This document shows positions 1-64,000 of a DNA stretch of 64,000 nt, one piece after another. This DNA is from Acetobacterium sp. KB-1. Its GTDB lineage: Bacteria > Bacillota > Clostridia > Eubacteriales > Eubacteriaceae. Made by a program: the position numbers and the translations under genes. The stretch lies in contig NZ_CP030040.1 in NCBI RefSeq assembly GCF_003260995.1, positions 680,578 through 744,577 on the forward strand, in the 5' to 3' direction. The notes beneath the pieces are model-generated. The model had not been told where the DNA came from and did no database searches. It saw only the letters and a list, made by a program, of their open reading frames with translations. Each line of letters starts with the position of its first letter. Within the stretch, counting starts at the first letter, position 1.

Positions 1-434
1 TCAGTGCACATGAACTGATTTCAATGATTCAGGAAAATATTGTTTCCGGGCGCATTCATCGCAAACTTAAAACACTGAATAAACCCAATATCCTGATTAT
101 TGATGAAGTTGGCTATGCGGCCATGGATGATGAAGTGGCTCATTACTTTTTTCAGATTGTTTCCAATCGCTATGAAAAAGGCTCAATCATTCTGACTTCC
201 AACAAGTCCTACGGTAGTTGGGGTGATGTGTTCGGAAATAATGTCGTTGCAACGGCGATCCTGGATCGACTGCTGCATCATTCCACAACGATCAATATCA
301 AAGGTGACAGCTATCGGATTAGGGAAAAGAAAAAGGCTGGCTTTTATGATGTCAGCCTATATGAAAACGAATCGAACGATGCTAATGGGTAATTTTTACC
401 GTTTATTTTGGGAAGTTTTAAAACGGTATTGACA
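1..434 (+). mobile_element. Right end of an IS21-type element, cut by the window edge
   Basis: The segment holds the end of an istB gene followed by about 40 bp of AT-rich sequence ending in TATTGACA at 434. Read inward from that end the sequence starts TGTCAATACCG, a TG...CA type terminus usual for IS21-family elements. The next base, 435, is the first base of a different IS21 element's istA gene, so the join is exact. I infer that this element inserted into the other one. Its left end, istA and target duplication would lie outside the window. Confidence 0.6.
3..392 (+). CDS. istB: IstB-like ATP-binding protein, partial (5' end outside window)
   Basis: About 129 C-terminal residues of an IstB/DnaC-like AAA+ ATPase, the helper protein that IS21-family transposases use for target selection. 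The Walker B region reads ILIIDEVGY, followed by the ILTSNKS sensor segment and a DRLLHH motif, all typical of IstB. The frame is open to the window edge; the first internal ATG (24) is mid-domain, so this is a truncated view rather than a short gene. It differs clearly from the second istB in this window (17321-18058), so it belongs to another element. Confidence 0.8.
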   Translation, partial: SAHELISMIQENIVSGRIHRKLKTLNKPNILIIDEVGYAAMDDEVAHYFFQIVSNRYEKGSIILTSNKSYGSWGDVFGNNVVATAILDRLLHHSTTINIKGDSYRIREKKKAGFYDVSLYENESNDANG

Positions 435-1865
435 GTATCTCGGCGAACGAAGCGTTTTGAGGGCCATTTCGCAGGCATTTTCAAGCCGTACCGCCGAATA
501 TTTTTTAGCCAGTTTCAGTACCGACTTTGACGGATTAAAAGCTCTTTCCGGGAGCCGGGTATTTTCGAAAATCAGCTGAATCACCGCCAAAGTTGAAGCA
601 CCGATGCTCTGTGCTTCTTTCATAAAACGTTCCTGATTCCATTCCGCCTGTTTAAAACTTTCAGGCAAATCTTCATCATGAGTCGACCAACCATCAATGG
701 TATAGTATGGGAAACGATGATGACTGGCAATCCGCTCATTGTGGCAATAAATCTCAATAAATGAATCACCGACACGTAAATCGGCTTTTTTACCCGCAAA
801 CTGATAAGGACAGGAATAATGATTCTTTTCAAAAACGATATGACAATCCGAATAGATTTTATTGTTGTAAAACCAGGTAACTGGCTCATAGGGATGCACC
901 GGTAATGGTCTCAAACAGGTGCGCTCAATGGTGTCGTGGATTTCAGTACGACTGCCTTGCCGTTTCTGGAAAGGCCGGTCATTAAACACTTTGAGAGCCG
1001 CCAGGACATCGACTCTCAAGTCGGCAAGGGTGTAGTAGACATTATTTCGAAGTTTGGCAATCACCGCCGTGGCGAGTTTACCAACGCTGCCTTCAACCGA
1101 AGCCTTTGCTTTTGGTTTTCGCACCGGGGCGGGCATAATAGCCGTGCAATAGTGATCACCCAAAGCTTCATAAGCTTCAGTGAGAATGATGTCACCTTCC
1201 CTGGGATGCGTAACAACACCCGTCTTGAGATTATCACAAACCGTGCGAACCGTTGAACCACCAAAGTATTCATACATGTGCACATGACAATTGAGCCAGG
1301 TATTTTGTTTCATATCTAAACATGGTTCAACATAGGTATACTGGCTGTAAGGCAAGGTGCCAACAAAGAGATAAACTTTTATCTCATCACCGGTCACCTG
1401 GTCAATCAGCTTTTGGGTTTTGCCACTCCAGTCAACTTCGGCGATCACACCCGGCTTATGGGTCAGATGATTGGTTAGCTTTTTACGCGCCACTTCATCG
1501 CGATAACCATTACAGAATTTCGTATAACCAACGTTGAGATGTGACGTGGCAGTGCATTGATCCCGATACTCTTGCCAGAGAATTTTGAGGGTGACGCCCA
1601 CTTTGGTCAACTCATTATGAACATAGTCATAATCCGGCAGCGCATAAACGGTTTCTTCAGCATGTTTATGCGGAAAGAACAGATGATAGACTTCGTCTGA
1701 AGACCGGTCTTTGATCTCATCATAAGAAAGATGCTGTTCTTCAGCAATACGGAAAACTTCATTAACAGAAGTTTTTGACATGTGTCGGCTGCGTGCGATT
1801 GATGATTGCGAAAGCCCATTAGCACGCAATTCCATAATGAGCTTCACGGCAATTTTTCTGGACAT
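396..1865 (-). pseudogene. istA: istA transposase, copy A, interrupted at its 3' end
   Basis: IS21 transposase with an N-terminal helix-turn-helix and an rve (DDE) catalytic domain (AEVDWSGKT, CDNLKTG, then KASVEGSVG carrying the Glu). Residues 1 to about 473 match the intact copy at 15757-17328. After SPRY the reading frame runs into the neighbouring IS21 terminus and ends with about 16 foreign residues, giving 489 aa instead of 523. istB is absent on this side, so the copy is unlikely to be autonomous. It could still be acted on by the second copy's proteins only if its other end survives. Confidence 0.85.
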
Positions 1866-2047
1866 ATTTATGTCCTCCTTTATAATGTATTAAGGAATAT
1901 TGGATATTTATTCCCTGATATACATTATAAGGCAGCAGTATCATTCCATGAATAGCCAGTATTGATTTGTGAATCGTCCACGGTATCAATGTGTGTGCTA
2001 CCGGTATCCAATTGAATATCGTTGGTATCATTACCGTGAAATATTCA
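435..2047 (-). mobile_element. IS21-type element, copy A (5' 1613 bp only)
   Basis: On the minus strand this matches the first 1613 bp of the complete element at 15575-18177, including the TGAATATTTCACGG terminus (here at 2047). It stops at base 435, inside istA, exactly where another IS21 end begins. The missing 990 bp would contain the istA tail, istB and the right inverted repeat. The two copies encode identical IstA residues over the shared part, pointing to recent transposition. Confidence 0.85.
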
Positions 2048-2157
2048 CTATCCGCTTTTAGTTGCTAATTGGTTACACATTAACACATTCTAATACCTTA
2101 ATCAAGAGAATAGTTTAGTTATTTTCTAATTATCTCGATAATCATAAAATAAAAGCA

Positions 2158-2190
2158 CAAAAATATCCAGTCTTAACAACTGGACATTTT
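2158..2190 (-). terminator. Intrinsic terminator after ohrR
   Basis: On the minus strand TGTCCAGT and ACTGGATA form a stem around a 7-nt loop, followed by a run of five T. It lies about 20 bp after the ohrR stop codon. Confidence 0.7.
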
Positions 2191-2209
2191 TATATACACA
2201 TTATAAATA

Positions 2210-2644
2210 TTACTTATTTTTGAGTATTTTGTATAGTAATCGATACAAAGTCATTGCTTCTTCTTCTGTGATTGGCAGACATTGCTTGATTTTCTCCGGA
2301 ATCTCACTGGCCGACTCTTTTAGTTTTGCTCCTTCCGGAGTCAGCTTAATGATAACATTGCGCTCATCATTCGAATCTCGATTTCGCTCAATCAAACCAG
2401 CTGATTCCAATCGTTTAAGTAACGGTGTTAATGTCCCTGAATCAAGATATAAATATTCTCCCAAGGTTTTAACATTGATCGTTTTGTGTTCCCACAAGAC
2501 CATCATGGCAATGTATTGGGTATAGGTCAAGCCTATTTCTTCTAAATAGGGTTTATAGCGTTTCACCACCTCTTTAGCGGTGGCGTATAGTGGAAAGCAC
2601 AATTGGTTTTCCAGTTTAAGTTGTTCATTATCCAAGTCAATCAC
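2210..2644 (-). CDS. ohrR: MarR-family organic-peroxide sensor OhrR
   Basis: 144-aa winged-helix repressor. The N-terminal segment LENQLCFPLYA carries Cys16 at the position of the redox-active cysteine of Bacillus subtilis OhrR, and the DNA-binding part reads LYLDSGTLTPLLKRLESAGLI, also typical of OhrR. Oxidation of this cysteine by organic hydroperoxides releases the protein from DNA in the known family members. The gene lies downstream of a glutathione-peroxidase-like gene on the same strand, 68 bp away. An OhrR-type half site sits at that gene's promoter, so it probably controls the pair. Confidence 0.85.
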   Translation of the reverse strand: MIDLDNEQLKLENQLCFPLYATAKEVVKRYKPYLEEIGLTYTQYIAMMVLWEHKTINVKTLGEYLYLDSGTLTPLLKRLESAGLIERNRDSNDERNVIIKLTPEGAKLKESASEIPEKIKQCLPITEEEAMTLYRLLYKILKNK

Positions 2645-2712
2645 TCCTTTGAAAAGTTAGTTAGTTCATTATACCTCACAATTTCATTGCAGGCAATTTT
2701 TCTAGTGAAAGA

Positions 2713-3189
2713 CTATTCTCCTAGCAATTTCTTAATGTCATTTTCAATTTTTTCAGGAGTGTCAGTTGGGGCAAATCGTTTAACCACATCTCCCTTTTTA
2801 TTAATTAAAAACTTAGTGAAATTCCATTTAATATTTGAACCCAGCATCCCACCTTTTTCCTTCTTTAGGTAGGTAAAAAGTGGATCAGCGTTTTCTCCAT
2901 TAACGTCTATTTTGTGAAAAATTTTAAATGTTACGCCAAAACGTGTTTCGCAAAAACTTTTTATTTCACCATCGGTACCTGGAGCCTGGTTTGCAAATTG
3001 ATTACAAGGAAAATCAAGAATTTCAAAACCTTGTTCCTTATATTTATCATAAAGATCCTGGAGGCCCTCATATTGCGGAGTAAGACCGCATCCCGTGGCT
3101 GTATTCACGATCAACAAAACTTTACCTTTATAATCTTTCATTGATACATCCACACCAGTGGTGTCTTTTACTGTAAAATCATATATCAT
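2713..3189 (-). CDS. Glutathione-peroxidase-family thiol peroxidase
   Basis: 158-aa thioredoxin-fold peroxidase of the bacterial GPx (BsaA/Gpx) family, the usual length. The peroxidatic residue is Cys34 in TATGCGLTPQY, not selenocysteine. The family motifs FPCNQFANQAPG and KWNFTKFL supply the Gln, Trp and Asn of the active site. Clostridia usually lack glutathione, so thioredoxin is the likely reductant (inference). AAGGAGA lies 7 bp before the ATG. Its regulator is probably the adjacent OhrR. Confidence 0.9.
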   Translation of the reverse strand: MIYDFTVKDTTGVDVSMKDYKGKVLLIVNTATGCGLTPQYEGLQDLYDKYKEQGFEILDFPCNQFANQAPGTDGEIKSFCETRFGVTFKIFHKIDVNGENADPLFTYLKKEKGGMLGSNIKWNFTKFLINKKGDVVKRFAPTDTPEKIENDIKKLLGE

Positions 3190-3208
3190 ATCATTTCTCC
3201 TTTGCGTT

Positions 3209-3254
3209 ATTTAATTGTACGCTATTATTATACCGCGCAATTTAAAACCGTCAA
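3209..3254 (-). promoter_or_regulatory. Promoter of the peroxidase gene with possible OhrR half site
   Basis: On the minus strand TTGACG (3254-3249) and TATAAT (3232-3227) are separated by 16 bp. Just downstream of the -10 lies TACAATTAAAT (3219-3209), close to one arm of the known OhrR operator (TACAATT-AATTGTA). An operator there would block transcription start. Confidence 0.6.
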
Positions 3255-3280
3255 GAGTTTTCGAAGTTTCTTAAATATTA

Positions 3281-3997
3281 TTAATTTTCTACTACTTTAA
3301 GTGATTTCACTGCCAAAAATAAGGAAATACCAAGAAAAGCGCTTAATACCATCACACTAATAAGCCAATCTCGATTGTTTCCAAGAAGCCCACTGCGAAG
3401 TCCATTAAGTAACCACTGATAGGGATTCACTAAAACGATCGTTTTGACCCAAGCTGGCGTAGCATCCAACGAATAGAAAGCGTCACTACCTAGCAACAAG
3501 GGCATCGTAATTAGATTAGAGACAATACTAGTTTGCGCATCAGTTTTACATAGCCCGGAGACAAAGAAACTTAGAAAAATATACCCAATTGCACCTAACA
3601 TGCAGATTATCCCCATCTTTATCACATTGAGAATTCTTAGGTCAAGATGAAAGAAGGCGGTACCAACAAACAAAACCAGCATCGCGCAGATCATTAAAAC
3701 CAGCGTCCAGGCTCCTGAAACACTGATGACATAACGGGATAAGGGCATAGGTGTTACTTTCAATAATTGATAAACACCTCGTCTTCTTTGGCTAAGCAGT
3801 GAAAACACCGTAGTAGTAAAAGAGTAAAATAAAATACCCATCGCCATCATACCGGTTGTGATTCTAATAGAATAGTCGATGTTACCGACGAGTGAACCTA
3901 ATATAAGCATTCCACCAATTGGCAAAAGAATAGACCAAAACAGTAAAAACGGTTCACGTGCTGCAGATTTGAGCGAAAGGTTGAAGATTGTATTCAT
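3281..3997 (-). CDS. ABC-2 type transporter permease
   Basis: 238-aa polytopic membrane protein with about six hydrophobic segments and the layout of ABC-2 family exporter permeases. The middle is typical of the family, with a conserved LSQRRRGVYQLLKVTPMPLSRY loop after the second helix and a GSDAFYSLDATPAWV segment before the last helices. It lies 10 bp downstream of the ATPase gene and is the last gene of the padR-ABC unit. The substrate cannot be read from the sequence; small hydrophobic drugs or peptides are common for this class. Confidence 0.85.
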   Translation of the reverse strand: MNTIFNLSLKSAAREPFLLFWSILLPIGGMLILGSLVGNIDYSIRITTGMMAMGILFYSFTTTVFSLLSQRRRGVYQLLKVTPMPLSRYVISVSGAWTLVLMICAMLVLFVGTAFFHLDLRILNVIKMGIICMLGAIGYIFLSFFVSGLCKTDAQTSIVSNLITMPLLLGSDAFYSLDATPAWVKTIVLVNPYQWLLNGLRSGLLGNNRDWLISVMVLSAFLGISLFLAVKSLKVVEN

Positions 3998-4007
3998 TTT
4001 TTTCTCC

Positions 4008-4709
4008 TTAATTCTTTTCAGTAAGTTTTAAATAAAGCATTTCCAAATTATTAACCTGGTGTTTTTTGATCAACTCTTCTGGCTTTCCCTGATCCATTAT
4101 TTTTCCATGGTTCATAAAAATCAGACGATCCGCTAATTTTTCCACTTCCTCCATATCATGAGAAGAAAAAAGCACAGATTGGTTATTCTTTGCCAAGCCA
4201 TGAATCATTTCCTTTATTTCGTACCGTGAGCGGGGATCCAACCCGGCAGTCGGTTCATCCAAAACGATCAATTCAGGGTGATGAACTGTAGTAACACCGA
4301 TGGCCAGCCTTTTCTGTTGACCGATGGAGAGCTTAACTGCCGGGGTTTTTCCAGTATCCTCTAAATGACAGTCAACCAGTTTATTTTTCATTTCCTCATC
4401 ACTCAGATTAGTGTGATACAAAGCTCCGAATAGTCTGAGGTTTTCCTCTGCAGAGTATCCCTCAAAAAAAGGGGTGCTTTGAAGTTGGGTGCCAATATAC
4501 GCTTTATAATCATCTCGCCAATAAGATATTGAACCTGCATCAGGTGGTAATATACCCAGCAACATGGCGATTGTAGTTGATTTCCCCACCCCATTGGGGC
4601 CAACCAGAGCTAAAATTTCACCTTGCTTGATTTCGAAATCAATTCCCTGAATAACCTTTTTGCTTTTAAAACTTTTAAACAATTTTTTTCCTTCAATCAA
4701 ATTCATCAT
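4008..4709 (-). CDS. ABC transporter ATP-binding protein
   Basis: 233-aa nucleotide-binding domain with Walker A GPNGVGKST, signature LSIGQQKRLAIG, Walker B LIVLDEP and the switch histidine in SSHDMEEVE. It pairs with the ABC-2 permease immediately downstream and would power export. AAGGAGAG precedes two adjacent ATG codons (MMNL). An 18-bp palindrome matching the one in front of padR lies 22 bp upstream of the start, so the gene appears to be controlled by PadR. Confidence 0.9.
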   Translation of the reverse strand: MMNLIEGKKLFKSFKSKKVIQGIDFEIKQGEILALVGPNGVGKSTTIAMLLGILPPDAGSISYWRDDYKAYIGTQLQSTPFFEGYSAEENLRLFGALYHTNLSDEEMKNKLVDCHLEDTGKTPAVKLSIGQQKRLAIGVTTVHHPELIVLDEPTAGLDPRSRYEIKEMIHGLAKNNQSVLFSSHDMEEVEKLADRLIFMNHGKIMDQGKPEELIKKHQVNNLEMLYLKLTEKN

Positions 4710-4730
4710 TCTCTCCTTACTTAACTTTGT

Positions 4731-4748
4731 ATACTCTCTATTGAGTAT
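4731..4748. promoter_or_regulatory. Probable PadR operator in front of the ABC genes
   Basis: ATACTCTCTATTGAGTAT: perfect 6-bp inverted arms (ATACTC/GAGTAT) around 6 bp. The same arms and spacing occur at 5351-5368 before padR, which strongly suggests one regulator binds both. Confidence 0.7.
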
Positions 4749-4759
4749 GCGGCTATTTT

Positions 4760-4784
4760 TTTCTCCCTCTACATGAGGGAGAAA
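4760..4784. other. Hairpin between padR and the ABC ATPase gene
   Basis: TTTCTCCCTC and GAGGGAGAAA form a perfect 10-bp stem with a 5-nt loop. On the minus strand it is followed by A rather than T residues, so it is not a standard intrinsic terminator for padR; it may stabilise or separate the two messages. Confidence 0.45.
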
Positions 4785-4787
4785 TTT

Positions 4788-5336
4788 TTACTTGTTTATT
4801 TCCTGGGCTTCCAGTAATTTTATGGCATTTTCAACAAAAGATCTTTGTTGGTTGACAATCGCATACATATTGTCAAAGATCAGTTTCGTCATTGGGGGTA
4901 TATTCTGATGCATGGCGATATTTTTGAGACGGTACCCACTCTCAAGTGCATCATATTCTTTTTTCAACGCGACTAATTGATTATTAAGTGCTGCCAAAGC
5001 TTTTTCGCGGGGTATTTTTTCAATGAACGACAAACCGGAGTAGATGGTTGATGGATAACTAACGGATGAGTTCTCCAAAGTGTTTTCCACCAATTGGGCT
5101 AAATGTTCTCTTCCCGTTACGGTTATTTTGTAAATCGCCTTTTGCCGATGTCCAGTTTGTTCAATGCTTTCAACAGCGACCAGCCCTTCCTTTTCCATTT
5201 TCTTTAAAGCGTGATAAATGGAGCCAATAAGCACACCACCCCAACGTTCTGCATCAGATATTCGCAGCATCTGCTGAATATCATAGCCAGACATCGGTTG
5301 TACATCAAGTAGTCCCAAAACAAGCACGCGTGTCAA
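4788..5336 (-). CDS. PadR-family transcriptional regulator
   Basis: Winged-helix repressor of the PadR family. The N-terminal LGLLDVQPMSGYDIQQML, then GSIYHALKKMEKEGLV, form the DNA-binding domain; a helical C-terminal dimerisation part follows (PadR subfamily 2, vir/C type). The frame is open to a GTG at 5345, but that codon overlaps the AGGAGG ribosome binding site. The TTG at 5336, 8 bp after AGGAGG, is the better start (a GTG at 5327 is also possible). It is transcribed ahead of the ABC exporter and likely represses both units, being released by a ligand that the exporter removes (inference). Confidence 0.85.
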   Translation of the reverse strand: MTRVLVLGLLDVQPMSGYDIQQMLRISDAERWGGVLIGSIYHALKKMEKEGLVAVESIEQTGHRQKAIYKITVTGREHLAQLVENTLENSSVSYPSTIYSGLSFIEKIPREKALAALNNQLVALKKEYDALESGYRLKNIAMHQNIPPMTKLIFDNMYAIVNQQRSFVENAIKLLEAQEINK

Positions 5337-5350
5337 TTCGTACACCTCCT

Positions 5351-5395
5351 ATACTCTATGTTGAGTATTTTACATTGATTGTATTGTCTTGTCAA
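5351..5395 (-). promoter_or_regulatory. padR promoter with overlapping operator
   Basis: On the minus strand TTGACA (5395-5390), 17 bp, TAAAAT (5372-5367). The palindrome ATACTC-N6-GAGTAT (5351-5368) overlaps the downstream edge of the -10, as expected for autorepression. Confidence 0.75.
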
Positions 5396-5402
5396 GTCCT
5401 GA

Positions 5403-6689
5403 TTAATTATTCTCTAAATTATTAGTAACACTACGGATATTGTGCAGACTGTTTTTAATTTCCGCTTTAGAACAGACATGGACGCTGCGTGGAAGGTAAT
5501 TAAAAAACTCTCTAAAAATAGTCACTATTCCTATTTCATTGATGATGAGTTTCAGAATACTCTTGTTCCTCTCATTAATCAGAATAAATTCGACCTGTTC
5601 ATCATTGACCAGATAACGGATGCTTAGATTTCCAGCACCAGAAATCAGGCCATTTCTCAGCACAAAATAATCAGAAAAGTTGGCACCGCCTTTTTCCTGA
5701 AATTTGAATTGATTAACGCTGTCATCTTTATTACCTTGCTTGAGCGTTTTGTCAAGGAGATGTTCTAGCTGATCAAAAGCGATGTATTTCTCTGTAGTAT
5801 TATTTTTTTTAATTTTCTCAAAGGAAGGCAACAGGCAATCTGTCCACTCCAACAATTCTTTTTTAGCAAACGATGTACATTTACTGAGAATGAATCGAGC
5901 TTTTCTTCGGTAATAATCAATTATTTCCAGGTCTTCATAAATGATGGCACTTTCGAAATCCCGATCAATGGTAATCACCTGTTTAGACGTGATAAAATAA
6001 TTAGGAACAATAATGCTGATATCATCATAAATTTTAGTTCCGGAATAAAAATAATAAGGCTCATAATCAATGTTTTCAAGGCTTTTTAATATAAGAACCC
6101 TTTTTAAAATATCAAGATTATTACCAAGATTCTTTTTATTAACTAAAGGAATGATATTTTGTACTTGTCCGCCTTTATTTTGCCTACTTGCGCGTATGAT
6201 CAATTCATAGAGAAAATAATGTTTAAAATTTATCGACATAATCACATTGCCATCTGTTCGTCTTTCCATTTCTTCCATAAAACAGCTGCGGATGATTCCT
6301 TCAATTTTTAGCTGTCCCTTGATAATCCGAGCTTTTTCAGAAGTTAGTTGGTTCTTTACCAGAAACTCCTCCGATTCTATCCAGCTTTTTTCCTGAATAA
6401 TCTGATTATTGATTTCACTGTATAGAGAAAAAATATCATGACTGTTTATCATATTTTCATGATCATCATATTCTTTCTCATAGAGTGCGTATAACTGCTT
6501 TTTTTTATCCTTGTTTAAGTTTAGAGCGATCATTATCTTTCGAAGGTCTTCTAAATTTAGTTTTCGCCTTCCGGATAAAAAATGCTGAAATGTTGAGCGA
6601 TCTACACCAATCTCTTTAGCAAGTGAAAAATTAGTCACATTCTTTTCTTTAATCAGATCTCGTAACAAAGTACCGATTTCCTGGCTCAT
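5403..6689 (-). CDS. XRE-family HTH protein of unknown function
   Basis: 428 aa. The first 60 residues form a lambda-repressor-like helix-turn-helix (FSLAKEIGVDRSTFQHFLSGRRKLNLEDL). The remaining 370 residues contain no motif I recognise. I see no membrane segment or enzyme signature; the part near 195-300 is rich in Tyr, Ile and Asp. The frame is open to an ATG at 6707, but GAGAGGG lies 6 bp before the ATG at 6689, which I prefer. It stands alone between padR and a GGDEF gene. Its long C-terminal part suggests a ligand- or protein-sensing regulator. Confidence 0.75.
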   Translation of the reverse strand: MSQEIGTLLRDLIKEKNVTNFSLAKEIGVDRSTFQHFLSGRRKLNLEDLRKIMIALNLNKDKKKQLYALYEKEYDDHENMINSHDIFSLYSEINNQIIQEKSWIESEEFLVKNQLTSEKARIIKGQLKIEGIIRSCFMEEMERRTDGNVIMSINFKHYFLYELIIRASRQNKGGQVQNIIPLVNKKNLGNNLDILKRVLILKSLENIDYEPYYFYSGTKIYDDISIIVPNYFITSKQVITIDRDFESAIIYEDLEIIDYYRRKARFILSKCTSFAKKELLEWTDCLLPSFEKIKKNNTTEKYIAFDQLEHLLDKTLKQGNKDDSVNQFKFQEKGGANFSDYFVLRNGLISGAGNLSIRYLVNDEQVEFILINERNKSILKLIINEIGIVTIFREFFNYLPRSVHVCSKAEIKNSLHNIRSVTNNLENN

Positions 6690-6897
6690 ATTATCCCTCT
6701 CTAACATTTCAGAGTTTTTTCGCGATCTATCAAAGTATCAAAGGACTAAATCATTTATTGTTATTCTTATAGCAAATCTTGTCCTTGTACCATTTTTAAT
6801 GAGTTGCTACTATTTTAACCTAGCGATTTAAAATAATCAATATCAGCAATCAATAATCATGTTTATTTCATTACTTCAATGACTGTATCTTTTTTTT

Positions 6898-6938
6898 GCA
6901 AAAAAAGCGCGCATCAGCCAAGGGGGCGGCGCGCGCAG
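6898..6938 (-). terminator. Intrinsic terminator of the PAS-GGDEF gene
   Basis: On the minus strand GCGCGC arms enclose a 16-18 nt loop and are followed by eight T. The GC-rich stem stands out in AT-rich intergenic DNA. Confidence 0.7.
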
Positions 6939-7004
6939 TTGTGATTTAATCTTATTAACAGCATATTGCTTTATTCATTTTATCTTGACAGAACATCAAC
7001 TTAG

Positions 7005-7997
7005 TTAAATATAATCTATCGATTTTTGTCTTTCCAGTTGTCTTTGTGCGGTTTTTATTACATCTTCAATATTGTCGATCTCATCATACTTAGTATAAAA
7101 TCCAAAGGAAACCGATAATTTTATGGATTGAACTTTAACCTCATCCATATTCTTTTTAAATCGTTCTAACGCTCGTTCAACCTTAGCACCTTCAGTTCGT
7201 GGCATCAATACAACAAATTCATCACCTTCGTAACGGGCAACAACATCATCTCCCCGAACACCGTATTTAAGCACCTGAACCGCTTTTCTCATTAGAATAT
7301 CGCCTACTGCGTGACCATACTCATTATTGACTTTGGACATCCCATTAATGTTCATAAAAATGATTGATAGTGGGTAATACTGATTATTATCCATTCGCTC
7401 AAGTTCTTTTTCATAGAATCTACGATTGTATACGCCAGTTAGTTGGTCATAAAAAGAAAGTGATTCCATATCCTGATCCAGACTATTTTTTTCATTTAGC
7501 ATATCTTTTATGAAATTCTTGTTTTCTGTCACATCCTGAATAAAACAAACAATACCGATAATCTCACCATTGCTCTTTTTGATTGGAGCCCAATGATTTT
7601 TCCCCATAACTACACTTTCATTTTCACCCACGTATTCTTCAAGAGATGAAAATTGTTCACCTGCCAGAACCCGATCAAAAAAAGCCTTTAAATTCTCACG
7701 TTCTTCAGAGTTATCGATGATGTCTAAAATTCTTGTGCCAATGGTGATGTCAGCCCCCCATTGTTCCTTCGCCATTGCTTTATGTCGATTATTGAAACTC
7801 AAGTATCGGTATTCCCGATCCAGTCCAAACACCAGAAAATCATGAGTGGTTTCGAGAATGGTCTTCAGCAGACTATTTGCCAGCTCCAACTTTTCAGTCA
7901 AAGCTAGCACAGCCTCTTCAAATGATTGTTCTTCAAGCTTTTTTCGATTATCTTCATTCATTGTATCAATATTAACTACGCTCATATTTTTACTCAC
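7005..7997 (-). CDS. PAS-GGDEF protein, metal site altered
   Basis: 330 aa with no membrane segment: a short coiled N-terminus, a PAS domain (about 38-160), and a GGDEF domain (about 180-330). The signature is EGDEF preceded by an RGDD inhibitory-site motif (RxxD, five residues upstream). The usual Asp that binds Mg in the first metal motif (as in PleD, DID) is Asn here (FMNINGMSKVNNEYGH). Diguanylate cyclase activity may therefore be weak or lost, and the protein could act as a GTP or c-di-GMP sensor. It starts at GTG 7997, about 10 bp after GGAGG. Confidence 0.8.
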   Translation of the reverse strand: MSKNMSVVNIDTMNEDNRKKLEEQSFEEAVLALTEKLELANSLLKTILETTHDFLVFGLDREYRYLSFNNRHKAMAKEQWGADITIGTRILDIIDNSEERENLKAFFDRVLAGEQFSSLEEYVGENESVVMGKNHWAPIKKSNGEIIGIVCFIQDVTENKNFIKDMLNEKNSLDQDMESLSFYDQLTGVYNRRFYEKELERMDNNQYYPLSIIFMNINGMSKVNNEYGHAVGDILMRKAVQVLKYGVRGDDVVARYEGDEFVVLMPRTEGAKVERALERFKKNMDEVKVQSIKLSVSFGFYTKYDEIDNIEDVIKTAQRQLERQKSIDYI

Positions 7998-8207
7998 TAA
8001 GCCTCAACCTCCAAAATTATTTTAATCTTAGATTCAATCAATTTGTATCCCGACTAAGCAGGGTACACTTTATAATTGTAACATTTCCATGTATCAGATT
8101 CTACTTTTTTCTGTTATATTTTATTAATCTTTTACCAGTAAAAATTCTGTCTGGCGGATTTGAGGTATCTCGATCTTAGAAATATGCAAAAATTCGCGAC
8201 GCTCAGT

Positions 8208-10004
8208 TTATAAGATCTTGATACCTTCAGGTAATCCGACTGAAAAACCAGGTTGCTTGAGTAATTGTTTGTTTGTTTGTTCAATCTCAGTTAGTGCCTC
8301 GCACCCAAAGAAAGCATACTCTCCCAACGTCTCCAGTTCTTTAGGCAGGCGAACTTTTGTTAGACTTCGACAGCCATAAAAACAGCTAATGCCAATGTGT
8401 TTGATTTGATCTGGAAGGCTGATTTGCTTTAATTTTTCACAATCCTTAAAAACATGACTTCCTAATATTTCCAACTGACAATTTTCTTGAAACGCGATCG
8501 TTTCCATTGTTCGGCAACCAAGAAACGCGGCTTCTTCAATTTCAATTAGTGAGTCTGGAAGCCCCAACTCCGCCATTGATACGCATCCTTCAAACGTGGA
8601 AGTTCCAATCACTTCCAACACCTTACACGTATCGAGATTTATATTTTCAAGTTTTTCGCAACCGTAAAACGCAAATCCTTCAATGAATTTTAGGGAGTTA
8701 GGAAAGCTGACCTTCTCCAGTTGGGTGCATTTATAAAACATACTTCGCTTAATTGTGTCAACCCCCTCAGGGATGTACACAGACTTTATCCCATTGTCAT
8801 GCCGGTATCCGTGGTTTGCAGCCGCCTGAAATTCTGCTGCATCTTTAAAACGCAATTCACTTTTTTCAATATTATTATCAAGTAGCTCGGACTCACTTCC
8901 AAAATTTAGACCTGTTGTCTTTGGAAAAACGGGTTCGACGACATTTTCTGCCATATCTGCGACCTGTGTTGTTGGCTCCAAATCCGGGCCATTCTCTGAT
9001 TCAGTCTTTTCTTGCCGCTCCATAAAAGAAAGTTCACCCGACGTTGCTTTAAATGTTTGATTCATTTTTTCAAATGCGTTTTTTTTCTGTTCCAATGCCT
9101 CAGTTGCCATTGACAATTCATTTTTAATTGTGGCCAGTTCTTCACCAAATGGGCGTTGCTCCTCGATTTGGGTTTGCTGCACTGACACAACTACTTCTTT
9201 ATCAGTAATAGAACTTTGCTGTCCATCACTAAGAAGTTGGCGTTCCTCCTTAGAGCCACTTATTTTATTTCGTAGTGTTTGTAATTCCGTTTCAGCCATA
9301 TCAATATTTAACTTAACTGAATGTAACTTATTTCTGGAAACTTCCAGTTCCAACTGAGTATTTTCAAACTCTGACTTTAGATCTGACAACTTTGTTCTAG
9401 TCACTTCGATTTCGTCGGTGATCAAAGTCAAGAGACGCTGTTCAGATTGCGAATTCGCACTCTCTAGCATAAAACCACTCCGTTCTGTTTCCACCTTCAG
9501 GTCCGCTTTTTTTTCAAAAATAACCAGATAAAAATCATCGTCTTGTCCCTTTAACGCCTTTTTTAGAAGCGGTATTACTCGGATTAAGACACTCATGGTT
9601 TCACCATTTCGTTTAATCTGGATAATAGCAGAACTTGATGTCGTCTGCCGGGTTATTGCCAGATGCAAGGTTTTATTTAAATCACGACGCAATTTTTGCC
9701 GGGCCATTTTCAGAATATTGGTTGCACCGGAATAACCTTGCGCAGGTTCCAGAAAAAGCCCGGTATGTCCATAAACATAGCGAATATTCCCGATCTTATC
9801 AACCAACACTCCTGATGCACCATAAACTTTAAGCAGTGCTTCATGCGTGAGTTCCAAAACCGTTTTCTTTTTTGGCTTGACACTCCGGTCAATCGTCAGA
9901 TAAGACGGCCAATCCATCCTTTCCGATTGAGGCAAAAGATGATTTTTTAAACGATATCTTTTTTTTATCTGATTTCCAGTTTCCGTTTTTATTAGATCTT
10001 CCAT
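8208..10004 (-). CDS. CheB/CheR-type PAS domain fused to coiled coil and BspA-like leucine-rich repeats
   Basis: 598 aa, no signal peptide. Residues about 15-170 resemble the segment between the CheR and PAS parts of CheB-CheR fusion proteins (RYRLKNHLLP..., GHTGLFLEPAQG, NILKMARQKLRRDL). Residues about 185-330 are a heptad-rich coiled coil (an SMC-like stretch of E, L, K, Q). Residues about 385-598 contain at least seven LRR_5/BspA-type repeats (consensus xxIxxxAFxGCxxLxxIxLPxxL). BspA repeats are usually extracellular, so a cytoplasmic signalling fusion is unusual. The gene is 50 bp downstream of cheR, so both may act in one chemotaxis-like or kinase-like pathway. No catalytic site is visible. 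Confidence 0.7.
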   Translation of the reverse strand: MEDLIKTETGNQIKKRYRLKNHLLPQSERMDWPSYLTIDRSVKPKKKTVLELTHEALLKVYGASGVLVDKIGNIRYVYGHTGLFLEPAQGYSGATNILKMARQKLRRDLNKTLHLAITRQTTSSSAIIQIKRNGETMSVLIRVIPLLKKALKGQDDDFYLVIFEKKADLKVETERSGFMLESANSQSEQRLLTLITDEIEVTRTKLSDLKSEFENTQLELEVSRNKLHSVKLNIDMAETELQTLRNKISGSKEERQLLSDGQQSSITDKEVVVSVQQTQIEEQRPFGEELATIKNELSMATEALEQKKNAFEKMNQTFKATSGELSFMERQEKTESENGPDLEPTTQVADMAENVVEPVFPKTTGLNFGSESELLDNNIEKSELRFKDAAEFQAAANHGYRHDNGIKSVYIPEGVDTIKRSMFYKCTQLEKVSFPNSLKFIEGFAFYGCEKLENINLDTCKVLEVIGTSTFEGCVSMAELGLPDSLIEIEEAAFLGCRTMETIAFQENCQLEILGSHVFKDCEKLKQISLPDQIKHIGISCFYGCRSLTKVRLPKELETLGEYAFFGCEALTEIEQTNKQLLKQPGFSVGLPEGIKIL

Positions 10005-10054
10005 TAAGCCATTTCTCCTTCTGGTTAATTATCATGTTTTTATGCCGCTAAAAC

Positions 10055-10882
10055 TTAATACGGTTTTTGATACACAGCAGGCATAATAAATTTATAATTC
10101 GTCTGTTTAAGATTAAGTGATTCTGCGTGACCGATGAATAAATACCCCCCTGGTTCTGTATAATTGTACATTTTCTCAACCAGTCGATCCTTTGTCGTCT
10201 GATCAAAATATATCATGACATTTCTACAAAATATAACATCAAATTTCTTCTTAAAAACAAAGTTGGGGGTCATCAGGTTAAACCGTCGAAAAATGACTTC
10301 TTTTTTGATTTCATCCACCACCACCATTTGACTGCTATCATAGTTCTTGAAATACCTTAATTTCCAGTTAGGTGGCAACACCTGAAGACGCTCTTTATCA
10401 TAGATCCCTTTTTTAGCTACATCCAATACCTTATTTGAAATGTCCGTTGCCAGTAGCTTTTTGTCCCAGTGATGGGCACTTGATCCAAAATAGTCAGCCA
10501 TAAGCATTGCCAAAGTATAGGGCTCTTCGCCCGTGGAACTGGCTGCACACCAAAGCCGAATATCGCGGTTGTTCTGTTCTTCTTTTTTTATCTTCAAATT
10601 GGGCAGCACCGTATTTTTAAAATACTCAAAGTGCTCTGGTTCTCTCATAAAAAAAGTATGGTTTGTTGAAACCTTATCGATTAACACTGAACTGGCTTCA
10701 CCCGTTTTATCAGAAATCAAATAATGATAATAGTCTGTAAAGCTATCAAACCCCAACTCGACAAGTAGCTTGTGAAGCCGACCCATAAGTAGGAGTTGTT
10801 TTTCTTTCTTTAGCTCGATGCCATATTCACAATGAATATATTCCGTTAACATGGCAAATTCTTTTTCGGTGATTTGAATCAT
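10055..10882 (-). CDS. cheR: CheR-type protein-glutamate methyltransferase
   Basis: 275 aa, normal CheR length. It has an N-terminal helical CheR_N domain, the arginine loop NHTFFMRE, the SAM-binding motif WCAASSTGEEPYTLAM, a second SAM segment LATDIS, and the IFCRNVMIYFD and FIGHAESL motifs. In the family it methylates glutamates of chemoreceptors using S-adenosylmethionine. No CheB, CheA or intact receptor gene is nearby. Only a receptor remnant remains at 15241-15516, so its target lies elsewhere or is the signalling protein encoded downstream. Confidence 0.9.
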   Translation of the reverse strand: MIQITEKEFAMLTEYIHCEYGIELKKEKQLLLMGRLHKLLVELGFDSFTDYYHYLISDKTGEASSVLIDKVSTNHTFFMREPEHFEYFKNTVLPNLKIKKEEQNNRDIRLWCAASSTGEEPYTLAMLMADYFGSSAHHWDKKLLATDISNKVLDVAKKGIYDKERLQVLPPNWKLRYFKNYDSSQMVVVDEIKKEVIFRRFNLMTPNFVFKKKFDVIFCRNVMIYFDQTTKDRLVEKMYNYTEPGGYLFIGHAESLNLKQTNYKFIMPAVYQKPY

Positions 10883-11071
10883 TTTTCACATCCTCTATCC
10901 TGTTTTCATTGTTTCTCCCCTTGCCTTTCTGACAGACTAACAGGCGAAACCTTAAACTAGTTTACCCCAGCCAGCGGCTAAAGTAAATACTGAATTTCAT
11001 AGGAGATACCCACGCTTTGTCGGAATTAAGAGTCGATTTACACCAGCAAATTCGCTAATTTAAAAATTTTC

Positions 11072-11100
11072 TTGTCAGTCAAGAAGAAAAAGTCTATAAT
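11072..11100 (+). promoter_or_regulatory. Promoter of the bacteriohemerythrin gene
   Basis: TTGTCA (11072-11077), 17-bp spacer, TATAAT (11095-11100), 32 bp before the ATG; GGAG follows at a normal distance. Confidence 0.7.
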
Positions 11101-11132
11101 GGAATAAATCTTATTTAGAATGGAGAACAATT

Positions 11133-11534
11133 ATGGCTATTGTATGGACACCAGCATTATCAGTTGGTGTAGAAAACATTGATGCACAACATAAAATTTG
11201 GTTTGAAAAAGCGGATCAACTTTTTGAAGCCGGAAAAACCGGAAAATCCAAGGAAGTTATTGCTCAGATGTTTGATTTTCTTGATGATTATACCAAACAA
11301 CATTTTAAAGATGAAGAAGCCTATATGACCAAAATAAACTATCCGGGCATCGATGAACAAAAAAAATTACATCATGGATTTATCGAAGAATTAGCTAAAC
11401 TCAAAAAGGATTTCAACGAATCCGGAGGAAACGTTACCTTGATAATCAGTGCTAACCAGATGATTGTAAATTGGCTAACTAAACATATTTCAAACGTTGA
11501 TAAAAAAATTGGTGCTTATGCTAAAACCTTATAA
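11133..11534 (+). CDS. Bacteriohemerythrin
   Basis: 133-aa four-helix oxygen- or iron-binding protein. The di-iron ligands are visible in order: DAQHKIWFE (His), HFKDEEAYM (His, Glu), HHGF (His), and WLTKHISNVDKK (His, Asp). In anaerobes such proteins bind O2, store iron or sense oxygen. It is a single-gene unit with its own promoter and terminator, facing the kinase operon and diverging from cheR. Confidence 0.92.
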   Translation: MAIVWTPALSVGVENIDAQHKIWFEKADQLFEAGKTGKSKEVIAQMFDFLDDYTKQHFKDEEAYMTKINYPGIDEQKKLHHGFIEELAKLKKDFNESGGNVTLIISANQMIVNWLTKHISNVDKKIGAYAKTL

Positions 11535-11540
11535 AAATCA

Positions 11541-11573
11541 AACCGCAGTCTCTTCTGAGATTACGGTTTTTTT
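11541..11573 (+). terminator. Terminator of the bacteriohemerythrin gene
   Basis: AACCGCAGTCTC-TTCT-GAGATTACGGTT stem (one mismatch) followed by seven T. Confidence 0.85.
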
Positions 11574-11610
11574 CTTGATCAGGTTGATAAAAAGATACTC
11601 TCCTCCTGAT

Positions 11611-12018
11611 TTAAAGCCGCTCTTCTATGAATCCGATTTTTCCTAGCACTTCAGTCAATTTTGCAATATCTAGGGGTTTTGATGCATAGGCATTGCAGCC
11701 AAAATCAAAAGCTGACTGGACCGTCAGGATTTCCCCCAATACGGTAGTCATGACTATTTTACACTTTTCATTATCGTTAACACCATTTTGTTTTTCCAAA
11801 TCGCGGATGGTTTTTAGCACCTGAATCCCATCAATTTTAGGCATCATCACATCAAGGCAGATCAGATCATAAGGTACGCCTTCTTTCGTCGCTAAAAGAT
11901 AGGCATCGATAGCTTCAAGGCCATCCACTACCAAATCGCAATCTCCGTATCGGTTCATGAATTTAGATAAAAATTTTCGGCTGATCAAATCATCTTCTAC
12001 AATTAAAATTCGCTTCAT
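11611..12018 (-). CDS. Single-domain response regulator (CheY-like)
   Basis: 135-aa receiver domain: acidic pair in IVEDD, phospho-acceptor Asp in LDVMMPKIDG, Thr in VMTTV, Lys in ASKPL. There is no output domain. The frame is open to a GTG at 12027, but GGGGGAG lies 8 bp before the ATG at 12018. It begins 16 bp after the hybrid kinase stop and is surely co-transcribed. It probably receives phosphate from that kinase's C-terminal HPt domain. Confidence 0.9.
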   Translation of the reverse strand: MKRILIVEDDLISRKFLSKFMNRYGDCDLVVDGLEAIDAYLLATKEGVPYDLICLDVMMPKIDGIQVLKTIRDLEKQNGVNDNEKCKIVMTTVLGEILTVQSAFDFGCNAYASKPLDIAKLTEVLGKIGFIEERL

Positions 12019-12033
12019 CTCATACACTCCCCC

Positions 12034-15000
12034 TTACGTTAGCACATGCATCCGCCAGATTTCTCTGATCTGCTCTAAATATCCCGACACCTTTTCTAAT
12101 CGCTCCTTTCTGATTTCCAACTCTATTTTAAAAACAAGGTTTTTTAATACCTCGATATTCATTTCTTCAAATATTCCTTTTAATTGATGGGCAATGACTT
12201 CCATCAGGATCAGGTTTTCCTGCGCCAACAGCTGCTCAAGACTTTCAATCTTTTGAGTCACTTCCCACTTTTCTTTTTCGCCCGGAGTTAAATGCTCTGT
12301 CGAATTAGATTTGCTGATATCCCACTCTTTCTCGTAATAGCTACCTAAATTTACCACAGATCGCTTTGGAGCGGTTACTTTCAAATGGCCAAGGTATTTT
12401 TTTAAGAGCTGCTGCATTTGGTGTCGATCCAATGGTTTAGACAAATAGTCATCCATTCCACTTGCTTTAAAAATAGCTTCATCTCCTTTTAGCGCAAAGG
12501 CAGTTAAAGCAACTATTGGCGTTTCTCGATTAAGAGACTCTTCCAGTTCATTAGACTTAAAATAGGGCTCTGTTGTTGTTTCCGTCCCTCGAATCAACTT
12601 GGTCGCTTTAATTCCATCCATTACAGGCATCTGCCCATCCATAAAAATAATATCATAATTATTTTTCGAAGCCGCTTTTACACCCTCAACACCGTTTCCC
12701 GCCACATCAACCACAGCACCGAAACTTTCAAGCATTTTTGCAATCACGATTTGATTGACCTGATCATCTTCAACGAGCAAAATCCGACTTCCCGCGAAAC
12801 TATCCTCCCCATCCGTTTCGACGTCTGTTTCACCGGATTTTTTGGTGATGATCATCGGTAGAATAACGGAAAAGGTGCTCCCTACTCCGAGCTGACTGAT
12901 GAACCTTACCTCTCCCCCCATCATTTCCAGGAGTTGCTTTGTAATCACCAGACCTAATCCTGTTCCGCCATATTCCCGGGTATAGGAGCCATCAATCTGA
13001 GTAAAGCTCTGAAACAGCATCGGATAGTCTTTTTCATCGATTCCTATCCCGGTATCAGCTATCGTGATTTTCTGGACAATTTGATCCGTTTTACCCGGCA
13101 ACGGTTCTTGGCTGACTGTGATTGTAACTGATCCTTGATTAGTGAATTTTATGGCATTGCTGATCAAATTATTTAGAATTTGTTTGAGCCGCATGCTGTC
13201 ACTGATAACAAAATTTGAGATAATGTTCTCATAATTGACGGTCAAATCCAGATATTTTTCAAGGGCATGTTTTTTGTGCGTTTTGACTGTCGATTCAACA
13301 AAAGACATCAAATTAAAACTCATTGGATTAAGCATCAATTTTCCAGCTTCAATTTTTGCAAAATCTAATATATCATTGATAATCGCAATCAGCGACGCCA
13401 CACATCCTTTGGCAGTTCTCAGATTATCCTTTTGTTCCTCAGAAAGGGGTTCTAAAGCAGTGAGATCAATCATCCCGACAATGCCATTAAGTGGCGTCCG
13501 AATTTCATGGCTCATATTTGCTAAAAACTCACTCTTGGCCCGATTAGCTTCTTCCGATCGTTCAATTGCTTGCTTAAGTTTTATTTCGGTTTTTTTCTTT
13601 TGATCAACATCTGAAGCAAGAACCGCCACATAACCAGATTCTGGACTGTATATTGAGCCTTCCACCCATTTTTCAAGGCGAATCATATAATACTCTTCAA
13701 GTGGTATATTTTCGCCATGGGTGAGAACCTCTCGGAATCTTTTAAAAAGTCCCAAGCTTTCTTTGGTTTCAAGAAATCCCATTTCTGACAATTTGTGGCC
13801 GATTACCTCATCCCGATTGACACCAAACAATTCTTCAGTTGCCAGATTCATCTCCACCAGTTCCGCATCAATTAGGTTTCGGTCATTGTCGTAAAGGGCT
13901 TTAAAGTATGAGATGCTACTGTCCATGTATTTAAACAGCGAAAAATATTTTTTCTGACTCTTAGTAAAAAGCTCTTCTGCAAAGCGTTCATCGTGAATGT
14001 CTAAAAATAACCCAATCATCCCTGCATATTCTTGATTTTTATCGTAAAAAGGTCGCCCCATGCCTCGAAAGATACGATAGGTATTGTTTGGTGCTAATAG
14101 TTCTAGTTCAATATTAAAGTTGCATTTTTCTTTTAGGGAACGTTTTAACGTATTGATAAAGCGTTGATGATCGTCAGTTTTCATATGACTTTTCAGGTTC
14201 TTCAAAAAAAAGTCTCGGGATATATTCATGAAAGCTTTAAACGTTTGATTAATAAAATCACAGCGTTGATCACGATCAATACGGTAAATCATGACCGGCA
14301 AACTATCTAAAATAGAGAGGCTGGCTTCCCGCGCTTCTTTTAAACCTTTCTCATAATAATACTGTTCAGTCATATCTTCCAGAGTGATGATATACTCGGA
14401 ATAATTGGCTGAAATAATTGGCATCACACTCAAATTTAAATACCGGGTATCTTTGATCCCATGGTTTATAAAATTCACTTTAATGGATCTGTCTCTGATT
14501 ATTTTCTTTTCTTCCAAAACGCGGGTCACTATTTTTCTAAAATGGCAAAATTCACAATTCTTGGAATAACCACACCCCCCATTAAAACTGAAAACGCATC
14601 CCAACGCATCGCCGAATTGCCTGCCAATAACATTTTTCATGTCAAGATTAAAGGTTTTAAAAAAGGCCCGATTAGCCCGGGTTATTAACAGCTTCTCATC
14701 GACAACCAGCATACTGGTTGGCAACAGATCAAACATCGTTTTCAAATTATTGCGCTCGTTTTTAATGGTTATTTCGGCCTCGATAATTCTGGAGATATCC
14801 CGAAATACGACTACCCTTCCTATATAATCCCCACTATCCGAAAGAAGCGGGGACAATCGGGCCGACAGATAGCACTTTGTACCATCCGATTTTAAATAAT
14901 AGGATCGTCCTGGTAAACCAACACTATCCGCCATTTCTCCCTTTTTGGCATTTGTCCAGAACTGGATCGGCATATCCTGCCCATCCCGAAATAGTTTAAA

Positions 15001-15186
15001 AACCTCCAAAAAAGGCTTATCCAAAATTTCTGCTAGACTCAAGCCAAGTATATTCAATGCTTCGGCATTGGCAAAATCCATGCGGTCATCCATATTACAA
15101 GTGATGATAGCATCCCCGGCGCTGTTCAGGGTTGATACCAGCCAAGCTTTATCTTTATTTATAATTTGCTGTCTCATTTCATCCAT
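12034..15186 (-). CDS. Hybrid sensor histidine kinase (4 PAS, HisKA, HATPase, REC, HPt)
   Basis: 1050 aa without clear membrane helices, so probably cytoplasmic. Four PAS-like domains occupy about residues 10-520. The second contains a Cys-rich stretch (GGCGYSKNCEFCHF) that could bind a metal or respond to redox. HisKA follows with SHEIRTPLNG near 558, then a HATPase domain with NLISNAIKFT, DTGIGI and GGTGLGL. A receiver domain (LLVEDD, FMDGQMPVMDG, SKPL) comes next, and a C-terminal HPt-like domain carries AHQLKG. This is a full internal phosphorelay of the BarA/ArcB type, handing phosphate to the downstream response regulator. The signal is unknown. Confidence 0.9.
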   Translation of the reverse strand: MDEMRQQIINKDKAWLVSTLNSAGDAIITCNMDDRMDFANAEALNILGLSLAEILDKPFLEVFKLFRDGQDMPIQFWTNAKKGEMADSVGLPGRSYYLKSDGTKCYLSARLSPLLSDSGDYIGRVVVFRDISRIIEAEITIKNERNNLKTMFDLLPTSMLVVDEKLLITRANRAFFKTFNLDMKNVIGRQFGDALGCVFSFNGGCGYSKNCEFCHFRKIVTRVLEEKKIIRDRSIKVNFINHGIKDTRYLNLSVMPIISANYSEYIITLEDMTEQYYYEKGLKEAREASLSILDSLPVMIYRIDRDQRCDFINQTFKAFMNISRDFFLKNLKSHMKTDDHQRFINTLKRSLKEKCNFNIELELLAPNNTYRIFRGMGRPFYDKNQEYAGMIGLFLDIHDERFAEELFTKSQKKYFSLFKYMDSSISYFKALYDNDRNLIDAELVEMNLATEELFGVNRDEVIGHKLSEMGFLETKESLGLFKRFREVLTHGENIPLEEYYMIRLEKWVEGSIYSPESGYVAVLASDVDQKKKTEIKLKQAIERSEEANRAKSEFLANMSHEIRTPLNGIVGMIDLTALEPLSEEQKDNLRTAKGCVASLIAIINDILDFAKIEAGKLMLNPMSFNLMSFVESTVKTHKKHALEKYLDLTVNYENIISNFVISDSMRLKQILNNLISNAIKFTNQGSVTITVSQEPLPGKTDQIVQKITIADTGIGIDEKDYPMLFQSFTQIDGSYTREYGGTGLGLVITKQLLEMMGGEVRFISQLGVGSTFSVILPMIITKKSGETDVETDGEDSFAGSRILLVEDDQVNQIVIAKMLESFGAVVDVAGNGVEGVKAASKNNYDIIFMDGQMPVMDGIKATKLIRGTETTTEPYFKSNELEESLNRETPIVALTAFALKGDEAIFKASGMDDYLSKPLDRHQMQQLLKKYLGHLKVTAPKRSVVNLGSYYEKEWDISKSNSTEHLTPGEKEKWEVTQKIESLEQLLAQENLILMEVIAHQLKGIFEEMNIEVLKNLVFKIELEIRKERLEKVSGYLEQIREIWRMHVLT

Positions 15187-15240
15187 TCGATTTCTCCAGG
15201 TTAATATAGTTTAGGCCCTTACTTACGTTTGTTAGAGGTG

Positions 15241-15516
15241 TTAATATTTTCCATACTCGTCATCACTCAATATGATGCTTTTCGCAGGTGGCGCTTGGCT
15301 AGACTGACCAGATCGTTTATTGACTGCCTGACGGTTCTGCTCTTTCATGTTTTCAAACATCCGCATCATTTCCGGACTCAAGTTTTCATAAGCTTCGGTT
15401 CCCATGAAGCCCCCCCGTTTTAGTTTAAACCGGGCAACTTGCTCTTTTAGCATTTCCGTCTGACTTGCCAATTCTTCGCTGGCGGCGGCCGTTTCCTGAG
15501 AAGTTGCCGAAGTAGA
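15241..15516 (-). pseudogene. C-terminal remnant of a methyl-accepting chemotaxis protein
   Basis: About 91 codons remain. The upstream part TSATSQETAAASEELASQ is the end of a chemoreceptor signalling helix; a long charged tail follows (RMFENMKEQNRQAV...). Upstream, the frame meets TGA (15517-15519) and then non-receptor sequence, so sensor, membrane and most signalling parts are gone. No other piece of it appears beyond the IS21 element at 15575. The nearby cheR may once have served this receptor. Confidence 0.75.
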
Positions 15517-15520
15517 TCAA

Positions 15521-15574
15521 AAAAACATCTAAATCGACCATTCCACAAGTCCCAAAAGCCAAAAACATCTATAT
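15521..15574. repeat. Short repeated sequence left of the IS21 element
   Basis: AAAAACATCT occurs twice (15521-15530 and 15561-15570). ACATCTAAATCG (15525-15536), followed by a stretch like CC...AAAA(G/T)C, recurs in the same orientation right of the element at 18203-18214. This may be part of a dispersed intergenic repeat into which the IS inserted. Confidence 0.35.
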
Positions 15575-15756
15575 TGAATATTTCACGGTAATGATACCAA
15601 CGATATTCAATTGGATACCGGTAGCACACACATTGATACCGTGGACGATTCACAAATCAATACTGGCTATTCATGGAATGATACTGCTGCCTTATAATGT
15701 ATATCAGGGAATAAATATCCAATATTCCTTAATACATTATAAAGGAGGACATAAAT

Positions 15757-17328
15757 ATGTCCAGAAAAATTGCCGTGAAGCTCATTATGGAATTGCGTGC
15801 TAATGGGCTTTCGCAATCATCAATCGCACGCAGCCGACACATGTCAAAAACTTCTGTTAATGAAGTTTTCCGTATTGCTGAAGAACAGCATCTTTCTTAT
15901 GATGAGATCAAAGACCGGTCTTCAGACGAAGTCTATCATCTGTTCTTTCCGCATAAACATGCTGAAGAAACCGTTTATGCGCTGCCGGATTATGACTATG
16001 TTCATAATGAGTTGACCAAAGTGGGCGTCACCCTCAAAATTCTCTGGCAAGAGTATCGGGATCAATGCACTGCCACGTCACATCTCAACGTTGGTTATAC
16101 GAAATTCTGTAATGGTTATCGCGATGAAGTGGCGCGTAAAAAGCTAACCAATCATCTGACCCATAAGCCGGGTGTGATCGCCGAAGTTGACTGGAGTGGC
16201 AAAACCCAAAAGCTGATTGACCAGGTGACCGGTGATGAGATAAAAGTTTATCTCTTTGTTGGCACCTTGCCTTACAGCCAGTATACCTATGTTGAACCAT
16301 GTTTAGATATGAAACAAAATACCTGGCTCAATTGTCATGTGCACATGTATGAATACTTTGGTGGTTCAACGGTTCGCACGGTTTGTGATAATCTCAAGAC
16401 GGGTGTTGTTACGCATCCCAGGGAAGGTGACATCATTCTCACTGAAGCTTATGAAGCTTTGGGTGATCACTATTGCACGGCTATTATGCCCGCCCCGGTG
16501 CGAAAACCAAAAGCAAAGGCTTCGGTTGAAGGCAGCGTTGGTAAACTCGCCACGGCGGTGATTGCCAAACTTCGAAATAATGTCTACTACACCCTTGCCG
16601 ACTTGAGAGTCGATGTCCTGGCGGCTCTCAAAGTGTTTAATGACCGGCCTTTCCAGAAACGGCAAGGCAGTCGTACTGAAATCCACGACACCATTGAGCG
16701 CACCTGTTTGAGACCATTACCGGTGCATCCCTATGAGCCAGTTACCTGGTTTTACAACAATAAAATCTATTCGGATTGTCATATCGTTTTTGAAAAGAAT
16801 CATTATTCCTGTCCTTATCAGTTTGCGGGTAAAAAAGCCGATTTACGTGTCGGTGATTCATTTATTGAGATTTATTGCCACAATGAGCGGATTGCCAGTC
16901 ATCATCGTTTCCCATACTATACCATTGATGGTTGGTCGACTCATGATGAAGATTTGCCTGAAAGTTTTAAACAGGCGGAATGGAATCAGGAACGTTTTAT
17001 GAAAGAAGCACAGAGCATCGGTGCTTCAACTTTGGCGGTGATTCAGCTGATTTTCGAAAATACCCGGCTCCCGGAAAGAGCTTTTAATCCGTCAAAGTCG
17101 GTACTGAAACTGGCTAAAAAATATTCGGCGGTACGGCTTGAAAATGCCTGCGAAATGGCCCTCAAAACGCTTCGTTCGCCGAGATACAAACATCTCGAAC
17201 CGATATTAGCCGCTGGCGAAGATATCCTTTATGCCAAAGACCGGGATGCCGCTCATCAAGCTGAAACAGCGAGTACCACCGGTTTTATCCGTGGGGCATC
17301 TTACTACGGCGGTTACGACAATGATTAA
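15757..17328 (+). CDS. istA: IS21 transposase IstA
   Basis: 523 aa. N-terminal helix-turn-helix (GLSQSSIARSRHMSKTSVNEVF), then an rve-type DDE domain: Asp in AEVDWSGKT, Asp in CDNLKTGV, Glu in KASVEGSVG. A C-terminal beta-barrel-like domain (YSCPYQFAGKKADLRVGD) follows. It catalyses strand transfer together with IstB. AAAGGAGG lies 7 bp before the ATG. It overlaps istB by 8 nt, as usual for the family. Confidence 0.95.
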   Translation: MSRKIAVKLIMELRANGLSQSSIARSRHMSKTSVNEVFRIAEEQHLSYDEIKDRSSDEVYHLFFPHKHAEETVYALPDYDYVHNELTKVGVTLKILWQEYRDQCTATSHLNVGYTKFCNGYRDEVARKKLTNHLTHKPGVIAEVDWSGKTQKLIDQVTGDEIKVYLFVGTLPYSQYTYVEPCLDMKQNTWLNCHVHMYEYFGGSTVRTVCDNLKTGVVTHPREGDIILTEAYEALGDHYCTAIMPAPVRKPKAKASVEGSVGKLATAVIAKLRNNVYYTLADLRVDVLAALKVFNDRPFQKRQGSRTEIHDTIERTCLRPLPVHPYEPVTWFYNNKIYSDCHIVFEKNHYSCPYQFAGKKADLRVGDSFIEIYCHNERIASHHRFPYYTIDGWSTHDEDLPESFKQAEWNQERFMKEAQSIGASTLAVIQLIFENTRLPERAFNPSKSVLKLAKKYSAVRLENACEMALKTLRSPRYKHLEPILAAGEDILYAKDRDAAHQAETASTTGFIRGASYYGGYDND

Positions 17329-18058
17329 TGACGAAACCCGACGCAAACTCCGCGAAATTCAGCTTGAGGAAATGATTCAGGTGATTGACAGACAGGCCAA
17401 AGATACGATTTATGCCACCCTCTCTTTTGACGAACGCATGAAAATGATTGTTGATTATGTTTATCAGGAAAAGCACAACAAGCGTGTTGCAAGCCTTATA
17501 AAACGGGCTCGATTCAGAATTCCGAATGCCGCCATTCAGGATGTTTTCTTTGCTGAACGACATCTTGATAAAGATCTGATTCTGGAAATTGCTACCGGTA
17601 CTTTTATCAGCAACAATCAGAATATCATCATTTGCGGGTTCACTGGCTCGGGAAAGTCGTATCTGGCTTGTTCCATTGGAAAAGAAGCCTGTAAACAGGG
17701 CATTCGCACCCGGTATATTCGCTTGCCCGACCTTCTGATGGAATACGGCGAAGCAAAGAACCAGCCGAATGGGCAAAGCAGGGAACTCAAAAAATATACG
17801 AACTATCCCTTATTGATCCTTGATGAATGGCTAATTACTGATCTTTCTGATGATGAACTCCATTTTCTTTTTGAACTGGTCGAACGCCGTTATGACAACG
17901 GTGCTACCATTTTCTGCACGCAGTATAAGATCGAGGAGTGGCATGCTCGTCTCGGTGGTGGTGTTCTGGCTGATTCTATTATGGATCGCATTATACATGG
18001 TGCTCACATTGTCAGCTCAGGCAGTATAAATATGCGTGATTTTGTATTAAACCTTTAA
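17321..18058 (+). CDS. istB: IS21 helper ATPase IstB
   Basis: 245-aa AAA+ ATPase of the IstB/DnaC type: Walker A GFTGSGKSYLA, Walker B LLILDEW, sensor motif IFCTQYK and the DRIIHGAH segment. The frame is open upstream to 17231, but the ATG at 17321 overlapping the istA stop gives the usual IstB length and start. It selects target DNA and stimulates IstA. Confidence 0.95.
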   Translation: MINDETRRKLREIQLEEMIQVIDRQAKDTIYATLSFDERMKMIVDYVYQEKHNKRVASLIKRARFRIPNAAIQDVFFAERHLDKDLILEIATGTFISNNQNIIICGFTGSGKSYLACSIGKEACKQGIRTRYIRLPDLLMEYGEAKNQPNGQSRELKKYTNYPLLILDEWLITDLSDDELHFLFELVERRYDNGATIFCTQYKIEEWHARLGGGVLADSIMDRIIHGAHIVSSGSINMRDFVLNL

Positions 18059-18177
18059 TGAACCCATTTTAGGGAATGCCGGTATTACCGGTATCATTTT
18101 GTGAACCAATGGTATCATCTCAAGTACTGCCAGTATCATTAGCGTGTACTGGCGGTACTCTTAGCGTGAAATAATCA

Positions 18178-18280
18178 TATATCGACTTCTCGCCTAGCAC
18201 TGACATCTAAATCGTACTGTACGGTCCAAAATCAGCTCTTTGGATCGATTCCCACGAAGCAATAATTCACCTGTTTTCAT
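18178..18280. repeat. Possible dispersed repeat right of the IS21 element
   Basis: Includes ACATCTAAATCG (18203-18214) shared with the left flank, and the near-palindrome CGTACTGTACGG (18212-18223). The minus strand has a 28-codon frame from ATG 18280 to TAG 18194. I think it is a repeat rather than a gene because no good ribosome binding site precedes it. Confidence 0.3.
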
Positions 18281-18298
18281 ATAATAAAATTATAGCAC

Positions 18299-18332
18299 AA
18301 AAAAAGAAAAAGCCCAGTAATACTGGACTTTT
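18299..18332 (-). terminator. Terminator of rlmD
   Basis: Minus strand AGTCCAGT-ATT-ACTGGGCT stem followed by a T-rich run (TTTTCTTTTTTT). Confidence 0.85.
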
Positions 18333-18339
18333 AAGACAT

Positions 18340-19707
18340 TTATTTTTCTACTCGTGACATCAATACGACCGTCTCAACGTGTCCCGTTCCCGGGAATAAA
18401 TCCACTGGCTGAACCGCCTTAATTGCATAACCGGCATCAGTCATAAATTTAAGATCTCTAGCCAGGGTTGAAGGGTTACAGGAAACATAGATAATCCGGG
18501 GAGTTCCAAGGTCATTGATGGCTGTCAGCAGTGATTCTTCACAACCTTTACGAGGTGGGTCTAGAATGATTAGGTCCGGTTTGACGCCTTCTTCTTTGAT
18601 AATCTTGAGCATCTCATCTTCTGCTCTGCCCAGATGGAAGCTGGCGTTTTCAATTTGATTTAAACCAGCGTTTTCGCGCGCATCAAGAATAGCATCACCC
18701 ACGCTTTCAATCCCAATCACTTGTTTGGCTTGAGCCGCCAGATAAAGACCGATGGTGCCAGTACCGCAATAAAGATCAAAAACCGTTTCAGTACCTTTCA
18801 AATCGGCAAAAGCTTTAATCGTATCATAGAGCTTAACGGTTTGTTTGGAATTCACCTGGAAAAATGAGTTAGGTGAAATCGAAAAACTGAGATCTCCGAT
18901 CTGTTCAACTAAGCGGGCAGCACCATGAACACAAAGGCTTTTTCGGCCCAGAATGACGTTGCCTTTCTCGCGGTTGATATTCACATAAATGCTTTTAACA
19001 TTAGGAATACCTGCCAGTATGCCTTCTACAATGGCTTGACGCTGACTTAAATCTTTCCCGTTGATGATCAGGGTGATCATATTCTCGCCCTGGAGGTTCG
19101 TGCGCTGAAGCACACCCCGGACGTAACCCTTATGGGTACGTTCATCATAAATACTTAAATTCAGATCCTTTATCAGAGCATTGATGGTTTTAATTGCATC
19201 CGCTGCCGATTCAGGCTGGTTTAGACAATCTTGAATATGAACCAGGTTGTGGGATTTTTTCGCATAGAAACCCATACCTTTATTGTCCAGTTTAAACTGG
19301 GCTTTATTTCGATATCGCTGCGGATCTTCCATACCAACTATGGGGCTAACTTCAATTTCCTTTAGTCCCCCAATACGCTGGAGTGCATCCTTTACCATCT
19401 TAGATTTCGCCCGTAGCTGACCATCATAACGCATATGCAGGATCTGACAGCCCCCACATTCTTCAAAGTATGGACAAGCAGGAGTCACCCGTTCGGGTGA
19501 AGACTGGTTAATGGACAGAAGTTTACCCTGAGCATAAGTTTTTTTTACATTTTTAATTTCCACTTCCAACACATCTCCGGGGAGGCCGCCTTCAACAAAA
19601 ACAATCATGTTGTCAAGTCGTCCCACCCCTTCGCCGCTATGGGTAATGTCCATTATTTCCATGGTATACTTCTCGCCAACTTTAATCTGGTTGTTTGTTT
19701 CGTTCAT
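18340..19707 (-). CDS. rlmD: 23S rRNA (uracil-5-)-methyltransferase RlmD/RlmCD type
   Basis: 455-aa TrmA/RumA-family enzyme that methylates a uridine of 23S rRNA with SAM. It has an N-terminal TRAM domain (about 10-65), then a 4Fe-4S cysteine set (CPYFEECGGCQ plus a later Cys in DCLNQP). The SAM-binding motif is DLYCGTGTIGLYLA, with LDPPRKGCEE and the catalytic cysteine in YVSCNPSTLARD. Typical length. In Gram-positives the same protein often makes both m5U747 and m5U1939, so the exact target is not certain. Confidence 0.92.
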   Translation of the reverse strand: MNETNNQIKVGEKYTMEIMDITHSGEGVGRLDNMIVFVEGGLPGDVLEVEIKNVKKTYAQGKLLSINQSSPERVTPACPYFEECGGCQILHMRYDGQLRAKSKMVKDALQRIGGLKEIEVSPIVGMEDPQRYRNKAQFKLDNKGMGFYAKKSHNLVHIQDCLNQPESAADAIKTINALIKDLNLSIYDERTHKGYVRGVLQRTNLQGENMITLIINGKDLSQRQAIVEGILAGIPNVKSIYVNINREKGNVILGRKSLCVHGAARLVEQIGDLSFSISPNSFFQVNSKQTVKLYDTIKAFADLKGTETVFDLYCGTGTIGLYLAAQAKQVIGIESVGDAILDARENAGLNQIENASFHLGRAEDEMLKIIKEEGVKPDLIILDPPRKGCEESLLTAINDLGTPRIIYVSCNPSTLARDLKFMTDAGYAIKAVQPVDLFPGTGHVETVVLMSRVEK

Positions 19708-19733
19708 TCTTACTTCCTTAATTTTCTTATTTT

Positions 19734-20108
19734 TTACTGTTTGAGATAAGCCTTCATTTTTTTGAAGGTTTCTTCCGAGATGATATGTTCGATGCTACAG
19801 GCATCTTTTTCAGCAACGGGCAAGGACACATCCAAGGCTTTTACCAGATATTCAGTAATTAAGCGGTGTTTTTCATAAACCTTCACCGCCCGATTTTTCC
19901 CTGCTTCGGTAAGATAGATCTGTCCATAACGTTCGTGCTCCACATAACCCAACTCCTTGAGCTTACGCACTGCGTCATTGGCACTAGCCTTGCTGACACT
20001 TAACTCTAATGCGATGTCGGTAATCCTGACACCTTTGCCATGTTTTTCACTCTCCAGATAAATGGTTTCGATATAATCCTCAATGGATTCGGTTAATTTT
20101 TTTTCCAT
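19734..20108 (-). CDS. DtxR/MntR-family metal-dependent repressor
   Basis: 124 aa: an N-terminal winged helix (ITDIALELSVSKASANDAVRKLKELGYVEHERYGQIYLTE) and the metal-binding dimerisation domain with HRLITEYL and CSIEHIISEE. Length and motifs fit MntR/TroR (manganese or iron) without an SH3 domain. The start overlaps the end of the upstream ygiQ-like gene by 29 bp; GAGGT lies before the ATG. No metal transporter gene is adjacent. Confidence 0.88.
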   Translation of the reverse strand: MEKKLTESIEDYIETIYLESEKHGKGVRITDIALELSVSKASANDAVRKLKELGYVEHERYGQIYLTEAGKNRAVKVYEKHRLITEYLVKALDVSLPVAEKDACSIEHIISEETFKKMKAYLKQ

Positions 20109-22059
20109 TTTTACCTCTGCTTTTATCCTTTTGATTTATTTTTGATTGTTTTGTCTGAACTGACTGGGATGAGCTTGCTTTTTTTGCCTGGGAATTCTGA
20201 CGGTTGGAACTTTTTACCTTTTCCGGTATCAGCGCCTTTTTCCCCGATCCGATTAAATCCTCACGGTAGGCTTTCGTCAGTGCCTCATAAACCAGCAAAT
20301 AATTATCTCGCTTTTGATACTGAACCAAAGCCCGTTGCATATTCTTTTCCCGTCCCTTAGGTACATAAACCACTTCCAGCGTCAGGGGATTGATCCCTGT
20401 ATAGTACATTGCAGTAGCCACTGAACCCGGAGTCGGATAAAAATCCTGAACCTGCTCCGGAAAAAAGCCCATGTCCCGGATATACTCTGCCAGTTTGATC
20501 GCCTCTTGAAGCGTACAGCCGGGGTGCCCAGTGATGAAATAGGGTAAAATAAATTGATTTTTTCCAAGTTGCTGATCAATCTGTTTAAAATCTCGGGCAA
20601 ATTTTTCATAGACCTTGAAGGCCGGTTTACCCATATGACGCAACACCTCATCAGACACATGTTCCGGAGCAACCCGGAGCTGTCCGCTGATATGATGCTC
20701 CACCAGTTCTTTAAAAAAGGTTTTATCCTTATCCAGAGCCATATAATCATAACGGATGCCCGACCGGATAAAAACCTTCTTAATCCCCGGCAACTTTCGG
20801 ACCGCCCGAAGCGTTTCCAGATAGAGTTTGTGGCTGGGATCAATACTTTTACAGGGTTCTGGAGCTAAGCATTCACGATTGCTGCAATAACCTCGGGTTT
20901 CCTGTTTTTTACAGGCCAGGTGGGAAAAATTTGCGGTGGGTCCTCCAATATCATGGATATACCCTTTGAAATCCGGGTCCTTGGTCATCCGGCTGGCTTC
21001 GCGGACGATCGACTCCCCGCTGCGCATCTGCACGTATTTACCCTGATGAATGGCCAGGGCGCAAAAAGTACAATTGCCATAGCAGCCCCGGTTAGCAGTA
21101 ATGCTAAACTTTACTTCTTCCAGGCCTGGTATCCCCCCAAGCTCATCATAGGCGGGATGCCAGTTATAGGTAAAGGGCAGATCATAAAGGTCGTCAAAGG
21201 CTTCTTGACTTAAGGGCAGTTGCGGCGGATTCTGACACAGGTAGCGATTTCCGGATTGCTGAAAATAGGTCTTAGGATCGTGAGCATTGTTACTCTGATA
21301 AATGAGGGCAGTGGCTTTGGCATAAGCCATTGGATCAGTCATCACTGCTTCGGTAGCCGGTAATACCACCCCATCATTTACATCTGCTTCCTTTTGAATC
21401 ACCGCGGTTCCTTTAATATGGGTTAACTGATCCACTGGAATTCCAGCCTCCAACCCCTGAGCAATTTCAATCATGGCCAGCTCGCCCATCCCATAAACCA
21501 GTAGATCCGCCCGGGAATCAAACAGAATTGGTCGTCTGACCTTCTCCTGCCAGTAATCATAGTGGGCAAAGCGGCGCAAGCTGGCTTCGATACCACCAAT
21601 AATCAGAGGGATGTCACCATAGAGCTCTCTAATTTTTCCACAATAAACGATGGTCGCTCGATCCGGCCGTAGACCTGCTTTTCCCCCAGGAGCATAAACA
21701 TCCTCATGACGGCGTTTTTTGTTTACCGTAAAATGATTTACCATCGAATCCAGGTTGCCGGCTGTCACCAAAAACCCCAGTCGAGGAACGCCCAACTTTT
21801 TAAAATCAGCGTTTTCCCGCCAGTTGGGTTGGGCGATGACACCAACTGCAAAGCCTCTGGATTGGAGTACTCGGCCAATAATAGCCGCTCCAAAAGAGGG
21901 ATGGTCTACGTAGGCATCGCCAGTCACGAGAATAAAATCACACTGATCAATGCCCTGGGCGTTCATCTCATTTTTTGACATCGGTAAAAAAACCGTATTT
22001 TTGTTATTTTTTTGATCAAAACGGGATTTTTGCCGATCATCGTTCATTGATTTCTTCAT
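20080..22059 (-). CDS. YgiQ-family radical SAM protein
   Basis: 659 aa. The N-terminal YgiQ region (FILVTGDAYVDHPSFGAAIIGRVL) resembles a cobalamin-binding-like fold. The radical SAM core follows with the CxxxCxxC cluster motif CYGNCTFC near residue 327. A further Cys-rich stretch (CKKQETRGYCSNREC) and a basic, low-complexity C-terminal tail follow. YgiQ proteins are widely conserved and their reaction is unknown. The gene overlaps the downstream mntR-like gene, suggesting co-expression. Confidence 0.92.
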   Translation of the reverse strand: MKKSMNDDRQKSRFDQKNNKNTVFLPMSKNEMNAQGIDQCDFILVTGDAYVDHPSFGAAIIGRVLQSRGFAVGVIAQPNWRENADFKKLGVPRLGFLVTAGNLDSMVNHFTVNKKRRHEDVYAPGGKAGLRPDRATIVYCGKIRELYGDIPLIIGGIEASLRRFAHYDYWQEKVRRPILFDSRADLLVYGMGELAMIEIAQGLEAGIPVDQLTHIKGTAVIQKEADVNDGVVLPATEAVMTDPMAYAKATALIYQSNNAHDPKTYFQQSGNRYLCQNPPQLPLSQEAFDDLYDLPFTYNWHPAYDELGGIPGLEEVKFSITANRGCYGNCTFCALAIHQGKYVQMRSGESIVREASRMTKDPDFKGYIHDIGGPTANFSHLACKKQETRGYCSNRECLAPEPCKSIDPSHKLYLETLRAVRKLPGIKKVFIRSGIRYDYMALDKDKTFFKELVEHHISGQLRVAPEHVSDEVLRHMGKPAFKVYEKFARDFKQIDQQLGKNQFILPYFITGHPGCTLQEAIKLAEYIRDMGFFPEQVQDFYPTPGSVATAMYYTGINPLTLEVVYVPKGREKNMQRALVQYQKRDNYLLVYEALTKAYREDLIGSGKKALIPEKVKSSNRQNSQAKKASSSQSVQTKQSKINQKDKSRGKNGKKINRIH

Positions 22060-22197
22060 TCATACCCTTTCTTAATAATTTTTCACATCAATTAATAATA
22101 AACCTCTGAAATGATTACAATAAATTCAGAATGCCCAAACGTTATGCTGCTGTTATTATTGACACACTCAAATTTTGAAGCACCTTCGATTTAATAT

Positions 22198-22978
22198 TTA
22201 CTGAAAAAGTCTGAAATAGATTGGAAAATTAATCAAAATCACACTGTAAACCACCATAAAGAAGGTTTGATTCAGTTCAATGGTCATCCCGATGGTGTCT
22301 CCGGTCATACCACCAATTTTATGCTGGAGATTTTTCATTAACAGCCAGGCGGGCAGTAAACAAATAACTGCAGTCAGTAATCCCGGCAAGCCTAAAATCA
22401 GGGTTGTATAACCCAGTAATAAGACCAGATAAATAATAAAATGGTGTAGCCTTGTCATTTCGACAAAGCGTTTACCCAAGCCGCCGCCCCCAGGAGCATA
22501 GGTGGAAAAACATGTCGACATGATCGCAGCTACCCGTCCAAAGACTGGTATAATCAAAATCGCAGTGCTGTGTTCTGGTAAAATGATGGTATAGCTCATC
22601 CAATTTGTTAAAATAATCAAGATCAGGCCAATCGCACCAAAAGCACCCAAACGGCTATCTTTCATGATTTCCATCATCTTCTCCCGATCTCTGGCGGAAA
22701 ACAGAGCATCGGTGGTGTCGGCAAATCCATCCAGGTGTAAGCCACCGGTAAGCCAGATATAGGCGATCACCATGAGCAGGGCTTCAGGGCTTCAGGGCTT
22801 GGAGCTGAACAAAGTGAATAAACGAAAAAACAATGGAGGCCGCAAAGAGGATCAGCCCGATGAAAACACCCACCAGAGGGATTAAAATCATTGCGTCATA
22901 AAACTCCTCGGAACTGACATCCTTTAGTTTAATGGGTATTCGGGTAAAAAAAGAAATTGCTATTAAAATTTTTCGCAT
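22198..22978 (-). pseudogene. cobS: cobS, adenosylcobinamide-GDP ribazoletransferase, frameshifted
   Basis: CobS is the integral membrane enzyme that joins alpha-ribazole to adenosylcobinamide-GDP in B12 synthesis. The N-terminal 64 residues (MRKILIAISFFTRIP...) end at a TGA in the repeat 22777-22800. The remaining 191 residues (LTGGLHLDGFADTTDALFSARDR..., GGMTGDTIG) continue in another frame. Three copies of CAGGGCTT cause the break. A single copy would restore one frame reading through QALLMVIAYIWLTGG, a normal CobS sequence of about 250 aa. With two, three or four copies the frame hits a stop. Upstream GGAGAAACAG precedes the ATG. Confidence 0.88.
22777..22800. repeat. Three perfect tandem copies of an 8-bp unit inside cobS
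   Basis: CAGGGCTT x3. The unit length is not a multiple of 3, so each change of copy number shifts the frame. Confidence 0.95.
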
Positions 22979-23080
22979 CTGTTTCTCCAGTTATTGTTAG
23001 TCGTCAGGCCGTTGCAAAATATTTTACGGATCGCTACCAATTTTGCAATAACCAATTTAAATTTCTGTATGGCAAAACCC

Positions 23081-23113
23081 AGAAAAAAGAAAAGCATGAA
23101 TTTGCATTCATAC
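23081..23113 (-). terminator. Terminator of ptsH
   Basis: Minus strand GTATGAAT-GCAA-ATTCATGC stem followed by TTTTCTTTTTTC, about 60 bp after the HPr stop codon. Confidence 0.75.
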
Positions 23114-23170
23114 TTTATGCGATCTTTATTTTCTGAATTTAGTTTTTAATTTACCTCATAAACACTCTAT

Positions 23171-23446
23171 TTATACTTCATCCACAAAATCAAATCGATC
23201 GACAATCAGTTGTTTTAATTGTTCAACTGCTTTTTTTTCGTCATCGCCAGTTGCTTCGATTTGGATCTCATCGCCTTTTTGAACGGCTAAAATCATCACA
23301 CCCATAATGCTTTTGGCATTAACCCGGGTTGCTTCTTTTTTGATATAGATTTCGCTTTTAAAGTCATTGGCTCTTTGTACAAAAAGAGATGCTGGTTTTG
23401 CATGAAGCCCTGCTTTGTTCGTAACGACTACTTTATCAACTATCAC
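23171..23446 (-). CDS. ptsH: Phosphocarrier protein HPr
   Basis: 91 aa. His15 region KAGLHAKPASLFV is the site phosphorylated by enzyme I, and NAKSIMGVM contains the regulatory Ser46 phosphorylated by HPr kinase in Firmicutes. It carries phosphate for sugar uptake and takes part in carbon catabolite control. GTG start, GGGGTGG 6 bp upstream. Monocistronic here, with its own promoter and terminator; no ptsI follows. Confidence 0.93.
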   Translation of the reverse strand: MIVDKVVVTNKAGLHAKPASLFVQRANDFKSEIYIKKEATRVNAKSIMGVMILAVQKGDEIQIEATGDDEKKAVEQLKQLIVDRFDFVDEV

Positions 23447-23486
23447 AATAATCCACCCCTTTACTATAAAATTCCCCTATGGTACT

Positions 23487-23515
23487 ATTATAACCTCACC
23501 GTGACATTTTAGCAA
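23487..23515 (-). promoter_or_regulatory. ptsH promoter
   Basis: Minus strand TTGCTA (23515-23510), 17-bp spacer, TATAAT (23492-23487). Confidence 0.7.
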
Positions 23516-23540
23516 GTATTGCACTTTTATTTCTTTTCAC

Positions 23541-23569
23541 TTGTAAAATCTTTTTTTAAGTTTTATAAT
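23541..23569 (+). promoter_or_regulatory. Promoter of the DUF1858 gene
   Basis: TTGTAA (23541-23546), 17 bp, TATAAT (23564-23569). Confidence 0.7.
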
Positions 23570-23614
23570 GTATGATATGTAAAATGAGATCTATACTTTG
23601 CGGAGGTGAAAAAA

Positions 23615-23827
23615 ATGAAAGTTACTAAAGATATGGGCATCATGGATGCTGTTAACGCATATCCGGATTCTGTCAACGTATTCCAGGCTTATGGAATGCA
23701 TTGCTTTGGTTGTATGGCTGCACGTTTCGAAAACATTGAAGAAGGTGCCCTGGCACACGGAATCGACGTCGATGTGCTCATTAAGTCAATCAACGATGCG
23801 TTGGACGCAGTTGATCTGACAAAATAA
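23615..23827 (+). CDS. DUF1858 domain protein
   Basis: 70-aa protein of the DUF1858 family (hydrid-cluster-associated disulfide type), with MGIMDAVNAYPDSVNVFQAYGMHCFGC. The Cys-x-x-Cys (HCFGC) next to the conserved Gly could bind a metal or act in redox; the function is unknown. The frame is open to GTG 23606, but that codon lies inside the GGAGGTG ribosome binding site, so the ATG at 23615 is the start. Single-gene unit. Confidence 0.9.
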   Translation: MKVTKDMGIMDAVNAYPDSVNVFQAYGMHCFGCMAARFENIEEGALAHGIDVDVLIKSINDALDAVDLTK

Positions 23828-23841
23828 TCAAGTTAGCACTT

Positions 23842-23876
23842 AGCAACGTATTTTTACAAATGCGTTGCTTTTTTTT
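23842..23876 (+). terminator. Terminator of the DUF1858 gene
   Basis: AGCAACG...CGTTGCT stem followed by eight T. Confidence 0.85.
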
Positions 23877-23906
23877 AATATTTATTAGCTTTTTATAATT
23901 ATCCCC

Positions 23907-23935
23907 TTGAAATAACCAGATATAATTGTTACAAT
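23907..23935 (+). promoter_or_regulatory. Promoter of the lysine operon leader
   Basis: TTGAAA (23907-23912), 17 bp, TACAAT (23930-23935), about 20 bp upstream of the riboswitch. Confidence 0.7.
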
Positions 23936-23955
23936 GAATAGAATTAAATCAATAC

Positions 23956-24116
23956 GATAGAGGTGCGGACTTTAAGATTATCGGCGAAGACCATGGCAAG
24001 TGGGATGAAGCGCTGTGAAAGGAAAGCTCGCCGAAGGACCATGAATTGCCCCCATGATCCTGGGCTTACTGTAAAGAGCAGTAAGACTGTCATCATTTTT
24101 ATGATGGAGTGCTATC
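23956..24116 (+). promoter_or_regulatory. Lysine riboswitch (L box)
   Basis: GATAGAGGTGCGG at the 5' side pairs with GGAGTGCTATC at the 3' side (P1 helix). Between them lie the L-box signatures TGAAAGGAAAGCTCGCCGAAGG and a GGCTTACTGTAAAGAGCAGTAAG arm. About 161 nt, the usual size. The downstream terminator (24159-24185) suggests lysine binding stops transcription before asd. Confidence 0.93.
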
Positions 24117-24158
24117 TAGAACCCATAGAAATCGCATGTACGCGTTTCTTTGATTTTT

Positions 24159-24185
24159 AGCCGGTACACGTTACTGGCTTTTTTT
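24159..24185 (+). terminator. Riboswitch-controlled terminator before asd
   Basis: AGCCGGTA-CACG-TTACTGGCT hairpin followed by seven T, 23 bp before the asd start. Confidence 0.85.
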
Positions 24186-24207
24186 ATATCAAATTTTTGG
24201 AGGTCTT

Positions 24208-25206
24208 ATGAAATCTTATAATGTTGCCGTTGTTGGTGCCACTGGCATGGTTGGTCAAAAGATGCTACAGGTACTGGCTGAGCTTAAATTTCCAGTTAAA
24301 AACCTATACCCCATGGCATCTAAGCGGTCCGCTGGCAAAGAAATTATTTTTAACGAAAAAACCTATGTCGTTCAGGAGCTTTGTGATGAAGCCTTTGACC
24401 AGGATATTGATATTGCCTTATTTTCAGCTGGCGGCGACACCAGCGAACGATTTTCCCCAGTCGCTGCCGCCAAAGGTGTCATTGTTATTGACAACAGCAG
24501 TGCCTTCCGGATGGATTCGTTGGTGCCCCTGGTCGTTCCCGAAGTCAACCCGGAAGACCTGGACTGGCACGGAAACATCATCGCCAATCCCAACTGCTCC
24601 ACCATCCAGGCAGTGGTCGCTTTAAAACCACTGTATGATGCTTTCGGGATTAATCGGATTGTCTATTCCACCTATCAGGCTGTTTCCGGTTCTGGCGTCA
24701 ACGGTTATGCTGACCTGGAAAGAGGGATCAAGGGCGAAGCCAATGCTTTCTATCCCCACCCCATCGCCTATAATGTGTTGCCCCACATTGATTCCTTTCT
24801 TGATAATGGCTACACCAAAGAAGAAATGAAAATGATCAATGAAACCCAGAAAATTCTCCATGACGATAGCCTACGGATTACCGCTACCACCGTGCGGGTG
24901 CCCGTTTACTACAGCCACAGTGAAAGTATCAACGTGGAGCTGAAAAAGCCTTTTGAGTTGGACTCGATCCGGTATATTTATGGCAATTCCTTAGGAATTG
25001 TGCTTCAGGATGATCCCGCCAACAATGTCTATCCCCTGGCTCGGACAGCTGAGAACACCGATGCTGTCTATGTAGGTCGTCTGCGTCGTGATTATAGCGT
25101 CGACAATGGTCTAAACCTATGGGTTGTTGCTGACAACATCCGCAAAGGCGCTGCCTCCAATGCAGTCCAGATTGCCTTTTCACTAATCGAACGCGGATTG
25201 ATCTAG
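24208..25206 (+). CDS. asd: Aspartate-semialdehyde dehydrogenase
   Basis: 332 aa. N-terminal NADP-binding GATGMVGQKML; catalytic Cys in NPNCSTIQ; substrate-binding Arg/His region RVPVYYSHSES; family ending TDAVYVGRLRRD. It reduces aspartyl phosphate to aspartate semialdehyde, the branch compound for lysine, threonine and methionine. First gene behind the lysine riboswitch; GGAGGT 6 bp before the ATG. Confidence 0.95.
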   Translation: MKSYNVAVVGATGMVGQKMLQVLAELKFPVKNLYPMASKRSAGKEIIFNEKTYVVQELCDEAFDQDIDIALFSAGGDTSERFSPVAAAKGVIVIDNSSAFRMDSLVPLVVPEVNPEDLDWHGNIIANPNCSTIQAVVALKPLYDAFGINRIVYSTYQAVSGSGVNGYADLERGIKGEANAFYPHPIAYNVLPHIDSFLDNGYTKEEMKMINETQKILHDDSLRITATTVRVPVYYSHSESINVELKKPFELDSIRYIYGNSLGIVLQDDPANNVYPLARTAENTDAVYVGRLRRDYSVDNGLNLWVVADNIRKGAASNAVQIAFSLIERGLI

Positions 25207-25288
25207 GCCACTAAATTAAGTATCGTTGGCTTTGAAGAACAATTATTTAATACGTCAACCCCCAAAAACAAATCAAAGGAGATTGAAA

Positions 25289-26167
25289 ATGAGTATTTTT
25301 ACAGGAAGCTGTGTTGCACTGGTTACCCCGTTTAAAAATGGAAAAGTTGATTTTGAACGTTTTCACAAACTGATCGACTGGCAGATCGAACAAAAAACCG
25401 ACGCCATTCTAATTGCCGGTACCACTGGTGAAACCTCAACCCTCACCGATGCCGAACATTTAGAACTACTAAAAGATGCCGGGAAATACATTAACGGCCG
25501 GGTTCCTTATGTTGCTGGAACTGGTAGTAATGACACCGCTTATTCCATCATGCTTTCTAAGGAAGCCGAAAAAGCTGGTGCCGATGCTGCTCTGATTATT
25601 AACCCCTACTACAATAAATCGACCCAGCGAGGAATCATCGCTCATATTTCTGCTATAGCCAATGCCATCACTATTCCCGTGATTATTTACAATGTTCCCA
25701 GTCGCACCGGCATGAACATAGCCGTATCCACCATTAAAGAATTGAGCAAAATCGCCAATGTAGCTGCTGTTAAAGAAGCTAGCGGCGATATCAGCCAGGT
25801 CACCGAAATCGCCCGTGTTTGTGGTAGCGATATTGATATTTACAGTGGTAATGATGATCATGTACTACCAATACTATCTGTTGGCGGCAAAGGGGTCATC
25901 TCTGTCTCAGCCAATATTATTCCCGCTGATATGCACAATCTGGTGACCAGCTTTATGGCCGGCGATCTGGCTAAAGCCCGGGAACTACAATTTAAAACCA
26001 ACCTGGTCAATCTGGCGATGTTCTATGAAACCAACCCCATTCCTATTAAAACCGCCATGGGTTTGATGGGAATGGACTCTGGAGAAATGCGACTGCCGCT
26101 AGTCGATATGGAAGAATCCAACAAAGAAAAACTGGTTGCCGATTTAAAAGCCTATGGCTTATTATAG
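25289..26167 (+). CDS. dapA: 4-hydroxy-tetrahydrodipicolinate synthase
   Basis: 292-aa TIM-barrel aldolase. GTTGETSTLT binds pyruvate/aspartate semialdehyde. Tyr in YNVPSRTGMN and the Schiff-base Lys in AVKEASGD are present. The frame is open upstream to 25226, but AAAGGAG lies 7 bp before the ATG at 25289 and homologues start at MSIFTGS-like sequence. Condenses aspartate semialdehyde with pyruvate; second gene of the operon. Confidence 0.95.
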   Translation: MSIFTGSCVALVTPFKNGKVDFERFHKLIDWQIEQKTDAILIAGTTGETSTLTDAEHLELLKDAGKYINGRVPYVAGTGSNDTAYSIMLSKEAEKAGADAALIINPYYNKSTQRGIIAHISAIANAITIPVIIYNVPSRTGMNIAVSTIKELSKIANVAAVKEASGDISQVTEIARVCGSDIDIYSGNDDHVLPILSVGGKGVISVSANIIPADMHNLVTSFMAGDLAKARELQFKTNLVNLAMFYETNPIPIKTAMGLMGMDSGEMRLPLVDMEESNKEKLVADLKAYGLL

Positions 26168-26176
26168 GAGACTGCC

Positions 26177-26932
26177 ATGATCAATATTTTACTCAGTGGC
26201 GTCTCTGGGGCCATGGGCACCACCCTCCAGCAGATTATTACCGCAAACCCAAACACCCAGGTGGTGGCCGGATTTGATCAGCAGGCTAACACCAGTCTGC
26301 CCTTTCCGGTTTACACCAATCTGGAAACCTGCGCCGAAGCAGTGGATGTGATCATCGATTTTTCACACTTTGCGGCTTTCCCGAAAATTTTCGGCTTTGC
26401 CAAAAGCAAAAAAATCCCCATTGTCATTGCTACTACTGGTCTGTCGGAAACCGATCTGACGGCCATCAAAGAAGGTTCCCTTGAATTTCCGGTTTTTAAA
26501 ACCGCCAACCTATCGCTGGGCATCAATCTAATTGCCAAAATGTTAAACGAAATGGTAGCCAAGCTGGAAAGCGGCTTTGATATTGAAATTATCGAAAAGC
26601 ACCATAATAAAAAACAAGATGCTCCCAGTGGCACCGCACTGCTGCTGGCCGACGCCATCAATGAGGGGCTGGAAACAAAAAAAGATTATTCTTTTGGCCG
26701 CCATGGCCGTGATACCAAACGCACTGAAAATGAACTGGGCATCCACGCCATCCGCGGTGGCACAATCCCCGGCGAGCATTCTGTAATATTTGCTGGCAAC
26801 GACGAAATCATCGAAGTCAGCCATATGGCTTTATCCAAAAAAGTCTTCGCCGAAGGCGCCGTCAAAGCTGCCCAATACCTGGTTGGAAAAGCCCCCGGGC
26901 TCTACGACATGTCGATGGTCGTCAACGACTAA
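26177..26932 (+). CDS. dapB: 4-hydroxy-tetrahydrodipicolinate reductase
   Basis: 251 aa. NAD(P)-binding GVSGAMGTTL; catalytic motif HHNKKQDAPSGTAL (His-His...Lys...SGTA); GRHG and IHAIRGG also conserved. Reduces the DapA product using NAD(P)H. Nine bp after dapA with TAGGAGA as ribosome binding site. Confidence 0.95.
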   Translation: MINILLSGVSGAMGTTLQQIITANPNTQVVAGFDQQANTSLPFPVYTNLETCAEAVDVIIDFSHFAAFPKIFGFAKSKKIPIVIATTGLSETDLTAIKEGSLEFPVFKTANLSLGINLIAKMLNEMVAKLESGFDIEIIEKHHNKKQDAPSGTALLLADAINEGLETKKDYSFGRHGRDTKRTENELGIHAIRGGTIPGEHSVIFAGNDEIIEVSHMALSKKVFAEGAVKAAQYLVGKAPGLYDMSMVVND

Positions 26933-26997
26933 TATCTAAGAAAGGATCAATAAACAGTCGATTAATCATAACTGCTACTGATTTAGAGGTTAATCTC

Positions 26998-28203
26998 ATG
27001 CATATCGTTGTTCAAAAATACGGTGGAACCTCAGTGGGTTCCACCGAACGGATTTTAAATGTTGCCAAGCGCATCATTGCAAAGAAACAAAACGGTCACC
27101 AGGTTGTGGTGGTGGTTTCAGCCATGGGCAAAACCACTGATGATCTGGTAAAGTTAGCCTATGAAATCAATCCCTCCCCACCCAAACGGGAGTTGGACCG
27201 GCTTCTATCTACCGGCGAACAGATCTCTATTTCGCTGCTATCGATGGCGCTCCAATCTTTAGGTCATAATGCCATTTCTTTCACTGGGCCCCAGGTCGGT
27301 ATCCGCACCAGCGGCCGCCATACTAAATCGCGTATCGAAGGCATTGACACCACCAAAATTATGGAAGCCTTAAATGATGATAAAATTGTCATCATTGCCG
27401 GATTTCAGGGGGTCAATGAAAATGATGATGTCACCACCCTGGGACGGGGCGGCTCTGACACCAGTGCCGTCGCCTTAGCCTGTGTTCTGGATGCCCCCTG
27501 TGAAATCTACACCGATGTCGAAGGGATTTTCGGAGTAGATCCCCGGCTTTACCCCAAAGCTAAAAAACTGAACGCCGTCTCTTATGACGAAATGCTGGAG
27601 ATGGCCAGTCTGGGTGCTGGGGTTATGCATCCTCGCGCCATTGAATTAGCGAGTAAATACGACACGACCATTTGGGTGGCTTCAAGTGAATACGAAGTAC
27701 CCGGCACCATCATCAAAAAAGGAGAAAAAAATATGGAAGGACAATCCATCACCGGTGTGGCCATTGATAATGACGAAATGATGATCACCATTCGTGATAT
27801 TCCTTTTGATACGAATATCACTTCTCAGTTTTTCAGTCAATTTGCCACCAAAAGTATTAACATCGACATGATCAGCCAAAGCGCTCCCATTGATGGTCTT
27901 ATTAACATCTCATTTACCGCGCCGGCTTCTGATCTAAATGATGCCAAAAAAATTCTGTCTGCTTTTCAGGGAAAACATGCTGGAATCGGGGTCATCATCA
28001 ATGAGAAAATTTCAAAGTTATCTGTTGTTGGCATTGGCATGCGCAGTCAGTCTGGTGTTGCTGCCAAATTTTTTCAACTTTTAGCCGATAATAACATCCA
28101 GATGTTGATGATCACCACGTCAGAAATTCGTATCAGTTGCATCATTCTATCAGACGATAAGGATCAGGCTGTCACCGCCACCGCCAAAGCCTTTGATTTA
28201 TAA
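26998..28203 (+). CDS. lysC: Aspartate kinase (monofunctional, ACT-containing)
   Basis: 401 aa. Kinase domain starts VQKYGGTSVG; GRGGSDTSAVALA and EIYTDVEGI are conserved catalytic and substrate regions. Two C-terminal ACT domains (about 255-401) for allosteric control, usually by lysine and/or threonine. Phosphorylates aspartate, the first step of the pathway; last gene of the unit. dapL/dapF/lysA are not in the window. Confidence 0.95.
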   Translation: MHIVVQKYGGTSVGSTERILNVAKRIIAKKQNGHQVVVVVSAMGKTTDDLVKLAYEINPSPPKRELDRLLSTGEQISISLLSMALQSLGHNAISFTGPQVGIRTSGRHTKSRIEGIDTTKIMEALNDDKIVIIAGFQGVNENDDVTTLGRGGSDTSAVALACVLDAPCEIYTDVEGIFGVDPRLYPKAKKLNAVSYDEMLEMASLGAGVMHPRAIELASKYDTTIWVASSEYEVPGTIIKKGEKNMEGQSITGVAIDNDEMMITIRDIPFDTNITSQFFSQFATKSINIDMISQSAPIDGLINISFTAPASDLNDAKKILSAFQGKHAGIGVIINEKISKLSVVGIGMRSQSGVAAKFFQLLADNNIQMLMITTSEIRISCIILSDDKDQAVTATAKAFDL

Positions 28204-28247
28204 AATTAACTGAGCATTAATTAAAAACAGCAAATCCCGATTATCAT

Positions 28248-28292
28248 AATAAGCCAGTAATCCAAACGGCGTGTCTGGATTACTGGCTTATT
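28248..28292. terminator. Strong hairpin between lysC and comFB (bidirectional terminator)
   Basis: AATAAGCCAGTAATCCA and its exact complement form a 17-bp perfect stem with an 11-nt loop, between convergent genes. T runs are short, so termination strength is inferred from the stem. Confidence 0.75.
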
Positions 28293-28311
28293 GAATTAGG
28301 AAAACTTCCTA

Positions 28312-28581
28312 TTATTTTTGGGGATGACGGGGGTTTTTCGATACAATGTCGATGGCGCGGGTTAGTTCACTGGTCAGATCGGCCTTATGCTGGGAGGTCA
28401 TTTCATCAATTTTCGAAAATAAAAGCCCCTCGCGTGTTACAAAATAAGCAGGTTTTAATTTATTGAGCGCAATTGCCTTAATGTCTTCCATGCAAAGTTC
28501 ACATCTGCATATTTCTGGATATTGTTCTAGCATATGTGGTAAAAATGAATCAACCACATCCTCCATGTAATTCTTTAACAT
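28312..28581 (-). CDS. ComFB-family protein
   Basis: 89 aa. Late-competence ComFB domain: NYMEDVVDSFLPHML, CRCELCMEDIKAIALNKLKPAYFVT. Cysteines in CRCELC could bind zinc. ComFB-domain proteins bind cyclic dinucleotides in some cyanobacteria; here it lies 153 bp downstream of a diguanylate cyclase on the same strand, which fits a c-di-GMP receptor role (inference). Good GGAGGGAAAG before the ATG. Confidence 0.85.
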   Translation of the reverse strand: MLKNYMEDVVDSFLPHMLEQYPEICRCELCMEDIKAIALNKLKPAYFVTREGLLFSKIDEMTSQHKADLTSELTRAIDIVSKNPRHPQK

Positions 28582-28734
28582 CTCTTTCCCTCCAAATTTT
28601 GTCGAATTAGTATACTGCTGATAATTTAGTCAAACTGACACTTACAATTCTTAGTATACTATTAAAACAACTCCATTTCAACCGTTTTCAGCTCAATATT
28701 TGAAATTTGATTTTAAGCGATCGGAAAAAGCATT

Positions 28735-29979
28735 TCACATCAGACGGACCTGGTTTTTACCATTTTTCTTGGCCTGATACAAAGCCTGATCTGCTCGGTA
28801 AACGATGCTGTCAGCCGTTTCATCGTCCCTAAAAACAGATACACCCAGACTGATCGTAATACGTTCTTGTTCTGGAAAATAATGCTCACTGACTCGTCCC
28901 CTGATTTTTTCTGCCAGCTCCATCGCCTCACTAGAATCTGCATCCGGAAGAATTGCCAGAAATTCTTCACCACCCCATCGACCAATCAGATCAGATGATC
29001 GGATAACGTCTTTAAAAAGCTGTGCCAGTTCAATTAATACTGCATCACCAGCTAAATGACCGAAACGGTCATTAATATTTTTAAAGTGATCAATGTCGAT
29101 CATAATCAAAGCAAAAGCTGTGGCCTTTGTTTTTGCCCGATCCAATTCATGCTCCAGAGCACAATCCAGTTTAACGCGATTACAGAGCTTGGTCAATTTA
29201 TCGGTTTCTGAAAGTTCTTTCATTTCCCGTCGTATTTTTACTTTTTCAGTAATATCACGGGTAACCGCCAGCAGTTCCCGAAAGTTATTTTCTTCGTCAT
29301 AAATTCCGGATAGCACGGTGTCAGTATAAATACTTTCGCCATCCTTGCGTACCTGTCGTTGCTCAAAATTGACCGGGTAGAACGGTTCTCCCTTTTCTAC
29401 CATTTTTCTAATTGCGACCCTTTGTCGGTCCATCTCTTTTTGTACGCCAGGGAGAAAATAACCAATTTCGCGATAGTGGTTCAAAACTTCTTCAGGGGTA
29501 TAGCCGGTTAGTTTTTCTACCGAAGGGCTAATATAGGTAAAATTACCTGACAGATCCACCGTTGCAATAATGTCACAAGCATGATCAGTCATCAGACGAT
29601 AGTGCTCTTCAATTTCTTTGCTCGTCTTATCCCGCTTTTTGATAATATTAGCTTCCTGAAGCTTACCTGGTATGTTTTTTTCGCCCTTAATTCTGATACT
29701 TTTTGAGGCGATGCTCTTAATAACCCCACTGCTGGATCGTTTGACATTATTTTGAAATTGTTGAAACGAGTCCAGAATAAAACCATTGCCCTGGATCTTA
29801 TGGTGAATATTTCCTGCACGCAGTGCTTCTGCAACACTTCTTACCGTCCGAAGACTCTGTTCCAGCACTAAAAAGTCTGCATCTCCCTCTGCTATATTGG
29901 GGATGTCGTTACTTAACTTTTTATTATTTAAAATTGTATTAACATAATTAATCATCGCTTTAGCGTCGTGACTTAACAT
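28735..29979 (-). CDS. PAS-GGDEF diguanylate cyclase
   Basis: 414 aa, no membrane segment. N-terminal helical part (about 1-120), PAS domain with PAC (about 135-250), GGDEF domain (about 255-414). The active site is GGEEF with a complete metal motif (MIDIDHFKNINDRFGH) and an RSSD inhibitory site five residues upstream. It is expected to make c-di-GMP with product inhibition. ATG at 29979 follows GGGAGG by 10 bp; the open frame to 30000 starts before that site. Confidence 0.9.
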   Translation of the reverse strand: MLSHDAKAMINYVNTILNNKKLSNDIPNIAEGDADFLVLEQSLRTVRSVAEALRAGNIHHKIQGNGFILDSFQQFQNNVKRSSSGVIKSIASKSIRIKGEKNIPGKLQEANIIKKRDKTSKEIEEHYRLMTDHACDIIATVDLSGNFTYISPSVEKLTGYTPEEVLNHYREIGYFLPGVQKEMDRQRVAIRKMVEKGEPFYPVNFEQRQVRKDGESIYTDTVLSGIYDEENNFRELLAVTRDITEKVKIRREMKELSETDKLTKLCNRVKLDCALEHELDRAKTKATAFALIMIDIDHFKNINDRFGHLAGDAVLIELAQLFKDVIRSSDLIGRWGGEEFLAILPDADSSEAMELAEKIRGRVSEHYFPEQERITISLGVSVFRDDETADSIVYRADQALYQAKKNGKNQVRLM

Positions 29980-30000
29980 TTTTCTCTGGCCTCCCTTCAT

Positions 30001-30319
30001 TTAGTAACATTTACACAATTATTTTTTTGTATCATAAAACCTTAACAATCTACTTTAAATCTTTGTTCAAATTTTACGGGATTTTTGGTGAAACAAATAG
30101 TTTTGTATCATCAACTGCCGCAAATGAAACCTAAATGCACTAATTCATCCAAGTCGTAGGTGTCCTAGGTTTCTTTGACATTGACAAAGATTAATAAGCT
30201 TTAAAAAAACTGGCTAGCTAATTTTAGCTCACTTTTGGGGGGAAATGGAACCCCTAGCATCCAATCCTATTTAAAAAATCCACTTTCGTTTTTTATTTGT
30301 CTTTATCAGAACTGACTGG
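30001..30319. other. Intergenic region without visible gene
   Basis: About 300 bp between the diguanylate cyclase gene and the HsmA-like gene, both on the minus strand. It should hold the cyclase promoter. I see no convincing riboswitch, hairpin with T run or open frame with a ribosome binding site. Confidence 0.4.
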
Positions 30320-30688
30320 TTATATCGATACACCAAAAATAGCTCCGGAAATAAACGGGATCAACCAGATCAGCCAGACAATTAAGCTGAGTTTATGGAA
30401 ATTTACCTTGGCTTTTTCATCACCCTTAACTAAGACCACCGTTGCCCAAACGGCATGTAACATCATCAGTACAATCGCGAGCATCCCCGTCATGCCGTGA
30501 AAATTTAGAAACGATCCCCCAGACGAAATTTTGCTCATCATTATTGTTCCCGTGGTGTCACAAACCAATCCGATATAAAACACAACTAAATGCCATGTTT
30601 TTAGCTGTCCTTGAATTTTTTCACCCCATACACCGATCGTATAGAATACCAGTGCCAAGGTAATGGATATGATAGCATAAATTAACAT
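30320..30688 (-). CDS. HsmA-family small membrane protein
   Basis: 122 aa with four hydrophobic helices (about 2-20, 33-50, 64-88, 98-120). Conserved-looking histidines lie at or in the membrane: KTWHLVVF, NFHGMTGMLA, LHAVWA, NFHKLS. This fits the HsmA/TIGR03987 family; paired histidines suggest possible heme or metal binding, unproven. GGAGAAT precedes the ATG. Confidence 0.8.
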   Translation of the reverse strand: MLIYAIISITLALVFYTIGVWGEKIQGQLKTWHLVVFYIGLVCDTTGTIMMSKISSGGSFLNFHGMTGMLAIVLMMLHAVWATVVLVKGDEKAKVNFHKLSLIVWLIWLIPFISGAIFGVSI

Positions 30689-30844
30689 AATAAGATTCTC
30701 CTACTTATATTTATATTTTTTATCATAACTAACAAAATCAAATTGATCCAGCATCTATTGCGATGAATTCACGCTGTGTTATTGAATATTATACAGCAAC
30801 CGACAATATAAAACAAAACCTAATAAAACTAAGAATCTAGCCAG

Positions 30845-31741
30845 TCAAACAATATGTCTGAGTGTGGGATAGGCCAAATCAATTTCGGATGCGTCAGATA
30901 TCAGTCTAAGAATATCTTCCCAGATGTCATTATTGGTATCACGTCTTTGTTTTGGCAGACACAGGTATCTTAATGTCAATTCAACCCCACTTTCTTTAAC
31001 ATCGGTATAGACAATCGGGGTCAGATTGTTATATAGGATCATGTACTTTCTGGCTGTTGATTTTATTTGTTCTGCTGCTTCTTCAGTAAAATGAAGAGCA
31101 TGATGATTGACAATTTCGGTCAGCTTTTCTTTAGCTAATTCCCAGTCACTTTCGAAGGTAATTAAAACTGAGATTTCATTCCAGATATATTTAAAGCCTT
31201 TGGTGTAATTAACGGTGGGATAAACAAAAACATAATGGTTGGGGATATCGACAATCCGTCCGGTGCTCTGTTCTCCAACCTGAATATCGGTGACTTCCAT
31301 TAGCGAAAATTGAAACAAGCGAATGTCGATCACATCCCCCCGACTATCGCCGATCAGGACGCGTTGACCGATTTCGAAGGGTTTTCGAATCATGATGAAA
31401 AACCAGGCTGCTATGTTAGCAAAGAGATCTTTAAGGGCGATTGCAATCCCCGCTGAGAGCAAACCAACATAAGTGGCAATATAAGCTGTATTTTGAGCCC
31501 ACAAAACCCATAAGATGATCAGATAAACACCTGAAAAAAGGTAATAAATCCGCTTTCTGAAAATATGATAACGACTGTTATCATCGATGTAGCGAAATAA
31601 AAGTCGATTGATGATCGTGACAACTAGAATTGTGATGATCAACCATCCGATCGAAAAGATAATATTCAGGGTGTGATTATTTTCAATAAAATAGTTTGTA
31701 ATTTCATTCATTAATTTCTCCAGACTTAAATTTTTAAACAA
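30845..31741 (-). CDS. MscS-family mechanosensitive channel
   Basis: 298 aa. Three N-terminal hydrophobic helices; the pore helix and linker read GLLSAGIAIALKDLFANIAAWFFIMIRKPFEIGQRVLIG, typical of MscS, followed by the beta domain (VEVTDIQ..., NHYVFVYPTVNYT) and a mixed C-terminal domain. Releases solutes on hypo-osmotic shock. Stands alone between the HsmA-like gene and the GGDEF/HD-GYP gene. Confidence 0.9.
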   Translation of the reverse strand: MFKNLSLEKLMNEITNYFIENNHTLNIIFSIGWLIITILVVTIINRLLFRYIDDNSRYHIFRKRIYYLFSGVYLIILWVLWAQNTAYIATYVGLLSAGIAIALKDLFANIAAWFFIMIRKPFEIGQRVLIGDSRGDVIDIRLFQFSLMEVTDIQVGEQSTGRIVDIPNHYVFVYPTVNYTKGFKYIWNEISVLITFESDWELAKEKLTEIVNHHALHFTEEAAEQIKSTARKYMILYNNLTPIVYTDVKESGVELTLRYLCLPKQRRDTNNDIWEDILRLISDASEIDLAYPTLRHIV

Positions 31742-31865
31742 TATTTTTATTAAAATAACAGTTTGTAGTCGGAAAACCGTTATCCAGGCAGTGTAACCAG
31801 TTACTGAGATAGAAGGTTCCTCATTAAGTCTTAGTTCTTTATTTAATGATCATTCATCACCCAAT

Positions 31866-33575
31866 TTATAAATATAGCAGCAATTTCCGGATCAAATTGA
31901 GTGCCGGAACCGTTAACGATGGCGCAAACTGCCTGGCTTTTATCCATTGCCAACTGATAGGGGCGGTCCGTAACCATCGTATCATAGGCCTCGGCAATCC
32001 CGATAATTCGTGATTGAAGGGGTATTTTTTTCCCGATAGCCCCTTGGGATAACCACTACCATCCCACCATTCATGGTGACCCAAAATTGCCAAGGCAATC
32101 TCAGCCATATCTGGTGAGGTGTTGGTAATATGGTAACCGATTTCGGGATGTCGTTTAACGGTCACCCACTCATCAGCAGTCAAGTCTCCCTTTTTGTTTA
32201 AAACGTCCGGATTAAGGGTAACCTTGCCAATGTCATGGAGCAGCGATGCCCAGTTCAGGGTCTCCATTTCCCGACTGCTTAAATGCAGTTCCTCACCGAT
32301 CCTTCGGGCATACTGGCTGATATTGTAACCATGGGTTTTTTCAAACCCGCTTTTGGCATACAGAGACGCCATGATCGCGCGAATGGTATCATCCCGAACC
32401 TGAGGTTTGAGCAGTAGTTTGTGCTTATACATCTGGTTTTCCGCATTTTTGAAGACCACCATCATATCTTCGGACAGGTTTTTTTTAGTATCCCAGCCAA
32501 AGGCAATAGAAAGCACACCGTGATCTACCGGTGCCAAGGCCACAGCCTGATTCATACGTTCGACGATTTTTGCAGTAACTACCTCATCGGTGTTGGGCAA
32601 CAACAGTACAAACTCATCACCACCCCAACGGGCGGCAATATCGTTAGGCCGACAGAATTTTTTCATGATTTTTCCAGTAGCATAAATCACTCGATCCCCT
32701 GCCAGATGACCAAAAGCATCATTGATCATTTTAAGATTATTAATATCCCCCATAATAATTGAAAGTGGGAAATGACGACGACCGTCGATGCGTTTGAGTT
32801 CTTCCTCAAAATAGCGTCGATTGTAAAGCCCCGTCAAATGATCATGATAACTCAGATATTCAATTCGCTCATTTTGGGCTTTTCGTTGCGAAATATCCCG
32901 AAAAATGAGAACCACCCCGGTAGTAACCCCATTGCTATCTTTTACTGGAGTCGCACTGTCTTCGATACTAAAACGATTTCCATATCGATCAGTAATCATG
33001 GCATGTTTGGTTGAAGTGGTAGTGAAATCCGTCCTAAGCACCTCGTCGACCGGATTAGACACCAGATATTCCTGATTCTCATGGGACAGATTAAAAATTA
33101 AATTAAAACTCTTCCCCTGTGCTTCATCATTGGTCCATCCGGTGAGTTCTTCGGCCACCCGATTGAGCATTGTGACGCGCTTCTCCAGATCGACCACAAT
33201 GATCCCATCTCCAACGCTTTTCATCACCTGGTTAAGATTTTTATGACTGCATTCCAGCTGATTAATCAGAAAATAAATCCCTGAAGCCACAAATAAAAGA
33301 ATGCTAGCCCGGAGTACTGGCGCCATCAAAAATATGCCGTTGCTGAGATAGTCCATGACGATATGGAACATTCCCAGAAACATGGCCAGCTGGACCACGT
33401 ATTGTTTGTACCATAGACCTACCATTACAATCACCACATAAAAAAGATGAGTGTAGACGACGTCAATACCCTTAAAATAGTTGAAATAAACCGCCACAAA
33501 AATCGTCCCCAACAAACAGAGACCGACGATGGTGATGCGAATCTGATGATTATCTGTTACCCGACATTTTTCCAT
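31866..33575 (-). CDS. Membrane PAS-GGDEF-HD-GYP protein with a late frameshift
   Basis: 569 aa as read. About five N-terminal membrane helices (15-107), PAS domain (about 112-235), GGDEF domain with full GGDEF, metal motif and RPND inhibitory site, then HD-GYP domain (HDIGK, HHEWWDGSGYPKGL). It could both make and degrade c-di-GMP, or only one of these. At the minus-strand A7 run (32031-32025), inside GLSGKK, the frame shifts. The -1 frame continues with normal HD-GYP sequence (IPLQSRIIGIAEAYDTM...) to a stop at 31843. The present reading ends in 45 unrelated residues. GGAAAAAAAT gives the slippery heptamer A_AAA_AAA, so frameshifting, mutation or read error are all possible. Confidence 0.85.
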   Translation of the reverse strand: MEKCRVTDNHQIRITIVGLCLLGTIFVAVYFNYFKGIDVVYTHLFYVVIVMVGLWYKQYVVQLAMFLGMFHIVMDYLSNGIFLMAPVLRASILLFVASGIYFLINQLECSHKNLNQVMKSVGDGIIVVDLEKRVTMLNRVAEELTGWTNDEAQGKSFNLIFNLSHENQEYLVSNPVDEVLRTDFTTTSTKHAMITDRYGNRFSIEDSATPVKDSNGVTTGVVLIFRDISQRKAQNERIEYLSYHDHLTGLYNRRYFEEELKRIDGRRHFPLSIIMGDINNLKMINDAFGHLAGDRVIYATGKIMKKFCRPNDIAARWGGDEFVLLLPNTDEVVTAKIVERMNQAVALAPVDHGVLSIAFGWDTKKNLSEDMMVVFKNAENQMYKHKLLLKPQVRDDTIRAIMASLYAKSGFEKTHGYNISQYARRIGEELHLSSREMETLNWASLLHDIGKVTLNPDVLNKKGDLTADEWVTVKRHPEIGYHITNTSPDMAEIALAILGHHEWWDGSGYPKGLSGKKYPFNHELSGLPRPMIRWLRTAPISWQWIKARQFAPSLTVPALNLIRKLLLYL

Positions 33576-33630
33576 AGATTAACCTCATTTCGTTAATAAT
33601 ATACGATTTAAGCTCCTAAATGGATGCCGG

Positions 33631-33732
33631 CTAATCCGATCGGATCGGCGTACGACAATGAGGACAGAAATTTTCTTCGGTGAGTTTAACTCTCGCCAGG
33701 CTGGTTGGCTTGGAGCAGGTCATTGTTTTCAT
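33631..33732 (-). CDS. 33-aa Cys-containing mini-protein
   Basis: Short frame MKTMTCSKP...ENFCPHCRTPIRSD. It ends with a CPHC zinc-ribbon-like knuckle plus a lone N-terminal Cys. AAAGGAG lies 7 bp before the ATG. It is 46 bp downstream of the sulfite-oxidase-like gene on the same strand, so it is probably the last gene of that small operon. Too short for a full zinc ribbon; it could be a cofactor or partner peptide. Confidence 0.6.
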   Translation of the reverse strand: MKTMTCSKPTSLARVKLTEENFCPHCRTPIRSD

Positions 33733-33777
33733 GAAATTTCTCCTTTATACTTTTCAGATAAGTTCTTAATTAGAACA

Positions 33778-34467
33778 TTAATTCACAGTGGCGTCATTGG
33801 AATAGCCACGCTTTTCCCAGTAACCTTTGTAGCTTTCATCACTGGATAGTTCAATTTTATTAACCCAGCGGGCCCATTTATACCCAAGTCTATCTTCGGC
33901 CACCACAATAAAAGGAAAACCCATTGACGCTGGCAATGACACGCCATTGGCCGAATAGGCTAATAACATGTCTTCGTCTTTAATGACTGTTAGTGGCATC
34001 GATGTGGTATAGCCATCGACACAGTGAAAGATCACGACGGTGGCATTATCTTTAATCCCTGCATCAGCCAGCAAATCGTTAATGTGCACGCCTTCCCAAA
34101 GCACCGTGGCTTGCCATCCTTCGACACAATACAAGGTAATCAAGCGCTGCGCTTTCTCTTTTTCCAATACCTGTTCATAGGTATAACTTACAGGCTTATC
34201 AACCAGACCGGTCAATTGCAACTGATAGGTACTAAGATCTACTTCTTGAATCCCAGAAATTGAATTGTCTCTGGGCCCGATGGCAGGGTCGAGCCGAACC
34301 CCCTGATATTCCCGAATTTCCAGTTCCTGATAGCGGCTGGCGGTCGCCTGGGAAACAGCATCTTCCTTTCCATTATCAACTTTTGAAAACAAGTTCATGT
34401 TACTGATAAAGTAAATGGCAACCACCACTGCAATTACCCCCACCACTAAAATAATTCTTCGTCGCAT
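33778..34467 (-). CDS. Exported sulfite-oxidase-like molybdopterin-binding domain protein
   Basis: 229 aa. One N-terminal hydrophobic helix (RRRIILVVGVIAVVVAIYFI) acts as signal anchor, so the domain is outside the membrane. The rest matches the oxidoreductase molybdopterin-binding (SUOX/YedY-like) fold; the Cys in LYCVEGWQATVLWEGV is the expected Mo ligand, and FPFIVVAEDRLGYKWARWVNKIE is typical. AAAGGAG lies before the ATG at 34467; the frame upstream to 34488 runs through that site. No heme partner gene is adjacent; the substrate is unknown. Confidence 0.85.
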   Translation of the reverse strand: MRRRIILVVGVIAVVVAIYFISNMNLFSKVDNGKEDAVSQATASRYQELEIREYQGVRLDPAIGPRDNSISGIQEVDLSTYQLQLTGLVDKPVSYTYEQVLEKEKAQRLITLYCVEGWQATVLWEGVHINDLLADAGIKDNATVVIFHCVDGYTTSMPLTVIKDEDMLLAYSANGVSLPASMGFPFIVVAEDRLGYKWARWVNKIELSSDESYKGYWEKRGYSNDATVN

Positions 34468-34527
34468 CGCATGATCTCCTTTTACCACTTTCGTGTGTAT
34501 CTGTTTTATTATACTCTATCAGGCGGG

Positions 34528-34677
34528 TTAATTAACAGCATTTAATTCGACCTCAACCTGGCAGGATGGGGTAAAACCAATACTTATTTCCACCGACGTC
34601 ACAATGGTTCCACTGCTTACTTCACCAGAAAAAATAGTAGCCCGTCGTTTCCCAATTTCCATGATCTGTTTACTCAT
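34528..34677 (-). CDS. 49-aa hypothetical protein
   Basis: Frame MSKQIMEIGKRRA...NAVN, located between the 292-aa gene (14 bp downstream of its stop) and the sulfite-oxidase-like gene (60 bp upstream). The composition is protein-like, with beta-strand patterning and one Cys (FTPSCQVEVEL). The ribosome binding site is weak (AGAAGTG). No family recognised. Confidence 0.5.
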   Translation of the reverse strand: MSKQIMEIGKRRATIFSGEVSSGTIVTSVEISIGFTPSCQVEVELNAVN

Positions 34678-34691
34678 TTCTACACTTCTTT

Positions 34692-35570
34692 TTAAGTTTG
34701 ATTCAATGAAAGGGTAGCATTTATCATTTCTATGAGATGGTTAGGAAAATAATCATCGTCATTTTCTATTGAAATCAGCCGTTCTTTCATCCGTTGACCC
34801 AGTTTCCTGGCTGTTTCCTGATCACCATAGCACAACAGCCGTTTCAGTTCAGACACGCTGTCAGTCAAAGCATCCCCGCAGGCACTGACCCGTTTATAGC
34901 TGAGAAACCCTTCGTCCAGAAACCAGCTCAGGGTTCTTTCAAAATGCTGGTAAATCTGTTCGGGATCGATGCTGAGTGGTTGCAGGACCATCCCTTGCTC
35001 CAGCACCGGTTCTGACTGATCTTGGATCTGAAAGACCAGGGTGGCTCCTTCATAGCAGGTAAGTGCCTGGCCAAAAGCTTCGATGGACACGACTTGCCCA
35101 TCAATAACCAGGCTGGCCAGATCTCTGGATTCTTCATCCAAGGTAATCCGGCCGGTACCAACACTATTTAAGCCGTACTGGCCATCACTCAAATGAATTG
35201 CATTACTGATTGGCTGATTCTCTGAATAACGCACCAGGGTCTTCTGGGCCAACCCCTTTGCGATCTTCTGGATTAACTGCAGATAGGCAAATGCCTGATT
35301 GTCCTCCGGTCTCGACTGCGTTTCAAATTCATAGCCGCCATCAATTTCCCAGCCCCGCCAGATGGCAATGCCCGGAAGCAGCAACAGTGAGATTTCAAAT
35401 GTATGGTCATTCCCCTGAGGGTCTTTTAGAGACACGACCATCTCACAGGGATCGACGGCTGCGATCCCCAAGTGCTTTGTCATAATCTGGTTATGGCAAC
35501 TCAGGCAGAAATCACCACTTTCTTTAATATGTATGATGGCTTCATTTTGTTGGCATTGATTGCATTTCAT
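34692..35570 (-). CDS. Hypothetical protein with N-terminal zinc-finger-like cysteines
   Basis: 292 aa. The first 26 residues contain two CxxC pairs (CNQCQQ and CLSCHN), a treble-clef/zinc-ribbon pattern also seen at the start of McsA-like proteins. The rest has no motif I recognise: a beta-rich middle with GGYEFETQSR and DGQYGLNSVGTGRITLDEESRDL, then a helical C-terminus. GGAAAT lies before the ATG. First gene of a likely four-gene unit (292-aa, 49-aa, sulfite-oxidase-like, 33-aa). Confidence 0.75.
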   Translation of the reverse strand: MKCNQCQQNEAIIHIKESGDFCLSCHNQIMTKHLGIAAVDPCEMVVSLKDPQGNDHTFEISLLLLPGIAIWRGWEIDGGYEFETQSRPEDNQAFAYLQLIQKIAKGLAQKTLVRYSENQPISNAIHLSDGQYGLNSVGTGRITLDEESRDLASLVIDGQVVSIEAFGQALTCYEGATLVFQIQDQSEPVLEQGMVLQPLSIDPEQIYQHFERTLSWFLDEGFLSYKRVSACGDALTDSVSELKRLLCYGDQETARKLGQRMKERLISIENDDDYFPNHLIEMINATLSLNQT

Positions 35571-35668
35571 ACAACATTTCCTTTCTTATACATCGTTTTA
35601 ATCTATTAATCTTCAGGTTTAATAATCTATGGCAGGGACAAATATTGGTTCAGATCTCTATTTAGTTT

Positions 35669-38224
35669 TCAATCCTTTTTAAAATTCTTTTGTTGCCGTT
35701 GCACCGGCTGCGGCCGGGAATGACTGTCTTTTTTTGGTCCAATCCCCTGAGTAAAAGCACAACCCTTGTGATAATTAGAGCAACCCCAAAATTCACCATG
35801 AACACTACGGCGAATCACCAGGCTGCCCCCACATTTGGGGCAGATCTGCTGCCGGGATTGCAGCTCACTGGGAAAATCAGCCATCAACTCTTTCACAAAG
35901 ACCGACTTGTTACCATCTTGAACCAACAGCCAAGCCTTTTTCTTCGTCCGGGTCATGGCCACATAAAACAGGCGCCGTTCCTCCGAATAAAGATAATCCT
36001 CGGTATCGTCAAGCAGCAATTGAACCACCGCATCATTTTGAATTTTGCTCGGAAAACCATAGCTTTTTTCTTTATTATTTAGAATAAAAACATAGTCCGC
36101 CTGTAAACCTTTGGATCTATGAGCCGACAAAAATTCCATCTGTAAATCAGTTCTGGACGGATAGCTGACCTGAGTCTTACCGCCTCGATTATCATACTGG
36201 CACTTAAACGGCGATTGGTCAAACAATTTAATATCATGATTATAACGACCAATAAAAAAGACACTGCTATTTTGGGGCAGCTCCATAATGGTCGCTTCCA
36301 TAAATGTTACCAGACTTCTTTCATTGTGCCCTTCAATCAGACCCAGTGAAAACTCACCCTCTGGATGGGATCGATCACCCGCCACGGCACTCAATTTCTT
36401 TTTGATATGCTTGGGGTTTTTCATCACAAAATGGCCGCTGACGTCAATCAAACTCCTGGAAAAGCGGTAGGTGGTTTCGATCTTGCTGGCTTCCGCAGCC
36501 CCCCAGTAGCTTTCAAAGTCCAGAATATAATTGATATCACTGCCCGCAAAACCATAAATACTCTGCCAGTCATCCCCGACACAAAATAAACCAAAATCCG
36601 ACTGATTGCGCATCGCTTTCAGCAGGTTGTACCGGGCCCGGGAGATATCCTGATACTCATCCACAATCACATAGCCATAATGGTGCCGATTCTGGCCACT
36701 GATCACATATTTTGTGGCCAGATTAATCATATCGTTAAAATCGATCTCATTATTTTTTTCGAGCTGGGTCTGATAAGCTTTAAAAACCGGTTCAATCAAC
36801 TCAATGATCCGGTAATTACTGCGTAACTGATGCCCCTGATGGATGCGGTTTAATTGATAAAGCTGATCAAAGAGCTGATTATTAATCTTCACCAGGTTGA
36901 TCACAGTTTCAAACAATTGTCCCAGATTCTCGAAAAAATGACCCTGATATTTTTTGATCTCAGCCCACAATTCAGCATCTGATTTGGGCTTAAAGACCAC
37001 CTCGGCGGCAAGCAATTTTTCTTCCAGCACCTGTATCAGCTTGCCGTCTAAATGGTCATAGGCATAGAGCTCCAGCATCGTAGTATTGTTTTCGGCATGG
37101 ATCTTGCGTTTCCACACCATCCCTTGCTGATAGCTTTGGGTGGCAGTTTTGTTGGCCTTAGCCTTAAAATAATCGGGTACCTGCCCCTTGCGGTCAATGC
37201 CAAAATACTCAAGGTAGAGATCCGCATCCGGCAAATAGAAATCTGGAACATATCGGGCATACTCGATGGTTGCGGTATCGGTCTGGTAAGGGCGTTCATA
37301 CTGGTAATTAATGCCTTTTTGATACAGATAATTGGCGATTTCCATTTCGCCATAACTTTTGACCAGCTCATTTTTCAGGGTCACCGGCTGATTAACGGAC
37401 AGATAATCCTGGTACTCCGTCTGGTCTTTAAAATCAAAGGCTGACTTTTCTCTGATCCGATAGAAGCTGAGATATTGGATAAATTTTCTCAGGTAAATCG
37501 GATCTTTGAGCAATTGATTGAGGGTTTCCTTAACAAAGGTTGACAGATTGATCTGAGTGATGTTTGGCTTGACCCCATTTACTGCCGTGATGATATTCAT
37601 CCCCAGCTTGTGGAAGGTCATGGCCGCGATGTTTTCGCCGGTTTCTTTGTTAATCCGCTGACACATTTCGGTGGCCGAGGCGTTGGTAAAGGAAAGTACC
37701 AGAATTTCGGCTGGTTTGTATTTTTCCGCTTTAAGCAAAAATTTGATCTTGCCAATCACAGTGATGGTCTTTCCGGTTCCGGCGCCCGCAACGACCTGGT
37801 GATTGCGACCTTCTTTTAAAATACAGGCCAACTGCTGGGCGTCGAGGTTTTTCCCTTCAATCGGCAGGATCATATTTTTTATATTTTCCAGCCGCGCTGT
37901 AATGTAGGCGTCGTTGTGTCGATTCACCTCATCCGCCAATTCGGAGAACCGTTGCGAAAAAGCCGCGATGCGCTCAAGGGTGTTTTTTTCCGCGGCCGTC
38001 ATTTGCCTAGCCGTTCGAATGATCCCATCGCCACTGCTTAAGTAACGCCACTGATATTGCCATTGATCTAGTTCAGACGCATCAATATAGTGATCTGGAT
38101 CGGCAAAGAGGGCATCCAACGAAAGTGTTGCGGTATTGAGTTCAGTGCTGATGGTGTCATTGTGACGATTGGCATGGTCTTTCTTGCGGCGCCGTTCAGC
38201 TAAGAACTTTTTTAAGAAACACAT
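35669..38224 (-). CDS. UvrD/HelD-type superfamily 1 helicase with embedded nuclease-like domain and zinc finger
   Basis: 851 aa. Walker A GAGTGKT near 147, VDEYQDIS near 525 (Walker B), GDDWQSIYGFAGSD, TYRFSRS, SAHRSKGLQADYVFIL and RRLFYVAMTRTKKK are SF1A helicase motifs in order. Between helicase motifs, about residues 285-400, lies an insertion with GEMEIANYL, PDFYLPDADLYLEYFG and QGMVWKRKIH, a PD-(D/E)xK-like nuclease pattern (Glu, Asp, Glu). The C-terminus has a topoisomerase-type C4 finger (CPKCGG...CSNYHKGC). Closest named relative is DNA helicase IV. Likely DNA repair or defence; it sits 0.8 kb from the defence island. Confidence 0.85.
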   Translation of the reverse strand: MCFLKKFLAERRRKKDHANRHNDTISTELNTATLSLDALFADPDHYIDASELDQWQYQWRYLSSGDGIIRTARQMTAAEKNTLERIAAFSQRFSELADEVNRHNDAYITARLENIKNMILPIEGKNLDAQQLACILKEGRNHQVVAGAGTGKTITVIGKIKFLLKAEKYKPAEILVLSFTNASATEMCQRINKETGENIAAMTFHKLGMNIITAVNGVKPNITQINLSTFVKETLNQLLKDPIYLRKFIQYLSFYRIREKSAFDFKDQTEYQDYLSVNQPVTLKNELVKSYGEMEIANYLYQKGINYQYERPYQTDTATIEYARYVPDFYLPDADLYLEYFGIDRKGQVPDYFKAKANKTATQSYQQGMVWKRKIHAENNTTMLELYAYDHLDGKLIQVLEEKLLAAEVVFKPKSDAELWAEIKKYQGHFFENLGQLFETVINLVKINNQLFDQLYQLNRIHQGHQLRSNYRIIELIEPVFKAYQTQLEKNNEIDFNDMINLATKYVISGQNRHHYGYVIVDEYQDISRARYNLLKAMRNQSDFGLFCVGDDWQSIYGFAGSDINYILDFESYWGAAEASKIETTYRFSRSLIDVSGHFVMKNPKHIKKKLSAVAGDRSHPEGEFSLGLIEGHNERSLVTFMEATIMELPQNSSVFFIGRYNHDIKLFDQSPFKCQYDNRGGKTQVSYPSRTDLQMEFLSAHRSKGLQADYVFILNNKEKSYGFPSKIQNDAVVQLLLDDTEDYLYSEERRLFYVAMTRTKKKAWLLVQDGNKSVFVKELMADFPSELQSRQQICPKCGGSLVIRRSVHGEFWGCSNYHKGCAFTQGIGPKKDSHSRPQPVQRQQKNFKKD

Positions 38225-38322
38225 CGATCACCCTCCTTTTATCCGCATTGATAAAGCTAAACTAATAATGCGATAATCCCCTGACCGTATTTCTCAACCT
38301 TGATCAGGACAGCCATAAATTA

Positions 38323-38333
38323 ATGTCAGGCAC
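38323..38333 (+). repeat. 11-bp direct repeat, left copy
   Basis: ATGTCAGGCAC; the same 11 bp occurs at 38996-39006. The two copies bracket the gene fragments 38334-38890. Confidence 0.4.
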
Positions 38334-38495
38334 GGGCATGATCTTTTCGACCTTTCCGATGGCTGGATCAATGACGAAATCAAAGAACCGTTAACGTCGA
38401 TTATCGCAGAAAAACTGGAAACCTATTCCAATCTGAAAATCCTTAACCCCAAAGCCGAACAACTGCTGGGGGAGCGTCAGATAAATTTTATTTAA
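38334..38495 (+). pseudogene. 3' fragment of an unknown gene
   Basis: 53 codons (GHDLFDLSDGWINDEIKEPL...LLGERQINFI) with protein-like composition but no start codon. The frame begins immediately after the 11-bp repeat, suggesting deletion or insertion removed the 5' part. No family recognised. Confidence 0.4.
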
Positions 38496-38517
38496 TACCT
38501 GGCGGAGGATCTCGGTT

Positions 38518-38890
38518 ATGATTGACAATAAATATCTCAAGAACCTGTACGACTTTCCCGATGTAGATCCCAGTATCAACCAACTGCTTGAATTACTGAC
38601 ATCTAAAGACCAGGCCTTTTTGGAAAACCTGACCGTGCCATTGGAAATTGCCACACTAGATGAGGCTGAACGCCATTATCTGACGATTTTTTTGCGAACA
38701 TTGATCATCAGCTCCAGCTCGATCAGATCGATGTGGCTAACTGGTTCCGAGCTGAAGCTTTTTGTTTTGATCAACCCTACTTCCATTCAAAAGACTCAGC
38801 GACTTCGAAAAGTTCAAGATCCAGTACACGTCCCCGGCTCCTTCAAAGCCGACAGGTTTATTATTTCCCGACGAGCTGAAGAGGGTTTAG
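38518..38890 (+). pseudogene. Frameshifted unknown gene
   Basis: GGAGG precedes the ATG by 9 bp, and the first 56 residues look real (MIDNKYLKNLYDFPDVDPSI...). At a T7 run near 38686-38693 the natural sequence moves to another frame (FANIDHQLQLDQIDVANWFRAEAFCFDQPYF). It then moves to the third frame (SDFEKFKIQYTSPAPSKPTGLLFPDELKRV), ending at 38890. Two shifts in 370 bp indicate true decay. The fragment before it probably belonged to the same operon. Function unknown. Confidence 0.5.
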
Positions 38891-38995
38891 CAGCGTTCAT
38901 TTAGAGCTCAGTTCCTGTTATCAGCACACCCACCTAAATGGTGCTTGTTATAAATTAATAATCTATAATGGCAGGCATGGCATGTTTATTAGTTT

Positions 38996-39006
38996 ATGTC
39001 AGGCAC
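38996..39006 (+). repeat. 11-bp direct repeat, right copy
   Basis: ATGTCAGGCAC, 41 bp from the end of the defence island's last gene; see 38323-38333. Confidence 0.4.
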
Positions 39007-39046
39007 TGTATGCTGTTTCAGAGGTTTCATATGCACTTAGTTTTGA

Positions 39047-40225
39047 TTAAACTAGGAGTCCTGCTATATGACTTCTGATAACACCATTAAGCATGCTGTA
39101 TCTATTCTTTAGGTATGATTTTGTAGTTAAATCATCTACTTTTCCATCGTAATTCGAAATGTATAATTTTGCTTTTGCTTCAACTGTCAAGCTTTGTGCA
39201 TAATCATGAAGACTTTTATCTGATATATCTCTATTTGAATTTTTTGTTATTAACACAAAATTCAAGGGAGAATTATAAATTGAACTATTTTTATTTCTAA
39301 GATCTTTCGTAGAATCTCCGACCTTCGTTGCTGAACCTAAAGGTATTATATGATGGGCTTCAAGTTCATTTTCTTCTTCCGCAAAAACACTAACAAGTTT
39401 ACTATTATCAAACATATCACGATATGTTTGCGCTAATAAGTACTGGCAAAAGAAATTACGCAATACAGTTTTTGGATAACGATCTTCATCCGCATACTCT
39501 AACAGTAAAACACCTTCGTCGGAAAAATATTTTGTTTCCAAAACATTTTTCATCATTTTATTCAGCCAATCAGCGTTACTTTTTTTTGTAAATTGTCTCA
39601 CCATTGCCTGTAAATTTGTAATCATACGAACATTCTGATCTTTGTCATATTCACCCGAAAAAATGGCACTCCAATACCAAGCTTCCAATTTTTTATGAAC
39701 CTGTTTATCATTGAACCACGTATCATCAATGAAAACTGTTGAAACTAAAACAATCATAAGTGAATAATTAATTTCCTTAATATCTCTAATACCACACCGT
39801 GTATTAAAAAAGAACATTGCTCTATCTATAGCATCACAAATAATTTCGCACTTGTCATCTATGAATTTCGGATTCATATCTAATATTTTATTTCTTTTCA
39901 TATGATCTATTCTAAACACATCAGCAGTGAAGGTTAGATTATTATAATATAATGAACAAACGTTTAAAAAGACATCAATATATGTAGTCGATATAACATT
40001 TTTGCTTAGGTCATAGCATTTTAATCTAATTGATGCGTTGTAATGTTCATTTTCAATGCTATTTTTTAATAAATTTTGAACTCCATCAGGAATCACGTCG
40101 ACATTATAAGTTCTAGGTTTTCCAATATTTTCAGCAATACGATTGTAAAAATTTGTTTTACTTACAGTCGCCACTCTAGCCATCACTAGATCAAACGTAT
40201 TTAAACTAATTCCACCACGATTCAA
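39047..40225 (-). pseudogene. DUF262-HNH effector (SspE/GmrSD-like), 3' part with HNH nuclease
   Basis: 392 codons in the frame. It starts as the second half of a DUF262 domain (ENLNRGGISLNTFDLVMARVA), continues with a helical middle, and ends with a HNH-like nuclease: EAHHIIPLGSATK...NFVLITKNSNRDIS (DUF1524-type layout). No good start codon exists; the first codon used is a TTG inside the conserved NRGG motif. The upstream part lies in another frame, offset at the (AT)5 run 40232-40241. Removing one AT joins the frames to read RAIDIYENLNRGG, the expected family sequence. In SspE such an HNH domain nicks DNA. Confidence 0.8.
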
Positions 40226-41193
40226 ATTTTCATATATATATCTATTGCTCTTGCTCTTTTTGATTCTTCAACGATAATCTGGTTTAATGTCATATTCCGT
40301 ATGCATGAATCTAAATAATCCTGCAAATAACGACCCCATAGCTGGCTACGGTTTTCTAACTCCTTCATAAATTTTGTATAGTCTTCTTTGATATCATTTC
40401 GTTCTTCTTCAATAAATATTTCATCAATAAAGAAATTTTTATCTTCGATAGTTGTTTTTTTTGTAAACTCATGAATAATTTCATCTTTTATGGAATCAGA
40501 AATTTTCTTGACTATTCTTTGATAACACAAAGTGATTACACCACTTCTTTTCTTTTCAGTAGGTATAATCAAATATAATGGTACCAAATAACCATCTTCA
40601 TTGGAAATGCAAAAATCATCAAGTTCAATCCCGAGGTCTGTATCAGGATTATATGGCTGACAATCATTCTTTTTAAAATATTTAACTTCGACAAACGGAA
40701 GAATATTGCTTGATAGAAAATCGGGTTCCTCCGAATCTGGGCGTGTGATAGGAAAATCCAATTCATGAACCCCAAAAATATCTTCTTCAGACCCACGCTT
40801 ACACCATTTTGGAATTCTCAAAAAAAATCTTCTTTTTAATGATGTAGAAACTAAATCACTAATCCTCTTACAATCATCAAATATGGCATTTGAAAAAACA
40901 TTTGTTAATACAGTTATACGTTGCTGGCCATCTAGCAGAAATTAAGTATCAACAGATAGCGTTGTTATATCAATTTCTGTTTTATTACCTATTGCTTTTG
41001 AAGAAAACTCATCTGGTTTAGATTTTAATAGTAATATACTGCCAATAGGCATTCTAGACAAAACTGATGCTACAATTTTACGCTGTTGCTCTTCATCAGT
41101 CCACACAAATTGTCTTTGAAAATCTGGTAATAGTATTTTATTTTCTTTGATATCTTTGACTATATCACTAAAATTTGTTAACACACTTGCCAT
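40222..41193 (-). pseudogene. DUF262-HNH effector, 5' part, with in-frame stop
   Basis: From ATG 41193 (AGAGGTG upstream) the frame gives a DUF262 N-terminus: LLPDFQRQFVWTDEEQQRKIVASVLSRMPIGSILL. A TAA at 40944-40942 stops it after 83 codons. The same frame then continues FLLDGQQRITVLTNVF..., where DGQQR is the NTPase motif of DUF262. It stays open to 40222, where the (AT)5 slip occurs. Without the two lesions the protein would be about 715 aa, the size of SspE/GmrSD enzymes. Last gene of the phosphorothioation array. Confidence 0.8.
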
Positions 41194-41346
41194 AATTACA
41201 CCTCTTATTTCATAATATTCTCAAATTAAAGATTTCTATTCTATTTTTACCAATCTACCACATGCCTAAGCGTCTTTTACTTACACACCTTAAATGGAGC
41301 TAATTTAAAACCGTTCTCTATTTGGGTTTCGTGATTTCTTGAGGTA

Positions 41347-41844
41347 TCACATAAATGTCTCAAGTTTATACGTTTGCGTAACTTTTAGAATTTTTGCTAA
41401 GTAATCATCTTTTGTTGACGCTTCTTCAGTAAATTGATCATATAACCATTCAATGCCGCCACGCATATATTTATGAAATAGTTCCATATTCGCAGCTAGT
41501 TTTTCTGAATCTTCATCCTCTTTAAATGCTCGTTCAATTCTTTCATCGTCTGAAAGATTTGATGAATTTTCGCTTAACATGACTAGCCGAAAAACATTAA
41601 TCAAATTGTCTTGTTGGCTGATTAGTTGCTCAGCAAATATTGCTAACTCATCGTTTGAGATAGTGTCTTCTTCAGATTTCAAGTTAAAATTTACACCAAT
41701 TAAGGGTGCAACAAGATAAATATCAATATTTGCTCTAAATACACCAGCAATTTTTGCATCTTTATTCTTCTTTAATGTGGTCAAACTTAAAAATTTTGCG
41801 TAAGTAGCATGCTTACCTTTTAACATGTATTGTTTTTCAAACAT
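41347..41844 (-). CDS. 165-aa protein of the phosphorothioation array
   Basis: No family recognised with confidence. N-terminal KGKHATYAKFLSLTTLKKNKDAKIAGVFRANIDIYLVAPLIGV looks like a helical, partly hydrophobic region. The middle is acidic (SDDERIERAFKEDEDSEK) and the end helical (YMRGGIEWLYDQF). It overlaps the ATPase gene stop (TAATG), a sign of translational coupling, with AGGAGG before the ATG. Position and size suggest a partner of the DndD-like ATPase, comparable to DndE or one of SspF-H, but similarity cannot be judged by eye. Confidence 0.75.
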   Translation of the reverse strand: MFEKQYMLKGKHATYAKFLSLTTLKKNKDAKIAGVFRANIDIYLVAPLIGVNFNLKSEEDTISNDELAIFAEQLISQQDNLINVFRLVMLSENSSNLSDDERIERAFKEDEDSEKLAANMELFHKYMRGGIEWLYDQFTEEASTKDDYLAKILKVTQTYKLETFM

Positions 41845-43895
41845 TATAACAACCTCCTAATCGATGAATTTACGTCAGAATTATTATTTTTCTCGATCAT
41901 ATAAGCACAGCCCACTTTATCATCTAATGAAGCCTTCGCAAATTCCCAATCCTTGTTCATTAATATCAATACTACTTGCTCTGAAACTGCCGGTAGAATT
42001 TTTGCTATATTGTTGATGTGAATCTCATCAACATTCGAGAACGGTGCATCCATTACTAATGGATATGGTTCAGTTGTAATTGCTAATTCTCCATCTACGC
42101 CGATTATGACATTCGGATCTTCATTTTCTTTTCCAGTAGTTGTTCTTGCTTTTATTCTCGCCATATCAACAAGACCTGCAATGAATGAGAAGTTTTTGAC
42201 AGATTCTAATCCCTTGCTTTCTTCTGTCTCCATTTCTTCATCACCAACCATTGTAATTAAATTTATCTGATACTTTTCATTAATAGTAATTTTACGTGTC
42301 CCGTGATACATTTGTTCAAAGATATTGTTTACACTTTTAAGGAGACGATTCTTGACTTCAGCCTCTTGTTTATCATAACTCTGCTTAAACCACTGGTATA
42401 CCGCCTTTGAGTATGCTATACTTTTTGTTATTTTTCTATTTTTTTCAGAAACTACTGCTATACCAGCAATCTGTTTTTCATTATTTACAATTTCTGTTTC
42501 TAACGAACTTATATAACCCGTAACAACAAGTAAAATATCCCTTTTTTTTCTCAATTCAATCTCATTTTTTTGGTAGTCATCTTCAATTTTTGCTACATCT
42601 ATCATATTTTTTATTCGCTTACTAATGTCAATTAGACCTTCTTTTTTTTCTTCCAATAGAAGCTTATTTTCTCGAAGCTCAACGTAGTCGTCTTTGATCA
42701 CACTATCAAACCCTTCAGCTTCACGTTCAATACGTTGGTAGGTTTTTTTATATTCTCTTAAAATTGTGCCCATATGCTGAGGTGGTAATAAACTTTTTTC
42801 ATGCAAAACTTTTTCTTTTGCACCTTCATTTTTCGTTAAATCACATCCACAAATGCAATTCCCTCGATTTAGAATATGGTCTATTGACGACGCTCTCATT
42901 CCTGGTATACCTTCACCATCCTGTTTAGCTTCATCAATGGTTTTAAGTGCTTTCTTTATTAAAGGTAATGCGAAATAACCCATCGATTTTGTACTGAAAT
43001 CATTGATTAATCGATTCTCATTTTTAATGATATTTCCTGTTACTACATTAATATCACGCTCTAAATTCGTTTTAATCGTTTGATTTGCTTTTACCTCGCG
43101 ATTTTTGAGAAGTAGTTCATTAAGTTCTATTTTTCGTCTCTCGAAAAACTCAATCTCTTCTTTTATTATAACCTTTCTATTTTTGTACCCTTCAAGTTTT
43201 TCTTTTGCATTTTCAACTTCAACTTTCAACTTATTAAACTTTGTGTCATTGCCAACATCTAACTCCTTGCTTAATTTGGATGTAACCGATGCTACTTTTG
43301 ACGGATCAAGCCGATCCATAGCAGTGCTAATAACATCTAATCCCATTAGTCCACGTACTGCATCAACAACATCTCCTTTATTATTTATATCTGCTATCCT
43401 CTCACCATCAAAGAAAAAATAATCTGACAGAGATTCCGGAAGTATCTTATTAATTGTTTCTTTCATATGTAAATCGTATTCACCTTCGATACCTCTAGCC
43501 TTTGGTATACTTTGCATACCTCCTGTGGTTTCTTTAAATTGAACATTCAATTCTGGTTTGCTGGCTTTTATTTTTTTGGATTCGTTTTTATAAAAAGATT
43601 GAGTTCTCCTGATGAAATATTCCTTCTGTTCATGCAATAAAATAACTTCTACAAAACATTCTTGAGTAGAACATACGCTCATTGATTTGCAAACTTCTAA
43701 ATTTAAAACCTCCTGTGATTTGAATGAGGTATTATTATATAGGCACCAGTTAAACGCTTGAATAATTGTAGTTTTACCGCTAGTATTAACACCTAATATA
43801 ACAGTTACATTTTTTTCACTATCTGTTGAGAATTCAATAACATGATTGCCTTTATATTGGCGGAAATTATTTATTGTTATACTTTTAATTATCAT
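41844..43895 (-). CDS. DndD-like SMC/Rad50-type ATPase
   Basis: 683 aa. Walker A GVNTSGKTT (35-43) in an N-terminal half of an ABC ATPase head (IIKSITINNFRQYKGNHVIEF). FFDGERIADI (161-170) is the motif seen in DndD proteins. Long coiled coils flank a zinc-hook-like CICGC at 347-351. C-terminal Walker B/D-loop is VMDAPFSNVDE. DndD in dnd systems has ATPase and possibly DNA-structure activity. Here it could belong either to modification or to restriction; its place behind the helicase favours restriction. Overlaps both neighbours. Confidence 0.85.
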   Translation of the reverse strand: MIIKSITINNFRQYKGNHVIEFSTDSEKNVTVILGVNTSGKTTIIQAFNWCLYNNTSFKSQEVLNLEVCKSMSVCSTQECFVEVILLHEQKEYFIRRTQSFYKNESKKIKASKPELNVQFKETTGGMQSIPKARGIEGEYDLHMKETINKILPESLSDYFFFDGERIADINNKGDVVDAVRGLMGLDVISTAMDRLDPSKVASVTSKLSKELDVGNDTKFNKLKVEVENAKEKLEGYKNRKVIIKEEIEFFERRKIELNELLLKNREVKANQTIKTNLERDINVVTGNIIKNENRLINDFSTKSMGYFALPLIKKALKTIDEAKQDGEGIPGMRASSIDHILNRGNCICGCDLTKNEGAKEKVLHEKSLLPPQHMGTILREYKKTYQRIEREAEGFDSVIKDDYVELRENKLLLEEKKEGLIDISKRIKNMIDVAKIEDDYQKNEIELRKKRDILLVVTGYISSLETEIVNNEKQIAGIAVVSEKNRKITKSIAYSKAVYQWFKQSYDKQEAEVKNRLLKSVNNIFEQMYHGTRKITINEKYQINLITMVGDEEMETEESKGLESVKNFSFIAGLVDMARIKARTTTGKENEDPNVIIGVDGELAITTEPYPLVMDAPFSNVDEIHINNIAKILPAVSEQVVLILMNKDWEFAKASLDDKVGCAYMIEKNNNSDVNSSIRRLL

Positions 43896-44058
43896 TTTCT
43901 GCTGCCCTTTCTATTAAATGTCTTATCTTATCCGTCATCTGGTTATTTGTAAGTTTTTTTGTTTTGTTATTTTCTTTCTCTAATTCATAAATTCTCATTT
44001 TCAAACTGAATAACACCGTTTGATTTAGATAAGTTTCATCTTTTTCTTCAAAATTCAT
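43885..44058 (-). CDS. 57-aa coiled-coil protein linking helicase and ATPase genes
   Basis: MNFEEKDETYLNQTVLFSLKMRIYELEKENNKTKKLTNNQMTDKIRHLIERAAENDN-type composition: one predicted coiled helix, no cysteine. The frame is open to GTG 44067, but GGAGGTG overlaps that codon, and the ATG at 44058 has 8-bp spacing. It overlaps the helicase gene by 11 bp and the ATPase gene by 11 bp, so it is a real coupled gene. Could be an adaptor between the two enzymes. Confidence 0.8.
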   Translation of the reverse strand: MNFEEKDETYLNQTVLFSLKMRIYELEKENNKTKKLTNNQMTDKIRHLIERAAENDN

Positions 44059-46216
44059 ATTCGTCACCTCCTATGTAATTAAGATCATAATAATCTTCTA
44101 TTTTTTTCTGCAATTTTATAACTTCTGAAGAGTTTTCTGCTAAAGCTGCGAAGTCTTCCATACGTTCCATCTCACGCTTAATTAAAGAATATTCACTTTT
44201 TAATAATTCACTTTTGCACTTTTTTATATCTAAATCCCGAGGTAATGTTACAAAATCATAAATCTTAGCATAAGGTTTATTTTGAGCCTTTCTTAAAACT
44301 CTACCCCTTCGTTGTATATATTCTTTAGGATTTGTGCTACTAGCAAGGATAAATGCTGTTTTAATGCCTGGGATGTTAACACCTTCATCCAAACACCTAA
44401 TTGCAACCAATGCTTGCAACATTTTACCTTCTGTAAAATTAGCTTTTATAATTTCTCGCTGAACTGAGTTTTCTTCTGAGGTAAATCGAGATACCCTCAT
44501 CCCTAATTCATTGCCGAGCATATCAATAACTATTTCAATCTGTCGCTTTTCCTCTTCTTCAACCTGTCCTTCGATATAACAACTATTTTCTATTGTTGTT
44601 GCTCCACAATACACTAATATTTGATTATCCTCGGAATATTCTGATTTTATAATTTTATATAAGGCTGTTAATTTATTTCTAGCACCGGCAATTATTCGGG
44701 CTCTCTTAATTAACAACATTTCGGCTGATTGCGGCATCCCTTCGTTTTTGCCTTTACTTAATAAGATTTTTCCGATCTTTTCGGTTAATTCATTGTATAG
44801 TTCTAATTCGTCCTCATCTAAATATATTGGCACCGGATAATAATAATACGGGCAAAGTTTATCTTCTTTAATTGCTCGTTCTAATGAGTATACGATACAC
44901 TTTTCACCAAAATAGTCTTTTAGTTTTTGAGTACCATCTTCATCATAATGTCTTTCGAGAGTGGCCGATAAAGCTAAACGATACTTGAATACTTCTTTCA
45001 TACATGACAATTGCTTTTTCGCACCAAAATTGTGTGCTTCATCAACTAGAAGACAAATTTCTCCGTCCAACTTATCAATTTCTTTTTGAAAATAGTCTGT
45101 TGCAAAAGTTACGTTGGTAGTTATTACACAGAAATTATCAATAACCCCTAACTTGTAATCATTCAACAGATGTCGATATTTTTTCTTCCAATCATATGAG
45201 GAATAACAAATTAGCGGTTTAATTCCAAATGCCGTAATATCTTCAACCCATTGCTCTATAAGATGTTGATAAGGACAGACAACGAATACACCAAGTTTAT
45301 TTGAAACGCTTTTTGACAACCTTACTATTCCGGCTAAACCAGTATACGTTTTGCCTGTACCTGTAGCCATATCAAATATTCCTCGGTAGTAATTATTTTC
45401 CCAAGCGTCTATTGCTTCTATTTGATAATCGTGCAACTTAACATTCTTTGGGATGGCTGGTCCAGAAATATATGGCGCATCATCTTCTTTAACCCAGTTA
45501 TCATCTCGATATTCTAAAATATCAGTATTGTAGTTTATTACTACCTTTTTATATTTATCAATAATTTCTTGTTTTAAATCGGGAAATTCAATGATATGAA
45601 TATTTGGCTCGCGATCATTCCAAATCGAATCAAAAGCCTTTTCTTTTGCAATCACACGTTCACTTTCATTCTTGCTACTCCAGTTGCAAAATACATCAAT
45701 CGTTTCATAATTTAAATACATTGCAGTAGAAGACTCATTCATTGAGCCAGAAAAAGCGACTTTATTTTCTTCTTGATCACAAATGATGCCCATCTTTTCA
45801 TGGTACATTCCCATATTATTCTTATTCTCAGTAAATGCTATTTTTATATCTAGTATTCCATCTGATATCAGATTTGATAAAAGATTAAGGCTTTTTACCT
45901 CAAACTCAGTATGTACATCTTTAAGCTCATCCAAAATAGCTTTGTAAATGATCTTCTCTCTAATTTCATAGCCATTACGAATAGCCTCTATATCTTTATC
46001 TGATAAATATGGTGAAGCAACTATTTGAATTTTTCCACCATTTTTTATCAATCCACTTATTCCTTTTGTTATCTCAATCAGTGCTGATGATGAAAAAAAA
46101 CCAACAGCTCTTTGATATGAAATTGCTTCTTTCAATAACGGATTGTAAAAGCCTTTCACGACATTATCTAGCAATGACCGATATTCATTTTTAATTTCTA
46201 CATCTCTTAAACTCAT
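44048..46216 (-). CDS. PLD-nuclease/DEAH-helicase fusion (phosphorothioation restriction helicase candidate)
   Basis: 722 aa. N-terminal phospholipase-D-like nuclease domain (about 1-190) with HEK (139-141) and GSMNES (157-162), the HxK...GSxN catalytic set. SF2 helicase core follows: Walker A MATGTGKT (283-290), VDEAH (391-395), ALSATLER, and motif VI RRGRVLRKAQNK with an upstream LDEGVNIPG. Such fusions resemble restriction helicases, including those linked to dnd loci. Likely attacks DNA that lacks the sulfur mark (inference). Starts 24 bp after the cysteine desulfurase gene. Confidence 0.88.
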   Translation of the reverse strand: MSLRDVEIKNEYRSLLDNVVKGFYNPLLKEAISYQRAVGFFSSSALIEITKGISGLIKNGGKIQIVASPYLSDKDIEAIRNGYEIREKIIYKAILDELKDVHTEFEVKSLNLLSNLISDGILDIKIAFTENKNNMGMYHEKMGIICDQEENKVAFSGSMNESSTAMYLNYETIDVFCNWSSKNESERVIAKEKAFDSIWNDREPNIHIIEFPDLKQEIIDKYKKVVINYNTDILEYRDDNWVKEDDAPYISGPAIPKNVKLHDYQIEAIDAWENNYYRGIFDMATGTGKTYTGLAGIVRLSKSVSNKLGVFVVCPYQHLIEQWVEDITAFGIKPLICYSSYDWKKKYRHLLNDYKLGVIDNFCVITTNVTFATDYFQKEIDKLDGEICLLVDEAHNFGAKKQLSCMKEVFKYRLALSATLERHYDEDGTQKLKDYFGEKCIVYSLERAIKEDKLCPYYYYPVPIYLDEDELELYNELTEKIGKILLSKGKNEGMPQSAEMLLIKRARIIAGARNKLTALYKIIKSEYSEDNQILVYCGATTIENSCYIEGQVEEEEKRQIEIVIDMLGNELGMRVSRFTSEENSVQREIIKANFTEGKMLQALVAIRCLDEGVNIPGIKTAFILASSTNPKEYIQRRGRVLRKAQNKPYAKIYDFVTLPRDLDIKKCKSELLKSEYSLIKREMERMEDFAALAENSSEVIKLQKKIEDYYDLNYIGGDEYEF

Positions 46217-46240
46217 TATTCTACCTCAGCTAATATTTAG

Positions 46241-47407
46241 TTAACTATTATCTTCAATATAATCTAACGCCTCACCCAACATCTCAAAATCTTCTTCACT
46301 CGTAAAATAACTCACGCTAAACCGCACCGTACCGCCTGGAAAGGTTTTCAAAAACCGATGGGCAGTTGGGGAACAATGAAGCCCCGTTCTCACGGCTACC
46401 TGATGTTTATCTAACACCTTTCCGATGCTGTCACTGCCGTAACCATCAAAGATGCTTGAAACCACGCCAATGCTGTTACGCTCGTCCGGCAAAAATGTTT
46501 TGATGATGTCGTATTTTTTTAAAATATTAACCAGTTGGCTTCTGTTTTCATGTTCTTTTTTTAAAATTGCATCGATTGTTGTTTCTTCAATCCATTGCAG
46601 GGCCGCATTGAGACCGGCGATTGCCGAAACGTTGGGGCTGCCAACTTCAAAGCGTTCTGGCAGGGTTTCTGGAAGATCTTGATTAGCAGAATCCACTCCC
46701 GTACCACCGTAAAGTAAGGGTTTTAATTTGATCGAGTTATCCATAATAAACCCGCCGACCCCCAAGGGGCCATACAGCGTTTTATGCCCTGCAAAAACAG
46801 TAAAATCCGATTTTACATTGCTTAAACTTGTGTTGAGGAGACCGGCGGTTTGAGCCATATCGGTTATTGTGATAGCCTCATAAAGTTTGGCCTGTTCAAA
46901 TATTTCTTTTATCGGTGCGACTGCGCCGCAAACATTACTGCCGTGACTAATTACAACGATGTGCGGAGAGTTGTCTTGAAATTGATATTTTATTTTCTCT
47001 AAATCATAAGAAAGCGTTAATGATTCGACGGATAACTGATGTAAATCAAATTGATATGTATTGGAAAGATGATGTAAGATGCGGGTAACGGCATTATGCT
47101 CGAAGGGAGAAATATAAACGTTCATGTTATTTCTCCAGGGCAAACCCTGGAGAATAACATTTAAACTTTCTGTGGCTGATGGGGTAAGAATCACTTTCTG
47201 ATTGTGATTGCAATCAAAAAGCTTTAATAATCGTTCTCTCGTATCCTCTGCTAATAACCTTGCTTGATTGGCAAGGCGATGTTGTCCCCTTCCCACATTG
47301 ACGCCATAGGTTCGATAAAAAGAGTCCATGTACTGATATACTTTTTCTGGCTTAGGAAAGGTTGTTGCAGCATTATCAAAATAAGCTATTTTTTCTGTTG
47401 AATTCAT
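46241..47407 (-). CDS. sspA: Cysteine desulfurase, SspA/DndA-like
   Basis: 388-aa class V aminotransferase fold. YFDNAATTFPKP start, PLP-binding Lys209 in FAGHKTLYGPLG, active Cys345 in VRTGLHCSPTAHRF, His in PHIVVISHGSNVCG. Takes sulfur from cysteine as persulfide and would pass it to the PAPS-reductase-like enzyme for DNA backbone sulfur insertion. The subtype resembles group II (SufS/Csd-like) desulfurases. Its place inside the array, 12 bp after the ATPase gene, supports this role rather than Fe-S assembly. Confidence 0.88.
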   Translation of the reverse strand: MNSTEKIAYFDNAATTFPKPEKVYQYMDSFYRTYGVNVGRGQHRLANQARLLAEDTRERLLKLFDCNHNQKVILTPSATESLNVILQGLPWRNNMNVYISPFEHNAVTRILHHLSNTYQFDLHQLSVESLTLSYDLEKIKYQFQDNSPHIVVISHGSNVCGAVAPIKEIFEQAKLYEAITITDMAQTAGLLNTSLSNVKSDFTVFAGHKTLYGPLGVGGFIMDNSIKLKPLLYGGTGVDSANQDLPETLPERFEVGSPNVSAIAGLNAALQWIEETTIDAILKKEHENRSQLVNILKKYDIIKTFLPDERNSIGVVSSIFDGYGSDSIGKVLDKHQVAVRTGLHCSPTAHRFLKTFPGGTVRFSVSYFTSEEDFEMLGEALDYIEDNS

Positions 47408-47419
47408 TTTTCGCTCCGA

Positions 47420-50400
47420 TCAAATCATAGTTTCTAAGATTTCCAAAAGGATCTGCCGTTTTTCTTCTTCGGTGATGGCTTGACCCATGTCTTCGATGGC
47501 GGTGCTGATTTCATTTTTTAATTGTTTTCCCCGTCGACTTGTCTCAATCCGGGAAAAACTTTTGATGGCTTCTTCCCCATTTTCTTTACGCACGGTTAAA
47601 ACATAGTTCTCGTGTCCACTTACTTCATTACTCTCAACTGTTTCTTGATCATACTGTTCAATTGTATTTTTAGACGCATTCATCGCATTTAAAAACGTTT
47701 GAATCGTGGTCTCATTCCAATCATCAATTCTCAAGCCAACGGCGGCTTTTGACAAACGCTCCATGAAAGTGACTTGATCATTGGTGATGCTTTGTATGAC
47801 CTGAAAAACGGTTCCATTGATGCCATTAAAACTATGGGTTTTTGTATTTGTTTTTAAGGTATCAAGCCAGTCTTTTATAATTGAGATATAGGTAGAATTA
47901 TCGTTTTGTATTTCTTCGGTTTTAAATAAGGTACCTAAGTCGGCCATGAGTTTTTCTATTAAATGAGCTTTTGACTGATCAAAAATACGCTTTGACTTTT
48001 CCAAATGACTAATTACAGTAAGGCTAAATCCATCCAGACCGTAGATTGAAAAAAGTTTATCAAATAAATATTCTCGGGAATTCAGGCTTGGTTTCATCAA
48101 ACTCTGAATCAGCTTTTTGTCGACTTTATCTAAATTTTTGAAAGCATGATTGCCTAAATAAATGGTTTTTAACTCTCTGGCATATTTTGGCAAAGACATA
48201 AACCAACGCTGCATGCCCCGAGTGATGTATGCAAATGAGTTGAATTCTTTTTCTGATTCAGTAATGAATTCTGCGAATAAGCTTTCTAGTTGATTGATAT
48301 ATTCAGTTTTATCAGCATTCCATTCTTCAAGGTACGCCACATAATCAGTTGGGTTTTTATCGATGCTATTGAGTAAATCGGCGGTGATTTCCACCTCACT
48401 ATCATTGCTAAGTATAACGAGGTGTTCTTTGTATTGGTTTATTACACAGGCAATATAGATTGGTATTACTCCGCGCTTTAAACCGATGTGATGCTCAGGT
48501 TTTGTCAGTTTCTCATAAAGTTTGCCAAAGGATATTCCCTTACTATCTCCTGATTCCAGAAAAAATTGATTGATCTCGTTGACAATATTTTGCAAGTTTT
48601 CGTCTGGTAAATGATATAATTTAAGTTTAGGTATCAAGGTATAATTTTCCAAAATTTCGGTAACGATAAGAGCGCTTCTCATAAATGAAACCTCTTGCCC
48701 CGATCCTGATAAACCCAGCATGGGTTCAAGTTTAGTAGCTAATAAACCCTTAACCACACGATTTCGGCTCCGGGTGGCTACTGAAGTTAATTCGTGGTTA
48801 TTTAAAATCTCATTTTTAATAATCGGGGTTTTATGATAAATTACTTTGCAAATGGTGGACAATTGTTGGGATAGCTGAGCTTTCCGATAAAATGTTTTTT
48901 TCTCACCCTGGTAATAATAATGCGCTTCACGCAGCTCCGGTTTGGTGTAGCCCATAACAAATGCGTTTAAGGCTTCGACAAGATCATCTTCATAAAGATT
49001 GCACTCAAAGACAAAGGCTTCATCATCTTTGGCAGACTCTTTGATTGTTTTAACGGCTTGATACTCATAGGCAGTGTCATTTATTACTTTATATTTTCTT
49101 GGCAAGATAAAGAGGATGCGGGAGTCAAGCTCACCTTGTTTTAAAATTTTCGCTTCAATCGTTGGTATGATTTCTGGATTTTCTGGGATTATCCCGAAAA
49201 CGACACCATCTGCTTTCAGATCAAGTATTTTCTTTGACCAGTCATCAACGGCCAAAAATTCATTGCCATTGATAAATGTAAAATCAAAATATCGGACAAT
49301 CTCCATGTCGTCATTGTAGCTGGTTGGATAGAGATACTGATCTAATGTCATTTCTGATAAAATTGCCTTGACATCATAGAGGTGTTTATTTTTTTCAGCC
49401 AGATCCAAAATTTTCTTTCTGATATCACTGCCAATGGGACTTTTCAGTTTTAAATGTGTGGTTTTGCGACTAACATAAACCACAAATTTTTTATCTTTAA
49501 GATCGGCTAGAGCATTTCCCACTTTCTGAGCCTCGGCCACGCTATTGCCGTATAATTTCGTTATGACATCTGCTACTGGTGGCAGTTTTACAGGTTGGTT
49601 GACGATCTCAATTAAAGCGATGGTTTTAACAAGCTTGGCTTCAAGATTGTCTAAATCAAGCTGCGATAAAATACTGGCAGCCGTATTATAGACTTTTCTT
49701 ATTTCACTCGTATAGGGTTCCTTCTTTAATAGTGGTTCAAAATAGTCATACAGTTTATCCGGTGTAAGCAAAGGAAAGTTTCCCTGTTCATTTCTCAAAA
49801 ACTCACTCAAGGTATTTTTGTGATTAGACGACAAAAATGTAAATAAGGTTCGTTCATTTTGGGCAATCAGCTCAGATAACCGTGGCAAAATAAAGGTTGT
49901 CACCGGATGCAGCGGATAACACCCACTAATCACAGATTTTAAGTGATTTGTCTCCAACTCAGAGAATAGTTCTCCCACCTGGTAGTTATTTAGCAATTCT
50001 TCGAATTCATTAGAATGGGTTTCTAAGAATTCAGTTTTGAAGGAATCGGTCTTTTTAATTACGTTCGCAATGATTTCATAAATCTGCGCAAAATGATTAA
50101 GCAGCTCCACATGTTTAAATCGTTCGGAAACGCCCTTCCAACCATCTACTTTCTGCAACGGCAGCTTATCAATATAGTTTGCAATATCCTTATGCGATAC
50201 CAATAATAAATGCATCTGTTTTTCTTTGCTGCGACTGCATTTTTCAGCAAAATCCTGAAGCATTTTAATATCAGTGATGGAAGCCTTGGTAATACTGGAC
50301 TCTAGGTATTTGCTAAATTCATCGTAGACAACATAAATCCCTGCATAACCTCTTTTACAAAGGGCATCGACCACGTCGCTAAAAAGTTCAACTACATCAA

Positions 50401-51055
50401 AACCTAAAAACGGGTTAAACTGGCTACCGGAAGTCAGGGTTGGATAAATTTTTTCAAATTTTTCATAAGCGCTAACATCAAAATCACCGAGAGCCATAGT
50501 GAATTCGTCTAACGGACAGTCAATACTATCCTTAAACTGAAGGTAGGTATTTTGATACTTATTCTTCCAACGGTCGATGGCATTCAGAGCAGCCTGAAAA
50601 TGAGTATCCGGCATTAAATCTGCTAAATCTGCGAATTCAAGGGATTTTTGGAGCGCACTTAAAAAGGACTGGTTTAAACTGGTATGGCTTCCCTGAATGA
50701 CAATCGGCAATAATTTTTTATCACCATTCATATAATCAAGGGCATAGTCATACAATTCAGGTTCACACTCTTTTAAGGCTTGAAGCAAATTCTCAAAAAG
50801 AGCTGGTTCTTTTCGATAAACAAGTGCCAAGAGCACCAGGATAATCTGAGACTTTCCCTTTCCATAGGCACCAATTAAAATCCGGGCACGGTCTGTTGAC
50901 TTGTCATGGGTACTGAGTAGCAGGTCTTTCAATAGTTCGAGCGAACCAAATGTTGGAATAAAGCTCTTTATTTTTTTGTCGTTGTTCAAATCAAAAGCGA
51001 TATTTACAGCTGATAAAAAGCCACCTTCAATTTGTATATAATCAGTTAATGTCAT
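47420..51055 (-). CDS. sspC: Large P-loop ATPase, SspC-like
   Basis: 1211 aa. N-terminal Walker A GAYGKGKSQ (62-70) and a probable Walker B IYVVYDEFSKYLES near 243; the rest is mostly helical without a catalytic signature I recognise. Layout recalls the large ATPases of phosphorothioation and BREX-like systems (SspC, PglY-type). Between the DUF4007 and desulfurase genes, with 12-27 bp gaps, so one operon. Probably couples ATP use to DNA handling during modification. Confidence 0.75.
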   Translation of the reverse strand: MTLTDYIQIEGGFLSAVNIAFDLNNDKKIKSFIPTFGSLELLKDLLLSTHDKSTDRARILIGAYGKGKSQIILVLLALVYRKEPALFENLLQALKECEPELYDYALDYMNGDKKLLPIVIQGSHTSLNQSFLSALQKSLEFADLADLMPDTHFQAALNAIDRWKNKYQNTYLQFKDSIDCPLDEFTMALGDFDVSAYEKFEKIYPTLTSGSQFNPFLGFDVVELFSDVVDALCKRGYAGIYVVYDEFSKYLESSITKASITDIKMLQDFAEKCSRSKEKQMHLLLVSHKDIANYIDKLPLQKVDGWKGVSERFKHVELLNHFAQIYEIIANVIKKTDSFKTEFLETHSNEFEELLNNYQVGELFSELETNHLKSVISGCYPLHPVTTFILPRLSELIAQNERTLFTFLSSNHKNTLSEFLRNEQGNFPLLTPDKLYDYFEPLLKKEPYTSEIRKVYNTAASILSQLDLDNLEAKLVKTIALIEIVNQPVKLPPVADVITKLYGNSVAEAQKVGNALADLKDKKFVVYVSRKTTHLKLKSPIGSDIRKKILDLAEKNKHLYDVKAILSEMTLDQYLYPTSYNDDMEIVRYFDFTFINGNEFLAVDDWSKKILDLKADGVVFGIIPENPEIIPTIEAKILKQGELDSRILFILPRKYKVINDTAYEYQAVKTIKESAKDDEAFVFECNLYEDDLVEALNAFVMGYTKPELREAHYYYQGEKKTFYRKAQLSQQLSTICKVIYHKTPIIKNEILNNHELTSVATRSRNRVVKGLLATKLEPMLGLSGSGQEVSFMRSALIVTEILENYTLIPKLKLYHLPDENLQNIVNEINQFFLESGDSKGISFGKLYEKLTKPEHHIGLKRGVIPIYIACVINQYKEHLVILSNDSEVEITADLLNSIDKNPTDYVAYLEEWNADKTEYINQLESLFAEFITESEKEFNSFAYITRGMQRWFMSLPKYARELKTIYLGNHAFKNLDKVDKKLIQSLMKPSLNSREYLFDKLFSIYGLDGFSLTVISHLEKSKRIFDQSKAHLIEKLMADLGTLFKTEEIQNDNSTYISIIKDWLDTLKTNTKTHSFNGINGTVFQVIQSITNDQVTFMERLSKAAVGLRIDDWNETTIQTFLNAMNASKNTIEQYDQETVESNEVSGHENYVLTVRKENGEEAIKSFSRIETSRRGKQLKNEISTAIEDMGQAITEEEKRQILLEILETMI

Positions 51056-51082
51056 CTTTATCTCCTCTTAGTTCCAACATTT

Positions 51083-51961
51083 CTAAACCAGCGTATCGTA
51101 ATAGGTTTGTATACAGGTGGCATAATCCATATCAGTTAAGATTTTGATGACATCCAGCCCTGCCGTACGAACGACTTTGATATGACCCAATTTTTCGATT
51201 TGATACAAATGCCCAGTCAGTTCGATAATATCTAAATTAAAAACCTTTCCCACATTGCATGGTTTTCTCAGCAAATCCTGAATCCTTATTTCGCTATTAC
51301 CGTTTGTCTGTTCTAAAATCACCGCTAATACAATTAGCGAATGGAGCATATTCTTTTGTGGTTCGGTTTTACGGTAAATTTTTTCTTTTTTGTTTACTAA
51401 ATCCACTAATCCCAATTCACCGAAGGGACACTCCATATTACTTTCAGGTGACACCTTCTCAGGGTTGACTTTATGCCGGGTAACATAGGTATTTATCAAA
51501 CAGGTAAAATCATCTTCATACGATGATAATGCTGACTCCACTCCAAATTCGGTAATGGTGAAATTTGTGAGCATTGTCACAAAATCTTCTTTTTTAAATT
51601 CACTTAAATCAAATTCATTAAAAAAGTAATACCAACTGGTGGCATTTTCTTTGTTGCTTGCTAAATAATAATGCAGCAGCCACAAGGTTCCCAGTTCTTC
51701 TAGGTAGCGATCATTTTTCCAAATCAGTTCAGCTAATTCTGTAAATGTTTGTTCTCGAATGCCAGATTTAGGCTCGTTTGTTAAACCCACTGCTTGTAGC
51801 CAGTAACGTAAAGACTTCACCATATTCGAACCAATCCCTAAAACATCCATTGGATTTTCGGCTTTATTTGTAAAAACGGTTGGATTCTGTTTGACGTTTT
51901 TCAAACCTTTATACAGCCAACCTTTTCTAATATAGAATGTTTCATGTCCCCGGATTTTCAT
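51083..51961 (-). CDS. sspB: DUF4007 protein, SspB-like
   Basis: 292 aa. Starts KIRGHETFYIRKGWLYKGL and continues NPMDVLGIGSNMVKSLRYWLQAVGL, the typical DUF4007 pattern; TLWLLHYYLASN follows. SspB proteins of the SspABCD system belong to this family and act as DNA nickases in modification. Twenty-two bp downstream of the PAPS-reductase-like gene; GGAG before the ATG. Confidence 0.82.
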   Translation of the reverse strand: MKIRGHETFYIRKGWLYKGLKNVKQNPTVFTNKAENPMDVLGIGSNMVKSLRYWLQAVGLTNEPKSGIREQTFTELAELIWKNDRYLEELGTLWLLHYYLASNKENATSWYYFFNEFDLSEFKKEDFVTMLTNFTITEFGVESALSSYEDDFTCLINTYVTRHKVNPEKVSPESNMECPFGELGLVDLVNKKEKIYRKTEPQKNMLHSLIVLAVILEQTNGNSEIRIQDLLRKPCNVGKVFNLDIIELTGHLYQIEKLGHIKVVRTAGLDVIKILTDMDYATCIQTYYDTLV

Positions 51962-51982
51962 TTTAACTCCGTTTCTTTACAC

Positions 51983-53704
51983 TTATTTTGTTTTTAAAAA
52001 CTTATCCATCATGCAACCGCCTTCAAGGTATTTAGCGGTGACACACATTTTACACCGTTTGCATTTCTGACTATCTATTTTGTAAAGATCGGCATTGATG
52101 GTGATGGCTCCAAACTTGCATAAAGATTCGCATTTTAAACATTTACGACAGGCATTATACTTTCTAATTTGATAACCAATCATCCGTTGCAGATCATCAT
52201 GTTTTTTCACGTTCATGGTCGCTATTTTAACGGCATTTTCATAACCATCCTGTTCAAAGGGCTGGATGGAAATAATGGGAATTTTTGTTTTAATATCAAC
52301 GATGATTTTTTCATCAATCAGCTTGCGGCCCAATTCATTTTTGACTTCTCCAAAAGGAATGAACATATTGATAAATTCATCAGTAATCGGCTTATTAAGA
52401 CGGTATATTTTAGCATTATTTTCGGTGGTACAATTGGTAAATTTAATTTTGACATCTTGAGCTGATTCAACCCCATTCCCGCCTTGCCTGGCCTTCCATT
52501 TACCGGTATCCACATAAACTTCAGGATCAGGCTTGCCAATTTTTTTCGCAAAATCAATTAAGAATTCACGCCATTTCTCAGATTGCTCCGGCATATATAT
52601 TTTAGATAGAAACTGTGCCCGAATACTATTGTTTGGACAACACCAGCAACCAACCCGATCATAACCCAGTCGGTAAGCATCATTAAAATCGATGTTCTCG
52701 CCTAAAATATATAACCAAATATCGATGTCTTTCCAAAAGAAAATAGGCGAAGCCACGGTTTGCTTTTGGATTTTAATAGATTCCGCATCGTCTTCGATCC
52801 GTTTATACTTACTTCGTGCTGCCGATTCGCATTTTCTGATCCCGTAAAAGGTTAAAATATTTTCATTTTTATACATATTGTTAAGGGTACGAGTAATCGG
52901 GCCAGTCTTAAACATATAGCAACACCAGCGCATCATTCGGGCTGGTGGCCCGATATCTTCACAGACTTTGAAAAAATCCTGGTCTTTATTTTTGGCGGTT
53001 TTAAAAATGGTTAATGGATTATCAACCCGAAAACGCTTAGCATATTCCATTGTCAGCGGAAACTCCAGGGTCGTGTCACCAAAAATATGGACGATGCTGG
53101 GATTGCTGAGTGCTCGGGTGACCAGATCTGCAGTAACCGTTGAATCTTTCCCGCCAGAGAAAGAAATGACGACATTTTCAATCGGATACTTTTTTACTGA
53201 ACTATTAATAAAAGCAAACGCCTCGCTCTCTAAATATTCGAGCCGCCTTTTGTTTGCGCTAATAAATGTTTTAATGGATTCATTAAACATATCGTAGGAA
53301 TTTTGAGTTTTGTAAAGACTGATCTGTTCAACCACTTCAGGGATATTTGCTTTCTCAAATTTTGTCGAGGTCAATACTTTTAACTGGCCGTCAATAAAAT
53401 AGCGATTATTGACAACCCAAACCGTTTTATTTAAATATTCTAGGGGTTTTCCTAGAATTATCTCGATTAATAAACGCTCTTCCGGGAATACCGGTCGCAG
53501 ATCTGCACCTAAATGTCGGGTTGTCTCGCCACAAAGTGGGCAACTGTTTTTATCAATTGCATTGGCTTCTTTTATGACTGGCGTTTTGCAGTTATCGCAC
53601 CAACACACTTCCACGGGCATTTCTGTTTCTGTTTTTACACCGCAGATATCACATTCTGCTTTTGGTGTTTCGGTGTTACATATTTTACACCACAAACCAA
53701 TCAC
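51983..53704 (-). CDS. sspD: PAPS-reductase-like sulfur transfer enzyme, SspD/DndC-like
   Basis: 573 aa. N-terminal zinc-ribbon-like pairs (CKIC, CDIC, CDNC, CPLC within residues 6-58), PP-loop SFSGGKDST (181-189) for ATP pyrophosphatase chemistry, Cys motifs MRWCCYMFK and VGCWCCPNNS that fit a 4Fe-4S centre as in DndC, and a C-terminal ferredoxin-like stretch (CRKCLKCESLCKFGAI...CKRCKMC). Activates the DNA backbone phosphate and inserts sulfur. First gene of the array. The GTG at 53704 lies in the GAGGTG ribosome binding site; TTG 53695 is a likelier start. Confidence 0.85.
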   Translation of the reverse strand: MIGLWCKICNTETPKAECDICGVKTETEMPVEVCWCDNCKTPVIKEANAIDKNSCPLCGETTRHLGADLRPVFPEERLLIEIILGKPLEYLNKTVWVVNNRYFIDGQLKVLTSTKFEKANIPEVVEQISLYKTQNSYDMFNESIKTFISANKRRLEYLESEAFAFINSSVKKYPIENVVISFSGGKDSTVTADLVTRALSNPSIVHIFGDTTLEFPLTMEYAKRFRVDNPLTIFKTAKNKDQDFFKVCEDIGPPARMMRWCCYMFKTGPITRTLNNMYKNENILTFYGIRKCESAARSKYKRIEDDAESIKIQKQTVASPIFFWKDIDIWLYILGENIDFNDAYRLGYDRVGCWCCPNNSIRAQFLSKIYMPEQSEKWREFLIDFAKKIGKPDPEVYVDTGKWKARQGGNGVESAQDVKIKFTNCTTENNAKIYRLNKPITDEFINMFIPFGEVKNELGRKLIDEKIIVDIKTKIPIISIQPFEQDGYENAVKIATMNVKKHDDLQRMIGYQIRKYNACRKCLKCESLCKFGAITINADLYKIDSQKCKRCKMCVTAKYLEGGCMMDKFLKTK

Positions 53705-54289
53705 CTCTTTTCACGCATCGAAAAAACAACAGTTCTAAACGATGTTATTTTGTTTTATATTATATCAGTTTTATCAAATAAAAGCTAAATCTAAAAGACT
53801 ATCGCTTTACTTGTTGGTCTTGTTTATTTTTAGTTTTTTTCGCTTGATTTAAAAACACTATTCCATTATACGCCCATTTTTATTTTTTTCAAAACTTTAT
53901 GAGTAAAAAACCGCCTTTTTTATTATCAAAAACGACTCTGTTATTTTCTTTTTATTTCAAAAACTTGTCATCTGCTAAAAAAGCCGGTGTGAGCAACTAC
54001 ATCACAGCAGAAAACCCGCTATCTTTTATTATAACCGGTTTATCCTGTCTGGCAAGATGTGGCAACTTGTGTGCCAGAATTAAACGTGCTTTTATCGAAT
54101 GACCGCCATTTTATTTAGGGGTCTGTTGCCCGGTCATTGAGCTGTCATTATGGTAGCCAGCTTGCCAGAGTGATGATTTTTGTGGTGGTGGTCTGGTCGA
54201 AAATGCGACAGCTCCGTCATTTTTAGGTTTTTTTAAAATAAAAAAATCCAGCCCGTCCATCGCAAGGGATGAACCGGCAGGAAATGTTT
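53705..54289. other. AT-rich intergenic region upstream of the defence array
   Basis: 585 bp without a convincing gene. A TATAAT (minus strand 53763-53758) 55-60 bp before the sspD start is a possible -10; no good -35 is visible. The rest has AT-rich runs mixed with GC-richer pieces (about 53975-54190), which look like scraps of older sequence. I see no tRNA or attachment site. Confidence 0.4.
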
Positions 54290-54490
54290 CTATATCCTAT
54301 AGTAAATCTTTTTAATATCGGCCAGACCTTCCACAATCTCGGCTCTGGGAAAATCGGCACTAGTGAGAGCCGCATCGCTCAGATTGTCGGCTTCGTTAAG
54401 CTGTCCTTCGCCGAACATTTCAATTGCGACGACAGCTTTTTTAAAAACCTCATTGGTGTAAGTCAGAGTCCCAGAAACTTTTTGACATCT
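54290..54490 (-). pseudogene. Orphan open frame, probable gene fragment
   Basis: 66 codons without a start (…TYTNEVFKKAVVAIEMFGEG...ADIKKIYYRI), ending at 54290. The composition looks coding, but it opens inside the neighbouring Rpn remnant after a TGA. Likely a fragment; no family recognised. Confidence 0.35.
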
Positions 54491-55055
54491 TCAATACTTT
54501 TGAAGTTGTCGATTTCTTCATTCAAAGTTTCTAAAGTGACTAAATTCAATTGGGACAGTTTCTCACAATATTCTGCTAGCAGAATTCCCAGTTTTTTAGA
54601 CAAAGCTTTAATTGCCATTTTTGAATAAGCCCGTGCTTCACCCTTTTCAATGCCTTTTTCAAATCCTTCTTCTCTTAAACTTCAGCTAATGTCATGGTCA
54701 CTTCACTCCCTTTCTTGTAGGTTACTTCAAATTGCTTAATAACAGTATTCAGTTGATCCGTTGAAAGCTGGGGTCCTGATGACAGGATATAGCGCATGCA
54801 GGTTTCAAAATACTGCAGTCCTGTTTCCTTTTCCTCTAACTCATCCAGAGCTCTGGCGGCCTTAAAAATGTTTCCAAGAAATTCCTGACTGTTTTTCTTG
54901 AAAATGTCTCTGAAAATGGATAATACAATCGTCAGTTCTGCATTTCCTTTAATATCTTCATCTGAAAATTGCGATAAATCATAGATCAGGTAGCGATAAT
55001 CCGGCGTCAACTGTTTAACTTCTTCCGGTAAGGTCTCAAAATCCGATTTCCAGCT
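54463..55055 (-). pseudogene. Rpn/YhgA-family PD-(D/E)XK nuclease remnant
   Basis: The C-terminal half of a recombination-promoting nuclease (transposase_31): WKSDFETLPEEVKQLTPDYRYLIYDLSQ..., then MTLAEV, REEGFEKGIEKGEARAYSKM and a helical end (EDVKKFLGL). The N-terminal nuclease core is missing upstream of 55055. A single missing base after GCTGAAGTTT (about 54683) puts the last 70 codons in another frame. Such proteins mediate RecA-independent recombination; this one is dead. Confidence 0.75.
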
Positions 55056-55090
55056 CTAGCAGACATTTCAATTTGGCATCAGTCCCTTTT

Positions 55091-55768
55091 TCACAACATC
55101 CGATTCTCCGCAAAGCTATAATACCCTTCCCCCGCCACAATAATATGATCCACTACCGTGATAGCAATGGCTTCGGTGGCGGCTTTAATTTTCTTGGTCA
55201 CCGCTACATCAGCCTGCGAAGGCTGTCGGCTTCCGCCTGGGTGATTGTGAGCCAGGATAATACTGGCGGCCTGGTGGCGCAGAGCAGTTTCGACGATCAG
55301 TCGAGGGTAGACCGGGGCTTCGTTGATGGTGCCTTCATGGAGCAGGGTGGCCTGGTTGACCTTGTTCTGGCTGTCCAGACAGATGACATAAAAGGCCTCA
55401 TTGAGGCGGCCGGTAAAAAGGGCCATGGTATATTCGCCGGCTTTGGTAGTACTGTTTAGCACTGCCTTTTCCTTAAACTTGCCTTGCTGATAACGCCGGG
55501 CCAGCGCGGGAATCAGGGACAGCAAAATGGCGATGTTTTCGGTAACCCCAGCCTTGTCGCAGAGGTCCTTGGGATCGGCATCAAAGACCCCCGACAACGA
55601 CCCGTAATGGCTGATCAGTTGATGGGCTAACTCGTTGGTATCTTTCATCGGGACGCAATAAAAAAGCAACAGCTCGAGAATTTGATGATCCTCGAAACTG
55701 TCGATTCCTTCTTTGATGACCCGGTTTTTAACCCGTTGCCGATGACCTTTGTGGGGATTCTTATCCAT
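55091..55768 (-). CDS. radC: RadC/JAMM-domain protein
   Basis: 225 aa. N-terminal helix-hairpin-helix-like part (LISHYGSLSGVFDADPKDLCDKAGV), then the JAB/MPN domain: EAFYVICLDSQNKV, HNHPGGSRQPSQAD (zinc ligands), DHIIVAGEGYYSF. RadC proteins are common near mobile DNA; their role in repair is unproven. Slightly short at the C-terminus (SFAENRML) but complete in the domain. Confidence 0.9.
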   Translation of the reverse strand: MDKNPHKGHRQRVKNRVIKEGIDSFEDHQILELLLFYCVPMKDTNELAHQLISHYGSLSGVFDADPKDLCDKAGVTENIAILLSLIPALARRYQQGKFKEKAVLNSTTKAGEYTMALFTGRLNEAFYVICLDSQNKVNQATLLHEGTINEAPVYPRLIVETALRHQAASIILAHNHPGGSRQPSQADVAVTKKIKAATEAIAITVVDHIIVAGEGYYSFAENRML

Positions 55769-55957
55769 GCCGTTACCCTTTCACTGCCCTGATGGGTTTA
55801 TTTTTACAGAAATCTCTGATTAATTGTAGATTTTAACTCATTGTTTTATTATACGTTATTCTCCACAGATTTCAAAGCATATCGGGTGTAAATTATCGCC
55901 TTTTTATGCTTTTTATAAAAACCCGGTATCCCCTCGATCCATTTTACCAGCCAAGTC

Positions 55958-56581
55958 TTATGACTCACTGGTAAGGAATTCTGAGGAGATAACCTCACCC
56001 TTGGGCAGATTGAGATATACGATGGCCTTGGAGCCGTCAGAATTAAACCAACCCAACCCAATAACCTGTTTGGTCGTACCGGTTTCTGGCTTACTCAAGC
56101 TAATTTCGATACCGTCGCTACCCATCACCTCCTGAACCTCATAAAAGGGCATCCCCGCTGCCATCCGGTATGCCTGCTTGTCGGTGACTAAAAAAGGATT
56201 TAACGCCACCAGTTCCGGAGATTTTTCTGAGAAGAGCAGTTGTTTGGCGAAGACCATGTCATCTTCCCCGTACTTAATCAATACCCCATAATCACTGTGT
56301 GGGTCGTGATAAGCAACCCGACCATCGGACTGGACTTCTCCAGTAACTCCCAGTAGCGATTCCAACTGACTGCGGGGCATGTCGAGGTTAACAGCCTGGT
56401 AGAATTTAAGAACTTTCTGTGCGGCGGCTGTGGTTTCTGGATTGATGACCACGATGCTTTCTGTTTTCCCACCTTCCTGGGTAGCGGTTTTAACTGGTGT
56501 ACAGCCTGTAAATAACAGCATCCCTGCCACCAGCAGAACACCCCCCCATAAGCTAATTTTCTTTATTGGTATCAACATCAT
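55958..56581 (-). CDS. Putative lipoprotein
   Basis: 207 aa. Signal peptide with lipobox LLFTGC (Cys27). The mature part has two repeats of a SmpA/BLIP-like fold pattern (LDMPRSQLESLLG... and MPFYEVQEVMGSDG). Lipid-anchored on the outer face of the membrane; ligand unknown. GGAGGAAT before the ATG. Confidence 0.8.
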   Translation of the reverse strand: MMLIPIKKISLWGGVLLVAGMLLFTGCTPVKTATQEGGKTESIVVINPETTAAAQKVLKFYQAVNLDMPRSQLESLLGVTGEVQSDGRVAYHDPHSDYGVLIKYGEDDMVFAKQLLFSEKSPELVALNPFLVTDKQAYRMAAGMPFYEVQEVMGSDGIEISLSKPETGTTKQVIGLGWFNSDGSKAIVYLNLPKGEVISSEFLTSES

Positions 56582-56929
56582 AAATTCCTCCTTCTTGTCA
56601 TTATGACAACTGACAATTGCATTTGCTAAGTGTCTAACAACCCATTACAATTGCCAAGAACATTTAGTTTTGTTATACCCAGCTTCCGATATTTAAATCA
56701 TTTTGGCGTGGTAGCTACTATATCGCTTTTGGTTTCTTTATTACCCTTACTTCAAGTCGCTTAGTTTTTTAAAAATAATTTAGATTTTTTGAATAAAGCC
56801 ACACTTATTTGATATAACCTAAATACAACGACATGGTTTTTCTGTCCAGAACTGCAAACGTTTCCATTTTTGCCATTTTCTTACTGTTCCGGTCAGACAC
56901 CGGCTAGTTGAGCACATCTTTCGTAACTC
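56582..56929. other. Intergenic region between lipoprotein gene and IS3 element
   Basis: About 350 bp. Must contain the lipoprotein promoter on the minus strand; no strong -10/-35 pair is obvious. No gene or hairpin with T run is seen. Confidence 0.4.
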
Positions 56930-56985
56930 TATAATGTCCACAAATAGTTGGACACAAAATCCAGAAAATAAGATAAACTATACAC

Positions 56986-57306
56986 ATGAGTAGAAAACGA
57001 CGAACCTGGACCCCAGAGGAAAAAGCAGCCATCGTGCTGGAAATCCTCAGAGAAGAAAATACGTTAGCCGAGATCTCTAAGAAGTATGATGTATCTCAGC
57101 AATTATTAAGCCGCTGGAAAACCGAATTTATCGCCAATATGTCCGCCGTCTTCAATAAGAAAAATGAAGATGTTGACAAACTCAAACAAGAGCATGAAGA
57201 TGAAAAGGAGCTGCTCGTAAAGAAAATAGGCGAATTAACATTGGATGTCGATTGGCTTAAAAAAAAACAAATCCAAATCTCTCAAATGAAGAAAAAAGAA
57301 CGTTAA
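56986..57306 (+). CDS. IS3-family OrfA (transposase HTH protein)
   Basis: 106 aa. Transposase_8-type helix-turn-helix (RRTWTPEEKAAIVLEILREENTLAEISKKYDVSQQLLSRWKTEF) followed by a leucine-zipper coiled coil. Near its end A9 (57259-57267) gives codons AAA AAA AAA, a -1 slippery site for making the OrfAB fusion transposase. Confidence 0.93.
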   Translation: MSRKRRTWTPEEKAAIVLEILREENTLAEISKKYDVSQQLLSRWKTEFIANMSAVFNKKNEDVDKLKQEHEDEKELLVKKIGELTLDVDWLKKKQIQISQMKKKER

Positions 57307-58139
57307 TTGATTGGAAGCACCCTTTCTTAACCATAAAAAAACAGTGCCAACTTCTGACGCTATCGCGATCAACAGCTTATCATGAACCCATAGATGTTGC
57401 GCCATCCAAAGATGAAATCAATATCAAAAACGCCATTGATCGTATTCATTTTGAGGAGCCAGCCTATGGCGTCAGACGAATCAGGAATGAATTGCATAAA
57501 CTGGGCTTTCATCAAGTAGGCAGGCGTCTTGTCAGGCGTTATATGATGGAAATGGATATTGTTTGTTTCTATCCCGGCCCCAATCTGAGTAAGCGAGCCA
57601 AAGCAGCCAAAACTTATCCCTACCTGCTGAGAAATCTTGAAATTAACCAACCGAATCAGGTGTGGTCCATTGACATTACTTATATAGGAACCCCAAATGG
57701 ATTTGTGTATTTAACCGCTATTATTGACTGGTATTCCCGTTATATTGTGGGATACACCATCAGCAACACCTTGCAAACCGACATGGTCACCCGTGTTATA
57801 AAAACCGCCATTCAAACCTATGGTGCACCTGAGATCATTAACAGTGACCAGGGCAGTCAGTTTACGTCAAATGCCTATATTGACCTGATTAAAAGCTTTA
57901 AAACGACAAAAATCAGCATGGACGGTAAAGGCCGTGCTACCGACAATATTGCCATTGAACGGTTTTTTCGATCATATAAATGGGAACGCCTGTATTTGCT
58001 GTACCCGGAAACCGTCACTGAAGTGAGAGCCATGACAAAGGAATACATCGCTAAATATAACAATGAGCGAGGTCACCAGCGATTCAATTACAAAACACCG
58101 GCAGCTGTATTCTATGAAAATATGGCATTGGCTGCCTAA
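57261..58139 (+). CDS. IS3-family OrfB (DDE transposase), made by -1 frameshift
   Basis: Open in the -1 frame from the A9 slippery run. It reads ...TNPNLSNEEKRTLIDWKHPFLTIKKQCQLL, then HTH_21 (EEPAYGVRRIRNELHKLGF), then an rve domain with DDE set: Asp in WSIDITYIG, Asp in INSDQGSQFTS, Glu in NIAIERFFRSYKWE. Apparently intact. An internal ATG start (57492) would omit the HTH_21 part, so the fusion is the likely enzyme. Confidence 0.92.
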   Translation, partial: KKTNPNLSNEEKRTLIDWKHPFLTIKKQCQLLTLSRSTAYHEPIDVAPSKDEINIKNAIDRIHFEEPAYGVRRIRNELHKLGFHQVGRRLVRRYMMEMDIVCFYPGPNLSKRAKAAKTYPYLLRNLEINQPNQVWSIDITYIGTPNGFVYLTAIIDWYSRYIVGYTISNTLQTDMVTRVIKTAIQTYGAPEIINSDQGSQFTSNAYIDLIKSFKTTKISMDGKGRATDNIAIERFFRSYKWERLYLLYPETVTEVRAMTKEYIAKYNNERGHQRFNYKTPAAVFYENMALAA

Positions 58140-58250
58140 TCAAAACGCGAAAGGAGATTTATCTAAAAATTTCTAATTTCGTGTCTTGACAAGCGTGTAC
58201 ATTATACTCTTTCCAACTGCCCAAATCTGTTTTAGAAAGGATGTATCCAC

Positions 58251-60410
58251 ATGAAAACACGATTAAAACACCGACTATCGCTAATCTTCGTCGGTTTGGT
58301 CTGTTTGATTGTCATGTCCCCGATCACTTGGGCAAATGACATGGCTCCACCCTTAACTGCTCCATTAAATCCGGACTTTGTGCAATACCAGACTGACCTG
58401 GCTGCCGGTGAAATTAGCACCGCTACCACGGATGGGTATGGACTCGGCCACATTCCTGCGCCGCTTAACCGAGTGGATAGTCTTAAGGAAAACAGCTTTG
58501 ATACCTCAGCCACCCTTCCCATCAGTTATGATCTGCGCACCACCGGCCGGGTTACAGCAGTACGCAATCAAGGACAGTGGGGAAGCTGCTGGACCTTTGC
58601 CAGTCTGGGTTCTTTGGAATCCTACCTCAAACCGATAAAAACTGAGGATCTTTCCGAAAATAACATGATGTGGAATCATGGCTTCGATTATGGACCCAAT
58701 GATGGTGGTAACAGCGACATGGCTACTGCCTACCTGGCACGCTGGAGTGGTCCGGTCAGTGAAAGCAGCGATCCTTACGACTCGACTAAAAAAACTGGTC
58801 TGACTCCGATTCATCATGTACAGCAGATAGACTACCTCCCTAAATCTCAGGTTGCTGTTAAAGAAACGATCATCGCCGGTGGTGCTTTGTCCACCTCCAT
58901 CTTTGCCGATGCCTTTGACTTTCCCAGTTACTATAATGAGCAGTCATTTGCCCTTTACTACGATGGCTACGCCCAAACAAACCACGATGTCGCTATTGTC
59001 GGATGGAATGATAATTTCGACCGTAACCTTTTTAGCAAGATTCCACCGGGTAACGGCGCCTGGATTGTCAGAAATAGCTGGGGCACCGATTGGGGTGACG
59101 GTGGCTATTTCTATCTTTCTTATTATGACACCTATGCTGCCAATAACGTGGTGGCCTTCCATAGTGCTCAGTCCACTAGTAATTACAGTCGGGTCTACCA
59201 ATTTGATCCCCTTGGTAACACCATGTCCCGGGGTTATGCCACCGGTGACCAATCTTCCTGGGGAGCTAATATTTTTTCCGCCGTTGCCAGCGAAAACCTT
59301 ACTGCCATCAGCACCTATTCATTAAGCCCCAACACCACTGCAGAAATAAAAATCTATACCAACGTCTCCCCTGACAATCCCAGCAGTGGTCAATTAAGAG
59401 CAACGCAAACGACAACCTTTACCAATCAAGGCTACTATACTGTTGACTTAAACACCCCGGTGAACCTGACGGCTTCTCAATTGTTTGCGGTGGTAATTAA
59501 ATATACCACACCCCAATCGGATTATCCTGTTCCGGTTGAAGCACCGGTACCTAACTACAATAGTGGTGCCTCAGCTAATTTCGGGGAGAGCTTTATCAGT
59601 TCTGTCGGAACCGGCAATTGGTATGACATTGGTTACTACGATGATTCAAATGTTTGTATCAAAGCCTTCACTGGCGGACAAAGCGTTACCCTCCAAACGA
59701 TTGCTATTACAAAACCCGCCAATAAACTGATTTATCAAATCGGAGAATCTCTTGATCTAGCTGGTCTGGAGGTTACCGGAACCTACAGTGATGGCAGCAC
59801 CCGGGTAGAAACTGTCACAACGGCCAACGTTACCGGTTTTAACAGCGCCCAAGCCAGTGCTAATCAGGTACTGACCGTTACCGTGGGCGGCAAGACGGCC
59901 ACCTATACGATTCAGATCAAAACTGCAACTGAGCCAACGGTTAATTGTTATTACCGTACCCATGTTCAGAACATTGGTTGGCAAGGCAACCGTTCCAATG
60001 GCGAAATAAGTGGCACTTCAGGCTATGGCTACCGTCTCGAAGCGATCCAGATGCAGCTTGGTGAAACTAACTATGACCTCGGCATTGCCTACCACACCCA
60101 TATCCAGAATATCGGTTGGGCACCCTGGCGCTATGACGGTGAGGTCAGCGGTACCACTGGCTACGGCTATCGCCTTGAAGCCATCGAGATTCAGTTAGTC
60201 GGTGCCGATGCTGATCGCTTTGATGTCTATTACCGTGTTCATTGTCAGAACTTTGGCTGGATGGGTTGGGGTAAAAATGGCGAGATGGCCGGCACTTCCG
60301 GCTATGGCTATCGACTCGAAGCAATCCAGATCGAGGTCGTCCCCAAGGGCACTTATGCCAGTGGTTATGACGATAGTGATAACGGCGAACCGTTTTTGGA
60401 AATGAATTGA
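58251..60410 (+). CDS. Secreted papain-family (C1A) protease with lectin-like, Ig-like and ChW domains
   Basis: 719 aa. Signal peptide (1-28, cleavage near TWA-ND). C1A peptidase domain: Cys113 in GQWGSCWTFAS, His245 in TNHDVAIVGW, Asn275 in VRNSWGTDWGDGGYF. A lectin-like beta-sandwich follows (about 300-475), then a Big_3-like Ig domain (about 480-560, IGESLDLAGLEVTGTYSDGS). Three ChW repeats (about 565-710) each carry HxQNxGW and GYGYRLEAI(Q/E). ChW repeats occur mostly in clostridia and likely mediate cell-surface or protein binding. AAAGGATG precedes the ATG. Confidence 0.92.
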   Translation: MKTRLKHRLSLIFVGLVCLIVMSPITWANDMAPPLTAPLNPDFVQYQTDLAAGEISTATTDGYGLGHIPAPLNRVDSLKENSFDTSATLPISYDLRTTGRVTAVRNQGQWGSCWTFASLGSLESYLKPIKTEDLSENNMMWNHGFDYGPNDGGNSDMATAYLARWSGPVSESSDPYDSTKKTGLTPIHHVQQIDYLPKSQVAVKETIIAGGALSTSIFADAFDFPSYYNEQSFALYYDGYAQTNHDVAIVGWNDNFDRNLFSKIPPGNGAWIVRNSWGTDWGDGGYFYLSYYDTYAANNVVAFHSAQSTSNYSRVYQFDPLGNTMSRGYATGDQSSWGANIFSAVASENLTAISTYSLSPNTTAEIKIYTNVSPDNPSSGQLRATQTTTFTNQGYYTVDLNTPVNLTASQLFAVVIKYTTPQSDYPVPVEAPVPNYNSGASANFGESFISSVGTGNWYDIGYYDDSNVCIKAFTGGQSVTLQTIAITKPANKLIYQIGESLDLAGLEVTGTYSDGSTRVETVTTANVTGFNSAQASANQVLTVTVGGKTATYTIQIKTATEPTVNCYYRTHVQNIGWQGNRSNGEISGTSGYGYRLEAIQMQLGETNYDLGIAYHTHIQNIGWAPWRYDGEVSGTTGYGYRLEAIEIQLVGADADRFDVYYRVHCQNFGWMGWGKNGEMAGTSGYGYRLEAIQIEVVPKGTYASGYDDSDNGEPFLEMN

Positions 60411-60424
60411 TAAAAATCACCAAA

Positions 60425-60458
60425 CAAAAAAGCAACGACGATACGTCGCTGCTTTTTG
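60425..60458. terminator. Bidirectional terminator between the convergent protease and ChW/BspA genes
   Basis: GCAACGACG-AT-ACGTCGCTGC-type stem (one mismatch) with A run on the left and T run on the right, serving both strands. Confidence 0.8.
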
Positions 60459-60467
60459 TTTGGTATA

Positions 60468-63400
60468 CTAGCTAATTGGTTCGAGTGTATAATCTGTCCA
60501 ACTATTAAAGCCAGTATAAATAGCAGGGTATTTGATAGTGGTAATGGCGGAGCCGCTCGTCGGCGGAATAGCAGCCGTTCCCAACGTCGGGGCATCCCCG
60601 TTAAAGGTAAAGGTTCGGGCTATCGGGGTTTGAAAGTCAGTCAAAGCGAATGCCGTATTTCCAATGGTTTGCAATCCGACGGGCAAATCGATGGTTGTTA
60701 GCCCCTGACAACCATAAAAAGCTGAGATTGGAATGCTGGTGACCTGACTTGGAATCGTAATAGCCGTTAATCCCGTGAAATAAAAGGCATTGATACCGAT
60801 TGTTGTTAGGGAAGCCGGCAACGTCAGGGTTCGTAAATCACTACAGTCACCAAAGGCGTAGTCGCCAATTGAGGTAACCGTGTCTGGCAGTACGATACTG
60901 CTCAAGGCATAGCTTCCCATAAAACTTGAATTACCAATAATTGACAGTTGGGAACCAGACTTAAATGTGACCGTTGTCAGATTTGCGCAATTTTTAAAAG
61001 CTATTGCACCAATACTGGTTACCCTCGCGGGGATGGTTACCCGAGTTACACCACTATTATAAAAAGCAGAGGCCCCAATAGCGACAACATCCGCCGGTGT
61101 TCCATTAACGTCTATCGTGTCCGGAATCACCACATCCTTATTATCGCCATAATATTTGGTAATGGTGGCTTTGTTGTCGGTAACTAATACGTCATAACCC
61201 TCGGTCACTGTCACTGTGCAATTTTTAAAAAATGTATGATTGGGAGTCGTCGCTTTAATGGTTGCCGTTCCTTCGCTGATCCCGGTAACCAACCCGTTGA
61301 CATCCACCGTGGCCACCGCGAGATTGTCAGACATCCACACCAGCGTCTGGTCGGTGGCATTGGTCGGTTCTACCGAAGCGTTCAGCTGAGCCGTTTTGGT
61401 CACCCCCACCGACAGGGTAGCTTTATCCAGAGTGACCCCTGTTACTTCAAAAGCCGGAATCCGCTCTGATTTTACTTCCGACAGCAGCGATTCACCGTGG
61501 ACATCCTGAGCCTTGACAGCGAAATAATAGAGCTGCCTAGGCTCCAACCCGGTTTCGATTTTTGCTTTTGCTTCGGTCACAGGGGTAATAGTAGCATCTG
61601 AAAGATCACCTTTTTTACTAAAATAGACCTGATAGCCCGTTGCATTGGTAACTGCTGCCCAGCTTAAATCAACCGTCGGGGTGCCGGTATTGGTGGCCGT
61701 CGGGTCAGTCAGAGTTGGTTTTTCTAGAATAACCGCTTTGGTATACCCAGCCCAATCCACTGTTGAAAAGCCGATATAATTCTCATAATACTTGATCGTC
61801 GGAATGTGAGTAACGGTGATCGGAATCGCACTGGCACCTATCGCCCCCGGCACATCGCCCCGGAAGGTATAGCTGCGGCTGGCTGGTGCTTTGCCCGCAT
61901 CAAAACCAAAGGTAGCATTCCCAATCGAAATGACCCCTTTAGGGATCTCGATATCCGTCAACTTGGAACAGTTATTAAAGGCTTCAGTCCCGATGGCGGT
62001 CAGTCCCGATGGTAGCGTCACACTGGATAAATTGCTGCACCCGGAAAAGGCCTGATCAGAAATGGCGGTAATGGTCAACCCGCCAATGGTTTCCGGGATC
62101 ACAATGTCCGTGCTGCTGCCGTTCATCCCGGTGATCGTGCCGATGCCATCCGCGGTTTTGGTCACCTTAAATCTGGTCACGGCTACGGTGCAATTAGCCG
62201 ACTGCGTCCCATCAGCCGACGTGGCGGTAATGGTAGCCTCCCCTTCGGTGTTGGCACTCCCGGTGACCTTCCCGGTGGCATCCACCGTGGCAATGGTGGT
62301 ATCGCTGGTTGTCCAGGTGACCGTTTTATTCGTCGCATCCGCCGGTGCTACCGTGGCCGCCAGGGTTTCAGTATCATTGAAAGACAAGATCAAAGCCGAT
62401 TTATTCAGACTTACCGCGGTAACAGCAATCGGCCCCGGGGGTGTTCCCCCACCACTGCCGCCGCCACTATCCGGCGTCGGAAAGACCGGTGGAATCACCA
62501 CGCCCGGTTCCACCGTAACGGCACCTGGTTTCTTGTCAAAGACCACTCCGTCGGCTTTAACCTCGGCTTTGACCACATTGCCCTGACCTTTAACCGCCGC
62601 TTTGCCATCCAGCACCAGATCACTGACCGTGGTACCGGCCGCGACGGTTACCGTACTACCGGCGGCCCCGGCACTCACCGTCATCGTCCCGATAGTGGTG
62701 GTAGCGCCCTGGGTGGTCACGGTCATGTTGGGGGCATTGACTTCCACGCTGTCAAACTTACCTTCCAAAATAATCGTTTCCCCGGTAGCGTCTTCAGCGA
62801 TCACGACCGCCAGCCCATCTACATCCGTGGCCACAATCCGCACGGCTCCACTGGCGGTTTTCTCCATGATAATGCGGCTGTACGCACCGCCGTTGATCTT
62901 AATGCTGTTAACCCCGCCGCCGTGGACAACGGTATCGCCCTTAACTGTGACGTTGTTCAGGGTGACGTTGCCGTCCCCCACGGCCTCACTAATGGTCAGA
63001 TTACCCTGAATCAGCAGATTCTGGAGAGTTACCCCATCGGCTGCGACAATTACATCACCGGCCACTGTTTCAGTGCCAGTGGTCGGGCCGTAAGTACCGA
63101 CCTTGTCATAAACCGTCGGCTCAATTGGTTCCGGTGGATCAACCGCGGTTTTAACTACCTGTACCAGCAGCGCTTCCAGACGCAGCGAACTCCCGACCGT
63201 GCCTAACTGCGCACCATCGGCCAGCCACTGGGTTTTATCAGCCGGCAAATCGCCAACATTCTGAACATGGCCGCGATACTGAACGCTGTAATCCGTCAAC
63301 GCTTTCCCGGCGCGATCAGTCAAAACAATCTTGACCGCTTCAATTCGCAGGCCGTCCCCCCGAGTACCGGCATAGGCACCGTCTTTGGGCCAATCGGCGG

Positions 63401-63701
63401 AATCGTTCTCGTCATACAGCCAGCCCTTATTCTGAACATGGACGTTATAACGCAATTCCATCCCCTCGGGAACGGTTCCCGTCAACTTAATTTCAAAGCC
63501 CTCAATCCGCTTGCTCTGACCAACCGTGCCGATGATTTCGGGACTGTCGACCCAGCTGCCGTCAAGTGGGTAATCGCCCTGATCTTGAATGTGGCCCCGG
63601 TAGGAAACTCCCACGGGATTATCAGCAGCCCAAGCCGTTAGCGGTAACCATAAAAAAAGTATTGTGATCAAAGCACACTGGTAAACAAATTTATTATTCA
63701 T
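60468..63701 (-). CDS. Large secreted ChW/BspA/Big_2 repeat surface protein
   Basis: 1077 aa. Signal peptide (cleavage near AWA-AD at about 26). Three N-terminal ChW-type repeats (VSYRGHIQDQGD, YNVHVQNKGW, VQYRGHVQNVGD). A beta-helix-like stretch follows (about 200-400; VTLNNVTVKGDTVVHGGG-type pattern). Two Big_2 Ig-like domains read SATVDATGKVTG-type motifs, one before BspA repeats, one after an FN3-like domain (about 690-760). Two blocks of LRR_5/BspA repeats (TAISDQAFSGCSNLSSVTLPSGL; ...). Probably binds cell wall, polysaccharide or host/partner protein. No enzyme site seen. Confidence 0.9.
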   Translation of the reverse strand: MNNKFVYQCALITILFLWLPLTAWAADNPVGVSYRGHIQDQGDYPLDGSWVDSPEIIGTVGQSKRIEGFEIKLTGTVPEGMELRYNVHVQNKGWLYDENDSADWPKDGAYAGTRGDGLRIEAVKIVLTDRAGKALTDYSVQYRGHVQNVGDLPADKTQWLADGAQLGTVGSSLRLEALLVQVVKTAVDPPEPIEPTVYDKVGTYGPTTGTETVAGDVIVAADGVTLQNLLIQGNLTISEAVGDGNVTLNNVTVKGDTVVHGGGVNSIKINGGAYSRIIMEKTASGAVRIVATDVDGLAVVIAEDATGETIILEGKFDSVEVNAPNMTVTTQGATTTIGTMTVSAGAAGSTVTVAAGTTVSDLVLDGKAAVKGQGNVVKAEVKADGVVFDKKPGAVTVEPGVVIPPVFPTPDSGGGSGGGTPPGPIAVTAVSLNKSALILSFNDTETLAATVAPADATNKTVTWTTSDTTIATVDATGKVTGSANTEGEATITATSADGTQSANCTVAVTRFKVTKTADGIGTITGMNGSSTDIVIPETIGGLTITAISDQAFSGCSNLSSVTLPSGLTAIGTEAFNNCSKLTDIEIPKGVISIGNATFGFDAGKAPASRSYTFRGDVPGAIGASAIPITVTHIPTIKYYENYIGFSTVDWAGYTKAVILEKPTLTDPTATNTGTPTVDLSWAAVTNATGYQVYFSKKGDLSDATITPVTEAKAKIETGLEPRQLYYFAVKAQDVHGESLLSEVKSERIPAFEVTGVTLDKATLSVGVTKTAQLNASVEPTNATDQTLVWMSDNLAVATVDVNGLVTGISEGTATIKATTPNHTFFKNCTVTVTEGYDVLVTDNKATITKYYGDNKDVVIPDTIDVNGTPADVVAIGASAFYNSGVTRVTIPARVTSIGAIAFKNCANLTTVTFKSGSQLSIIGNSSFMGSYALSSIVLPDTVTSIGDYAFGDCSDLRTLTLPASLTTIGINAFYFTGLTAITIPSQVTSIPISAFYGCQGLTTIDLPVGLQTIGNTAFALTDFQTPIARTFTFNGDAPTLGTAAIPPTSGSAITTIKYPAIYTGFNSWTDYTLEPIS

Positions 63702-63856
63702 TTTTCTCCTGCCATTCTCATCTATTTAAAATATTGTCTTAATTTTACCACTTCTATAAAAACCATTCTATCTTTTAAATGGCGTATTTTTAATGTAAAA
63801 AGGAGTAGATTTTTAAAATCAACAGTCAACACTATAACAACCCGTTCTTAACTAGC

Positions 63857-63886
63857 AAAAACCCGCAGTCCAAAAACTACGGGTTC
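63857..63886 (-). terminator. Terminator of the next minus-strand gene
   Basis: Minus strand AACCCGTAGT...ACTGCGGGTT stem (one mismatch) followed by TTTT, about 65 bp after the stop codon at 63951. Confidence 0.7.
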
Positions 63887-63950
63887 ATGTAATACAACCA
63901 AAGCTGTGTAATTAATTCAACGCTGATCATAAATTAAACAACTATCCGGT

Positions 63951-64000
63951 TTATTCAGTCTTTACCAGCATAATCTTAATCCCTTCCAGTCGCAGCCCCT
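63951..64000 (-). CDS. C-terminus of a third ChW-repeat protein (cut by window edge)
   Basis: The last 15 codons read GLRLEGIKIMLVKTE then TAA, the end of a ChW repeat as in the neighbouring gene (GLRIEAVKIVLTDRAG). The gene continues beyond the right edge. Confidence 0.7.
   Translation of the reverse strand, partial: GLRLEGIKIMLVKTE

Follow-up and report, generated by a model that had tools for sequence, protein, structure and literature searches.

Organization of the locus

The window analysed here is a stretch of 64,000 nucleotides from the genome of Acetobacterium sp. KB-1. Its minus strand carries eight co-directional genes, running from position 53704 down to 41347 in the order sspD-sspB-sspC-cysteine desulfurase-pbeABCD with gaps of up to 27 bp, and beyond them the pieces of an interrupted nuclease gene. 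The features are the following:

51983..53704, minus strand: SspD, a PAPS-reductase-type sulfurtransferase with a C-terminal 4Fe-4S region, of a BrxP-like subtype (PADLOC BrxP 3.5e-80, PADLOC SspD 4.5e-13, PF01507 4.6e-31)
51083..51961, minus strand: SspB, a DUF4007 protein (PF13182 8.8e-86; PADLOC SspB 6.5e-63)
47420..51055, minus strand: SspC, an ORC/Cdc6-like ATPase of 1211 aa (PADLOC SspC 1e-106)
46241..47407, minus strand: cysteine desulfurase in the SspA/DndA role (PADLOC SspA 6e-38, DndA 3e-35)
44048..46216, minus strand: PbeA, an HKD (PLD) nuclease fused to an SF2 helicase, 722 aa (PADLOC PbeA 1.2e-249)
43885..44058, minus strand: PbeB, a predicted helical-hairpin protein of 57 aa from its ATG (position, profile match and AlphaFold model)
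41844..43895, minus strand: PbeC, a CxC zinc-hook ABC ATPase, 683 aa (PADLOC PbeC 1.1e-110)
41347..41844, minus strand: PbeD, a protein of predicted DndE fold, 165 aa (AlphaFold model, structure search and a chain of profile matches)
40222..41193, minus strand: GmrSD-type nuclease gene, broken; N-terminal half (DUF262), interrupted in frame by a stop codon (GmrSD_N 6e-11)
39047..40225, minus strand: C-terminal half (GmrSD_C/HNH) of the same GmrSD protein, in another frame (GmrSD_C 1e-4)

The upstream four genes (53704–46241) are separated from each other by gaps of 12–27 bp, and the desulfurase gene lies just 24 bp ahead of pbeA; the pbe genes (ORFs at 41347–46216) then overlap by 11, 11 and 1 bp. 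An earlier note on this DNA had read the last four genes as a coupled, overlapping unit, and they are indeed all present as ORFs with intact motifs; it had also held them to be distinct from the modification genes, which does not agree with the short distance to the desulfurase gene and the single direction of all eight. The ssp genes, the desulfurase gene and pbeABCD look like one eight-gene run rather than separate units. Scans for sigma-70 promoters and terminators gave signal at chance level.

All components of an SspABCD modification system are found upstream of pbeA, namely a DUF4007 SspB, an SspC ATPase, a PAPS-reductase SspD and a cysteine desulfurase. The linkage to dndCDEA-type phosphorothioate (PT) genes, by which Xiong 2019 defined Pbe narrowly, is absent here, with ssp genes in its place, and the DndD model found no match in the Acetobacterium sp. 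KB-1 genome at E<=1e-30.

PbeA and PbeC

The largest protein of the cassette, PbeA, is a fusion of an HKD nuclease with an SF2 helicase. Besides the PADLOC model, it matches PF04851, PF00271, PF13091 and, over its helicase half, TIGR04095 (dnd_restrict_1; E 4.4e-155), where its 517 bits lie under the curated cut-off of 600; the NCBIfam title of that family is ‘DNA phosphorothioation system restriction enzyme’. Both the HKD motif (H139, K141, D147 and G157-S158-N160) and the helicase motifs (GTGKT, DEAH, SAT and QRRGRVLR) are intact, and they are invariant or nearly so across 15 relatives. The identity to PbeA of a haloarchaeal dndCDEA-pbeABCD locus is 29% (E 5e-101), and PbeC shares 21% with its counterpart from a haloarchaeal locus of that type. 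PbeC is an ABC ATPase with a CxC zinc hook (CICG at residue 346), a Walker A motif (GVNTSGKT) and a Walker B motif (LVMDAPF), all of which are kept in relatives except for the Bacteroidota clade. In that clade, the Ssp-coupled PbeC of nine loci (L105, L110, L114, L116, L118, L121, L124, L125 and L127) carries no CxC hook at the usual position, as is also the case for the Dnd-coupled L107, and the PbeB of those loci is unmatched to other PbeB, so that the whole group stands as a divergent branch.

The PADLOC matches of PbeA and PbeC, together with their motifs, bear out the earlier reading of a nuclease-helicase and a Rad50/DndD-like zinc-hook ATPase encoded beside DNA sulfur-modification genes. 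That the four proteins would form a DNA-degrading complex holds as far as a DNA-manipulating four-gene unit is concerned, but whether PbeA cuts is disputed in the literature: cleavage is argued from the HKD site in Rakesh 2024 (PMC10853773), while in Haloterrigena jeotgali, where PbeABCD was described, protection was PT-dependent and viral replication was blocked with no cut viral DNA (Xiong 2019, PMC6459918).

The small proteins PbeB and PbeD

The 57-aa and 165-aa proteins, for which no family had been recognized from the sequence, gave zero matches with the single-sequence HMMs of Pfam, NCBIfam and PADLOC. They are PbeB and PbeD, too divergent for searches of that kind. The silence of the PADLOC PbeB and PbeD models (PDLC02708 and PDLC02758) means little, because the same models are also silent on the pbe genome of the haloarchaeon Natronomonas (L109); the PbeD model matches six of the 293 genomes of that haloarchaeal order, and both models appear too narrow.

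The pbeB gene always lies between pbeA and pbeC in the pbeA loci compared, as it does here, and a GTG at 44067 would provide an alternative start, giving 60 aa. The profile of the protein matches PbeB from mostly Dnd-coupled or solitary bacterial loci at 88% (column shuffles reach at most 1.2%), and that set in turn matches haloarchaeal PbeB at 89%; Bacteroidota-clade PbeB remained unmatched against the window PbeB profile (0.2%). AlphaFold predicts a two-helix hairpin (pLDDT 87, helices 13–33 and 38–56), and the positions conserved in the window clade fall in this hairpin, with no disorder predicted. By profile match, shared position and predicted fold, the 57-aa protein is thus PbeB.

In the case of the 165-aa protein, the model built from 12 sequences (pLDDT 85, pTM 0.85) was compared with solved structures, and DndE entries were the only ones at Z of at least 5 (7x4e 7.7 over 110 residues, 4lrv 6.9, 5wtu 6.6). 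A Z below 8 is middling if taken alone, but DndE is the sole family at that level; the best Foldseek match, weak by itself (E 0.44), is DndE as well. A sequence search of the PbeD profile against solved structures returned nothing meaningful. The profile matches PbeD of mostly Dnd-coupled or solitary bacterial loci at 97.6%, where column shuffles reach 1.1%, and from that set haloarchaeal PbeD is matched at 93%. Compared directly with canonical DndE, the PbeD profiles give no clear match: window-clade PbeD stays at 0.8% and the Dnd-coupled PbeD set reaches 40%, and the link to canonical DndE rests on the predicted fold. Judged by this model and the profile chain, the 165-aa protein is PbeD, a DndE cognate.

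The module is accordingly neither undescribed nor a variant of SspFGH or DndFGH, as had been considered: all four proteins match one described system, the very outcome that the earlier note had given as refuting its idea, and the four genes are the known bacterial and archaeal antiviral cassette PbeABCD, a CxC ABC-ATPase/DndE system. Its unusual combination with ssp modification genes had escaped that note.

Recurrence of the Ssp-Pbe pairing

The surroundings of pbeA were compared in 100 loci, 20 of them from an even sample of 398 genomes and 80 named, a set that is biased towards relatives of the window PbeA and includes two pairs of identical loci. The same four pbe genes occur in the same order in most of these loci, which places the gene set beyond chance. 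Ssp genes are coupled to pbeA in 37 of the 100, from isolates of Bacillota, Bacteroidota and Pseudomonadota, among them Anaerovibrio slackiae, Eubacterium sp. An11, Alloprevotella tannerae ATCC 51259, Hyunsoonleella flava, Chryseobacterium sp. R2A-55, Pseudoalteromonas sp. 0303 and Alteromonas genovensis. One Ssp-Pbe operon (L058) lies on a contig binned as the archaeon Methanobrevibacter, by transfer or by mis-binning. Where the flanks are well covered (71 loci), 28 loci have Ssp genes, 14 have Dnd genes, three have a second ABC ATPase only and 26 have neither ssp nor dnd nearby.

The 398 genomes, drawn evenly across the phylum, were searched for pbeA, sspB and dndD. A clear pbeA was found in 24 and sspB in 29; 14 genomes have both (Fisher p 4.6e-12 for co-occurrence), and in 12 of these the two genes lie no more than 10 kb apart. 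Canonical dndD exceeded the cut-off in five genomes, two of which have it near a clear pbeA, and a divergent 25th pbeA genome (G159) also has pbeA near canonical dndD, so about two to three pbeA genomes of the sample are in this position.

The gene order ssp-desulfurase-pbeA-pbeC-pbeD is exact in many loci, and dozens of divergent loci keep it; the cysteine desulfurase gene lies immediately 5' of pbeA in 18 of the 37 Ssp-coupled loci, and likewise in Dnd-coupled haloarchaeal loci. The order dndCDEA-pbeABCD of three haloarchaeal loci (L146, L147 and L150) runs parallel to this arrangement; in the window, sspD-sspB-sspC take the place of the dnd genes, and the junction of desulfurase and pbeA is kept. 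The PbeA tree has the Ssp-coupled members in three separate groups (Bacillota-centred, Bacteroidota and Pseudomonadota), which are set apart by Dnd-coupled or solitary ones.

The full-text literature on Pbe and Ssp that was surveyed, a scope outside which key subscription papers fall, yielded no account of this pairing. It is likely to be novel, though an earlier mention is possible; the PADLOC web-server paper has a generic ‘PT_other’ class into which mixtures of this kind could fall.

Module exchange and the downstream nuclease

Protein distances correlate strongly within the Ssp module or within the Pbe module (0.80–0.92), whereas those of Pbe against Ssp do not correlate significantly in the Bacillota-centred clade (Mantel r 0.07–0.21). 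The Ssp subtype changes three times on the PbeA tree, against 6.5 times in shuffles, a partial agreement, and there is a clear swap, in that L036 and L055 share 66% identity in PbeA and 71% in PbeC, yet 28% in SspC and 35% in SspB. On these sequence comparisons, the two modules partly swap partners and their history is partly separable.

In the window, GC3 steps across the 24-bp gap (46216–46241) from 0.36–0.38 in the upstream four genes to 0.24–0.25 in pbeABCD, a step absent from the nearest relative (L035). The broken GmrSD gene 3' of pbe shares the low GC3, which suggests that Pbe and GmrSD arrived together. The three ORFs at 41193–39047 are pieces of this one nuclease: its reading is interrupted by a single internal stop, seen on read-through, and by a frame break, and the C-terminal half has 44–47% identity to residues 314–722 of intact relatives. 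The gene is intact as a single ORF of about 720 aa in L039 and L063, and intact copies adjoin the Ssp-Pbe operons of L039, L063, L064, L034 and L040; Pbe is independent of it, since most Ssp-Pbe loci lack a GmrSD gene. Past the broken nuclease, at 35669–38224, lies a gene for an 851-aa UvrD/GajB-like helicase (GC 0.45), whose membership in the operon is unsupported.

Proposed function and alternative explanations

It is probable that pbeABCD serves as an effector cassette working with the adjacent SspABCD-type PT modification genes. This view is based, by sequence or structure, on the identities of the eight genes, their intact catalytic motifs, their order and recurrence, and the partly separable history of the modules. 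The cysteine desulfurase and SspD would mobilize sulfur, and SspB and SspC would place PT marks on the host DNA. A dimer of the zinc-hook ATPase PbeC, together with PbeD, may clamp and scan DNA, with PbeB acting as a small helical adaptor between PbeC/PbeD and PbeA. The complex would stay inactive while on PT-marked DNA; where incoming DNA is unmarked, the helicase of PbeA would translocate and the HKD site would nick or block the template, resulting in a stop of replication.

The known PbeABCD partner, Dnd, places PT marks on both strands, whereas the characterized SspBCD systems mark a single strand. For this reason the reading step of an Ssp-Pbe system cannot be assumed to be identical, and the difference between single-strand and double-strand marks is the main question for it.

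Under a different scheme, which seems unlikely, the cassette would mediate abortive infection: on PT loss or on sensing of a phage, PbeA would attack the host DNA and the cell would die, PbeB being a releasable inhibitor. The small size and fast evolution of PbeB would fit such a role, and abortive infection is proposed for CxC systems in Rakesh 2024 (PMC10853773). However, a PT-modified virus escapes restriction in the archaeal system, and there all four pbe genes are required for full protection, pbeB, pbeC and pbeD absolutely (Xiong 2019, PMC6459918); the loss of protection on deletion of pbeB agrees better with a needed subunit than with an inhibitor. The well-formed hairpin predicted for PbeB of the window clade, with its conserved positions, also speaks against a disordered inhibitor.

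Of similarly low probability is that Pbe and Ssp are independent systems within a shared defence locus, Pbe using another self mark or none. The 26 well-flanked pbeA loci with neither ssp nor dnd nearby would agree with it, and for that reason Pbe may not always need PT; the weak Mantel correlation between the modules and the partner swap between L036 and L055 point in the same direction. Against it stand the short gaps, the common direction and the order conserved over dozens of divergent loci in three pbeA clades, as well as the clustering of the Ssp subtype on the PbeA tree. Effector swapping is moreover compatible with the use of PT marks, as the Dnd-Pbe correlation is also weak (0.107; PMC6459918). 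A third reading, in which a BREX type 4 or SspABCD-SspE system has decayed here and carries the pbe genes as passengers, is very improbable. The likeness of SspD to BrxP and the DUF262/GmrSD gene downstream would be explained in this way, but the window ORFs scanned include no PglZ, the sole PglZ match of the genome is 1.2 Mb off, and the GmrSD gene is weakly SspE-like, absent from most Ssp-Pbe loci and broken here, while the Pbe motifs are intact.

If Ssp and Pbe cooperate as proposed, the effector, known from double-strand marks, would function on single-strand ones too, and the reading step would be directly testable by a swap of modules. Wang 2021 found 2,211 of 2,678 sspBCD clusters without sspE or sspFGH, for which effectors yet to be discovered were suggested, and in Xiong 2019 (PMC6459918) 320 of 553 pbeAC were without dndCD. 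In the even phylum sample, at most 10 kb separate sspB and pbeA in 12 genomes, out of 29 with sspB and 24 with pbeA. The chances seem evenly balanced that SspABCD-PbeABCD represents a distinct and common class of PT defence, in which PbeABCD would be a plug-in able to read the double-strand marks of Dnd as well as the single-strand marks of Ssp, the module for modification would be exchanged as a block, and some ‘orphan’ sspBCD and ‘solitary’ pbeAC would be mutual partners.

Comparison with known systems

BREX type 4 (BrxP-BrxC-PglZ-BrxL) has in common with the window locus a BrxP-subtype SspD with a 4Fe-4S region, DUF4007 and a BrxC/SspC ATPase, but here separate genes encode the PAPS reductase and DUF4007, and the locus lacks PglZ; no BrxL was seen among the part of the window ORFs that was scanned. 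This identity was rejected for want of a linked PglZ, the only match in the genome lying at 1.957 Mb (G000:C1:1957664-1958185) and the window at 0.68–0.74 Mb; that PglZ gene probably belongs to a separate BREX system. SspABCD systems with SspE or SspFGH share the PT modification genes in their SspA, SspB, SspC and SspD roles, but the effector in the window is PbeABCD, to which the broken GmrSD gene, SspE-like, is an addition. An SspE system was rejected, as the DUF262-DUF1524 gene is interrupted and its intact relatives match SspE weakly or not at all; so was SspFGH/DndFGH, whose FtsK/HerA-like translocase domain (SspH, DndH) is absent from the four proteins.

The CxC ABC-ATPase-DndE systems have the CxC zinc-hook ATPase, a cognate DndE, the HKD-SF2 helicase and a small protein in common with the window operon. 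In the available part of Rakesh 2024 (PMC10853773), PbeC is a CxC ABC ATPase, PbeD a DndE cognate and PbeB a small disordered protein, and the CxC systems are coupled to Dnd genes or methylases, while SspABCDE is without a DndE cognate; relative to that account, the window operon joins Ssp genes with a DndE cognate, and its PbeB is predicted to be folded. There is also a close likeness in layout to DndCDEA-PbeABCD of H. jeotgali, with a PbeB of 66 aa and a PbeD of 152 aa (Xiong 2019, PMC6459918), where the same four effector genes follow in the same order behind a cysteine desulfurase gene and are PT-linked; the window differs in that its modification module is SspD-SspB-SspC, not DndC-DndD-DndE, and in that the effectors are distant. 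The effector cassette is therefore already known, and what appears new, with a joint function proposed from sequence, is its recurrent pairing with SspABCD genes.
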